A stretch of 45,072 bases of DNA from Bacteroidales bacterium (GTDB taxonomy: Bacteria; Bacteroidota; Bacteroidia; Bacteroidales; UBA932), in the NCBI GenBank assembly GCA_012515395.1, contig JAAYYL010000017.1, positions 1 to 45,072 on the forward strand, in the 5' to 3' direction. The notes beneath the pieces are model-generated. The model was not told the origin of the DNA. It made no database searches and saw nothing but the letters and a program-made list of their open reading frames with translations. Position 1 is the stretch's first letter. Every line of letters starts with the position of its first letter. Shown here in pieces: positions 1 to 45,072 of this stretch. A program made the position numbers and the translations under genes.

Positions 1-1
1 A

Positions 2-1591
2 GAAAACAACTGGCTGATACGCCAGGGATTTTCGGTAAAAGGATCGCTCAAAGAGGTAAATGCCCGGGTGCTCAACGCGCTGACTCGGGGCGTGGAATCC
101 ATAGGATTTCGTCTGGACAAAGAAAAGGATTATTCTGAAAAAGACATGGCAACGCTGCTGGCAGGGGTCTATTTACCTGCCGTGGAGATTTCTTTTGAAG
201 GGGTTTCCTGTAAAAAGCCTCAGGTGCTGGATGCTTTTCTGAGCTATATAAAAACGGAAGGCACAGATCCTTTACAGGTCAGGGCCCGTTTTGAGTTCAA
301 TCCGCTTGGCCGGGCTTATGACGAAGGCAGAAACCCGTCAGTGAAAGAACTTGATGTTTTAAAAATACTTATAGAAAGTAGCAGGGATTATCCGCATATT
401 CGCGTAATATGCGTCAGGGGATATGACTACAGGAATAACGGTTCGGGCATCGTACAGGAACTGGCCTTTTCCATGGCCATGGGTAGTGAATACATTCGCT
501 TGTTAAAGGAGAAAGGCATGGCGCCTTCCATAGCTGCGCGTTCCATTCATTTTCATACCGGGATAGGATCCCATTATTTTCTGGAAATCGCAAAATTTCG
601 TGCTGCCAGGGTTTTCTGGAGCAGGATTGTGAAAGAACAAGGTGTCGGGGAACCGGAAGATCAAAAGATCCGGCTCCATGCCACCACCAATTTTTGGAAC
701 CAGACGGCTTACGATATGTATGTGAACCTGCTCAGGGGAACGACACAAGCCATGTCGGCAGCTATCGCAGGGGTGGATTCAATGGAAGTAATCCCGTTTG
801 ACCGTGTGGTTCATGATGTAAACGATTTTAGTGATCGCCTGGCCAGGAACATACAGACCATATTAAAAGAAGAAGCTCATTTTGACCGGGTAACGGATCC
901 GGCGGCAGGGTCCTATTATGTTGAAAATCTGACGCATTCCATCCTTGCCGAGTCGGAAAAAATGTACAAACAGCTGCTGGAAAAAGGGGGCTTTTCTTCT
1001 GAAACCGGAAGGTTATGGGTAATGGAAAACATCCGGGCTGCCCGGGAACGCTCCTTGAAAAACCTGGCTTCCCGCAAAGAGATCCTGGTGGGTGTCAATC
1101 AGTATCCCGATGCTGCAGCACAAGCTCCCGCAATGCTTTCAGAGATAGCGGAAGAGAAATGGGTCCGGGCTGCTGCCCCGTTTGAAAAATTGCGTTTGGA
1201 AACTGAAAAAGCATCCGTGATTCCTCAGGTTTTCCTGCTTACATTCGGAAATCCGGCCATGTGTCGCGCAAGAGCGCAATTTTCTGCCAATTTCTTTGGT
1301 GTTGCCGGATTCAAGGTTACGGACAACAACCGTTTTGCTTCAGTGGAAGAAGGCATACAGGCCGCTTTGAGCTCCGGTGCCCGTATAGTTGTAGCCTGTT
1401 CATCAGACGAAGAATATTGCGATGCTGTTCCGCAGATAGCCCGTTCCCTGGGAGATGACATTATACTGACTGTTGCCGGAGAACCTGCTTGCAAAGAAGA
1501 ACTCATAAAGGAAGGGGTTACTCATTTCATCAGTCTCAGAAGCAATGTGCTTGAGACGCTTCTTCAATACCAAAAAGAACTGGAATTATGA
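2..1591 (+). CDS. mutA: Methylmalonyl-CoA mutase small subunit (5' partial)
   Basis: Small, non-catalytic partner of the B12-dependent mutase that interconverts succinyl-CoA and (R)-methylmalonyl-CoA in propionate metabolism. The frame is open from the first bases of the window, so the GTG at 68 is internal and the true start lies upstream. 529 residues are visible; full-length MutA is usually about 620. The visible part is the mutase TIM barrel, with the family stretch [17 protein letters not shown], followed by a degenerate C-terminal cobalamin-like domain (from about 1215) in which I see no DxHxxG cobalt-ligand motif. That loss is normal for the small subunit. The stop overlaps the mutB start (ATGA at 1588-1591), implying translational coupling and matching the heterodimer. 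Confidence 0.95.
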
Positions 1592-3624
1592 AAAAGTATT
1601 ATACAGCCTCAGATCTGGAAAACATGGAACACCTGCAATATGCCGCAGGTATACCTCCTTACCTTAGGGGACCGTACAGTACCATGTATGTACAAAAACC
1701 ATGGACTATAAGACAATATGCAGGTTTTTCCACAGCCGAAGAATCAAATGCCTTCTACCGCAGGAATCTGGCTGCCGGGCAAAAAGGCCTTTCCGTTGCT
1801 TTTGATCTGGCTACGCATCGCGGGTACGATGCCGATCATCCCCGTGTAGTCGGAGATGTGGGCAAAGCAGGGGTGAGCATCTGTTCTGTGGAAGATATGA
1901 AAGTCCTTTTTGACCAGATTCCGTTGAACAAAATGTCCGTATCCATGACCATGAACGGAGCAGTACTGCCCATCCTGGCCTTTTATATTGTTGCGGGGCA
2001 GGAACAGGGTGCCGGTCTTACCGAATTGACGGGCACTATCCAGAATGATATATTGAAAGAATTCATGGTCCGTAACACGTATATCTATCCTCCCGATTTT
2101 TCCATGCGTATCATCGGAGATATATTTGCATACACTTCCCGCAACATGCCACGTTTCAATTCCATATCCGTATCGGGGTACCATATGCAGGAAGCCGGTG
2201 CTACCAGTGAAATAGAAATGGCCTACACGCTTGCTGACGGATTGGAATACCTGCGTACCGGGGTTAAGGCAGGTATGGATATAGATGCATTCGCCCCCAG
2301 GATATCTTTCTTCTGGGCTATTGGAATGGACCATTTCAAGGAGATTGCAAAAATGCGAGCGGCCCGGATGATCTGGGCCCGGATCGTTAAAGGTTTCAAT
2401 CCGAAAAATCCAAAATCGTTGTCTCTGAGAACACACTGTCAAACTTCAGGTTGGTCTTTGACCGAGCAGGATCCTTTCAACAACGTTTCCCGGACCTGCA
2501 TAGAAGCCATGGCCGCAGCTTTGGGACATACGCAGAGTCTGCACACCAACGCACTGGACGAAGCCATTGCATTGCCCACGGACTTCTCGGCAAGGATCGC
2601 CCGCAATACCCAATTGTACCTGCAGGACGAGACGGAAATATGCCGCAGCATTGATCCCTGGGCAGGATCCTATTACGTGGAATCATTGACTCACAAGATT
2701 GCACACGATGCATGGGAGCTCATACAGGAAATCGAAGATCTGGGAGGTATGGCCAAAGCCATTGAAACAGGGATTCCAAAATTGAGAATTGAAGAAGCAG
2801 CGGCACGCACACAGGCACGCATTGATTCCGGGATTGATGTGTTGGTGGGTGTTAACAAATACCGTCTGGACAAAGAAGATCCAATTGAAATATTGGACGT
2901 AGACAATACCAAAGTACGTCTTTCGCAAATTGCCCGGCTGGAATCATTGCGAAAAAACAGGGATTCCGCAAAAGTGGAGGCTTCCCTGGAAGCTATCACC
3001 CGGGCTGCGCGTGATAAAACGGGAAATTTACTGGAACTGGCTGTTGAAGCAGCCCGCAACAGGGCCACTTTAGGAGAGATCTCCGACGCCTGTGAAAAAG
3101 TGGCGGGACGTTATAAAGCAGTAATACGTATGAACAAGGGAGTTTATTTATCTGAAGTAAAAGACGATGCTCACTTTGCCAAAGCCAGAGAAATGGCGGC
3201 TCGTTTTGCTGAACGGGAAGGCCGTCAGCCCAGGATAATGATAGCCAAACTGGGTCAGGACGGGCATGATCGCGGAGCAAAAGTAGTGGCTACCGGATAC
3301 GCAGACATAGGTTTTGACGTAGATATGGGGCCTTTGTTCCAGACTCCGGAAGAAGCAGCTCGCCAAGCAGTGGAGAACGATGTTCACATCCTGGGTGTTT
3401 CTTCATTGGCTGCCGGACATAAAACACTTGTACCACAGGTAGTTAATGCATTAAAAGAATTGGGACGCGAAGACATCCTGGTGATCGTAGGCGGTGTAAT
3501 TCCTGCCCAGGACTACCAGGAATTGTATGATGCGGGAGCCGTGGCCGTTTTCGGGCCCGGAACACCGGTCGCTTTATGTGCCGTCAGGATGTTGGAATTG
3601 CTGGAAAAGCAATCAGAGGAGTAA
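1588..3624 (+). CDS. mutB: Methylmalonyl-CoA mutase large (catalytic) subunit
   Basis: Catalytic subunit of cytoplasmic adenosylcobalamin-dependent methylmalonyl-CoA mutase. The TIM barrel carries family blocks such as [17 protein letters not shown] and [20 protein letters not shown] near the N-terminus, and [13 protein letters not shown] in the middle. The C-terminal B12 domain has DGHDRG (D558, H560, G563), with H560 as the predicted lower cobalt ligand, and a GGVIPAQDY segment. At 678 residues it is about 35 shorter than the roughly 715 I recall for Bacteroides-type MutB. The missing part is the N-terminal arm before the YTAxDLE stretch, which in known structures wraps around the partner subunit. 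The start is fixed by the ATGA overlap with mutA. It converges with lplA, overlapping by 12 bp. No meaB or epimerase gene is in view. Confidence 0.97.
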
Positions 3625-4599
3625 GTCTGTGAAATCTTCCGGAGGAATGTTGCGAAAGTAATCTTCCATCCGGAAGTTTTGCAGTTTTTTCCCAATAGCT
3701 TCTTTTGTGTGTGGACAGCCTTTCAGGGCTGCTTCAATGTCTTGTGTGGGTGCCAGAAAAAAATAATCTCCGAAAATCTTTGCATCTTCTATCACTCCGT
3801 TGCGAATATCCAGGATTACTTCCATATTGCCTCCGGCAAATCGTTTTTTACGGACTGTTCCATTGTTTGCGTCTTTTCCGTAGTTCCAGGAGTCCGTCCT
3901 GTATTTGCTGTCACATAAGGCACGGATGATTTCTTGTTCCTGTTGGTTCAACGGTTCATCTTTGTATGTTTTATCAGGGTTGCCTGCAATATGTTCTTTC
4001 AGGATATCCAGGAATCCTGCAGCATCCGTTTTTTGCTTCAGGTATTCGGAAATATTACACACAGCACGCGGGTTACTGGGTACACCGCGTTTTTTTTCAC
4101 GTGCTTTTGTTTTCAGGGCAAGAGACAGGTCCTTGATAGATGCACTGAACAGCAGGGTGCCGTGCAATAAGATACGGTTTTTATGGAGCGCTATGGCATT
4201 GCCGGAGAACTTGCGTCCGTCTATGACCAGATCATTCCTTCCTTCCAGACAGGCATTCACACCCAGTTTATGCAATACATCCAATATGGGTTGCGTAAAA
4301 CGGGCAAAGATTTCGGACGTGTCTGTCCCGGGAGGGTAACGGTCCACAAACGTATAATTGATATTTCCCAGGTCATGAAAAACCGCACCTCCTCCGCTAA
4401 GCCTGCGGACTACGGCAATATTGTTTTCCCGGACATATTCACTGTTGATCTCCGAGGGGGTATGTTGGTTGCGTCCTACAATGATCGCGGGAGCATTTCG
4501 CCATAGTCTGAAAACAGGTATATGCAAGCGGGTCAGTAAATATTCTTCAACGGCAAGGTTCCAGTACGGATCCGTTGTTTTATCTATTAAACAGCGCAT
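3613..4599 (-). CDS. lplA: Lipoate-protein ligase A
   Basis: Attaches lipoate, via lipoyl-AMP, to the lipoyl domains of 2-oxoacid dehydrogenases and GcvH. The 328 residues cover the catalytic domain with the nucleotide and lipoate loop [12 protein letters not shown] (65-76), then GNINYTF, and [16 protein letters not shown] with K130 as the expected lipoyl-AMP contact. After about residue 245 comes a small accessory domain, as in E. coli-type LplA. It is the last gene of a leftward operon. Its start lies inside the end of the PAP2 gene (20-bp overlap), and its 3' end overlaps mutB tail to tail. A lipoyltransferase without ligase activity is a less likely alternative. Confidence 0.93.
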
Positions 4600-5170
4600 G
4601 TTTTTCCATTTTTATGATGACAAAGAGATATATCCTGTATACGATCCATCCGAGCAACATTCCCGCCAGAGCCCCGCATACCACATCAGCCGGAAAATGC
4701 TTTCCTACATAAATACGGCTGTAAGAAACCAGGAAAGCCCAAATAAAAATGAATGTCGTGTACCATTTTTTCCGGTATACCAGTCCCGTAAATGTTGCCA
4801 ATCCAAAAACATTTGCGGCATGGGACGAAACAAAAGAGTATAGTCCCCCTTTTCCCTCAAGCAAACGGATACTGTCTTCCCATTGGGGAACGTGACAAGG
4901 TCTTACCCTTTGAACCCATTCCTTGATCAGGGAAGACGATACCTGGTCCGTCAGTAAAAAAGTAAGTAAAATGCCCGCCAGGGCGATCAACGCTTTTTTC
5001 CATGGAAGTATCACAAAAAGCCCGCCCGTGATCAGCAGGTACAGCGGTATCCATACAGGTATGTTTGAAAAGGTTTTCATCACCGGATCCAACAGGGGAC
5101 AGTGAGCTCCGTTGATGATAAAAAAGAGATCATGATCCAACCGGATTATTGATTCCACAAGGTGTTCCAT
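4580..5170 (-). CDS. PAP2-family membrane phosphatase
   Basis: Integral membrane phosphatase of the PAP2 superfamily, probably acting on undecaprenyl pyrophosphate or another lipid phosphate at the periplasmic face. The three signature motifs are visible: K83-x6-R90-P91, the second motif as FVSSH (113-117) in place of the usual PSGH, and S151-R152-x5-H158-x3-D162. H117 and H158 are the expected catalytic histidines. Several hydrophobic stretches (about 39-56, 58-76, 118-132, 137-152, 165-186) predict a multi-pass protein. It sits between obg and lplA and overlaps both (25 and 20 bp). Substrate cannot be decided from sequence: undecaprenyl pyrophosphate, phosphatidylglycerophosphate and lipid A phosphatases share this fold. 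Confidence 0.85.
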   Translation of the reverse strand: MEHLVESIIRLDHDLFFIINGAHCPLLDPVMKTFSNIPVWIPLYLLITGGLFVILPWKKALIALAGILLTFLLTDQVSSSLIKEWVQRVRPCHVPQWEDSIRLLEGKGGLYSFVSSHAANVFGLATFTGLVYRKKWYTTFIFIWAFLVSYSRIYVGKHFPADVVCGALAGMLLGWIVYRIYLFVIIKMEKHALFNR

Positions 5171-6141
5171 ATCTGCTCTTTGAGTTGGGTAATGTTTCTT
5201 CCGGTTACAGATGAAATTAACATTACGGGCAGGGAACGCGGTATACGTCTTCTAAGAGCTTTTTCCTGCTGTTCGTCCAAAAGATCTGCCTTGGTAACGG
5301 CCAGCATCTTCTGCTTGTCCATGAGTTCTGCTTTGTATTGTCTCAATTCCTGAAGCAATATTTTGTATTCGGCCGTAATGTCCGGACTGTCTGCGGGAAT
5401 AAGGAACAACAACATGGAATTTCGTTCAATATGTCTCAGGAAGCGGAGTCCCAGCCCCTTTCCTTCATGAGCTCCCTGGATTATACCGGGTATGTCTGCC
5501 ATAACAAAAGACCGGTTATCGGACAGGGATACAATACCCAACTGAGGAACAAGTGTAGTGAAGGGATAATCCGCGATCTTTGGTCTTGCGGCAGAAACAG
5601 CTGTTAATAAGGTGGACTTTCCGGCGTTGGGAAATCCTACAAGCCCTACATCGGCAAGCAGTTTCAATTCCAGGACAAACCAGTTTTCCTCACCCGGTTG
5701 ACCCGGCTGTGCGTAGCGGGGTGTCTGGCGGGTAGCAGATTTGAAATGGTTGTTTCCCAGGCCGCCTTTACCTCCGCGGCATAAAATGAATTCTTCACCG
5801 GCAGTGGTCAATTCAGCCAGATATTCTTCAGTATCTGCCCGTTTAATGACAGTCCCCGGAGGTACATCAACGTAAATGTCATCTCCGTCTGCGCCGTGAG
5901 CCAGGTTGCCCCGTCCGGGTTCTCCGTTACCGGCGCGGATGTGTTTTCTGTATTTCAGGTGTATTAACGTCCAAAATTGCGGATTGACTTTCAGGATAAT
6001 ATGGCCTCCTCGTCCCCCGTCGCCCCCGTCGGGGCCTCCTTTGGGAACGTACTTGGCCCGCAGCAAATGCACGGATCCGGCACCTCCGTTACCGGAGGCA
6101 CAGAAAAGTTTGACATAATCTACAAAATTGGTTTCAGACAT
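5146..6141 (-). CDS. obg: GTPase Obg/CgtA
   Basis: Essential GTPase that binds the large ribosomal subunit late in its assembly. The glycine-rich Obg fold covers residues 1-158. The G domain follows, with P-loop GFPNAGKST (169-177), G2 region YPFTTL, G3 DIPGI (216-220), and G4 TKAD (283-286). At 331 residues it ends soon after the G domain and lacks the OCT extension found in Firmicutes, as is usual for Bacteroidetes. It overlaps adk upstream by 22 bp and PAP2 downstream by 25 bp, so it is translated from a multi-gene leftward mRNA starting at hpt. Confidence 0.97.
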   Translation of the reverse strand: MSETNFVDYVKLFCASGNGGAGSVHLLRAKYVPKGGPDGGDGGRGGHIILKVNPQFWTLIHLKYRKHIRAGNGEPGRGNLAHGADGDDIYVDVPPGTVIKRADTEEYLAELTTAGEEFILCRGGKGGLGNNHFKSATRQTPRYAQPGQPGEENWFVLELKLLADVGLVGFPNAGKSTLLTAVSAARPKIADYPFTTLVPQLGIVSLSDNRSFVMADIPGIIQGAHEGKGLGLRFLRHIERNSMLLFLIPADSPDITAEYKILLQELRQYKAELMDKQKMLAVTKADLLDEQQEKALRRRIPRSLPVMLISSVTGRNITQLKEQIWNTLWNQ

Positions 6142-6698
6142 TCACTTACCTGGTTGAAAGTATATTCCGGAGTTTTGGAGCTGTCAACGGAAACAAATTT
6201 ATCTTGTTGTTTATAATGATCAATGATCGGTTCTGTTTGGGTATGGTATGTAGCCAGACGGTGACGTACCCTTTGGGCGTCGGTATCGTCCGGCCTGTTT
6301 TCAATGGTGGCACGGCGTAACAACCTCATTTCACATATGGAATCGTCAATATCGAGCAATATGAGCAGCTTCAGCGGATGGCCCTTTGCCTCCAGAAACT
6401 CATCCAAAGCACGAGCCTGGGGCAATGTTCGGGGGAACCCGTCAAACAGGAAACCGCGTGCCTTGGGATGAGCTTCCAGGTTGTTGGCTATCAAGGAAAT
6501 GACGATCTTATCGGAAACCAGATCGCCCTTGGAAAGTATGGATTCCACTTCCTTGCCAAGCGGTGTTCCCCGTTCAATTTCGTTTCTAAGCATATCTCCG
6601 GTGGAAAGATGGACAAACCCGAATGCTTCCACCATCAATTTAGCCAGTGTCCCTTTCCCCGAACCGGGAGGGCCTGCAATAATAATATTTACCATCAT
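6120..6698 (-). CDS. adk: Adenylate kinase, short form
   Basis: Catalyses ATP + AMP = 2 ADP in the cytoplasm. The P-loop GPPGSGKGT spans residues 9-17. The NMP-binding block LSTGDMLR and the segment FDGFPRTLPQA follow. The LID is the short form without zinc cysteines, and RPDD.D precedes the R-x-R helix. The length of 192 residues matches short adenylate kinases. There are two Met codons at the start; either is possible. The start follows the hpt stop with no spacer, and the end overlaps obg by 22 bp. Grouping with hpt puts two purine nucleotide enzymes on one transcript. Confidence 0.96.
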   Translation of the reverse strand: MMVNIIIAGPPGSGKGTLAKLMVEAFGFVHLSTGDMLRNEIERGTPLGKEVESILSKGDLVSDKIVISLIANNLEAHPKARGFLFDGFPRTLPQARALDEFLEAKGHPLKLLILLDIDDSICEMRLLRRATIENRPDDTDAQRVRHRLATYHTQTEPIIDHYKQQDKFVSVDSSKTPEYTFNQVSECLKPIL

Positions 6699-7235
6699 TC
6701 AATCTATTACGTAAAGGTCTTTGTATTGTCTTCCCAGATTGTTGTAATCCAGACCGTATCCTACAACAAAATCGTTGGGGATCTTGATGCACGCATAATC
6801 TATGGGAATATCTGCCTTGTAGGCGTCAGGTTTCAACAGAAGGGTGCAAATCTTTATTTGTTTGGGATTTCTTGTTTTCAGATCTCCAAGCAGGTTGGAG
6901 ATGGTAGTTCCGCTATCTACGATATCTTCCAGCACAATGACGGTCCTGTCTTTAATGTCACTGCACAAACCCAGCACCTGGCGGACAGTTCCGGTACTTT
7001 CGGTTCCGCTGTATGAAGAAAGTTTGACGAAAGTGACTTCGCAATTGAGCGTAATTTTCTTCATCAGATCTGCCGTAAACATGAATGACCCGTTAAGTAT
7101 ACTAAGGAATACGGGTTTTTCTTCGTTGCTCAGATCCCGGTTCAGTTGTCCGGCTATGCGGGAAATAGCTTTGTCAATTTCCGCATACGGGATATATGTC
7201 CGGAAAGTTTTGTCTTGAAGGGTTATGCGTTCCAT
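6699..7235 (-). CDS. hpt: Hypoxanthine phosphoribosyltransferase
   Basis: Purine salvage enzyme that converts hypoxanthine or guanine plus PRPP to IMP or GMP. The PRPP loop is EDIVDSGTT (103-111). The flexible-loop region with SSYSGTESTG lies at about 73-82, and a VGYGLDYNNLGR segment near the C-terminus is typical of bacterial HPRT. The length of 178 residues is normal. It is the first gene of the leftward operon hpt-adk-obg-PAP2-lplA and is divergent from purE, a purine synthesis gene. A perfect TAnnTTTG box ends 4 nt before the ATG, so the mRNA may be leaderless at this gene. Confidence 0.96.
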   Translation of the reverse strand: MERITLQDKTFRTYIPYAEIDKAISRIAGQLNRDLSNEEKPVFLSILNGSFMFTADLMKKITLNCEVTFVKLSSYSGTESTGTVRQVLGLCSDIKDRTVIVLEDIVDSGTTISNLLGDLKTRNPKQIKICTLLLKPDAYKADIPIDYACIKIPNDFVVGYGLDYNNLGRQYKDLYVID

Positions 7236-7239
7236 GGAA

Positions 7240-7247
7240 CAAAAATA
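7240..7247 (-). promoter_or_regulatory. Candidate -7 box for hpt operon (TATTTTTG)
   Basis: On the minus strand TATTTTTG matches the Bacteroidetes -7 consensus TAnnTTTG exactly. Only four bases (TTCC) separate it from the hpt ATG at 7235, which would place the transcription start at or next to the initiation codon. I see no good TTTG -33 element 19-21 nt upstream. Confidence 0.45.
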
Positions 7248-7252
7248 ATGAT

Positions 7253-7260
7253 TAAATTTG
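7253..7260 (+). promoter_or_regulatory. Candidate -7 box for purE (TAAATTTG)
   Basis: TAAATTTG matches TAnnTTTG and ends 21 nt before the purE ATG, leaving a normal short leader. It lies back to back with the hpt box in a 46-bp divergent region. No TTTG -33 element is evident at the right spacing. Confidence 0.4.
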
Positions 7261-7281
7261 AACTTTTAACAGCAATAGATC

Positions 7282-7791
7282 ATGAATCCTCAAGTCAGCA
7301 TCATCATGGGCAGTTTATCGGATATGCCGGTAATGGAAGAAGCGGCCCGTTTTCTTGAACAAATGGAAATCCCTTTTGAAATCAATGCCCTTTCGGCACA
7401 CAGGACGCCGGACAAAGTTGCGGATTTTGCCAGAAATGCATCCCAAAGAGGCGTTCGGGTGATCATTGCCGGAGCCGGTGGGGCGGCTCACCTTCCCGGA
7501 GTCATAGCAGCTTATGCTGATATTCCGGTTATCGGAGTGCCCGTTAAGTCTTCCAACTCGTTGGCCGGATTGGATTCCATATTATCCATTCTTCAAATGC
7601 CCGCAGGAATTCCGGTTGCCACCATGGCATTGGACGGGGCACGCAACGCAGCGATTTTTGCTGCCGGTATCCTGGCCCTGGGAAATCAGGAGCTGGCTGC
7701 AAGGATGAAAGATTTCCGCAGTTCACTAACAAGAAAAGTGGAAGAAGCGAATGAATCCATCAAAAAGATCCAATACAGGTACAAGATCTGA
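7282..7791 (+). CDS. purE: N5-carboxyaminoimidazole ribonucleotide mutase
   Basis: Converts N5-CAIR to CAIR in de novo purine synthesis. The active-site blocks are GSLSD (10-14), SAHRTP (38-43) and GAGGAAHLPG (64-73), followed by SLAGLDSILSILQMPAGIPV. This pattern is the class I mutase type rather than the class II AIR carboxylase. The length of 169 residues is typical. It is divergent from hpt across 46 bp, so the region controls both synthesis and salvage. The downstream outer-membrane protein gene starts 54 bp later, probably on the same transcript. Confidence 0.97.
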   Translation: MNPQVSIIMGSLSDMPVMEEAARFLEQMEIPFEINALSAHRTPDKVADFARNASQRGVRVIIAGAGGAAHLPGVIAAYADIPVIGVPVKSSNSLAGLDSILSILQMPAGIPVATMALDGARNAAIFAAGILALGNQELAARMKDFRSSLTRKVEEANESIKKIQYRYKI

Positions 7792-7845
7792 ACAATAGTT
7801 TAACAACAACGCTCATCAGAGGGGAGCGAAAGAGGGGAAAGCGTC

Positions 7846-9753
7846 ATGAGAAAATTTTGTTGTGTGCTCTTTTGCAGCACAGTATGGGGTTTGACTTTCG
7901 GGCAGACCCCGGAACTCTTAATGGAAGAACTTGCTCAATCAGGCAAGTTTAACAAAGATGACTGGGAAGAAATACTGGAATCACGATTAAGTCTGAATGA
8001 AGCTACGCAGAAAGAACTTCAAATGACCGGATTTCTTTCCATGTACCAGGTTCAATCCCTGCTGGATTACAGAAAACGTTACGGGGATTTTCTTACATGG
8101 GCCGAGATCCCGATTATCCCGGGTTTTACGGAAAAAGATGCGAAATGGCTCGCCTTGTTTTTTACCCTGGAACCGAAACCGCGTTCCATGCCTTTGGACC
8201 TGCGTTCGTTTATCCTGCACGGCAAACGTTCACTGATGCTCCAGACACGGACCTTTTTTCCCAGGGGCGGGTATTACGCTCCTGTAACCGAACAGGAATA
8301 CCTGGAACGTCCCAATTCCCGTTACCTGGGCCTTCCCTGGTACCGGTATGCCCGTTACAATTACAACTATTACGGAAAACTGCAATGGGGTGTTACTTTG
8401 GAAAGTGATCCGGGAGAACGATCTTTGGCTGACTACGTATCATGCCATCTGAGTCTGAAAAACAAAGGATTTCTCAAATCTTTGGTCGCCGGGGATTTCC
8501 GGGCGCGTTTCGGTCAGGGATTGTTGTTATGGAACGGTTCTCATTTTGGAGCGTCATGGTCTCCTTCTTCATTATTCAATAAGGAAATGGGGCTTACCGC
8601 ATACACTTCCCGGGACGAGAACAGATCCTTCAGAGGAGCCGGGGCTACCTTCTCGGTAAAAAATTTTGACATATCGGTATTTGGATCGTATCGCAGGCTG
8701 GATGCCCGTATCATTGAGGAAGGATTCACTTCGCTGGTGGAAACCGGCTACCACCGAACCCCTTTGGAAACGGAGAAAAAAAACACACTCGGGGCATGGG
8801 CAGCAGGGGTGAATGCCTCCTATAAGGGAGACGGGTGGAAATTGGGAGCTACTGCTTTGGGATACGGCTACAGCAAACCCGATGCGGGCAATATTACTTA
8901 TTATAACCGATTTAAAAACAGGAATTTGCCTTTTGGCGGCATGTCCGTAGATTACTCGGCAAGATGCGGTAACTGGCTGGTGTTTTCAGAAATGGCAATG
9001 GATGCCGGACTATCACCTGCCTTTTTGGGCGGGGTGATCCGCTATGGCAGTGAAGGTGCCAGGGACGCACTGGTTTTAAGGCTTTTTTCGCCGTCTTTTA
9101 CCTCGGCTTACGGAACGGATGCCGGCAGGAATTCTACCTCTTCCAATGAAATCAGCGTTCAATTTTCTTCCTCCCGGAATGTTCTAAAAAAATGGACCCT
9201 GACAGGCAATGCATGGTTTTATTATTTTCCTGTATCCAGGTATCTGTGTCATGACAAGTCTTACGGATGGGATTACCGCATAAGGCTCCAGCGGGAGAAC
9301 CACCTGTTTTCGCTTCGCCAGCAAAGGTCCATTTCCGACAAAGGGATCACCGACAAACAGTCCCTTCGTTTGCAAACCGCTGTTCCCCTGACAGAGAGTC
9401 TTTCCCTGGGATTGCGGGCAGACGGGGTCAACAGTGTTTTACACGGAACGGAAAATGAATGGGGAACGGCCGCTTATATTCAATTGGCATACCGGGATAA
9501 AAAAGAACGTTTCAACGGATCTTTACGTGTCAGTTTCTTTTATACCGATTCATGGAATACCAGGATCTACGTTTACGAGTCTGATGTGCTTTACGGTTTT
9601 TCTATACCGGCCTTGCACGGAAAAGGAATCAGAAGCTATTTGAATGTCAGGTATACCCCGTTCCCTTTTTTGGATTTGTGGTTCAGGATGTCCTGTACTT
9701 TTAAGAACGAGCCGGATATGGATACTAAGATTCAGGTTCGGGTTCGTTTTTGA
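7846..9753 (+). CDS. Helix-hairpin-helix outer-membrane barrel protein
   Basis: Function unknown. A signal peptide (about residues 1-20, ending in FGQ) is followed by a region (about 50-110) resembling paired helix-hairpin-helix motifs: LNEATQKELQMTGFLS, then YRKRYGDFLTWAEIPIIPGF, as in ComEA-like proteins. The remaining 500 residues are rich in aromatic, alternating strand-like segments and end in VRVRF. The terminal Phe is the usual sign of an outer-membrane beta-barrel. The start has a purine-rich AGAGGGGAAAG upstream. Related HhH-barrel proteins of this size occur in Bacteroidetes. A role in DNA uptake is only a guess from ComEA. The 3' end overlaps the lipid kinase gene by 29 bp, tail to tail. 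Confidence 0.8.
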   Translation: MRKFCCVLFCSTVWGLTFGQTPELLMEELAQSGKFNKDDWEEILESRLSLNEATQKELQMTGFLSMYQVQSLLDYRKRYGDFLTWAEIPIIPGFTEKDAKWLALFFTLEPKPRSMPLDLRSFILHGKRSLMLQTRTFFPRGGYYAPVTEQEYLERPNSRYLGLPWYRYARYNYNYYGKLQWGVTLESDPGERSLADYVSCHLSLKNKGFLKSLVAGDFRARFGQGLLLWNGSHFGASWSPSSLFNKEMGLTAYTSRDENRSFRGAGATFSVKNFDISVFGSYRRLDARIIEEGFTSLVETGYHRTPLETEKKNTLGAWAAGVNASYKGDGWKLGATALGYGYSKPDAGNITYYNRFKNRNLPFGGMSVDYSARCGNWLVFSEMAMDAGLSPAFLGGVIRYGSEGARDALVLRLFSPSFTSAYGTDAGRNSTSSNEISVQFSSSRNVLKKWTLTGNAWFYYFPVSRYLCHDKSYGWDYRIRLQRENHLFSLRQQRSISDKGITDKQSLRLQTAVPLTESLSLGLRADGVNSVLHGTENEWGTAAYIQLAYRDKKERFNGSLRVSFFYTDSWNTRIYVYESDVLYGFSIPALHGKGIRSYLNVRYTPFPFLDLWFRMSCTFKNEPDMDTKIQVRVRF

Positions 9754-10720
9754 CAAACGGAACAAAGTCATCGCCTACAAGCAGACGCAGGGAAGCGGGA
9801 ATGATCTTGAATAGATAGGGAGGCGTTCCCATAGGCTCCCCGTCGGTTTCCAGAAATCCCGTATTCTTACTGTTAGGGAGGATTTCCACCGTTTTCCCCC
9901 GTCCGTGAAGTGCTTCTTTAAAAGAGTATACCTCGCCGGCAATAAAATGTTTGATCCTCAGCCCCAGAGAAACTTTGTTCATAGGCCCAACCAACGTGAT
10001 GTCAAACAAACCGTCATCGGGAATCGCCAGGGGCAGTGCTTTCATGCCGCTTCCAATGAATTTCCCTATTCCCACACTGCAGGTCAGCACAGGTCCTTCA
10101 TAGAACATTTGTCCGTCAACCAGTATACGAAGGTCCTTGCAGCGATAAAACAGAAACTGGTTTAACAGACTGTTCAGGTATTGTGCTTTTCCCCTCTTGT
10201 TTTCCTGTTCTACTTTTTTTTCATAATGCCTGATTACTGCTGCATCCAGTCCCATTCCCGCGGCATTGGCAAAATAACGGGTTCTTTCAATTCCGAAATC
10301 CTGGAAAGACACCCATCCTACATCAGTAAGGACGCTTTTTCCTTTAATGATCGTTTCCATGGCTTTCTCGTAATCAGTGGAAATATTGTATGAAGAGACC
10401 ATGTCATTGCCGGTTCCTATGGGAATGATCCCCATGGTTATGGATTCTGTGGGCACATCCTGTTGGTAAAAGATTCCGTTTATCACTTCGTGAAAAGTCC
10501 CGTCTCCGCCTATTACCACAAAATGCCGGATCCCTTCACGGATGGCTTCTATGGTAATGGTAACGGCATGATACTTGTGCTTGGTGAAAACACATTCAAA
10601 ATTCAGGTTGTGTTTTATGAAAAAATTAGAAATACGGGGCCACATCACGGCAGTTTTTCCCCCGCCGGCAATGGGGTTAAGTATGATCATCCAGGGTGTA
10701 GAAGACATGATAGCAGGCAT
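9725..10720 (-). CDS. Diacylglycerol/lipid kinase family protein
   Basis: Cytoplasmic lipid kinase of the DAGK catalytic family (YegS/DgkB type) that transfers phosphate from ATP to a lipid hydroxyl. It has NPIAGGGK (15-22), the nucleotide motif GGDGT (71-75) and IPIGTGND (101-106), then the beta-sandwich C-terminal domain. The length of 331 residues is normal. Met1 or Met5 could be the start; the second gives MSSTPWMIILNP, close to the family N-terminus. The gene stands alone, divergent from parA and convergent with the HhH barrel gene. The exact lipid substrate (diacylglycerol, sphingoid base or other) cannot be told. Confidence 0.88.
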   Translation of the reverse strand: MPAIMSSTPWMIILNPIAGGGKTAVMWPRISNFFIKHNLNFECVFTKHKYHAVTITIEAIREGIRHFVVIGGDGTFHEVINGIFYQQDVPTESITMGIIPIGTGNDMVSSYNISTDYEKAMETIIKGKSVLTDVGWVSFQDFGIERTRYFANAAGMGLDAAVIRHYEKKVEQENKRGKAQYLNSLLNQFLFYRCKDLRILVDGQMFYEGPVLTCSVGIGKFIGSGMKALPLAIPDDGLFDITLVGPMNKVSLGLRIKHFIAGEVYSFKEALHGRGKTVEILPNSKNTGFLETDGEPMGTPPYLFKIIPASLRLLVGDDFVPFVKNEPEPES

Positions 10721-10763
10721 TGAATTGAATGTTCAAAAATAAGAATATTTGTGGTATTTGTAG

Positions 10764-10771
10764 TATATTTG
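10764..10771 (+). promoter_or_regulatory. Candidate -7 box for parA operon (TATATTTG)
   Basis: TATATTTG matches TAnnTTTG and ends 28 nt before the parA ATG. It is the third of three TATTTGT copies (10746-10752, 10755-10761, 10766-10772). No TTTG -33 element stands 19-21 nt upstream. On the minus strand TATTTTTG at 10733-10740 could serve the lipid kinase gene. Confidence 0.4.
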
Positions 10772-10799
10772 TCAAATTGAAATCATATCAGCAAGACTC

Positions 10800-11573
10800 A
10801 TGGGTAAAGTAATCGCCATTGCAAATCAGAAAGGAGGAGTAGGAAAAACAACCACGGCCATTAATCTGGCGGCTTCACTGGCCGTAATGGAAAAGAATGT
10901 TTTATTAGTAGATGCAGATCCGCAGGCGAATACGACTTCCGGACTTTGTTTTGATCCCAATGCCGGAAGCGGTGATACACTTTATGAATGCCTGATTGGG
11001 ACAGTGCCTGTTGAAAAAACCATTATCCAGACTGAAATTGAAGGGCTCAAACTGATCCCTTCACACATTGACCTGGTGGGAGCTGAAATTGAATTGCTTT
11101 CTGTCCCCGAACGTGAACAGGTCCTGAAACAGCACCTGGATTCCATCCGTCAGCATTTTGACTATATCTTTATTGATTGTTCTCCATCACTGGGTCTGAT
11201 CACGGTAAATGCGCTGACTGCTGCTGATTCTGTGATCATACCTGTTCAATGTGAGTTCTTTTCCCTGGAAGGGCTTGGAAAATTGCTCAACACCATTAAG
11301 ATCGTGCAAAGCCGTTTGAACACCAATTTGGCCATTGAAGGTTTTTTGCTGACCATGTATGACGTGCGTCTTCGTTCCCACAATCAGATTGTGGAAGAGG
11401 TCAGGCACCATTTTCAGGATATGGTATTTCAAACCGTTATCCAGCGCAACGTTCGGCTGAGTGAATCGCCTTCACACGGGAAACCCGTGATATTATACGA
11501 TGCCGCATCGGTAGGCAGCAACAATTATCTGAATCTGGCCAGGGAATTTCTAAAGAAAAACAAACATGACTAA
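10800..11573 (+). CDS. parA: Chromosome partitioning ATPase ParA/Soj
   Basis: MinD/ParA-family ATPase that moves ParB-parS complexes along the nucleoid. The deviant Walker A is KGGVGKTTT (11-19) with the signature first lysine. LLVDADPQANTTSGL and the Walker B FIDCSPSLG follow. The length of 257 residues and the lack of an N-terminal HTH mark the chromosomal Soj type. It overlaps parB by 8 bp. It leads a rightward operon with parB, a DUF5683 protein and a lytic transglycosylase, an order common in Bacteroidetes. Confidence 0.97.
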   Translation: MGKVIAIANQKGGVGKTTTAINLAASLAVMEKNVLLVDADPQANTTSGLCFDPNAGSGDTLYECLIGTVPVEKTIIQTEIEGLKLIPSHIDLVGAEIELLSVPEREQVLKQHLDSIRQHFDYIFIDCSPSLGLITVNALTAADSVIIPVQCEFFSLEGLGKLLNTIKIVQSRLNTNLAIEGFLLTMYDVRLRSHNQIVEEVRHHFQDMVFQTVIQRNVRLSESPSHGKPVILYDAASVGSNNYLNLAREFLKKNKHD

Positions 11574-12462
11574 AAAACCGGCTTTAGGAAAAGGTTTGGG
11601 AGCCCTGATCTCTGAATCACCTTCAATAGGTGACTGGAAACCCCGGAATCCCGTTGTGCTTCCTCAGATGGAAGGGACTTCCATGGTAGATATCTCGCAA
11701 ATTGAAGTAAATCCGGAACAACCCAGAAAAGAATTCAATGAAGAATCCCTTGCCGAGTTGGCTGCTTCCATCAAAACACTCGGTCTGATCCAGCCCATCA
11801 CGCTTCGGAAACTTGCTGCAAACCGTTACCAGGTTGTCAGCGGTGAAAGAAGGCTCAGGGCAGCCCGGATAGCAGGTTTGACAAAAGTCCCCGCCTATAT
11901 CCGCCAGGTAGAGGATAGCGAATTGCTGGAAATGGCGCTTGTAGAAAACATTCAGCGTGAGAACCTGGATGCAATGGAAATCGCGTTCGGATTTCAACGA
12001 TTGATAGAAGAGTGCAGCCTGACGCAGGAGAGATTGGCTGACCGTGTGGGAAAGAAGCGTGCCACTGTAGCCAATTATTTGAGATTGATACAGTTACCTG
12101 CAGAGATTCAGTTGCTCATAAGAGCAGGGGCTTTGACCATGGGGCATGCGCGTGCGTTGCTTTCCCTGGAAAATGATGAAAGCCGTGTGGCGCTGGCTCG
12201 CAAAATAGTAGATAAAGATCTGTCTGTCAGAAAGGTGGAAGAAATGGTGCGTCCTGCAGAGACTTCCGGGACCAGGTCTGAACCCAAAGAAACAGAATTG
12301 CCGGATACCTATTACCGTGTTCTGGAAAAGATCGGCAGGTATTTCAATCACAATATCAGCGTGAAAAGGAATCCGAAAGGAGAAGGGGTCTTGTCCATTC
12401 ATTGCTCCAGTGACGCGGAAATGGAAGCTTTCCTGGATGCACTGGAAAAGAACAATATATAG
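11566..12462 (+). CDS. parB: Chromosome partitioning protein ParB/Spo0J
   Basis: Binds parS centromere sites and spreads as a CTP-dependent clamp. The N-terminus has the ParA-stimulating stretch KPALGKGLGALIS. The ParB N domain contains GLIQPITLR and the CTP-binding GERRLRAARIAGL; the ENIQRENL block follows. The HTH is at QERLADRVGKKRATVANYLR. A C-terminal dimer domain occupies about the last 60 residues. The length of 298 is normal. The start overlaps the end of parA. I found no exact parS palindrome in the window by eye. Confidence 0.96.
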   Translation: MTKKPALGKGLGALISESPSIGDWKPRNPVVLPQMEGTSMVDISQIEVNPEQPRKEFNEESLAELAASIKTLGLIQPITLRKLAANRYQVVSGERRLRAARIAGLTKVPAYIRQVEDSELLEMALVENIQRENLDAMEIAFGFQRLIEECSLTQERLADRVGKKRATVANYLRLIQLPAEIQLLIRAGALTMGHARALLSLENDESRVALARKIVDKDLSVRKVEEMVRPAETSGTRSEPKETELPDTYYRVLEKIGRYFNHNISVKRNPKGEGVLSIHCSSDAEMEAFLDALEKNNI

Positions 12463-12477
12463 CCGATTCCCGTACTT

Positions 12478-13362
12478 GTGAAACGTTGTTTGATCATCCT
12501 ACTATACTTGTTTGTTTCCGTAACTTTTGTTTACGGACAATTTGCCGTTGACATGGGTGATCAAAATACACAATCCCGCGGTGACACTACGGTGCAGGCA
12601 AAAGAACCATTCAAGCTGAAAACTTATTTTACAGCCCTGGCCGGCAAGGATTCCTTAAACCTGGGCAGGGTTTTTTCAGGGGCAATTGTCCTTCCGGGAT
12701 ACTCGCAAGCCTATAACCGTCAATACTGGAAGATCCCCGTAGTTTATGCCGGTATGGGTGCCGGGATATACATGGGATACCGTTATAACATGAAATACCT
12801 GGATACGGAAAATGATACGTATGCTTTATACAGGAATTTATTTTATGTAGGAGCAGGCTTGTTTTACTGGGGCAGTTTGCTGGACGGTGTGATGCAGTTC
12901 AGGTATGAAAAAGAAGTATTGCCGGCAAGGGCCACTCTGTATTCGGCACTGTTGCCCGGGCTCGGACAAATCTACAACAGGGACTATTGGAAAATTCCCA
13001 TCATTTACGGAGGCCTTATTGCCTGCGGGTATTTCTGGCAATACAACGGTATGCAGTACCAACGTTATAAAACCATGTACAACCACGCCACAGCCAACCC
13101 TTCCGAATACGACGGATGGATGACTCCGGAAAACATAAAATGGTACCGGGATTCTTTCAGGCGGTACCGGGATTATTCAATCATTGCCACTGTCCTTGTA
13201 TACGCGCTTAACATCATAGATGCCAATGTTTTTGCGCATTTTCAGGATTTTGACATCAGTGATGATCTGACACTTCGTATTGAACCGGGGATCATTCCCG
13301 TAGCCATGTATGCATCCGCCTCTTATCCGGGTGCAGGAATACAAATGAGACTTACTTTTTAA
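12478..13362 (+). CDS. DUF5683 membrane protein
   Basis: Function unknown; the family is common in Bacteroidetes next to parAB. It starts at GTG (12478), with a signal peptide MKRCLIILLYLFVSVTFVYG and a Q at 21. The core is an internal duplication: LPGYSQAYNRQYWKIP (72-87) and LPGLGQIYNRDYWKIP (159-174), each followed by a hydrophobic, Gly- and Tyr-rich segment. The C-terminus is strand-like and ends in RLTF, so an outer-membrane location is possible. It lies 15 bp after parB and 14 bp before the transglycosylase gene, so it is probably cotranscribed with them. Confidence 0.85.
   Translation: MKRCLIILLYLFVSVTFVYGQFAVDMGDQNTQSRGDTTVQAKEPFKLKTYFTALAGKDSLNLGRVFSGAIVLPGYSQAYNRQYWKIPVVYAGMGAGIYMGYRYNMKYLDTENDTYALYRNLFYVGAGLFYWGSLLDGVMQFRYEKEVLPARATLYSALLPGLGQIYNRDYWKIPIIYGGLIACGYFWQYNGMQYQRYKTMYNHATANPSEYDGWMTPENIKWYRDSFRRYRDYSIIATVLVYALNIIDANVFAHFQDFDISDDLTLRIEPGIIPVAMYASASYPGAGIQMRLTF
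12691..13059 (+). repeat. Internal protein duplication in DUF5683 gene
   Basis: Residues 72-107 and 159-194 of the DUF5683 protein align without gaps: LPGxxQxYNRxYWKIPxxYxG, then a hydrophobic stretch, then a final Tyr-rich NMKY or GMQY. Coordinates run from the first codon of copy one to the last of copy two, including the spacer. Confidence 0.8.
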
Positions 13363-13376
13363 AAAATGAACCTTTT

Positions 13377-15149
13377 ATGAGATCCAAATGCATCTTTTTT
13401 CTGATAATTTTCATGACTTTGTTTTCCCAGAGTTCGCAAGCCCAGATTTTCCGTAAACCCACTAAAAAACAGCTGACTCAGCAGGTGGATTCCCTGTTGA
13501 AACTGACCGATTCCCTGCAGCAGGTCATTTTGACTATGGAAATGCCTGTAAACGATACGCTGATGACCGAGGCAGAGATCAATGAAGGCGGATTTGATAA
13601 CCCCCCCGTAGATTTAACGTTTGAATTCGATTCTCTGACTACCGAACAAAGGCTGAGTCTGTATTACCATCAGAATGTTTTGAATCAGATGCCCGATCCC
13701 ATGACACTGGAAAACCTGGATACGGCCTCCCTAAGGTCCGATATTCCCGACTCGGTCTATATAGACAGGCTTACCCGGATGAATTGTTTTATAAAATTGC
13801 CGTACAACAATATTGTAAAGAACCACATCATTCACTATACCCAGAAAATGCCGGACCGTATTCCCACGATTTTGGGGTTGGCTCAGTATTACATGCCGTT
13901 GTTCGAAGAGATTTTCGATTCCTATGAAATGCCCCTGGAACTTAAAGCCATGGCTGTCATTGAGTCCGCACTGAATCCCCGGGCCGTATCAAGGGCACGG
14001 GCAAAAGGAATGTGGCAATTCATGTACCGGACTGCCTTGAATTACAACCTTACTATCAATTCATATGTAGATGAGCGTCTGGATCCGATCGTATCCGGAG
14101 ATGCAGCAGCACGCTATTTGCTGGATTCCTACCGCATATACGAAGACTGGGTTCTGGCCATAGCCTCTTACAACTGCGGAATAGGAAATGTCAACAAAGC
14201 CATTCGCAGGGCCGGCGGGTCAAGGGAATTCTGGGACATCTATCCGTTTTTACCCCGCGAAACCCGCGGTTATGTGCCGGCTTTTGTAGCGGCCCTGTAT
14301 ACCATGCGTTATTACAACGAACACAACATCAAGCCTCTTCCCGTTGAAATGCCGGCTCATGTAGACACTTTTGAAGTGAACAAAATGCTCCATTTTGAAC
14401 AGGTAACGTCATTTTTGGATATTTCCGTTGACCAGCTGCGGGATCTGAACCCTCAATATGTCAAAGATATAATTCCGGGAGTGGAACGTCCCTATATTTT
14501 ACGTATCCCCTTTGAATATAGCGGAGAATTTGCTGCGCTGCAGGATTCCATATTTTCTTTCAAAGACAGTGTGTATTTCAACCCGCTTATCTTGAATACA
14601 CGTGCCAAGTCAACCGATACTCAGATTACCCACAGGGTTCGCAGCGGGCAGACGCTAAGCCATATAGCGTATCGCTACGGGGTAAGAATTGCTGACATAA
14701 AATACTGGAACGGGCTCCGTTCAGACAGGATCATGCCCAACCAGAGGCTGATCATTTACACAGACAGGAACGCTGCCCCACGCGCTTCGTCTCAAAATTC
14801 CGGTACGGCAGCGGCACAGGGAAACCTGATTACACACACGGTCAGAAGAGGGGAGACATTGGGTGGAATTGCCGAAAAGTACGGGGTAAGTGCAGCCAAT
14901 ATTCGTTCCTGGAACAATATGAGAAGCAGCACCATTTATGCCGGAGGCACCCTGAAAATATATACATCTGCCACGATTGCAACCTCTCATGACGGTAATT
15001 TTGAGTATTATACCGTAAAATCCGGAGACAGCCTATGGGATATTGCCAATAAATTGGGAATAACCGTACAGAACATCCGTTCCCTGAACGGGCTGGGAAG
15101 CGGTTCCAGAATTTATCCGGGGCAAAAGCTGAAGGTCCGGAAAATGTAA
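13377..15149 (+). CDS. MltD-like lytic transglycosylase with three LysM domains
   Basis: Exported peptidoglycan lytic transglycosylase. A signal peptide covers about residues 1-22 (ending in SQAQ). The SLT goose-lysozyme-like domain lies at about 165-315: the catalytic Glu is E196 in VIESALNP, with GMWQFM (211-216) and ASYNCGIGNV (263-272). Three LysM modules follow at about 418-462, 486-530 and 544-588, each starting HxVRxGxTL or YTVKSGDSL, which bind glycan strands. The second and third are joined by Ser/Thr/Ala-rich linkers. It has no lipobox, unlike E. coli MltD. It ends the parA operon, and its stop is 1 bp from the convergent priA-like gene. Confidence 0.94.
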   Translation: MRSKCIFFLIIFMTLFSQSSQAQIFRKPTKKQLTQQVDSLLKLTDSLQQVILTMEMPVNDTLMTEAEINEGGFDNPPVDLTFEFDSLTTEQRLSLYYHQNVLNQMPDPMTLENLDTASLRSDIPDSVYIDRLTRMNCFIKLPYNNIVKNHIIHYTQKMPDRIPTILGLAQYYMPLFEEIFDSYEMPLELKAMAVIESALNPRAVSRARAKGMWQFMYRTALNYNLTINSYVDERLDPIVSGDAAARYLLDSYRIYEDWVLAIASYNCGIGNVNKAIRRAGGSREFWDIYPFLPRETRGYVPAFVAALYTMRYYNEHNIKPLPVEMPAHVDTFEVNKMLHFEQVTSFLDISVDQLRDLNPQYVKDIIPGVERPYILRIPFEYSGEFAALQDSIFSFKDSVYFNPLILNTRAKSTDTQITHRVRSGQTLSHIAYRYGVRIADIKYWNGLRSDRIMPNQRLIIYTDRNAAPRASSQNSGTAAAQGNLITHTVRRGETLGGIAEKYGVSAANIRSWNNMRSSTIYAGGTLKIYTSATIATSHDGNFEYYTVKSGDSLWDIANKLGITVQNIRSLNGLGSGSRIYPGQKLKVRKM

Positions 15150-15150
15150 C

Positions 15151-16776
15151 CTAGGCAGGATCTACATCTATCCGGCATTGTGCGGGAGAACAGGAATGCT
15201 GTTTGATAATTGCCGCCAGTCTGTCTTTTACGTTTTGAGCATTGAGGTTTCTGGGTATAATGAGCTGAATACGGTAAGCAAATACAATTTTCCGGGTTCC
15301 GACGGGACAGAATGGGCCCTCGGTACGGGCCGGAAAATCTGCTTTTACAAGCATTTCGCCAATCTCTGAAGCTTTTTTACCGGCAGTAGTTTTCCGGGCA
15401 TGGGATACAGTAAGCCCAATCATGCGTGTATGTGGCGGGTAGTTGTAGCGGATCCTTTCTTCCAATAAATGCGATAAAGTAAGGTAATGATCTTCTTCCT
15501 TAATCCATTGGTAAAACGGATGATCTGTTTCAGCAGTTTGAAATATGACCGGGATTGCAGGTGTTTGTGATGATGCCCAGGTCAATGCATGAACCGCCAG
15601 ATGGAGAGCCTGTTCCGTGGCCCTGAAATGTTTTCGGGACAATAGCTTTTCCGTATGAAGAAAACAGATCATGCCCGTTTTTTCTTCCAGGAAATGATGC
15701 AACCGGTAAGGCCGGCATACTTTTATACCGGAATCTCCGGGGGCATCTTCCAGGTAATCGGGATCGGATTCCACCAGCAGCACTTCTTTTCCATTGTCAA
15801 TTACCTCCCGGGCCGTACGGACAGTCTTTATGTCCAGAACACCTTTCATGGCATTGCTGATCAGGGATTTGACTGTGTCGATAATAATAAGCGGGGCCCG
15901 GAGAAAGTTCTTTTCCTGTACTTCTGCCAAATGTTGAAATTTGTTTTTTTTCAGGTTGTAAAAGGTCTCGAGCGATGGAATTACAGAGCCCAAAATAACC
16001 TGAGCCCGGAACATTTGTCCCATCATCAGGGCTGTATCCCTGGAATGAAGATGCGGTGCTGCATCTTGTTTTTTGTGTCCCGGATGTTCTTCCATATCTA
16101 CCAGGATCAGGCCCAAACGCGTAAAGGGAAGAAACAAGGCGTGATGCATACCGCAGACGATACAGGGATTCCCTGCATAAAGCTCTTTCTGGGCGCGGCT
16201 TTGTTCTTTCATAGGACGTTTTGAATGAAAGCAGAACAGGGTCTGTCCGAATAACGGTAACAACTTTTCGTAAATGTTTTCACAGGCAGCTCTGTCCGGT
16301 TCCAGGATCAGGCACTGTCCACCGGCTTCGATCATATTTTGGAGCTGTTTCCCGTAAAAACCAATCCGTTCAGGACCACTAATATACAGTGGTTTGCCAA
16401 CCTTAGGCAAAAGGAATGTTTCTGTTCCGGAAAATACGCTGCGTCTTTTGAATTTCCACAGGCTCAATGCCTTTTTTGCTACCGTACCGGGGGGACACAT
16501 GTAATAGCGGGCGATCCATTCCCAAAATTTTAAAGTTTGTTCAGGGATTACAGGCAGCGATTTTTCCACCCCTGTGACTTCTTTATAAGTTTCTTCAGAA
16601 CCGGGTAAAGGTTCGTTTTTGTGTATACGCCATACAATGCCCGTGTAGCTTTTTTGACCCACGGGAGCCTGAACCTGTTTCCCGGGAAACACTTCCGGGG
16701 CAAATTCGCCCGGGATCTTGTATGTAAGAAGGTTTTCCAGGGCAAGTGGAAACAAAATATCGGCGTAAGTTTCCAT
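15151..16776 (-). CDS. Degenerate PriA-like protein lacking helicase motifs
   Basis: Homologue of primosomal protein N' (PriA) but only 541 residues; PriA is usually 730-820. The start at 16776 overlaps the ispH stop (TAATG) and gives METYADILFPLAL, the normal PriA N-terminus. The 3' DNA-binding domain (about 1-110, with SYTGIVWRI and FWEWIARYYMCPPG) and the C-terminal domain (about 440-541, from YNYPPHTRM) are recognisable. The helicase core is decayed: the Walker A position reads GPERIGFY (134-141), DEEH is replaced by DMEEH, the zinc-binding cysteine block and about 200 residues around it are absent, and the motif VI site VAGRAGR reads HALTWASS. Fold landmarks survive, for example QDAAPHLHSRD, ILGSVIPSLETF and HFRATEQALH. 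It could keep DNA-fork binding without helicase activity. The intact frame argues against a recent pseudogene. Confidence 0.85.
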   Translation of the reverse strand: METYADILFPLALENLLTYKIPGEFAPEVFPGKQVQAPVGQKSYTGIVWRIHKNEPLPGSEETYKEVTGVEKSLPVIPEQTLKFWEWIARYYMCPPGTVAKKALSLWKFKRRSVFSGTETFLLPKVGKPLYISGPERIGFYGKQLQNMIEAGGQCLILEPDRAACENIYEKLLPLFGQTLFCFHSKRPMKEQSRAQKELYAGNPCIVCGMHHALFLPFTRLGLILVDMEEHPGHKKQDAAPHLHSRDTALMMGQMFRAQVILGSVIPSLETFYNLKKNKFQHLAEVQEKNFLRAPLIIIDTVKSLISNAMKGVLDIKTVRTAREVIDNGKEVLLVESDPDYLEDAPGDSGIKVCRPYRLHHFLEEKTGMICFLHTEKLLSRKHFRATEQALHLAVHALTWASSQTPAIPVIFQTAETDHPFYQWIKEEDHYLTLSHLLEERIRYNYPPHTRMIGLTVSHARKTTAGKKASEIGEMLVKADFPARTEGPFCPVGTRKIVFAYRIQLIIPRNLNAQNVKDRLAAIIKQHSCSPAQCRIDVDPA

Positions 16777-17657
16777 TACATATTCCGGACTTTTTCCGCT
16801 ACCTGTTCCATAAGCCAGTACGGAGTGGACGTGGCTCCGCATATCCCTACCGAGTCGCCCGGTTTAAACCATTGGGGATCAATGTCATTGGGATTCTCTA
16901 TGGAATAACTTCGCGGGTTGGCTTCTTTGCATGTTCTATAAAGAACTTTTCCGTTGGAGCTCTCTCTGCCTGCCACAAAAAGTATCAGCGATTTTCCTGC
17001 GGCAAAGCGTGTGAGCGCTTCCTGCCTGCCGTCAACCTGAGCGCATATGGTATTGAATATTTTTAACAATCCCGGATCAATCCCTTTTTCCACCATTAAA
17101 ATGCGCAATTTGTCGGCTGTTTTTTTGTATTCCCCGGGATTTTTGGTGGTTTGGGAGAACAGGGAAACGGGCCCGCCAGAAAAACGGACCTGATCAATAT
17201 CTTTCAATGTTTCAATTACAATGGCATCACCGGAGACTTGTCCCAGCAGGCCGACCACTTCCGCATGTCCTTTTTTTCCGAAGATCAGGATCTGTCCGTC
17301 CATGGGTTTGATCCTGTCGTATTCTTTCAGGATCTTTTTTTGCAATTGCAGTACTACAGGGCAAGTGCACTCCAGAAGGGCAATGTTGTTGGAACGGGCC
17401 ATGGAATAAGTCAGAGGCGGTTCTCCGTGTGCACGGATCAAAACGGTTGACCCTGTTGAAAGGTCGCTCATATCCTCCCTTGTGATTACACGTAATCCTT
17501 TGGATTCCAAACGGTGCAGCTCCTCGTTATTGTGTACGATGGCTCCCAGAGAATAAACCGTTTTCCTTTCGTCAAGCGCTTCTTCTGCACATTGAATGGC
17601 CCGTATGACTCCGGAACAAAAACCTGACTGTTTATCTATTTCAACCTGATACCCCAT
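16776..17657 (-). CDS. ispH: 4-hydroxy-3-methylbut-2-enyl diphosphate reductase
   Basis: Last step of the MEP pathway: a 4Fe-4S enzyme that makes IPP and DMAPP from HMBPP. The three cluster cysteines are C14 (SGFCSGV), C99 (CTCPVV) and C205 (NTICAQ). The substrate-binding histidines are H42 (IVHNNE) and H131 (KKGHAEVVG). The C-terminal GATSTPYWLMEQV is characteristic of the family. The length of 293 residues is typical. It overlaps cmk upstream by 22 bp and the priA-like gene downstream by one base. A cmk-ispH neighbourhood is seen in several bacteria, though there is no metabolic link. Confidence 0.96.
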   Translation of the reverse strand: MGYQVEIDKQSGFCSGVIRAIQCAEEALDERKTVYSLGAIVHNNEELHRLESKGLRVITREDMSDLSTGSTVLIRAHGEPPLTYSMARSNNIALLECTCPVVLQLQKKILKEYDRIKPMDGQILIFGKKGHAEVVGLLGQVSGDAIVIETLKDIDQVRFSGGPVSLFSQTTKNPGEYKKTADKLRILMVEKGIDPGLLKIFNTICAQVDGRQEALTRFAAGKSLILFVAGRESSNGKVLYRTCKEANPRSYSIENPNDIDPQWFKPGDSVGICGATSTPYWLMEQVAEKVRNM

Positions 17658-18337
17658 TTTTCCTCCATGATTTTTTTAAACCAATCCAGTTGTTCTTCTA
17701 CGCTCATACTTCCGTTGTCCAGCAACAGGGCATCAGGCGCTTTCACCAGGGGATGTGTTTCCCGGTGGGAATCCACGTAATCCCGCTGACGCACGTTGGC
17801 CAGCACCTGGGCGAAGGTTGCCTCCATTCCTTTTGCCTTCAGTTCCCGGAGCCTTCGGTCGGCACGGATCTCTGCCGGAGCGGTCATAAAGATTTTCAAC
17901 TCGGCCCGGGGAAACACGGCAGTCCCGATATCCCTGCCGTCCATAACGATTCCTTTTTTCTCTCCCCGTTTTCTAAGCTGAAAATCCACAAAATCCCGGA
18001 CAAGCGGGATTTCAGATACCGGACTTACATGAGCTGAAACTTCCATGCTTCGTATTCGCTCTTCCACATCTTTCCCGTTTACATACGTTCGGTTCTGACC
18101 TGTTTGCGGATCTTTGACAAAAGTAAGCCTGATATCTTTCAGATGGTCAACGATGGCTTGGGCATTTGGTTTCCCTTCCGGACTTATCCATCCGTGATCC
18201 AGGGCGTACAAGGTAACTGCCCGGTATAGCGCTCCGGAATCCAGGTATGTATAATCCATTACCTTGGCAATGGCTTTGGCGAATGTACTTTTTCCCGTAG
18301 AAGAGTGGCCGTCTATGGCTATGATGATCTTCTTCAT
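17636..18337 (-). CDS. cmk: Cytidylate kinase
   Basis: Phosphorylates CMP and dCMP with ATP. I place the start at 18337 (MKKIIIAIDGHSSTGKST) rather than 48 bp upstream, because the P-loop GHSSTGKS (10-17) then sits at the usual place. The block YLDSGALYRAVTLYA, the MDGRDIGTAVFP segment and the DxxDSxR-like RDYVDSHRETHP are diagnostic. The length is 233 residues. It leads the operon cmk-ispH-priA-like and is divergent from the NtrC-like regulator. A TACATTTG box (minus strand, 18347-18354) lies 9 nt upstream. Confidence 0.95.
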   Translation of the reverse strand: MKKIIIAIDGHSSTGKSTFAKAIAKVMDYTYLDSGALYRAVTLYALDHGWISPEGKPNAQAIVDHLKDIRLTFVKDPQTGQNRTYVNGKDVEERIRSMEVSAHVSPVSEIPLVRDFVDFQLRKRGEKKGIVMDGRDIGTAVFPRAELKIFMTAPAEIRADRRLRELKAKGMEATFAQVLANVRQRDYVDSHRETHPLVKAPDALLLDNGSMSVEEQLDWFKKIMEEKWGIRLK

Positions 18338-18346
18338 AATGTGACC

Positions 18347-18354
18347 CAAATGTA
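18347..18354 (-). promoter_or_regulatory. Candidate promoter for cmk operon (TACATTTG)
   Basis: On the minus strand TACATTTG matches TAnnTTTG. A TTTC, one mismatch from the TTTG -33 element, stands 20 nt upstream, the correct spacing. The box ends 9 nt before the cmk ATG, so the leader would be only a few bases. Confidence 0.5.
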
Positions 18355-18385
18355 AATGAAAATCTCCTATTTGTGAAATTCCCAC

Positions 18386-18393
18386 TATCTTTG
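18386..18393 (+). promoter_or_regulatory. Candidate -7 box for NtrC-like regulator (TATCTTTG)
   Basis: TATCTTTG matches TAnnTTTG and ends 20 nt before the ATG at 18414. An AAAGAGGA purine run lies in the short leader and could act as a ribosome binding site. No -33 TTTG is present at 19-21 nt. Confidence 0.4.
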
Positions 18394-18413
18394 TACCCCA
18401 TAAAAGAGGATGT

Positions 18414-19583
18414 ATGAGAATTTTGATTGTCGATGATGAGAAAAGTATAAGGAATACCCTGAAAGAGATACTGGAGTATGAAAATCATGAAGTAGTACTT
18501 GCAGAAAACGGAGAACAGGCACTTTCGGTACTGGAACAGGGAAAGGTCCAAATAGATACGGTTTTTTGCGATATTAAAATGCCGGGCATAGACGGCATTG
18601 AAGTGCTGGAAAAAATACAGGAAATGGATTTGGATGCGCCGGTTATCATGATCTCCGGTCACGGCAATATTGATACGGCGGTGGAGTGCATCAAGAAAGG
18701 GGCTTACGATTTCATTGAAAAACCTCTGGATTTGAACCGTATCCTGATCACTCTCAGAAATGCCAACGATAAAACCTCTTTGGTTCAGGAAAACAAAAAA
18801 CTGAAAAAGAAAGATTCCAAAGTCCCTCCGCTCATTGGGCAATCTCCCGCCATAAAACGTATATGGGATATCATAGACAAGGTAGCAGCGACCGATGCAA
18901 GGGTGCTTATTACCGGATCCAACGGAACCGGAAAAGAACTGGTGGCACGCTGGCTGCATGAAAAAAGTACACGTTCAAAAATGCCCTTTATTGAAGTCAA
19001 TTGTGCTGCCATACCGGGAGAACTCATTGAAAGTGAGTTGTTCGGACACGAGAAGGGGTCTTTTACTTCTGCCATAAGGCAACACAAAGGAAAATTTGAA
19101 CAGGCGGACGGAGGAACCCTGTTCCTGGACGAAATCGGTGACATGTCGTTGGCTGCCCAGGCAAAAGTGTTGCGCGTATTGCAGGAAAACAAAATTACGA
19201 GGGTAGGTTCGGACAAAGATATCAACGTGAGTGTAAGGGTGATAGCAGCTACCAATAAGGATCTTGTGGAAGAAATAAACAAAGGCACTTTCCGGGAAGA
19301 CCTGTATCACCGGCTGAGTGTAATCATCATGCACGTACCTCCTTTGGCTGAACGTAAAGAAGACATTCCGCTTTTAGCTGAATATTTCATGGAACAAATT
19401 TGTTCCGAATACGGGATGTCAAAGAGGACCATATCTGCCCGTGCCCTTGAAGAACTCGGGAAACTTAACTGGACAGGAAATGTAAGGGAACTTAGAAATG
19501 TTATTGAAAGGCTTATCATTCTCTCTGCAGATAGGATAGAAGAGGAAGATGTGAAAGCTTATGCCGACCCTTTGTTCAAATAA
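18414..19583 (+). CDS. NtrC-family response regulator without DNA-binding domain
   Basis: Sigma-54 activator-type response regulator. The receiver domain spans 1-120 with acid pocket D7/D8, phospho-acceptor D53 (CDIKMPG) and K103. The AAA+ domain spans about 138-370: Walker A GSNGTGKE (168-175), Walker B GGTLFLDE (233-240), sensor-II region GNVREL (355-360). The sigma-54 contact loop, normally GAFTGA, reads GSFTSA (215-220). The protein ends at residue 389 right after the AAA+ C-terminal helices, so there is no Fis-type HTH. It may therefore activate from solution, as reported for FlgR of Helicobacter. It faces the histidine kinase gene tail to tail with an 8-bp overlap, and the two are the likely pair. 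Confidence 0.92.
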   Translation: MRILIVDDEKSIRNTLKEILEYENHEVVLAENGEQALSVLEQGKVQIDTVFCDIKMPGIDGIEVLEKIQEMDLDAPVIMISGHGNIDTAVECIKKGAYDFIEKPLDLNRILITLRNANDKTSLVQENKKLKKKDSKVPPLIGQSPAIKRIWDIIDKVAATDARVLITGSNGTGKELVARWLHEKSTRSKMPFIEVNCAAIPGELIESELFGHEKGSFTSAIRQHKGKFEQADGGTLFLDEIGDMSLAAQAKVLRVLQENKITRVGSDKDINVSVRVIAATNKDLVEEINKGTFREDLYHRLSVIIMHVPPLAERKEDIPLLAEYFMEQICSEYGMSKRTISARALEELGKLNWTGNVRELRNVIERLIILSADRIEEEDVKAYADPLFK

Positions 19584-22500
19584 CGGGCTGTTTTGGAATC
19601 CTTACATTGAAACAGGCTCCTCCCCATTCGGAAGAAGTATAAAATATCTCACCCCTGTATTGTTCTACTATTCCACGGCAAATGGCCAGCCCCAATCCGG
19701 TACCTTTGCTTTTTGTGGTAAAGTTGGGTTTGAACAGTTTGTGATAGTTTTCCGGAGAAACTCCCGGGCCGTTGTCGGCAACGCTAATCAGATACGTTTC
19801 CCCTTCGTCTTTCAATTGGATGCTGATTACTCCGATGGTTTGTTCCTGAACGGATTGAACGGCATTTGACAACAAATTCACCAGGACGCTGACCCATTGT
19901 GTCCTGCGTACTTTTACTAATGCATGGCGGACATCAGATTCAAAATGGATACGTATGTTTTCAAAGGTGGAAAACAATATCATCTGTTCTCTTATCAATG
20001 CGTTAAGATCCACATCTACCGGATCTTCAGTATTGAAGCGTGAAAAATTGGAAAATTCAGATGCTGCATTGGATAATATTTCTATTTGCTCCAGAAGCGA
20101 GGCAACTATTTTATCAAAGTGCTCCAGCCATTTGGGAGAGCCTTCCTGTTTCAGCCGTATCAGGTGCTGGATGCTCAGTCTCATGGGAGTAAGAGGGTTT
20201 TTGATCTCGTGAGCAATTTGCCGGGCCATTTCCCTCCATGCCTGTTCCCTTTCTGATTGTGCCAGACGTTTGGTACTTTCGTTCAAATCGTCTGCCATCT
20301 TATTATAAGCATTTACCAAAACCCCCAGTTCATCGTCGGAATTATAATGTATGTGTTCGGGTTGCCGTGTTACATCCAGGCGGCTGATCTTTTCTTCCAG
20401 TTCTGCAAGCGGCCTTGTAATCTGATTTGAAAATGTAAAACTGACAAAAACCGCTCCCAGTAATAGAAGCAGGTATAAGTTAACAATGGCGGCCACAATG
20501 GAAGAAGTATCCTTGGTAACGTCTGTTTGTCCTGACAGGTAAGGAATGTTGATGTACGCCACCAGATCTCCGTGCGTGTTGTACAAAGGAGCGTACATGG
20601 AATAATAGGTAAGCGAGCCTATCCGTTCTGTTTGAATGTATTGCGGCCTTTCTTCCAAGTGCATCATGCGGAACGCTTCCCAGTTCATCCGTGCCCCTAA
20701 CAGGTGCCTTTCAAAGATTTCCGGCTGGGATGAACGCATAAGTCTTCCGTGAGGATCGTACAGATTGACATGGATTTGTATGTTGGAAGAAAGACGGTTA
20801 ATCGTATTCATCAATTCAACCACATTTTCCATGGGATCAGGGGTTCGGTCTGCAAAGCGGATATATTCTTCCAAAGAAGCCTTGGCCGCATCCATTTGAT
20901 CCTGCATTTGCCGGTTGTTTGTTTCTTCGTATAATTTCAGACCGAATCCGATGCTTCCTACAGCCATTAATACAAGGGCCACAACCAGGAGTCCCACCAG
21001 TAAGAACGTGATCTTGCGCCGGAATGAATTTCGGGGCAGGTTGATCCTAAGATCGTTTTCCTTCAAAAGACCAAGGGCTACGGCAAAAATCAGTCCGTAG
21101 AAAAGGAAAAGGTATGACAGGGACACAAGGTAAGGAACGGGAGTCCTTAAAGGCCGCGATATCGTGAGCACTTTATTCCCCGTTTTGTACATAAAATGAA
21201 AGCTCCGGTCTTCTTTCCGTGAACTGAACCCTTCCCGGGGCGGTTCGGAAAGTTTGCTGGCGTAAACGTATTTACCGCTGTTGGAAACCAGCCTGTCGTC
21301 AATATACTTGGCGTAAGAATGATCGTAGGGTAATTTGAAACGATCCAGCTGCGAGCGGTCGGATAACAGTGACGGGTACCCCAGCGCATCTTTTATATAA
21401 CGCGAATCCAGCTCTATATAAAGATCCTGAGATCCGCTGTAACTGTAATAGGTGAAAACGCCTATATAGCTGATATTCCCCAGTTTATTATCTATGTTGT
21501 AAAACCGGGAATCTTCCGCAAGGGGCGTCCCGTTGCGTAAAAGTTCACTGTGAAAAAACTGGTAACAGGAAACCGGACGGGGTAATCCTGCCACAATAAG
21601 TACGTCTCCCGGTTCGCAAATTGTGATTTGAATCTGGTATTTTTGAAGGAAATCCTGGAAATACGTTTCCCTGATCCGGGACAAGATCAGATCGTAATCC
21701 TGCTCCATTTGTATCATAACCGAAAGTATGGGATCTATGGCAATGCGTTCTTCAACACGCCTGAGTTGCATTTCCAGTTCCAGATCCCTTTCTATGGACA
21801 TTTTCTGTGTCCAGACCTTGTACAGATTCAATTCTTTTTCTTTTCCGTACATGCTGACCGTCAGAAGGCTGTATAAAGCAGCTATGAAAACGAACAGGTA
21901 AGTAAACCGGTTCCCGTTAAAAAAAGATGTTCCCGGAATCCTGTTAACAGATAGCAAGGTGCGAATCAACAGGAACAATGAAAGAAACAGCAAAGCCACT
22001 GCAACATAGGCCACAATGGTATACCAGGTAATCTCATCCAGTTTGAAAAGTTCCAGAACAATGTTCGAATCCATTGTCAGAGCTTTCAGTGTATGGTGTA
22101 TCAGTAACAGGATACCGGTGGAAGAAGACACGATCAGTCCGTCTGTAAGTAAACGGAACGGTCTTTTCAGGTTTTGTCTTATGTTTCCCAGATCTGAACG
22201 GGCCAGGTAGACGGCCCATGCGCCTATAGACACACAAAGAGTGTTGAGGATCATGGCAGCCAGGGAATTTTCCATGGGGCCTCCTGCAAAAAGGAGTGGC
22301 GAAAAGAAAAGAATATCCAGTTGCAGGTATGACGAATAGACGTAGGTAAGGAAACGCAGCATGCATAGGCCGGCTATAAGAGTCATGGCAAAAACCACTT
22401 GCCGGTTCCGGAAATAAAACATCAGCATAGCCAGTAAGGCCATTGCTATTGCGATCCAACGGAGGAACACCCCTTCTGAATATGTTTGCATGGATGTGTC

Positions 22501-23142
22501 GCTCAGGATGGTGAACAACACTCCGTCATCTTTGCCGAAAACGATGAATCCCTCGTCAAGATTTAACGGTACTATGGAGCAATGGCCGGGCAATCTCAGA
22601 TCCCTGTTGACCCTGGATTCCACAAAATTGTTGCTGAAAGGGAAATCGGTCCTGATCAGGATACCGGTGATTATAGTAACCTCCTCCCCGGAGTATGCCC
22701 TGACAACATACCAGGCACTGCCAAGATTCAGATACTGTTCTGTCTGATCCACTCCTGACAACGGTTGATGCATGCTTGTGTTCCTGGAAAAAAAGGAAAA
22801 ATTGGGGAACATGGCCCCCGGGCTGTAACTGTCGTTAATGATGGGGAAGGTGTTGATCCAGGAAATCAGGCTGTCCTTATAATACTTATAGATGACCATG
22901 TCCTGATCCACATCTTTGCCTGAGAGATCCGCAACGGCTTCCTTTTCCAGTTCACGCAAAGCAACTGCCTCAATGGTATTTTGTTTGCGGTGTATGACTT
23001 TTTCCACATTTACCAATCGCATCATGCGACGGTTGTGTGATGTCAGTTCAAAAAAAGACAATACCAGGCATAACACCGAAATGATCAGTGGTATAAGGAA
23101 TTTTCTCTTCCGTATCTTTTCCGGCAGTGTCGGTATCTTCAT
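19576..23142 (-). CDS. Large NtrY-like sensor histidine kinase
   Basis: Membrane sensor kinase of 1188 residues. A first TM (about 14-32) and an extracytoplasmic domain (about 33-224) are followed by a cluster of about six TMs (225-432), a second extracytoplasmic region (about 435-680), two more TMs, a periplasmic sensor segment, a last TM and HAMP (about 898-955). The kinase core follows: H-box AHEIKNPLTP with phospho-acceptor H978, N-box NLLSNAVQ (N1093), G1 DNGPGV (D1123) and G2 GTGLGLA (from 1147). The H-box HEIKNPLTP resembles NtrY. It overlaps rlmH by 4 bp, and the convergent regulator at its 3' end by 8 bp. The signal sensed is unknown. Confidence 0.93.
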   Translation of the reverse strand: MKIPTLPEKIRKRKFLIPLIISVLCLVLSFFELTSHNRRMMRLVNVEKVIHRKQNTIEAVALRELEKEAVADLSGKDVDQDMVIYKYYKDSLISWINTFPIINDSYSPGAMFPNFSFFSRNTSMHQPLSGVDQTEQYLNLGSAWYVVRAYSGEEVTIITGILIRTDFPFSNNFVESRVNRDLRLPGHCSIVPLNLDEGFIVFGKDDGVLFTILSDTSMQTYSEGVFLRWIAIAMALLAMLMFYFRNRQVVFAMTLIAGLCMLRFLTYVYSSYLQLDILFFSPLLFAGGPMENSLAAMILNTLCVSIGAWAVYLARSDLGNIRQNLKRPFRLLTDGLIVSSSTGILLLIHHTLKALTMDSNIVLELFKLDEITWYTIVAYVAVALLFLSLFLLIRTLLSVNRIPGTSFFNGNRFTYLFVFIAALYSLLTVSMYGKEKELNLYKVWTQKMSIERDLELEMQLRRVEERIAIDPILSVMIQMEQDYDLILSRIRETYFQDFLQKYQIQITICEPGDVLIVAGLPRPVSCYQFFHSELLRNGTPLAEDSRFYNIDNKLGNISYIGVFTYYSYSGSQDLYIELDSRYIKDALGYPSLLSDRSQLDRFKLPYDHSYAKYIDDRLVSNSGKYVYASKLSEPPREGFSSRKEDRSFHFMYKTGNKVLTISRPLRTPVPYLVSLSYLFLFYGLIFAVALGLLKENDLRINLPRNSFRRKITFLLVGLLVVALVLMAVGSIGFGLKLYEETNNRQMQDQMDAAKASLEEYIRFADRTPDPMENVVELMNTINRLSSNIQIHVNLYDPHGRLMRSSQPEIFERHLLGARMNWEAFRMMHLEERPQYIQTERIGSLTYYSMYAPLYNTHGDLVAYINIPYLSGQTDVTKDTSSIVAAIVNLYLLLLLGAVFVSFTFSNQITRPLAELEEKISRLDVTRQPEHIHYNSDDELGVLVNAYNKMADDLNESTKRLAQSEREQAWREMARQIAHEIKNPLTPMRLSIQHLIRLKQEGSPKWLEHFDKIVASLLEQIEILSNAASEFSNFSRFNTEDPVDVDLNALIREQMILFSTFENIRIHFESDVRHALVKVRRTQWVSVLVNLLSNAVQSVQEQTIGVISIQLKDEGETYLISVADNGPGVSPENYHKLFKPNFTTKSKGTGLGLAICRGIVEQYRGEIFYTSSEWGGACFNVRIPKQPVI

Positions 23143-23612
23143 TCGTGGTGGTAGGCTTCTCCCTTAATGATCGTAAAACATCTGTAAAATTGTTCCATAC
23201 ACAATAAACGTACCAATTGGTGCGGAAAAGTCAGAGAAGACAAAGACCACGTCTCCTGTGCCCTTTCCCTTACCTGGTTTGAAAATCCGTATGGTCCACC
23301 CACAGCAAAAACAAGCGTGCGGGTTCCTTTTTGCATGTGTTGTTCAATTTGGAACGACATTTGCTTGGATGTACAAGTGCTGCCCTTCTCGTCAAAAAGT
23401 ACCAGATGGTCTCCCGGTTTGATGTTTTTTAACAGCAAAAGGCCTTCTTTCTCTTTGATCTGTTGGCAGGACAATGAAGAAGTGTTCTTTACATCGGGCA
23501 ATTCCAAACGCGTAAAACGAACGTAGTGACCCAATCGTTTTTCATAGTCCAGGATGCCTTCCAGCAGGTACTTTTCCTGCGTTTTGCCAATGCAAAGCAA
23601 CACCATGTTCAT
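23139..23612 (-). CDS. rlmH: 23S rRNA pseudouridine-1915 N3-methyltransferase
   Basis: SPOUT-class methyltransferase that modifies pseudouridine 1915 in helix 69 of 23S rRNA, using SAM. It has the N-terminal CIGKTQEKYL, the knot segment FAVGGPYGFS and the C-terminal IIKGEAYHHE, all characteristic. The length of 157 residues is typical. The start could be Met1 or Met3. A TACTTTTG box ends 4 nt before Met1, which suggests a leaderless mRNA. It is followed by the histidine kinase gene with a 4-bp overlap, and is divergent from the DUF4783 gene. Confidence 0.95.
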   Translation of the reverse strand: MNMVLLCIGKTQEKYLLEGILDYEKRLGHYVRFTRLELPDVKNTSSLSCQQIKEKEGLLLLKNIKPGDHLVLFDEKGSTCTSKQMSFQIEQHMQKGTRTLVFAVGGPYGFSNQVRERAQETWSLSSLTFPHQLVRLLCMEQFYRCFTIIKGEAYHHE

Positions 23613-23616
23613 TAGA

Positions 23617-23624
23617 CAAAAGTA
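23617..23624 (-). promoter_or_regulatory. Candidate -7 box for rlmH (TACTTTTG)
   Basis: On the minus strand TACTTTTG matches TAnnTTTG exactly and is separated from the rlmH ATG at 23612 by four bases. Transcription would then start at or beside the ATG. No clear -33 element. Confidence 0.45.
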
Positions 23625-23664
23625 AGAAATTATGTGTAACTTGCCGTTGATTTAAGTTATTGTT

Positions 23665-24075
23665 ATGATTAGGAAGACGATCTTTTCCCTGTTACTGGCA
23701 TCTTTTTGCGTGATCATTCCATATACTGCATATTCCCAGGATGATGAATCAAAAATCCTGTTTACTTCCATTGGAGACGATCTGAAAAGCGGTGATGCAG
23801 CCGTGTTTTCTAAATGGTTTGCCGAAGATATGGAAGTAGATGTGTTGGGCAATGCGGGTGTGTGCAGCCGCAGCCAGGCAAGACAGCTGATGAAAAATTT
23901 CTACGAAAGATATACTCCCAAATCATTTTCAATTGTTCATACGAGCGGATCCCTTCCCATGCGCTATTGCATAGGAAACATGATAGCAGGCGGAGAACGT
24001 TTCCGGGTCACCCTGTTTGTCAAATCCCAAAGAGAAACCCATCACCTGCAGCAAATCCGGATAGAAAAAGACTGA
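23665..24075 (+). CDS. DUF4783 exported protein
   Basis: Small exported protein of unknown function, 136 residues, with a signal peptide of about 24 residues ending YTAYSQ. The mature part resembles a cystatin/NTF2-like fold by pattern: an alpha-helical start (DDLKSGDAAVFSKWFAEDM), then strands ending in LQQIRIEKD. The family is widespread in Bacteroidetes as a single-copy gene. It stands alone: divergent from rlmH, and its stop lies 1 bp from the convergent der gene. No catalytic residues are evident. Confidence 0.82.
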   Translation: MIRKTIFSLLLASFCVIIPYTAYSQDDESKILFTSIGDDLKSGDAAVFSKWFAEDMEVDVLGNAGVCSRSQARQLMKNFYERYTPKSFSIVHTSGSLPMRYCIGNMIAGGERFRVTLFVKSQRETHHLQQIRIEKD

Positions 24076-24076
24076 T

Positions 24077-25381
24077 CTATTTTTGTCTCATGAAGATCTG
24101 TACGGGGGTTCCGGAAAAATCAAAATGCGACCTGAGTTTGTTTTCCAGAAAACGTTTGTAATTTTCACGAACGTATTGGGGCAAATTGCAGAAAAACGCG
24201 AACGAAGGGCATGGTGTCGGCAACTGCGTTATGTATTTGATCTTGACAAATTTTCCTTTGTATGCAGGCGGCGGATAATTTTCAATTTCCGGCAGCATCA
24301 CTTCATTGAGCCGCGAGGTGGGAATGCGTCGCGATCTGTTTTCAAATACTTTAGTGGCAGCATCCAACACATTCATGATGCGTTGTTTTTTTACCACAGA
24401 AGTAAAAATGACCGGAACATCATTGAAGGGAGCCAGACGTTCCCGGATGTTTTTTTCGTACTCTTTGAGCGTATTGGTTTCTTTTTCAATGATATCCCAT
24501 TTATTCACTGCGATCACACAACCTTTTTTATTCCGTATTATGAGCTGAAATATATTCATATCCTGGGATTCTACCCCCAAGCTGGCATCCAGCATCAGAA
24601 TGCAGACATCTGAATACTCGATGGCCCTTATGGCTCTCATGGAAGAGTAAAATTCCAGATCTTCCTTTGTTTTTGTTTTTTTTCTCAAACCGGCCGTGTC
24701 TACCAACATAAAATCATGACCGAATTTATTGTATCGGGTTGTTATGGCATCCCGTGTGGTTCCCGCAAGCGGGGTGACAATGTTTCGTTCTTCTCCCAGA
24801 AAAGCGTTTGTCAGGGACGATTTCCCCACATTAGGCCTTCCCACTATGGCGATATGCGGTATTTCGTGTTCTTCCTCCGGAGACATATTCTGAGGCAGCA
24901 TTTCCAGTACTTTATCCAAAAGATCTCCCGTTCCGCTGCCGCTCACGGCAGCTATCGATACAGGATCTCCCAGACCCAGTGCATGAAATTCAAAAGTGTC
25001 GTAGATTTTGCCTCCGTGATCAACCTTGTTCACGGCAACGATTACGGGTTTGTCCGATTTTCTGAGAATCCGGGCAATGCTCTGATCGTAATCGGTTATC
25101 CCTGTCTGGACGTCAACCACAAAAATCACGGCATCTGATTCCTCTATGGCAAGCATTACCTGTTTGCGGATCTGTTCTTCAAAGATATCATCTGTATTTT
25201 CGGCATAACCACCCGTGTCAATAACGGAAAACTCCTTGCCGTTCCAGTCTGTTTTTCCGTAATGGCGGTCACGGGTCACACCGGCGGTCTGATCCACTAT
25301 CGCCTGGCGTTTTCCTACCAGCCTGTTGAATAAAGTGGATTTTCCCACATTAGGTCTGCCTACAATCGCTACAATGCTCAT
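24077..25381 (-). CDS. der: GTPase Der/EngA
   Basis: Essential double-GTPase for 50S subunit assembly. The first G domain has GRPNVGKST near residue 8, then [15 protein letters not shown] and NKVD. The second has GRPNVGKSS near residue 182, [15 protein letters not shown] and NKWD. A KH-like domain fills the last 85 residues. The length of 434 is typical. It is the last gene of the leftward operon prs-nadE-small membrane protein-der. Its start overlaps the preceding small gene by 32 bp. Confidence 0.97.
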
Positions 25382-25565
25382 TTTTTTCTTTTTTCAGTAA
25401 ATTTCGTTCTTCCTGGTTGGGACATCGGATACCCCGGTCCTTCATGTTTTTATTCCGGCCTATGGAAGAATCCGGAAATTTTCCGTTTTTTCTAATAATT
25501 AAGGCAATACTCATACCGGTGATCCCAAGGGCCAGTACAGCAAGTGTTAGCAGGAAAACGGTCAT
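25350..25565 (-). CDS. Small single-pass membrane protein
   Basis: 71 residues: a TM segment at the N-terminus (about 2-24), then a short basic cytoplasmic tail with [20 protein letters not shown]. This arrangement, with a Gly/Asn-rich stretch followed by a cysteine, resembles a small 'membrane or secreted protein' family seen in Bacteroidetes. Function is unknown. The start overlaps the nadE stop (ATGA at 25562-25565), which supports it as a real coupled gene. The last 32 bp overlap the der start, so the final residues are shared coding space. Confidence 0.65.
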
Positions 25566-26398
25566 GAGTTATACCTTAAACACTTGTATTCAGGGAGTAA
25601 GGGATGATCTGTGACTGCCAAAAGGGGCGGAAGCTGATGCCCTTTAAAAGCACTTTGTTTGACCTTCCGGGCAACCCAGGCCGCTTTTTCTGTTCCTCCG
25701 CCACCCAGTGTGGTATCATTGGCAGAGCGGCCTTCTTCAATGAGTCCGTACAAAATGGGGTCCAGCTCATCGTATTCGGGCATGGTGTCACTGTCTTTCT
25801 GGTCTATGTGCAACTCGGCGGAAGGTTCTTTATTGATGGTATGTGCCGGTATACGTTCCCCGTCCCTGTTCAGGTACGCGGCAAGATCGTAAACATCCGT
25901 TTTGTAAATATCCCCGATCACCATCAGAGCTCCGACCAGATCTCCGTACAATGTTCCGTACCCCATGGCCAATTCGCTTTTATTGCTTGTGTTGAGGACC
26001 AAATGTCCCTTTTTATTGGAATAGGCCATCAGCAGTACGGCACGGATCCGTGCCTGGATATTCTCCTCGGTAACATCATGCGGTGCGTGATCAAAGACAG
26101 GGGCCAATTCACGTACAAATTTGTGAAATATAGGGTCTATGGGTATGATGTTATAAGCGATTTCACTGAGTGTGCATAATTTCAGGGCATCTGTCAGGGA
26201 ATGAACCGTAGAATATGGTCCGGGCATCATCAGTCCGTGTACATTTTCTTTACCCAGGGCATCCTGTGCCAGGCAAGCCACAACAGCGGAATCAATTCCC
26301 CCTGAAAGCCCCAGTACAGCCTTTTCTTTACCGGCTTCATGAAAAAATTGCCTGATCCCGTGGGTCAGTATATTGTAGATTTCTTCTGACGTTTTCAT
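25562..26398 (-). CDS. nadE: NAD+ synthetase, synthetase domain only
   Basis: Makes NAD from deamido-NAD with ATP and ammonia. The PP-loop is GLSGGIDSAVV (30-40). LNTSNKSELAMGYGTLYGD is the deamido-NAD pocket, and KTDVYDLAAYLN follows. The length of 278 residues covers only the synthetase domain, so no N-terminal glutaminase (nitrilase-fold) domain is encoded here. The sequence style (EENIQARIRAVLLMAYSNK) resembles the synthetase half of glutamine-dependent enzymes, so ammonia could come from a free pool or a separate subunit. It overlaps prs by one base (TAATG) and the small membrane gene by 4 bp. Confidence 0.93.
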   Translation of the reverse strand: MKTSEEIYNILTHGIRQFFHEAGKEKAVLGLSGGIDSAVVACLAQDALGKENVHGLMMPGPYSTVHSLTDALKLCTLSEIAYNIIPIDPIFHKFVRELAPVFDHAPHDVTEENIQARIRAVLLMAYSNKKGHLVLNTSNKSELAMGYGTLYGDLVGALMVIGDIYKTDVYDLAAYLNRDGERIPAHTINKEPSAELHIDQKDSDTMPEYDELDPILYGLIEEGRSANDTTLGGGGTEKAAWVARKVKQSAFKGHQLPPLLAVTDHPLLPEYKCLRYNS

Positions 26399-27348
26399 TA
26401 CAGCGTGAATTTACTGCTGATTGACTGGTAATTGTAAACCTTGTTTATAATATCGGCAAATTCACGTGCGATGGAAAGCACTTTGATTTTGCTCTTGTCT
26501 ACGTTTGGATCCGAACATAAGGGTATGGTATCGGTTACGATCACTTCCTCCAGGGCGGAATTGGCTATCGTATTGTATGCCAATCCTGAAAGCACCGGGT
26601 GGGTAGCCATTGCCCGAACACTGCGGGCCCCTTTGGACATCATCATTTCCGAAGCTCTGGCGATCGTTCCGGCCGTGTCAATCATGTCGTCCAGAATGAT
26701 AATATTTCTGTCCTTAACGTCACCGATGGCAGTCATACTTCCCACTACATTGGCTTTTTCCCGTGATTTATGACAAATGATCAGCGGACATTCAAGTTTT
26801 CTGGAATAAGCATTGGCTCGTTTGGCGCCTCCCATGTCGGGAGCTGCAACGGAGAGATTCTCCAGGTTCAGGTTCTTGATATATGGCACAAAAACCGAGC
26901 TTGAATACACATGATCAACAGGAAAGTCAAAGAATCCCTGGATCTGGTCTGCATGCAGGTCCATGGTCATGACACGGTCACAACCTGCCGCTTCCAGTAA
27001 GTTTGCCACCATCTTGGCACCGATCGAGACCCTTGGTCTGTCTTTGCGGTCCTGCCTGGCCCATCCGAAATAGGGAATTACGGCTATCACTTTATAAGCC
27101 GAGGCTCTTTTGGCCGCGTCGATGGTCAGCAGTAATTCAAAGAGGTTGTCAACCGGGGGAAAAGTGGATTGAATGATAAAAATTGTGGAACCTCTGACGC
27201 TTTCGTCAAAAGCCGGTTGAAACTCACCGTCGCTGAACACCGTAACCGATGACAGTCCCAGGGGCATACCCAGGTGAGAGGCAATACGTTCGGCAAGATA
27301 TCGGGATCCGCGGCAGGAGAAGATTTTAAATAAATGCAGATGATCCAT
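26398..27348 (-). CDS. prs: Ribose-phosphate pyrophosphokinase
   Basis: Makes PRPP from ribose 5-phosphate and ATP, feeding purine, pyrimidine and NAD synthesis. It has the N-terminal FSDGEFQPAFDESVRG, the flexible-loop block YFGWARQDRKDRPR, the divalent-metal DLHADQIQGFF, and the PRPP signature IILDDMIDTAGT. The length of 316 residues is typical of class I PRPP synthetases. It leads the operon with nadE. This makes sense because PRPP is used in NAD synthesis. Confidence 0.97.
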   Translation of the reverse strand: MDHLHLFKIFSCRGSRYLAERIASHLGMPLGLSSVTVFSDGEFQPAFDESVRGSTIFIIQSTFPPVDNLFELLLTIDAAKRASAYKVIAVIPYFGWARQDRKDRPRVSIGAKMVANLLEAAGCDRVMTMDLHADQIQGFFDFPVDHVYSSSVFVPYIKNLNLENLSVAAPDMGGAKRANAYSRKLECPLIICHKSREKANVVGSMTAIGDVKDRNIIILDDMIDTAGTIARASEMMMSKGARSVRAMATHPVLSGLAYNTIANSALEEVIVTDTIPLCSDPNVDKSKIKVLSIAREFADIINKVYNYQSISSKFTL

Positions 27349-27369
27349 TGTCCCTTAGGTTAGATGGGG

Positions 27370-27377
27370 CAAAGATA
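27370..27377 (-). promoter_or_regulatory. Candidate -7 box for prs operon (TATCTTTG)
   Basis: On the minus strand TATCTTTG matches TAnnTTTG and ends 21 nt before the prs ATG. The box lies in the 45-bp gap between engB and prs. No TTTG -33 at the right spacing. Confidence 0.4.
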
Positions 27378-27393
27378 ATAAGAAAATGGACAA

Positions 27394-27993
27394 TCACCCG
27401 TTTTCCTCGAGTACAGATTCCATATATTCCAGAAGTTCTTCTCTGCCCCAAGCCGTTTTGGAAGATGCGGCAAATATCGGGGGAAGGGGTTCCCAATATT
27501 GGGACAAGGTTTCATGAAACGCATCGGTTTGATTTTGCAAAGCCGTTTTGGATAATTTGTCCGCTTTTGTCAGCACCAACGCAAAAGGAATTTGCCATGA
27601 ACCCAGTTTTAAAAGAAATTCCAGATCGATTTTCTGCAACGGATGCCTGCAATCCAAAAGTACAAAAAGCAGCACCATTTGAGGAGTGTGCTGTATGTAA
27701 TTCCGGATCATGATTTCAAGACTTGCCCTGAGTGTTTTGGAAATTTTGGCGAACCCGTAGCCGGGAAGGTCTGTAATGATCCATTTTCCGTTAATCAGAA
27801 ACTTATTGATGCATTGTGTTTTTCCCGGTGTGGACGAGGTGTGTGCCAGTCCTTTTGTTTTGCATAACATGTTGATGAGGGAAGATTTTCCCACATTGGA
27901 TCTTCCAATGAATGCAAATTCAACCGGGGCCTCTGCAATAAGTCCTTCTGTTTTGGTAAAGCTTCCCAGGAATGTGGCCTGATTTATTTCCAT
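27394..27993 (-). CDS. engB: Ribosome biogenesis GTPase EngB/YsxC
   Basis: Small GTPase for 50S subunit assembly. I place the start at 27993 (MEINQATFLGSF), the usual family N-terminus; an upstream in-frame Met at 28041 would add 16 residues and lie in the divergent xseA promoter. Motifs: P-loop GRSNVGKSS (30-38), G2 region SSTPGKTQ, G3 DLPGYGFAK, G4 TKADK. The length of 199 residues is normal. It is a single leftward gene, divergent from xseA, with a near-consensus TATCTTAG box 4 nt before the ATG. Confidence 0.94.
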   Translation of the reverse strand: MEINQATFLGSFTKTEGLIAEAPVEFAFIGRSNVGKSSLINMLCKTKGLAHTSSTPGKTQCINKFLINGKWIITDLPGYGFAKISKTLRASLEIMIRNYIQHTPQMVLLFVLLDCRHPLQKIDLEFLLKLGSWQIPFALVLTKADKLSKTALQNQTDAFHETLSQYWEPLPPIFAASSKTAWGREELLEYMESVLEENG

Positions 27994-28027
27994 GAGGCTA
28001 AGATAACGTTTTTCTGAGATTTTAACG

Positions 28028-28035
28028 TAAATTTG
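28028..28035 (+). promoter_or_regulatory. Candidate -7 box for xseA operon (TAAATTTG)
   Basis: TAAATTTG matches TAnnTTTG and is separated from the xseA ATG at 28040 by four bases (TAAC). A leaderless mRNA is predicted. The divergent engB has a one-mismatch box (TATCTTAG, minus strand 27998-28005), also 4 nt from its ATG. Confidence 0.45.
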
Positions 28036-28039
28036 TAAC

Positions 28040-29206
28040 ATGGAGAGGTTGGATCTGATTGATTTGCAAAAGCGTTTGGAACAAGCTGTTAATGACGCTT
28101 TTAAAGAGCCCTGCTGGGTGCGGGCTGAAATTAACAGGATGGATGTGCGTAACGGCCACTGCCACCTGGAGCTGGTCCAGAAAGAACCTCAAACAGACAG
28201 ACTGCTTGCTAAAGCACAAGCTGTAATCTGGGCCGGTGTTTTTTCCATGCTCGGACCTTTCTTCAGAACAACTGCCGGCATGGAGCTTCGTGCAGGATTA
28301 CAGGTGTTGTTATGCGTGGAACCCCGTTTCCACGCACTCTATGGAATGAGCCTGGTTGTGAGTGATATAGATCCTTCCTATACATTGGGAGGGCTGGAGA
28401 TGGAAAGACGCAAAACGCTGGAACGGCTTGAAAAAGAAGGCATCCTTAACATGAACAGGGAATTGCCTTTTCCACGCCTGCCGCGAAGACTGGCCGTCAT
28501 ATCTTCCCCTACGGCAGCAGGATACCAGGACTTTACCAATCACCTGGAGGCTTCCTCTTTTGGGTTCATTTTACGGTTGTTTCCGGCACTTATGCAGGGA
28601 AGCGAAGCTCCCGAAAGCATCATAAAGGCCATGGAACAGGTGGCCGATGCTTCAGTTCCTTTTGATCTGCTGATCCTGATAAGGGGGGGAGGTGCCGTTG
28701 CTGACCTGCATTGTTACGACAATTACGATCTGGCTGCTCACATAGCGCAGTTCCCACTGCCGGTAATTACCGGGATTGGCCATCAAAGAGATACCCACAT
28801 AGCAGACAGGGTAGCTGCTTTATCGCTGAAGACCCCCACAGCAGTAGCGGATTTTTTGGCAGGCCTGATGGAACAGGAAGAAGACAGCCTTATCCAATTG
28901 TCTCACCGGCTGGAACGTGCCGTCCACAACCGTATCAGTCGCGAAAAGCAAGATCTGCTGCATATGATAAAAGACATTAAAGGTGCCGTCAGATGGCTAA
29001 TACAGCAGCATACCCATACATTGGACATACTGGAGGAGCGCATTCGCAAAAACAATCCGCTGACATTGCTGGAAAAAGGCTATTCCCTGACATTGTGTGC
29101 GGGAAGAACCGTACGCGATGCATCCGCGCTCAAAGCCGGTGACAAAGTACATACCGTCCTTAGAAAAGGGGCTTTTGATGCAACGGTGGAAAATATTGAA
29201 CAATAA
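28040..29206 (+). CDS. xseA: Exodeoxyribonuclease VII large subunit
   Basis: Catalytic subunit of the single-strand exonuclease ExoVII. The N-terminal OB fold (about 1-100) contains CWVRAEINRMDVRNGHCHLELV. The nuclease domain includes LPRRLAVISSPTAAGYQDF, the block ILIRGGGAVADLHCYDNYDLA and the signature GIGHQRDTHIADRVA. A coiled-coil-rich segment (about 275-345) precedes the C-terminal NPLTLLEKGYSLT. At 388 residues it is slightly short for the family (usually 400-460). It is followed 6 bp later by xseB. It is the first gene of the long rightward run that reaches the glycogen cluster. Confidence 0.95.
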   Translation: MERLDLIDLQKRLEQAVNDAFKEPCWVRAEINRMDVRNGHCHLELVQKEPQTDRLLAKAQAVIWAGVFSMLGPFFRTTAGMELRAGLQVLLCVEPRFHALYGMSLVVSDIDPSYTLGGLEMERRKTLERLEKEGILNMNRELPFPRLPRRLAVISSPTAAGYQDFTNHLEASSFGFILRLFPALMQGSEAPESIIKAMEQVADASVPFDLLILIRGGGAVADLHCYDNYDLAAHIAQFPLPVITGIGHQRDTHIADRVAALSLKTPTAVADFLAGLMEQEEDSLIQLSHRLERAVHNRISREKQDLLHMIKDIKGAVRWLIQQHTHTLDILEERIRKNNPLTLLEKGYSLTLCAGRTVRDASALKAGDKVHTVLRKGAFDATVENIEQ

Positions 29207-29212
29207 TCCTAT

Positions 29213-29419
29213 ATGAAAAAGAAAACAGAGCTGAGTTACGAACAGGCAAGGGAAGAACTGGACATACTGGTCTCATCGTTGGAACAACCGGATGCTGATC
29301 TGGGGATGATTTCAGCAAAAGTGAAAAGGGCTTTGGAACTGGTTTCCTATTGCAGGGATTATTTACATCAGGTTCAGGAAGATGCAGAAAAAACACTTGA
29401 TTCGAATGAAAAGGAATAA
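29213..29419 (+). CDS. xseB: Exodeoxyribonuclease VII small subunit
   Basis: Small helical subunit of ExoVII, 68 residues. It shows the family pattern LSYEQAREELDILVSSLEQPDADL, in which a Pro/Asp turn separates two helices that pack on the coiled coil of XseA. It lies 6 bp after xseA, so subunits are made together. Its last 14 bp overlap the start I chose for the downstream porin gene. Confidence 0.92.
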   Translation: MKKKTELSYEQAREELDILVSSLEQPDADLGMISAKVKRALELVSYCRDYLHQVQEDAEKTLDSNEKE

Positions 29420-30635
29420 CATTCGTTTGTTGATTCCGGCAACAATACTGCTTCTTATGGCAGTTGTTCAGCCGCTGGAAGGTCAGGAACGTCTGAAACT
29501 ATCGAAAACCGATACACTTTCCCATCCGCTGTTATCCCTGCTAAAAGAATCTGCATCCCAGGTGTTTCACGATCCTTCCCCTCCTCGTTTTGTAATGATT
29601 GACAGCACGGGAAAATATCTTTTCGGAATGGGCGGGTATGTTTCCTGTTACGCATATTACGACGGAACAGGCTTTTTGTCCAGGGACATGGTCACTGCTT
29701 TGATCCCCATGGACCATTCTTCCCTGCGCAGTGGCCGCTTCAGCCTGGATGCAAGCAATTCCAGGATTTTCTTTCAACTCATAGGAGATACTCCTTTAGG
29801 GAAAGTGCAGGCTTATATTGAAGGCGGTTTTTCTGCCCAGGGGAATACTTTTTCCATGAAACATGCCTACCTGTCAGTAAAACATCTGTTGATAGGGCAG
29901 ACCTGGAGTAATATCATGGACCTGAAAGCATCTCCGGCTACCGTGGACGGAGAAGGCCCTTCGGGGTTGAACGGACTCAGGCAGCCGCAGATACGTTACG
30001 GATGGATGTGGACTAACGGATTCAGGTTCTTCGCATCCCTGGAAGACCCGGAAATAACCATGCTGGATGTACCTGAAAATATGGTGTTGGAAGATGTGCA
30101 GATCATGGGACAACGTTTCCCGGATTTGATACTTTCCACGGGGTACGACAGACCCAAATGGCATATGCAGCTGGCCGGTGTTTTACGTTTTATGGAGAAA
30201 CAGAGGGGATACGGACTTGCCCTGTCCGGTCACATGGACCTGACGCCGCGTGATGTAATTATGTTCCAGGCCACAGGCGGTGCGGGTATAGGGCATTATA
30301 TCCAGGACCTCGGAGGGTTGGGTTATGATGTTTTTATAAATGAAAGCGGAGATTTGGATAAGATCAGGGCTCTGGGTTATTACGCCGCCTGGGAACACCA
30401 TTGGAACGCCAGGTGTTTTACCGGATTGGTTTATTCCGCTGTTCATGTTGAGCCGTACAAGAATGCTCCGGATTATTTTTACCGGAAAACAAATTATGCT
30501 GCCATAAATACTTTCTGGACAGTCTACAAGCACGGAATGCTTGGAATTGAAGCCATATATGGCGACCGGAAAGATCATGACGGCCGGAAAGGATATACAT
30601 GGCGACTGAATTGCATGTTGCGTTATAATTTTTGA
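29406..30635 (+). CDS. DcaP-like outer-membrane porin
   Basis: Predicted outer-membrane channel of 409 residues. I choose the start at 29406 (MKRNNIRLLIPATILLL), which begins directly with a signal peptide ending QPLEGQ; an upstream Met would add eight residues. The mature protein shows the DcaP-like pattern: GKYLFGMGGYVSCYAYYD, then IPMD and RFSLDASNSRIFFQ, with alternating strand-like segments and a terminal RYNF. It sits between ExoVII and the branching enzyme gene and may admit a small carbon source, possibly a glucan fragment. That substrate is a guess from position only. Confidence 0.75.
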   Translation: MKRNNIRLLIPATILLLMAVVQPLEGQERLKLSKTDTLSHPLLSLLKESASQVFHDPSPPRFVMIDSTGKYLFGMGGYVSCYAYYDGTGFLSRDMVTALIPMDHSSLRSGRFSLDASNSRIFFQLIGDTPLGKVQAYIEGGFSAQGNTFSMKHAYLSVKHLLIGQTWSNIMDLKASPATVDGEGPSGLNGLRQPQIRYGWMWTNGFRFFASLEDPEITMLDVPENMVLEDVQIMGQRFPDLILSTGYDRPKWHMQLAGVLRFMEKQRGYGLALSGHMDLTPRDVIMFQATGGAGIGHYIQDLGGLGYDVFINESGDLDKIRALGYYAAWEHHWNARCFTGLVYSAVHVEPYKNAPDYFYRKTNYAAINTFWTVYKHGMLGIEAIYGDRKDHDGRKGYTWRLNCMLRYNF

Positions 30636-30637
30636 CG

Positions 30638-32620
30638 ATGGAAAATCTTGAAATCTGGGAACAGGATCCCTATCTGAAACCTTTCAAACCCGTTATATGG
30701 AGGCGGCACCAGATGCGTCTGGAAAAAGCGCTGGTTTTACAAGGGTCGTACGAGAGGTTCTGTGACGTTTTTAACAACCACTTGTATTACGGTATTCATA
30801 AAACGCCCGGAAAATGGATTTGCCGGGAATGGGCTCCCAATGCAAGTGCTATATACCTGATAGGAGAATGCAACGGTTGGAAAAAGGATCCTTCCTATGC
30901 CTTCAGACCGGTTGGAATGGGGAACTGGGAGCTGGAACTGCCCGGGGAAGCCTTGCAGCACGGACAGTTGTACAAATGGCTCATGGAATGGCCCGGCGGA
31001 TCGGGCGAACGCCTTCCCGCTTATGCCCGGCGTTGTGTTCAGGATCCGGAAACCAAGATATTCTCTGCCCAGGTATGGGACCCCCGCACTCCGTACAAAT
31101 GGAAACATAAGAATCCGCCCCGGGTAAAAAACCCGTTAATATACGAGGCTCATATTGGTATGAGCGGTGAAGAACCTTCTGTTGCGGACTTTGATTGGTT
31201 CCGGAAAAAAGTATTGCCCCGGATTGCAAAGCTCGGATACAATACACTGCAGCTGATGGCTATCCAGGAACATCCCTACTACGGTTCGTTCGGATACCAG
31301 GTTTCCAACTTTTATGCCGTTAGTTCACGTTTCGGCACTCCGGAAGGGTTAAAAAAACTGGTAGACAACGCACATGCCCTGGGTATTGCAGTCATACTTG
31401 ACCTGGTACATTCCCATGCCGTAAAAAACGAAATTGAGGGCCTCAGCCGCTTTGACGGAACGTATGACCTGTATTTTCATGCAGGTCCCAGGGGGGAACA
31501 CAATTTATGGTCTTCCCGTTGTTTTGATTACGGCAAGGGCTCCGTTATGCATTTTCTTCTTTCCAACGTAAAATACTGGCTGGAAGAATACCGTTTGGAC
31601 GGGTTCCGTTTTGACGGAGTTACTTCCATGATGTATTACGATCATGGTCTCGGCAGGGCCTTTACCGAATACGGGCACTACTTTGACGGCAACCAGGACG
31701 AGGATGCCATCACATACCTGGGTTTGGCCAATAAACTGATACACGATTGCAATCCCAATGCCGTTACAGTTGCCGAAGACGTAAGCGGTATGCCTACACT
31801 GGCCTATCCTTTTGAAAAAGGAGGCATTGGATTTGATTTTCGAATGAGCATGGGTGTTGCCGATAACTGGATCAAATGGATCAAAGAAGTCAAAGACGAA
31901 GACTGGCATGTAGGTGATATTTTTTACGAACTGACCAACAAACGCAAAGACGAACATACGATTTCCTACGCAGAATGCCACGATCAGGCTTTGGTGGGAG
32001 ATAAGACCGTTATATTCAGGCTTATAGATAAAGAAATGTATACTTCTATGAGCAAAGACATACAATCGCTTGTGGTAGACAGGGGAATGGCCTTGCATAA
32101 AATCATTCGCCTGCTATCACTGGCAACCGCAGGAGACGGATACCTCAATTTTATGGGTAACGAATTCGGCCATCCGGAATGGATAGATTTTCCAAGGGAA
32201 GGCAACGGGTGGAGTTATCATTACGCCCGCCGGCAATGGTCTCTTGCCGATAACGGTCTGTTACGCTACGGACAGCTTGAAAATTTTGACAGGGATATGA
32301 TCACGCTGGCCGGGGCACAAAATTTGTACGACAATGCCCCGCGTCCTGTAGTACAGGATATCGGATCACAGGTTTTGGCCTTCGAAAGGGGACGGTTGCT
32401 CTTTGTTTTCAACCTTAGTCCTAGCGGGTCATACAAAGATTACGGAATGGAAGTCCATCCGGGTAAATACCGATGCATATTGGATACAGATGATCCCTTG
32501 TACGGCGGATTTGGAAGAAATGACAAAGAAACCGTCCATTTTACGATTCCCCAGAGAGGTACAAATGTCCTCTTCCTGTACCTGCCCGCACGCAGTGCAA
32601 TGGTATTTAATAGAGAATAA
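30638..32620 (+). CDS. glgB: 1,4-alpha-glucan branching enzyme (GH13, eukaryote-like)
   Basis: Creates alpha-1,6 branches in glycogen. The start is the ATG at 30638, two bases after the porin stop. The CBM48 domain covers about 55-140 (REWAPNASAIYLIGECNGW), then the GH13 barrel with EAHIGMSGEEP, the nucleophile D326 (DGFRFDGVTSM), the acid/base E380 (VAEDVSGMP) and the third acidic residue D449 (ECHDQALVGDKT). These blocks resemble the eukaryotic GH13_8 type rather than the E. coli GH13_9 type. A C-terminal beta domain ends the protein (660 residues). It is the first of five glucan genes in a row. Confidence 0.95.
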   Translation: MENLEIWEQDPYLKPFKPVIWRRHQMRLEKALVLQGSYERFCDVFNNHLYYGIHKTPGKWICREWAPNASAIYLIGECNGWKKDPSYAFRPVGMGNWELELPGEALQHGQLYKWLMEWPGGSGERLPAYARRCVQDPETKIFSAQVWDPRTPYKWKHKNPPRVKNPLIYEAHIGMSGEEPSVADFDWFRKKVLPRIAKLGYNTLQLMAIQEHPYYGSFGYQVSNFYAVSSRFGTPEGLKKLVDNAHALGIAVILDLVHSHAVKNEIEGLSRFDGTYDLYFHAGPRGEHNLWSSRCFDYGKGSVMHFLLSNVKYWLEEYRLDGFRFDGVTSMMYYDHGLGRAFTEYGHYFDGNQDEDAITYLGLANKLIHDCNPNAVTVAEDVSGMPTLAYPFEKGGIGFDFRMSMGVADNWIKWIKEVKDEDWHVGDIFYELTNKRKDEHTISYAECHDQALVGDKTVIFRLIDKEMYTSMSKDIQSLVVDRGMALHKIIRLLSLATAGDGYLNFMGNEFGHPEWIDFPREGNGWSYHYARRQWSLADNGLLRYGQLENFDRDMITLAGAQNLYDNAPRPVVQDIGSQVLAFERGRLLFVFNLSPSGSYKDYGMEVHPGKYRCILDTDDPLYGGFGRNDKETVHFTIPQRGTNVLFLYLPARSAMVFNRE

Positions 32621-32658
32621 ATTAGTATCTTGCAAGGTTATGCAATAACAAAAAAACT

Positions 32659-34572
32659 ATGGCATATTTACAGTTCAATAAACACGAATTGGGAAACCTG
32701 GAGTATTCACTGCCCCGGGAAATTCTGGCAACAAACCGTGCCGGAGGATACCTCAACACCACGCTGGTTGGATGCAATACCCGGAAATATCACGGATTGT
32801 TCGTAGTGCCCGTTGACGAACTGGGCGGAGGCAGTTATGTCCTTTTGTCTACTTTGGATGAAACCCTCATTCAGCACAACCAGGCCTTTAACCTGGGCAT
32901 TCACCGTTACCCCGGAATATACGAACCTCGCGGGCATAAATATATTATTGATTTTGAGATAGACAGAAGCATTGTGCTGACATACAGGATCGGTGGCATG
33001 ATCTTTCGCAAAGAAATGGTTTTCCTGCATAACAAAGAACAATTGCTGATCCGGTATACTCTTTTGGAGGCTCATTCACCCACGACATTGAGACTTAAAC
33101 CATTTCTAGCTTTCCGTAACATTCACGAATTAACATATGCCAATCTGACAGCAGACATTTTTCATACCAACGTGGAAAAAGGGGTGGGATATCGTTTGTA
33201 CAAAGGGTTCCCCCGTCTTTATATGCAGCTGAATGTTCAAAATGAGTTCATCAGGTATCCGGACTGGTATAAAAATATTGAATACCTGCAGGAAAATGCC
33301 CGTGGTTATGAACATCACGAAGACCTTTTTGTCCCCGGATATTTTGAATGTCCCATACGCAAAGGGCAAAGCATTGTCTTTTCCGCGTCGCTTGTCCCGG
33401 CCAATCCTGTCCGGCTTAAAACCATATTTACCAATGAAATAGCAAAAAGACCATCGCGGGATTCATTCCGGGATTGTCTGAAACTTTCGGCTTCCCAGTT
33501 TTTGATCAACAGGCACGGAAAAACAAGGGTTATTGCCGGATATCCCTGGTTGGGAGAATGTGCCAGGGATACGGCCATGGCACTTCCGGGTTTGACACTG
33601 GCAGCCGACAATGCTGACAACTGTGTGTTTACTTCTGCAATGGACACACTGATAGCTGACCGGACACATTTGTACCGGTCTGCCGATGGCCCCTTATGGA
33701 TCTTCTGGACATTGCAGCAGTATCTGGCGGTTACGGGAAACAGGAAATCTTTATGGCATTCTTACGAAACCTTTCTCAAAGAGGTGTTGCGTAAATACAA
33801 GAACGGCACGGATACCGTACAAATGCATGCCAACGGTTTGATATGGGCAGAAAAAGAAGGGACTGCACTTACTTGGATGGATGCCTATATTGAAGGAAAC
33901 CCGGTTACCCCCCGTGCCGGATACGCGGTGGAAATTTGCGCCCTTTGGTACAATGCCGTATGTTTTGCATTGGAACTTGCCCGGGACAACGGGGACAAGG
34001 AGTTTGAAAATGAATTCAGGGACATCCCCGAACTGATCAAGGAAAACTTCTTACCCACTTTCTGGTGTGAATCGCTGTCGCAGCTGGCAGATTACGTGGA
34101 CCGGGAAGGACAGAATATTTATACCAGGCCTAATCAGTTGTTTGCCTGTTCCTTGCCTTATACTCCGCTCAACGACGAAAAGATCAATACCGTACTGGAA
34201 ATATGTACCAAAGAATTGCTTACTACACGCGGTCTTAGAACATTATCCCCAAAAAATCCGTTATTTGAAGGTCACTACGAAGGGGACCCCGTGAAAAGAA
34301 CGACAGCATACCACCAGGGATCCGTTTTCCCCTGGCTGCTGGGTCATTATATGGATGCGCAATTCCGTCTTCACGGCAAAGCATTCGCTTCTTGTGCCAG
34401 GGATATCATTCATGTTTTTGAAGAAGACATAGCCGAGCATGGTGTAGGTTCCATTGCCGAGTTGTACGACGGCAATCCGCCTCACCGCCCGCACGGATGC
34501 ATTTCGAACGCCCGCAGTGTTGCCGAATTGTTACGAATAATGAAGATCATAGAAAAATACAGAAAACTATGA
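32659..34572 (+). CDS. Glycogen debranching enzyme (GH133, archaeal-type)
   Basis: Amylo-alpha-1,6-glucosidase that removes branch stubs from glycogen. An N-terminal beta-sandwich domain (about 1-250) starts with EYSLPREILATNRAGGYLNT. An (alpha/alpha)6 catalytic domain follows, with RVIAGYPWLGECARDTAMALPG (280s to 310), the acidic LTWMDAYIEGNPVTPRAGYAVE and AYHQGSVFPWLLG. The usual WGRD near residue 300 reads CARD; the Asp is kept. At 637 residues it fits the archaeal and bacterial single-domain type. The stop overlaps the start of the GT4 gene (ATGA). Confidence 0.9.
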   Translation: MAYLQFNKHELGNLEYSLPREILATNRAGGYLNTTLVGCNTRKYHGLFVVPVDELGGGSYVLLSTLDETLIQHNQAFNLGIHRYPGIYEPRGHKYIIDFEIDRSIVLTYRIGGMIFRKEMVFLHNKEQLLIRYTLLEAHSPTTLRLKPFLAFRNIHELTYANLTADIFHTNVEKGVGYRLYKGFPRLYMQLNVQNEFIRYPDWYKNIEYLQENARGYEHHEDLFVPGYFECPIRKGQSIVFSASLVPANPVRLKTIFTNEIAKRPSRDSFRDCLKLSASQFLINRHGKTRVIAGYPWLGECARDTAMALPGLTLAADNADNCVFTSAMDTLIADRTHLYRSADGPLWIFWTLQQYLAVTGNRKSLWHSYETFLKEVLRKYKNGTDTVQMHANGLIWAEKEGTALTWMDAYIEGNPVTPRAGYAVEICALWYNAVCFALELARDNGDKEFENEFRDIPELIKENFLPTFWCESLSQLADYVDREGQNIYTRPNQLFACSLPYTPLNDEKINTVLEICTKELLTTRGLRTLSPKNPLFEGHYEGDPVKRTTAYHQGSVFPWLLGHYMDAQFRLHGKAFASCARDIIHVFEEDIAEHGVGSIAELYDGNPPHRPHGCISNARSVAELLRIMKIIEKYRKL

Positions 34573-35867
34573 AAGTATTAATGTTCGGATGGGAGTTTCC
34601 CCCGCATATAGCCGGCGGACTGGGCACTGCCTGTGACGGCCTTACACGGGGACTGGCAAAACAGCAGGTTGAAGTGCTGTTTGTAATGCCGTCTGCCTCG
34701 GGAGATGAGGATCAGACAGCCGTTCGTATAATCAATGCAAGCGACGTGGCCGCTTTTCATACCAAACAGGAAGCTCGCCGGATCTTTGATAAAGTGCAAT
34801 TCCTCAAAGTAACATCCAACCTGATCCCTTACCTGGGGCCCGATGAATTTGAAGAAAAAGTTGATCTGGAAAGGGAAAAGGAATGGAATGAATTCAGGAT
34901 CTCATTCGGACAGAAATACCAGTTTTCCGGTAAGTACGGGAAAAACCTGATGGAAGAAGTCATGCGCTATTCCCTGGTAGCTGCCGCCATAGCCCGGCAA
35001 AACCAATTTGACGTGATCCATGCGCACGATTGGCTTACCTACATGGCCGGAATCGCTGCCAAACGCGTATCCGGAAAGCCATTGGTCATACACGTTCATG
35101 CCACAGAATTTGACCGTTCAGGGGAAAACATAAATACGCAGGTTTATGACCTTGAAAAAAGAGGTATGGAAGCGGCAGACAAAGTGATAGCCGTGAGTCA
35201 TCTCACGCGCAACACCATTATAAACCGTTACCATATTGATCCTGAAAAGGTGATAACCGTTCACAATGCCGTTGATTTCAGTACCCGTGAGCAACGGGAG
35301 ATCACACGCGGCGTACCTGAAAAAATTGTCACGTTCCTGGGAAGAATCACTTTCCAGAAAGGTCCTGAATATTTCATAGAAGCAGCCTACAAAGTGCTGC
35401 AGAAAACCAAAAACGTACGGTTTGTCATGGCTGGCAGCGGGGATATGTTCAACCGGGCTGTCCGTCGTGTGGCAAAACTGGGAATCTCCCCGAATTTTCA
35501 TTTTACCGGTTTCCTGAAGGGTGAAGATGTCAAGAACATGTTCGCATATTCGGATGTCTACGTAATGCCTTCGGTCTCTGAACCATTCGGAATATCACCA
35601 TTGGAAGCCATGCGGGCCAACGTGCCAACGATCATATCCAAACAATCCGGAGTGGCCGAGGTCTTGCATCACGCTATAAAAGTAGATTTCTGGGATGTGA
35701 ATGCACTGGCCGATGCCATTTACGGGCTGCTTACCTGGCCCGCCCTTTCTGCCATGACAGTGAGATGCGGTCTGGAAGAAGTCAACGCTCTTAAGTGGGA
35801 CAATGCCGCCCTGAAGGTCAGGGAAATCTACGAATCCGTTACCCGGGAAAAATCAAAAATCCAATAA
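34569..35867 (+). CDS. GT4 glycosyltransferase of the glycogen cluster
   Basis: GT-B glycosyltransferase of family GT4, 432 residues, probably a glucosyltransferase acting on alpha-glucan. The start at 34569 (MKVLMFGWEFPPHIAGGLGT) overlaps the debranching gene stop (ATGA). The sugar-acceptor loop is GGLG (16-19). The donor side has the retaining E-x7-E pair E338/E346 in SEPFGISPLEA. Position between debranching enzyme and GH57 suggests synthesis of linear or short alpha-glucan. Whether it uses UDP-, ADP-glucose or maltose 1-phosphate cannot be told. A glycan-synthesis role unrelated to glycogen is possible but less likely. Confidence 0.85.
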   Translation: MKVLMFGWEFPPHIAGGLGTACDGLTRGLAKQQVEVLFVMPSASGDEDQTAVRIINASDVAAFHTKQEARRIFDKVQFLKVTSNLIPYLGPDEFEEKVDLEREKEWNEFRISFGQKYQFSGKYGKNLMEEVMRYSLVAAAIARQNQFDVIHAHDWLTYMAGIAAKRVSGKPLVIHVHATEFDRSGENINTQVYDLEKRGMEAADKVIAVSHLTRNTIINRYHIDPEKVITVHNAVDFSTREQREITRGVPEKIVTFLGRITFQKGPEYFIEAAYKVLQKTKNVRFVMAGSGDMFNRAVRRVAKLGISPNFHFTGFLKGEDVKNMFAYSDVYVMPSVSEPFGISPLEAMRANVPTIISKQSGVAEVLHHAIKVDFWDVNALADAIYGLLTWPALSAMTVRCGLEEVNALKWDNAALKVREIYESVTREKSKIQ

Positions 35868-35868
35868 T

Positions 35869-37062
35869 ATGAAAAAGACACTTTGCTTGTACTTTCAGGT
35901 GCATCAACCCTACAGGTTACGTCAATACAGGTTTTTTGACATAGGTAAGAACCACGACTATTTTGATGATTTTGCCAACAAGACCATCATGTCGCGGGTG
36001 GCTGACCGCTGCTACGTGCCGGCCAACCGGCTGATGCTGGATTTGATAAAAAAATACGACGGTGCCTTTCGGGTCGCCTTTTCCGTAAGCGGGATCGCCC
36101 TGGAACAAATGGAGCAATTTGCTCCCCGGGCGCTGGATTCTTTCCGGGAGCTGGCAAAGACCGGCTGTGTGGAATTTCTTGCCGAGACTTACTCCCATTC
36201 CCTGTCATCTTTGATTTCTCCAAAAAAATTCCGGGACCAGACCACCATGCATGTGAAAGCAGTGGAAAAATATTTCGGACAAAAGCCGACCGCATTCAGA
36301 AATACCGAGCTGATCTACTCGGACACCATCGGAGAAATGGTATCCGGAATGGGGTTCAGCACCATGCTGACAGAAGGTGCGCGTCATATAATGGGATGGA
36401 AAAGCCCGAATTATCTTTATGTCAACGCACTGAATCCCAAATTGAAATTGCTTCTGAGAAATTTCAGGCTTAGTGATGACATCGCTTTCCGTTTTTCAGA
36501 CAAAAACTGGGGAGACTGGCCGCTTACGGCTGAAAAATACGCTTCCTGGATAGCAGGTACACTGGAAAAAGACGATATCCTGAATATTTTTATGGATTAT
36601 GAAAGTTTTGGAGAACACCAGAAGGCTTCTTCCGGGATATTTGACTTCCTGAAGGCTTTACCTGGAATGGTGTTGAATCATTCCAACCTTGAAATTCTTA
36701 CTCCTACACAAGCTGCAACAAAACACCAGCCCATTGCTCCCCTGAACGTTCCTTATGCCATTTCCTGGGCAGATGAGGAACGGGATATCAGCGCCTGGCT
36801 GGGAAATGAGCTGCAAAAAGAAGCTTTTGAAAACTTATACAAGATAGAGAACCAGGTCAGGGAAAGCAACGATGAGAGACTGCAGCGTGATTTTCGCAGG
36901 CTGCAGGCAAGTGACCATTTTTATTATATGTGTACCAAATTCTTTTCGGACGGGGATGTACATAAATATTTCAATCCTTACGATACCCCGTACGAGGCAT
37001 TTATTAATTATATGAACGTGCTGAGCGACATTACGCTGCGCACTACTAAAAAGAAAGTATGA
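35869..37062 (+). CDS. GH57 alpha-amylase family protein
   Basis: Glycoside hydrolase of family 57, 397 residues, probably an intracellular alpha-amylase or 4-alpha-glucanotransferase. It has the N-terminal FQVHQPYRLR (motif 1), FRNTELIYSD with the nucleophile E147, and NIFMDYESFGEH with the acid/base D243. No signal peptide is visible, so it works in the cytoplasm on internal glycogen or malto-oligosaccharide. It starts 1 bp after the GT4 stop and overlaps the GT3-GT35 fusion by 4 bp (ATGA). Branching enzymes also occur in GH57, but these are longer and this operon already has a GH13 branching enzyme. Confidence 0.9.
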   Translation: MKKTLCLYFQVHQPYRLRQYRFFDIGKNHDYFDDFANKTIMSRVADRCYVPANRLMLDLIKKYDGAFRVAFSVSGIALEQMEQFAPRALDSFRELAKTGCVEFLAETYSHSLSSLISPKKFRDQTTMHVKAVEKYFGQKPTAFRNTELIYSDTIGEMVSGMGFSTMLTEGARHIMGWKSPNYLYVNALNPKLKLLLRNFRLSDDIAFRFSDKNWGDWPLTAEKYASWIAGTLEKDDILNIFMDYESFGEHQKASSGIFDFLKALPGMVLNHSNLEILTPTQAATKHQPIAPLNVPYAISWADEERDISAWLGNELQKEAFENLYKIENQVRESNDERLQRDFRRLQASDHFYYMCTKFFSDGDVHKYFNPYDTPYEAFINYMNVLSDITLRTTKKKV

Positions 37063-40000
37063 AGAGTGAATTGAATCTTAGTCCCGATTATTTGTTTGAA
37101 GTGAGTTGGGAAGTCTGCAACAAGGTTGGAGGAATCCACACCGTAATTGCAACCAAGGCGTTGAATATGTCAAAAGAGATGGAAAACAGGCATATTCTCA
37201 TAGGCCCTGATGTCTGGAGGGAAACAAAACAAAATCCCGAGTTCCTGGAAGATCCCCGGTTATTGCGTTCATGGAGAGACCGTGCCGCACAGGAAGGGCT
37301 CAGGATAAGGGTGGGACGCTGGAATGTTCCGGGAAATCCCATAGCCGTACTGGTAGATTTCTCATCGTATATATCAAGAAAAGACGAAATCTTTACCGAG
37401 TTCTGGAAAAAATACAAACTGGATTCGATCAGTGGACAGTGGGATTACATTGAACCCGCATTGTTCGGGTATGCATCCGGGATCGTCATAGAGAGTTTTG
37501 TGCGCTTTAACCTGGCTCCCCATCACAAAAGTGTGGCACAGTTCCACGAGTGGATGACCGGAATGGGCCTGTTGTACCTGAAATCCGTGAAGATTCCGGT
37601 TGCCACTGCCTTTACCACACATGCCACTGTTGTGGGTCGTTCCATTGCCGGCAACATGCTGCCCCTGTACAATAACATGGAAATGTACAATCCGGCTGAA
37701 AAGGCCCGTGAATACAACATAATTGCCAAACATTCGCTGGAAAAGACAGCCGCTTCCAACGCAGATGCCTTTACTACTGTCAGTGACATCACTGCCCGGG
37801 AGTGCCTCCATTTTTTGGAAAAGAAAGTGGATATTGTAACTCCCAACGGATTTGAAAACAGCATAACTCCCAAAGAGGACGTATTTGAAGAAACCCGTCA
37901 ACAGGGTAGGCAAAAGTTGCTGGAGACGGCCTCACGCATGTTGCACCGGGATGTAGACCCGAATGCCTTTCTGGTAGGAATCAGCGGTCGCTATGAATAC
38001 AAAAACAAAGGGATAGATGTTTTTCTGGAAGCCTTGGCAATGCTGGACAGGGAGCGGGGATCCGTTGACCGCGAGATCCTGGCCTTTCTTATGATTCCGG
38101 CTTACCATAAAGGCCCCAGGAAAAATTTTGACGATCCGTTTACCACTCATATTCTGAATGAGCCGGAATACGATCCGGTACTCAATGTCTTGCGGGAGCA
38201 GAATTTATGGAACTCGGAAAAAAACCATGTCAAAGTGTTTTTTATTCCCAGTTACCTTAACGGGGATGACGGACTGATTAATAAGACTTATTATGAATTG
38301 CTTATAGGTCTGGACCTTTCCATATTCCCGTCTTATTACGAGCCATGGGGATATACTCCTCTGGAAAGCCTTGCCTTCCGTGTGCCTACCGTTACAACAT
38401 CCCTGGCAGGCTTTGGCCTGTGGGTTGACAAGATGTACAAGCAGGAACATCCTTCCATTGAGATCATTCACCGCGACGACAACAACCACGAATCTGTTGT
38501 CAGGGATGTAGCGGCTGTTGTAAGGAAGATGAGTCTTTTAACTCCGCAGGAAGCAGAAAAAATCAAAGAAAACGCAAGGGATGTTTCTACGATCGCCTTA
38601 TGGGACAACCAGCTGAAATATTACAGAAAAGCCTATGCCATTGCACTTGAAAAAATTGTGGAGAACATGGGCGCTTTTCCTGTCAAGAGAGATGAATGTT
38701 CCACTTTGCACAGGGATATACTCAGATCCGCACCTACCTGGTCGCCTGTGACCATCCAGAAACAGCTGCCGCAAAGGCTGCTCTTTTTGGAAGTGTTGTC
38801 CAGAAATCTGTGGTGGTCGTGGAATCAGGATGCCCGAAAGCTTTTTTCCGGGATCGATCCCGAACTATGGCGCAAGGTGGAAAAAAATCCCATCGTATTA
38901 CTTGATAAAATTTCCTATAAGAAATACAAAGCCCTGGAAAAAAACAAAGTGTTCCTGGAGCAGTTGGACAGCGTAGAAAAACGTTTTAATGAATATATGA
39001 ACTCCCGGAAGGAAATGAAAGGGCCCCGGATTGCTTATTTCAGCATGGAATACGGTCTGGACTGGACCTTGAAGATCTATTCCGGTGGTCTGGGTATTTT
39101 GGCCGGGGATTACCTGAAAGAATCTTCAGACAAGGCCGTTCCCATTACCGGCGTGGGACTGTTATACCGGTACGGTTATTTCCGTCAATTCCTCTCGGCA
39201 CAGGGAGATCAGGTCAGCGACAGGGAAGTGATAGATTTTCAGAAAATACCTGTAATTCCGGTTAGGGACAGCCGGGACAACTGGACAACCATAAGCATCG
39301 CATTTCCCGGAAGGAATGTTTATGCAAGGATTTGGCGTGTAGACATTGGCAAAACATCGCTGTATCTGCTGGATACCGATTTTGAAGACAACCTGCCCGA
39401 AGACCGTCCCATCACCCACCAACTCTATGGAGGAGACTGGGAAAACAGGCTCAAACAGGAATTGCTTCTGGGAGTTGGAGGTATACGGGCACTGCGTGCT
39501 TTGGGGATAGATGCAGACATTTATCACTGCAATGAAGGACACGCTGCTTTTACCGGGCTGGAACGTATCCGTGAGTATGTGGTTGAAGAAAATCTGTCTT
39601 TTGAAGAGGCCAGGGAAGTGGTAAGGGCATCATCGCTCTTTACCACGCATACACCGGTTCCTGCCGGACACGATGCCTTTACCGAGGACATGTTGCGTCC
39701 CTACTTTTCTCATTACCCGGACAGGCTCAAAACATCCTGGGAAACCCTTATGTCATTGGGCAAATCTGTTGCCTGCGAAGTACATGAGAAATTCTCCATG
39801 AGTTTCCTTGCGGCCAACCTGTCCCAGGAGATCAACGGAGTAAGCAAGCTGCACGGTCATGTAAGCAGGGAGATACTCAATCCCCTTTGGCCCGGATACC
39901 TTCCTCAGGAATCCCATGTGGATTATGTAACCAACGGGGTGCATTACCATACGTGGACTGCGTCTGAATGGAAGCAGGTCCATTCCCGGGTTTTCGGCCC

Positions 40001-41270
40001 GGACTTCGGTACCCATCATTATGACAGAGACTGCTTCAAGGAATTTGTAAACGTCAGTGACAATGATGTCTGGGAAGTTCGCAATAAGCTTAGAGCTAAG
40101 CTTATGGACAGGATCATAGCTGCGTTGTCGAGCACGGAAAAGGCCCCTGAGTTTTATTCTCCCCGGGACGTGGTCTCTATTCGGGCCGCGCTGAGCAAAG
40201 ACATTCTCACAATAGGTTTTGCCCGTCGCTTTGCCACCTATAAAAGGGCACATCTGTTGTTTACCAACCTGGATCGTCTGGACGCACTGGTAAACAATCC
40301 CAAACGTCCGGTACAGTTCCTTTTTGCAGGAAAAGCACACCCACACGACAAAGCCGGTCAGGACCTCATTAAACGAATTGTTGAAGTCTCCCGAATGCCC
40401 CGTTTTATGGGAAAAGTACTTTTTCTGCCCAATTACAACATGGAAATGGCCAAACGCCTGGTACAGGGAGTGGATGTATGGATGAATACGCCTACCCGTC
40501 CTTTGGAAGCCTCCGGTACAAGCGGAGAAAAGGCTTCTTTGAACGGTGTCATGCATTTCAGCGTTCTGGACGGATGGTGGGTGGAAGGATACCGGCCGGG
40601 AGCCGGCTGGGCCCTGTCCGAGGAAAGGACTTATGAAAACCAGGAATACCAGGACGAAATGGATGCCGCTATCATTTACAATATGCTGGAAAACGAGATT
40701 GTTCCTTTGTTCTATAAACGGAATAAAGAAGGAATCCCCGTGGATTGGATCCGGCACATTAAAAACACTGTCGCTTACGTAGCCGGAAATTACACGACCA
40801 ATCGCATGATGGAAGATTACGAAGTGAAATTTTACAGGCCGCTCCAAAAAAGATTGGCCCAAACGATCAAAGACAATTATGCCCAGGCAAGGGAAATGGC
40901 TTTCTGGAAACGCAAAATGGAACGGGAATGGGCTTCACTCGAGGTGTTGTCTTATACGCATCCCAATGACAGTAAAGACATTCTTACATTGGGAAGTGAA
41001 AGCGAATCCCGTGTGAAAATTTATCTGGGGGCACTTTCCGCAGAAGATATTGGTGTAGAAATGGTCATTACCACACGGGGCAAAGACGGAGAAATAATCA
41101 TTGACGAGATCATTCCGTACACTTTGGAAGAAGTCAATAACGGTGAAGCCGTATATGTATGCAAACTGGTCCCTCAATCCGCCGGTTCTTATTACATCGC
41201 TTCCCGTATCTATGCCAATAATCCCAAAATGCCTCACAGGCAGGATTTTGCTTTAGTAAAATGGTTGTAG
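37059..41270 (+). CDS. Glycogen synthase (GT3)-alpha-glucan phosphorylase (GT35) fusion
   Basis: A 1403-residue two-enzyme protein. Residues about 10-540 are a GT3 glycogen synthase of the eukaryotic type: FEVSWEVCNKVGGIHTVI (13-30), GRYEYKNKGIDVFLE (310-324) and YYEPWGYTPLE with E428 and E436. GT3 enzymes use UDP-glucose. Residues about 565-1400 are a GT35 alpha-glucan phosphorylase: N-terminal DUF3417-like LSRNLWWSWNQDARKLF, AYFSMEYGLDW (659-669), YSGGLGILAGDYLK, THTPVPAGHDAF, and the PLP site EASGTSGEKASLNG with K1158. The junction is around 38680-38750. The C-terminal 100 residues form a beta-rich end domain. I see no Arg cluster for glucose 6-phosphate control after the GT3 part. The frame is continuous. 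Both active sites look intact, so one chain could add and remove glucose. Confidence 0.95.
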   Translation: MKSELNLSPDYLFEVSWEVCNKVGGIHTVIATKALNMSKEMENRHILIGPDVWRETKQNPEFLEDPRLLRSWRDRAAQEGLRIRVGRWNVPGNPIAVLVDFSSYISRKDEIFTEFWKKYKLDSISGQWDYIEPALFGYASGIVIESFVRFNLAPHHKSVAQFHEWMTGMGLLYLKSVKIPVATAFTTHATVVGRSIAGNMLPLYNNMEMYNPAEKAREYNIIAKHSLEKTAASNADAFTTVSDITARECLHFLEKKVDIVTPNGFENSITPKEDVFEETRQQGRQKLLETASRMLHRDVDPNAFLVGISGRYEYKNKGIDVFLEALAMLDRERGSVDREILAFLMIPAYHKGPRKNFDDPFTTHILNEPEYDPVLNVLREQNLWNSEKNHVKVFFIPSYLNGDDGLINKTYYELLIGLDLSIFPSYYEPWGYTPLESLAFRVPTVTTSLAGFGLWVDKMYKQEHPSIEIIHRDDNNHESVVRDVAAVVRKMSLLTPQEAEKIKENARDVSTIALWDNQLKYYRKAYAIALEKIVENMGAFPVKRDECSTLHRDILRSAPTWSPVTIQKQLPQRLLFLEVLSRNLWWSWNQDARKLFSGIDPELWRKVEKNPIVLLDKISYKKYKALEKNKVFLEQLDSVEKRFNEYMNSRKEMKGPRIAYFSMEYGLDWTLKIYSGGLGILAGDYLKESSDKAVPITGVGLLYRYGYFRQFLSAQGDQVSDREVIDFQKIPVIPVRDSRDNWTTISIAFPGRNVYARIWRVDIGKTSLYLLDTDFEDNLPEDRPITHQLYGGDWENRLKQELLLGVGGIRALRALGIDADIYHCNEGHAAFTGLERIREYVVEENLSFEEAREVVRASSLFTTHTPVPAGHDAFTEDMLRPYFSHYPDRLKTSWETLMSLGKSVACEVHEKFSMSFLAANLSQEINGVSKLHGHVSREILNPLWPGYLPQESHVDYVTNGVHYHTWTASEWKQVHSRVFGPDFGTHHYDRDCFKEFVNVSDNDVWEVRNKLRAKLMDRIIAALSSTEKAPEFYSPRDVVSIRAALSKDILTIGFARRFATYKRAHLLFTNLDRLDALVNNPKRPVQFLFAGKAHPHDKAGQDLIKRIVEVSRMPRFMGKVLFLPNYNMEMAKRLVQGVDVWMNTPTRPLEASGTSGEKASLNGVMHFSVLDGWWVEGYRPGAGWALSEERTYENQEYQDEMDAAIIYNMLENEIVPLFYKRNKEGIPVDWIRHIKNTVAYVAGNYTTNRMMEDYEVKFYRPLQKRLAQTIKDNYAQAREMAFWKRKMEREWASLEVLSYTHPNDSKDILTLGSESESRVKIYLGALSAEDIGVEMVITTRGKDGEIIIDEIIPYTLEEVNNGEAVYVCKLVPQSAGSYYIASRIYANNPKMPHRQDFALVKWL

Positions 41271-42139
41271 CGGCAACAGGTTTCTTTGACGGGGTCCACC
41301 TGGGACACAAAGCCGTTTTGTCTGCGTTGGTTGAAACGGCGCGGCAAAAGGGAGGCAAGAGCCTTGTGGTAACCTTCTGGCCCCATCCAAGGGCCGTTTT
41401 GCAGCAGGACGCCCAACGCTTCCGTTTGCTGACTACCCTGGAGGAGAAGAAGAAAATGATCCTGGACATAGGAGTGGATGATTTTCAGATCATTCCCTTT
41501 ACCCGGGATTTTTCGGCCATTCCTGCCGGCTCTTTTTTCAGAGACTACCTGTTGGATCATTACGGAGTGAAAATACTTGTTGCCGGATACAACCACAGAC
41601 TGGGTTGTGACGGGGTATACGATCCATCAAAAATGGATCTTCAGGCAAATCAGATGGGATTGCGGGTCATAAGGGTTCCCGAATTTGTTACTTCTGAAAG
41701 GGAACATATCAGTTCAACGAAAATCCGGGCTGCGATTTCATCCGGGAATATGGAATCCGCCAACCGGTGGCTGGGTTACCCGTATAGCTTACACGGTGTT
41801 GTGGTGGAAGGCAACCGTATTGGAAGAACATTGGGTTTCCCCACGGCAAACATGCAACTTTACGAACCATTGAAACAGGTTCCGGCTAACGGTGTATACA
41901 AGGTTGAGGCCCGGGTGAACGATCAATGGTACCACGGCATGATGAACATCGGCTTCCGTCCCACTGTGGCCAATAATTTGGAACATACCATTGAAACCCA
42001 TATCTTTGGGTTTGATGATGACATATACGGACTGGACATTACGGTCCGGGTACTGAAACACCACAGGCAGGAAATTGCATTTCCTACACTGGATGCACTG
42101 AAAGAACAACTCATAAAGGACAAAAAAGCATTGCTATGA
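41261..42139 (+). CDS. ribF: Bifunctional riboflavin kinase/FAD synthetase
   Basis: Makes FMN then FAD from riboflavin. The N-terminal FAD synthetase has GVHLGHK (11-17) and ISSTKIR; the C-terminal flavokinase has GRTLGFPTANM, MNIGFRPT and the TIETHIFGFDDDIYG block. Length 292. The N-terminus starts directly at MVVAATGFFDGVH, about 15 residues shorter than most RibF proteins. No upstream in-frame start codon exists before a stop, so the short form is real. It overlaps the fusion gene by 10 bp. There is no functional link to glycogen. Confidence 0.95.
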   Translation: MVVAATGFFDGVHLGHKAVLSALVETARQKGGKSLVVTFWPHPRAVLQQDAQRFRLLTTLEEKKKMILDIGVDDFQIIPFTRDFSAIPAGSFFRDYLLDHYGVKILVAGYNHRLGCDGVYDPSKMDLQANQMGLRVIRVPEFVTSEREHISSTKIRAAISSGNMESANRWLGYPYSLHGVVVEGNRIGRTLGFPTANMQLYEPLKQVPANGVYKVEARVNDQWYHGMMNIGFRPTVANNLEHTIETHIFGFDDDIYGLDITVRVLKHHRQEIAFPTLDALKEQLIKDKKALL

Positions 42140-42456
42140 ATTCCGAAACCCTGGTAACCCTGTTGTTAACCGTACTGGCCATAACTTTTGGGATCATCAA
42201 CGCCCGGCAGAAGAAGAGGAATGCCACGGCAGTTCCGCCCGTAAGGCGTGATCCGGATGATTGGCAAGAATCCGTGCCCACCATAGACGGCAACGTTTTG
42301 CCCGAAGAAGCCGCACCTGCCACTTCCCCGGATGCGATATACGACCAGTATATTGAGAAAAAATCCGCACCGGATACGGCAAAATACGGATTCAATGCCA
42401 AAGAAGCCGTACTTTATTCAGAGATCCTGAAGCCAAAATTCGACGAATTTGGTTGA
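42136..42456 (+). CDS. Small membrane-anchored protein, unknown
   Basis: 106 residues with one N-terminal TM segment (about 6-22, LVTLLLTVLAITFGIIN), a Lys/Arg-rich turn, a Pro- and Asp-rich middle, and a C-terminal EAVLYSEILKPKFDEFG. A similar tail (AVxYSEIL.xK) is one I associate with small Bacteroidetes proteins. The ATGA overlap with ribF supports it as a real, coupled gene. Function unknown; a membrane adapter whose tail binds a partner is only a guess. Confidence 0.65.
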   Translation: MNSETLVTLLLTVLAITFGIINARQKKRNATAVPPVRRDPDDWQESVPTIDGNVLPEEAAPATSPDAIYDQYIEKKSAPDTAKYGFNAKEAVLYSEILKPKFDEFG

Positions 42457-42479
42457 TTCATAAAGAAGTATTATATTTG
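42448..42479 (+). promoter_or_regulatory. Promoter of greA operon
   Basis: TTTG at 42448-42451 and TATATTTG at 42472-42479 match the Bacteroidetes -33 (TTTG) and -7 (TAnnTTTG) elements with 20 bp between them, the known optimum. Transcription should start about 4-5 bases downstream, near 42483-42485. The -33 element lies within the last codons of the upstream small membrane gene. Confidence 0.7.
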
Positions 42480-42484
42480 TCATT

Positions 42485-42516
42485 AAGAAGAGTCCTGCAC
42501 ATGCAGGATTCTTCTT
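42485..42516 (+). other. Stem-loop at predicted 5' end of greA mRNA
   Basis: The arms AAGAAGAGTCCTGCA (42485-42499) and TGCAGGATTCTTCTT (42502-42516) pair over 15 bp with one G-U, around a central CA; a real loop would open a few central pairs. It begins at the predicted transcription start, 24 bases before the greA ATG. No T-run follows (TCTGCTTTAATTAATT), so a terminator is less likely than a 5' stabilising or regulatory hairpin. Confidence 0.7.
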
Positions 42517-42540
42517 CTGCTTTAATTAATTAAGAATTTT

Positions 42541-43014
42541 ATGACCAAGACTCATTATCTCACGGCCGAAGGTCTTGAGAAATTAAAAGAAGAATTGCAC
42601 CGTCTGACTTCCGTAGAACGTGAAGCAGCTGCCCGTGCCATAGCTGAAGCCCGGGATAAGGGCGACTTGTCTGAAAATGCCGAGTATGATGCTGCTAAGG
42701 ACGCTCAGGGCTTGTTGGAACTGAAGATTTCCAAATTGCAAAACCTGATAGCAAATGCCAGGGTGGTGGATGAGTCCCGACTCAATACGCATACAGTGCA
42801 GATCATGAACAAAGTGAAGATTCGCAATTTGAAAGACAAATCCATACTTGAAGTTACATTGGTAGGTGAAAGTGAAGCCAACCTGGAAGAGCGGAAACTG
42901 GCTGTTTCATCTCCTATAGGAAAAGGCTTGCTGGGTAAAAAGAAAGGAGAAATTGCCCAGGTCCAGACTCCTTCCGGGATCATTGAGTTTGAAGTTCTAG
43001 AAATATCCCTCTGA
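42541..43014 (+). CDS. greA: Transcription elongation factor GreA
   Basis: Stimulates transcript cleavage in backtracked RNA polymerase. It has an N-terminal coiled coil (about 1-75) with GDLSENAEYDAAKDAQ at the tip, containing the acidic D and E pair needed for cleavage, and a C-terminal FKBP-like domain with SPIGKGLLGKKKGE. The length of 157 residues is normal. It is preceded by its own promoter and a stem-loop and followed by the HIT gene 1 bp after the stop. Confidence 0.97.
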   Translation: MTKTHYLTAEGLEKLKEELHRLTSVEREAAARAIAEARDKGDLSENAEYDAAKDAQGLLELKISKLQNLIANARVVDESRLNTHTVQIMNKVKIRNLKDKSILEVTLVGESEANLEERKLAVSSPIGKGLLGKKKGEIAQVQTPSGIIEFEVLEISL

Positions 43015-43015
43015 T

Positions 43016-43411
43016 ATGGCCAGTATATTTTCACGAATCATTGCCGGAGAAATTCCTTCCTACAAAGTCGCGGAAGACGACCGATTCTATGCATTTCTGG
43101 ACATCAACCCCAAAAAGCCGGGACACACATTGGTTGTGCCCAAACAGGAAACAGATTACATATTTGACCTGGATCCCGACCAGCTGGGAGACTTGTTCCG
43201 GTTTGCCCAACGGGTAGCCCATGCCATCGCCCGGGCCATTCCGTGCAAAAGGGTAGGAGTAGGTGTGCTTGGCCTGGAAGTTCCTCATGCACATATACAT
43301 CTGATTCCCATGCAATCAGAAAAAGACATGAACCTGAGCAATCCCGTATGTTCTGTTCCGGAAGAGGAAATGGAGCGTATTTGCCGTGCCATTGCAGCAA
43401 AATTCGAATAA
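43016..43411 (+). CDS. HIT family nucleotide hydrolase/transferase
   Basis: HINT-type histidine triad protein, 131 residues. It has an N-terminal IFSRIIAGEIPSYKV, DINPKKPGHTLVVPK, and the triad HAHIHLIP with the nucleophilic middle His. It likely hydrolyses nucleoside phosphoramidates or adenylates in the cytoplasm. It begins 1 bp after greA, so the two are cotranscribed; greA-HIT pairs are common in Bacteroidetes. The zinc-binding N-terminal cysteines seen in some HIT proteins are absent. Confidence 0.93.
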   Translation: MASIFSRIIAGEIPSYKVAEDDRFYAFLDINPKKPGHTLVVPKQETDYIFDLDPDQLGDLFRFAQRVAHAIARAIPCKRVGVGVLGLEVPHAHIHLIPMQSEKDMNLSNPVCSVPEEEMERICRAIAAKFE

Positions 43412-43418
43412 CACCACC

Positions 43419-44567
43419 ATGAAATATTTTAAATCTATTATAGCAACCGCCCTTTTGGGAGCGTTGCTGATTACATCATGCAACAAAGGCAACCAGACAC
43501 AGATCAAAGGTATTGTCAAGGACTTTCAACAGGAAGAATCCCTTGTTCTCAAACGCCTTGATTTTACTTCGGAAACCGTTTTGGATACCCTTACGGTTCG
43601 GGAGGATGGCAGTTTCAGCTATCGTTTTGATCCGGGCAACGATATGCCCGGATACTATTACCTCTATGCAGGTAATAAGAAAATTGCATGGCTTATCCTG
43701 CAAAACGGTGTTGATGTGGATCTTGAAGTCACCCGGGACGGAAGAATCCTGAAACTGGAAGGGTCGCCCGAATCACTTCTGCTGCAGGAAGTGAATGAAA
43801 ACCTGAAAACCGCTGCCATAAAATTCGATTCCCTTTATACACATTACGAAAATGCTCCGGAAAAAGAAAAGGAAGCACTAAGCCTTGAGCTGGGACGTCT
43901 TTTTGTAAAATACAAACAGGAAACCATACGGTTCCTGTATGAACATCCCCGGTCTTTTGTAAATACTTCAGTGGTTTTTCAGTCATTACCTCGTCAGGTA
44001 TTTATCTTTTCAGATACCCGGGACGCTGCCTTATTGCAACGTGTTTACGATTCGTTGTCGGTAGATTACCCGCTTTCACCCTATGTTAACGCCATAAGGG
44101 ACCGATACGAAAGCATGCAGAAGGCAATGCAAATGGAAGACGCCTTTTTGAATGCCGAGGTTACTGATTTTCCGAATATCTGTTTGCCCGGGCTCGATGG
44201 GCAGGATGTTTGTTTATCTTCTTTGAAAGGGAAAACCATAATACTGTCTTTCTGGCATTCTTCCAATGTTGACATGAGACTGGACAACCGCGAATTGCAG
44301 GAAATGTACAACAGGTATTCTCCCCGGGGCCTGGAAATCTACCAGGTGGGTCTGGATACCGATAAAACTGCCTGGGCAACCGGTATCAGGGATCAGGATT
44401 TGCCCTGGATCAGTGTATGCGACGGTTTGGGAATTTATTCACCTGCAGTGACAACATACAATGTGGTCGAAATCCCGACGTTTTTTATCATTGACAAGGA
44501 AGGCAATATCCGTCAAAGACTTAGCAATGTGCAGGAAGTGATACGGGAAGTTAAAACTCTGTTTTAG
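43419..44567 (+). CDS. DUF4369/thioredoxin-like lipoprotein without CxxC
   Basis: Lipoprotein of 382 residues. The start at 43419 gives a signal peptide with lipobox LITSC (C21), so it is anchored in a membrane. An N-terminal DUF4369-type beta domain (IKGIVKDFQQEESLVLKRLD, about 27-125) and a helical linker are followed by a TlpA/AhpC-like thioredoxin fold (about 245-382) with LSSLKGKTIILSFW and VVEIPTFFIIDKEG including the cis-Pro. The redox CxxC after FW is replaced by HSSN, so thiol-disulfide activity is not expected. It starts 7 bp after the HIT gene stop and overlaps tsaB tail to tail by 17 bp. Confidence 0.88.
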   Translation: MKYFKSIIATALLGALLITSCNKGNQTQIKGIVKDFQQEESLVLKRLDFTSETVLDTLTVREDGSFSYRFDPGNDMPGYYYLYAGNKKIAWLILQNGVDVDLEVTRDGRILKLEGSPESLLLQEVNENLKTAAIKFDSLYTHYENAPEKEKEALSLELGRLFVKYKQETIRFLYEHPRSFVNTSVVFQSLPRQVFIFSDTRDAALLQRVYDSLSVDYPLSPYVNAIRDRYESMQKAMQMEDAFLNAEVTDFPNICLPGLDGQDVCLSSLKGKTIILSFWHSSNVDMRLDNRELQEMYNRYSPRGLEIYQVGLDTDKTAWATGIRDQDLPWISVCDGLGIYSPAVTTYNVVEIPTFFIIDKEGNIRQRLSNVQEVIREVKTLF

Positions 44568-45072
44568 GACGGATTGCCCGGAATTCTTTCAGGTAAAAAG
44601 GCGTGTAATAAGCTACATCTTCAAATTTTTGATCCCGGAAAGCTTTCAGGGCGGCTTTTGCCATCCCGTCTGCGTGGGAACTTACCGGTAAAAAACGAGC
44701 GTTAGCGTGCACAATGACATCGCGGCATTTCATGGCTCCGTCTCCTGAAAATACAACGGGACCGGCATCAAGGGCTTCCCTAAAGCTTTCTTCCGTCACT
44801 TCTAATGCAACAACAGGTCCCTGACAGTTTGCCATTTTTCCAAGATCTCCTGTTTCTACAATGGAATAGGGTGCCGTATAGACTTCCATTCTGCGGGCAT
44901 CTATCATGGGAAAAATGCGGTAAGGCAGATCTCCGTGATCATTATCCACGGTCAATTGTGCGATCAACTCCAGAGAACTTACCGCGATCATAGGAAGGGA
45001 AGAAGCAAAACACAATCCTTTTGCCGTGGATACCCCCACCCGCAAACCGGTATAAGAACCCGGTCCGCCGCT
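44551..45072 (-). CDS. tsaB: tRNA threonylcarbamoyladenosine protein TsaB (5' partial)
   Basis: Partner of TsaD in making t6A on tRNAs that read ANN codons. The frame continues past the window end: the last codons read GGPGSYTGLRVGVSTAKG, the ASKHA-fold signature. A TTG at 45045 is internal, not the start. The C-terminal half (GDGAMKCRDVI, FKEFRAIRP near the end) fits the family. About 173 residues are visible of the usual 220-230. It is convergent with the lipoprotein gene. Confidence 0.92.
   Translation of the reverse strand, partial: SGGPGSYTGLRVGVSTAKGLCFASSLPMIAVSSLELIAQLTVDNDHGDLPYRIFPMIDARRMEVYTAPYSIVETGDLGKMANCQGPVVALEVTEESFREALDAGPVVFSGDGAMKCRDVIVHANARFLPVSSHADGMAKAALKAFRDQKFEDVAYYTPFYLKEFRAIRPKTEF

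Follow-up and report, generated by a model that had tools for sequence, protein, structure and literature searches.

Promoter boxes lying 3-7 nucleotides before start codons predict leaderless mRNAs in a lineage of uncultured Bacteroidales

Shine-Dalgarno sequences are ignored in Bacteroidota, and experimental work on Bacteroides and Flavobacterium led to the conclusion that leaderless translation, being rare, cannot be the reason. The stretch of DNA analysed here (45,072 nucleotides, hereafter the window) carries in front of four genes the promoter word TAnnTTTG, perfect or with one mismatch, only four nucleotides before the ATG, which raises the question of whether transcription of these genes starts right at the ATG. 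The window corresponds to contig C91 in a metagenome assembly of 1.55 Mb (79% complete), and the nearest hpt sequences found belong to genomes of uncultured Bacteroidales, among them WOFB08, Rikenellaceae bacterium DTU002 and ADurb.Bin037. The reading that we favour, with a probability of roughly 0.86, is that these boxes belong to ordinary sigma-ABfr-type promoters whose -7 box is held at a fixed 3-7 nt (mostly 4-5) before the ATG, and that they would produce leaderless or nearly leaderless mRNAs.

Gene calls were made mechanically in this analysis and the identities of the window genes are backed by Pfam matches. As an earlier note made from the sequence alone had claimed, hpt, rlmH and xseA each display a perfect TAnnTTTG box and engB one with a single mismatch, all 4 nt before the ATG; the coordinates agree, and the box is the -7 element of sigma-ABfr promoters (more strictly TAHHTTTG):

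7240..7247, minus strand: hpt box TATTTTTG, perfect -7 element, 4 nt before the ATG at 7235-7233
7236..7239, minus strand: hpt spacer TTCC, the 4 nt from box to ATG
6699..7235, minus strand: hpt, phosphoribosyltransferase (PF00156), predicted leaderless
23617..23624, minus strand: rlmH box TACTTTTG, perfect, 4 nt before the ATG at 23612-23610
23139..23612, minus strand: rlmH, SPOUT methyltransferase (PF02590), predicted leaderless
28028..28035, plus strand: xseA box TAAATTTG, perfect, 4 nt before the ATG at 28040
28040..29206, plus strand: xseA, exonuclease VII large subunit (PF02601), predicted leaderless
27998..28005, minus strand: engB box TATCTTAG, one mismatch, 4 nt before the ATG at 27993-27991
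27394..27993, minus strand: engB, YihA-type GTPase (PF01926), predicted leaderless

The start of engB is set at 27993 by conservation and homology, the mechanical open reading frame beginning at 28041. That mechanical frame overlaps the ATG of xseA (shared CATG), and automatic annotation may overlap both genes. The start codons of hpt and purE (7236-7281) and those of engB and xseA (27994-28039) are both separated by 46 bp, which is probably a coincidence.

A second group of genes, purE, prs and an NtrC-like regulator, had been assigned spacings of 20-21 nt in the same note, and these were found to be 21, 21 and 20 nt, respectively. Two further boxes, absent from that note, precede a diacylglycerol-kinase-like gene (13 nt) and a parA-like gene (28 nt):

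7253..7260, plus strand: purE box TAAATTTG, leadered class, 21 nt before the ATG and separated by 5 bp from the hpt box, which faces the other way
7282..7791, plus strand: purE, AIR carboxylase (PF00731), identified by Pfam
27370..27377, minus strand: prs box TATCTTTG, 21 nt before the ATG, leadered class
18386..18393, plus strand: box TATCTTTG of the NtrC-like regulator, 20 nt before the ATG, leadered class
10734..10741, minus strand: box TATTTTTG of the diacylglycerol-kinase-like gene, 13 nt before the ATG, in the sparse valley between the two classes
10764..10771, plus strand: box TATATTTG of the parA-like gene, 28 nt before the ATG, leadered class

The true start of the diacylglycerol-kinase-like gene may be a later ATG, situated 12 or 30 nt downstream of the called one. 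Over the whole window, TAnnTTTG occurs 32 times for 32.3 expected, that is at chance level, so raw counts are uninformative and the signal resides in the position of the boxes. The close arrangement TAHHTTTG-N2-6-ATG is found five times, two of them (24078 and 42001) away from gene starts. No Rfam element was found in the window.

Positions were analysed over a 582-kb part of this genome (contigs C1-C68, with and without matches): in every long open frame, each in-frame ATG close to the beginning was taken and its distance d to any TAHHTTTG was measured. Boxes at d=3, 4, 5, 6 and 7 nt numbered 7, 11, 12, 6 and 6, against about one expected per position, giving a total of 42 for 5.2 expected (Poisson P ~5e-24). 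They are followed by a sparse valley at d=8-16 (13 boxes in total) and by a second, broad class at d=17-35 (55 boxes). The peak near 4 nt implied by the earlier note thus exists, with a mode of 4-5 nt, and so do its two promoter-to-start classes, one close and one near 20 nt, separated by the valley; its "exactly 4 nt" holds for the four genes and not for the genome, where the peak at 4-5 nt spans 3-7 nt. No comparable peak at d=3-7 was present at out-of-frame ATGs or at GTG and TTG codons of this genome, the latter remaining near background, as expected if leaderless mRNAs start with AUG. In the leadered class, too, GTG and TTG starts show no peak, which makes the preference for AUG weak evidence for leaderlessness. 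In the whole genome, TAHHTTTG-N2-6-ATG was counted 154 times and the reversed pattern 60 times; as the reversed pattern underestimates the background of ATG-anchored counts, whole-genome ratios were instead compared between spacings and between genomes.

The close spacing is conserved. For hpt, TATTTTTG followed by 4 nt and ATG is found in 8/8 nearest relatives, with TTCC or TTCT as spacer and its length fixed. The distance is also 4 nt for rlmH in 8/8 relatives, for xseA in the 7/7 relatives whose 5' end is intact and for engB in 7/7, where the box is TATCTTAG, TACCTTCG or TAACTTTG; for these four genes, the spacer letters change among relatives and the length is constant. The leadered spacing of purE (d=21) is kept as well, in 7/8 relatives, so that a fixed spacing is not by itself the mark of the 4-nt class, which is distinguished by the combination of bimodal distances, a sparse valley and a short spacing retained in relatives. 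Farther away, the hpt box lies mostly 18-29 nt from the ATG in Bacteroides, Phocaeicola and similar genomes, and that of rlmH at d=5 in the more distant GWF2_40_14 and at d=24 in B. cellulosilyticus. The orthologues of hpt and rlmH therefore differ in promoter-to-start class between lineages.

These differences extend to the overall share of the close class. Counted on perfect boxes in the 582 kb, the excess over background is 36.8 for the close and 35.2 for the leadered class, so that about half of the near-start perfect boxes of this genome belong to the close class, an estimate that covers perfect boxes only. The same counting gave 3 close against ~90 leadered boxes (~3%) in Bacteroides-type loci, which are redundant and all surround hpt, and 0 close against 13 leadered in a genome of the same order (G238). 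The ~3% agrees with the 3.7% of leaders shorter than 10 nt measured in B. thetaiotaomicron (PMC7366714), which supports the method. Per position, the ratio of close to leadered pattern counts over whole genomes is 1.28-1.50 in eight relatives versus 0.63-0.85 in the Bacteroides-type genomes compared. Among 42 Bacteroidota genomes it is mostly near 1, and it reaches 2.2-4.6 across five genomes of one family (f25). A search with PF02327, meant to show whether f25 belongs to Chlorobiaceae, matched nothing in f25 or elsewhere and so does not bear on that placement. Sampled contigs of this family (loci L248-L277; genomes G101 and G136) have a G+C content of ~57% and few boxes overall, most of which are 3-7 nt before an ATG. 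In two f25 genomes, 25 of the 30 close-box ATGs inspected open frames of at least 80 codons, and several of the N-termini resemble, as judged by eye, PurC, PolA, PhoB, GuaA and MurA. Leaderless initiation from sigma-ABfr boxes is quite probably a main mode of gene start in several separate lineages of Bacteroidota, including this Bacteroidales clade and, more strongly, f25.

Most transcription starts mapped by RNA-seq in F. johnsoniae follow the same box by 4 or 5 nt (PMC6847099), so that a box 4 nt before the ATG would set +1 at the A of the AUG. RNA polymerase would start 4-5 nt past the box and the RNA would begin at this A or 1-2 nt earlier; boxes at d=5-7 would leave leaders of 0-3 nt, and those at d=6-7 possibly 1-3 nt. 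The ribosome carrying the initiator tRNA would then directly recognise the 5'-terminal AUG. What the analysis shows is where the boxes lie, the statistics of their positions, which motif they carry, their conservation among relatives and how lineages differ; from this we infer at which base transcription starts and how the mRNAs are translated. The genome would accordingly hold a leaderless class (d=3-7) and a leadered one (d ~17-35), the intermediate distances (d=8-16) corresponding to leaders of ~3-12 nt that are largely avoided, possibly because they would be too long for recognition of a 5' AUG and perhaps not long enough for the usual binding of the 30S subunit. Weak second promoters may also lie farther upstream of the close boxes.

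The close class could have arisen as a passive by-product of genome compaction, short divergent gaps squeezing promoters against start codons without functional meaning. The genomes of the nearest relatives are indeed small (1.4-2.5 Mb) and many close-box genes are located in divergent gaps of 38-66 bp, but compaction alone would spread the boxes evenly, whereas distances of 8-16 nt are sparse, and the class is even stronger in two f25 genomes of 2.6 and 3.3 Mb. We consider this explanation unlikely, though worth keeping in mind; it would moreover account for the origin of the class without denying that the mRNAs are leaderless.

An alternative of much lower probability is that the motif next to the ATG is a translation signal, a U-rich ribosome site of non-Shine-Dalgarno type within a longer leader transcribed from an upstream promoter. 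Bacteroidota lack Shine-Dalgarno sites and have been described with AT-rich upstream signals (PMC9581028, PMC3160421), and gene-start software describes them as having AT-rich ribosome sites (PMC9581028). The full promoter word is needed, however: among gapped words of the form XYnnWXYZ preceding in-frame ATGs, TAnnTTTG ranks first de novo at d=3-7 (59 vs 11.8), whereas TTTG without TA is not enriched at these distances (47 vs 52), a result hard to reconcile with a plain U-rich site for the ribosome. The word ranked second, TAnnTTCG (5 vs 0), precedes engB in two relatives. The identical word is also used by the class 17-25 nt away, and a T-rich tract located 3-8 nt ahead of the box is common to close boxes and to those at 17-25 nt and missing from intragenic boxes, so that close and leadered boxes look like the same promoter type. 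Genomic context is a further argument against a translation signal, as 31/57 close-box genes are at divergent starts, against 175/660 of all genes. Close-box genes also seldom follow another gene tightly within an operon: 9/57 have a co-directional gene no more than 20 nt upstream, against 279/660 of all genes.

The boxes share with the primary promoter of Bacteroidota (sigma-ABfr) the -7 word, the avoidance of G at its two free positions and the AT-rich upstream tract. They differ from it in their placement relative to the ATG, which is another one in Bacteroides, and in the -33 TTTG, for which no enrichment was detected 12-29 nt upstream of the boxes of either class. This element is likewise not evident in F. 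johnsoniae (PMC6847099) and is consequently an unreliable criterion.

The least probable alternative, that the annotated starts are wrong and the true ones lie downstream behind ordinary leaders, could invoke the additional in-frame ATG at codon 3 of rlmH in this genome, but only the first ATG of rlmH and xseA is conserved across relatives, the conserved domain of RlmH (PF02590) starts at residue 1 and those of other close-box genes at residues 1-5 (GalE-type epimerase, PurD, PurN, RuvX, Ham1, KdsB-type, LMWPc and LysR), and the histogram still gave a single sharp peak on all in-frame ATGs.

Leaderless mRNAs and the TAnnTTTG promoter are both known, and what is new is a lineage-specific and much expanded use of a known mechanism. 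Leaderless mRNAs account for 5.5% in F. psychrophilum (PMC9723704), and leaders of at most 10 nt for 13% in F. johnsoniae (PMC6847099). These low-frequency cases resemble those described here by a short or absent leader, here predicted from box position, downstream of the same box, and differ from them in that the close class here makes up around half of the near-start perfect boxes and is conserved for named housekeeping genes throughout the clade. Of the 37 Bacteroidetes/Chlorobi genomes covered by one survey, a leaderless signal was reported in one (2.4%), the search having been limited to TATAAT-like boxes (PMC3160421). The leaderless-rich Actinobacteria and Deinococcus similarly combine a promoter box at a fixed distance with an ATG at or near +1, but with a different sigma factor and a different box, a Pribnow box ~10-12 nt before the start (PMC3160421). 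No report of a leaderless-rich lineage of Bacteroidota was found in the literature searched, subscription papers and preprints being outside the search.

The data indicate that the leaderless share varies by lineage within Bacteroidota, from ~3% up to around one half or beyond. In this Bacteroidales bacterium and its relatives, roughly one in two recognisable housekeeping promoters lies at the start codon, an arrangement that the phylum's model species seldom use. If leaderless initiation is indeed a main mode in several separate lineages, the idea of almost exclusively leadered mRNAs in Bacteroidota would hold for the model genera and not for the phylum. As the class varies among lineages and orthologues, the choice between leadered and leaderless mRNA becomes testable within one phylum and with one promoter word. 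The close box also offers a practical rule for locating gene starts in uncultured Bacteroidota, for which gene finders model an AT-rich ribosome site instead of a start-codon promoter.

Among the first 100 genome matches, nine divergent pairs display close boxes at both starts, with start codons 26-53 bp apart. The divergent gaps located were 7236-7281 and 27994-28039 in the window, and L002:11245-11287, L010:8997-9036, L064:3993-4047, L080:18597-18636 and L082:9382-9421 in other loci. With gaps of 26-53 bp, the upstream contacts of each promoter would fall within the opposite gene, and the two polymerases should exclude each other.
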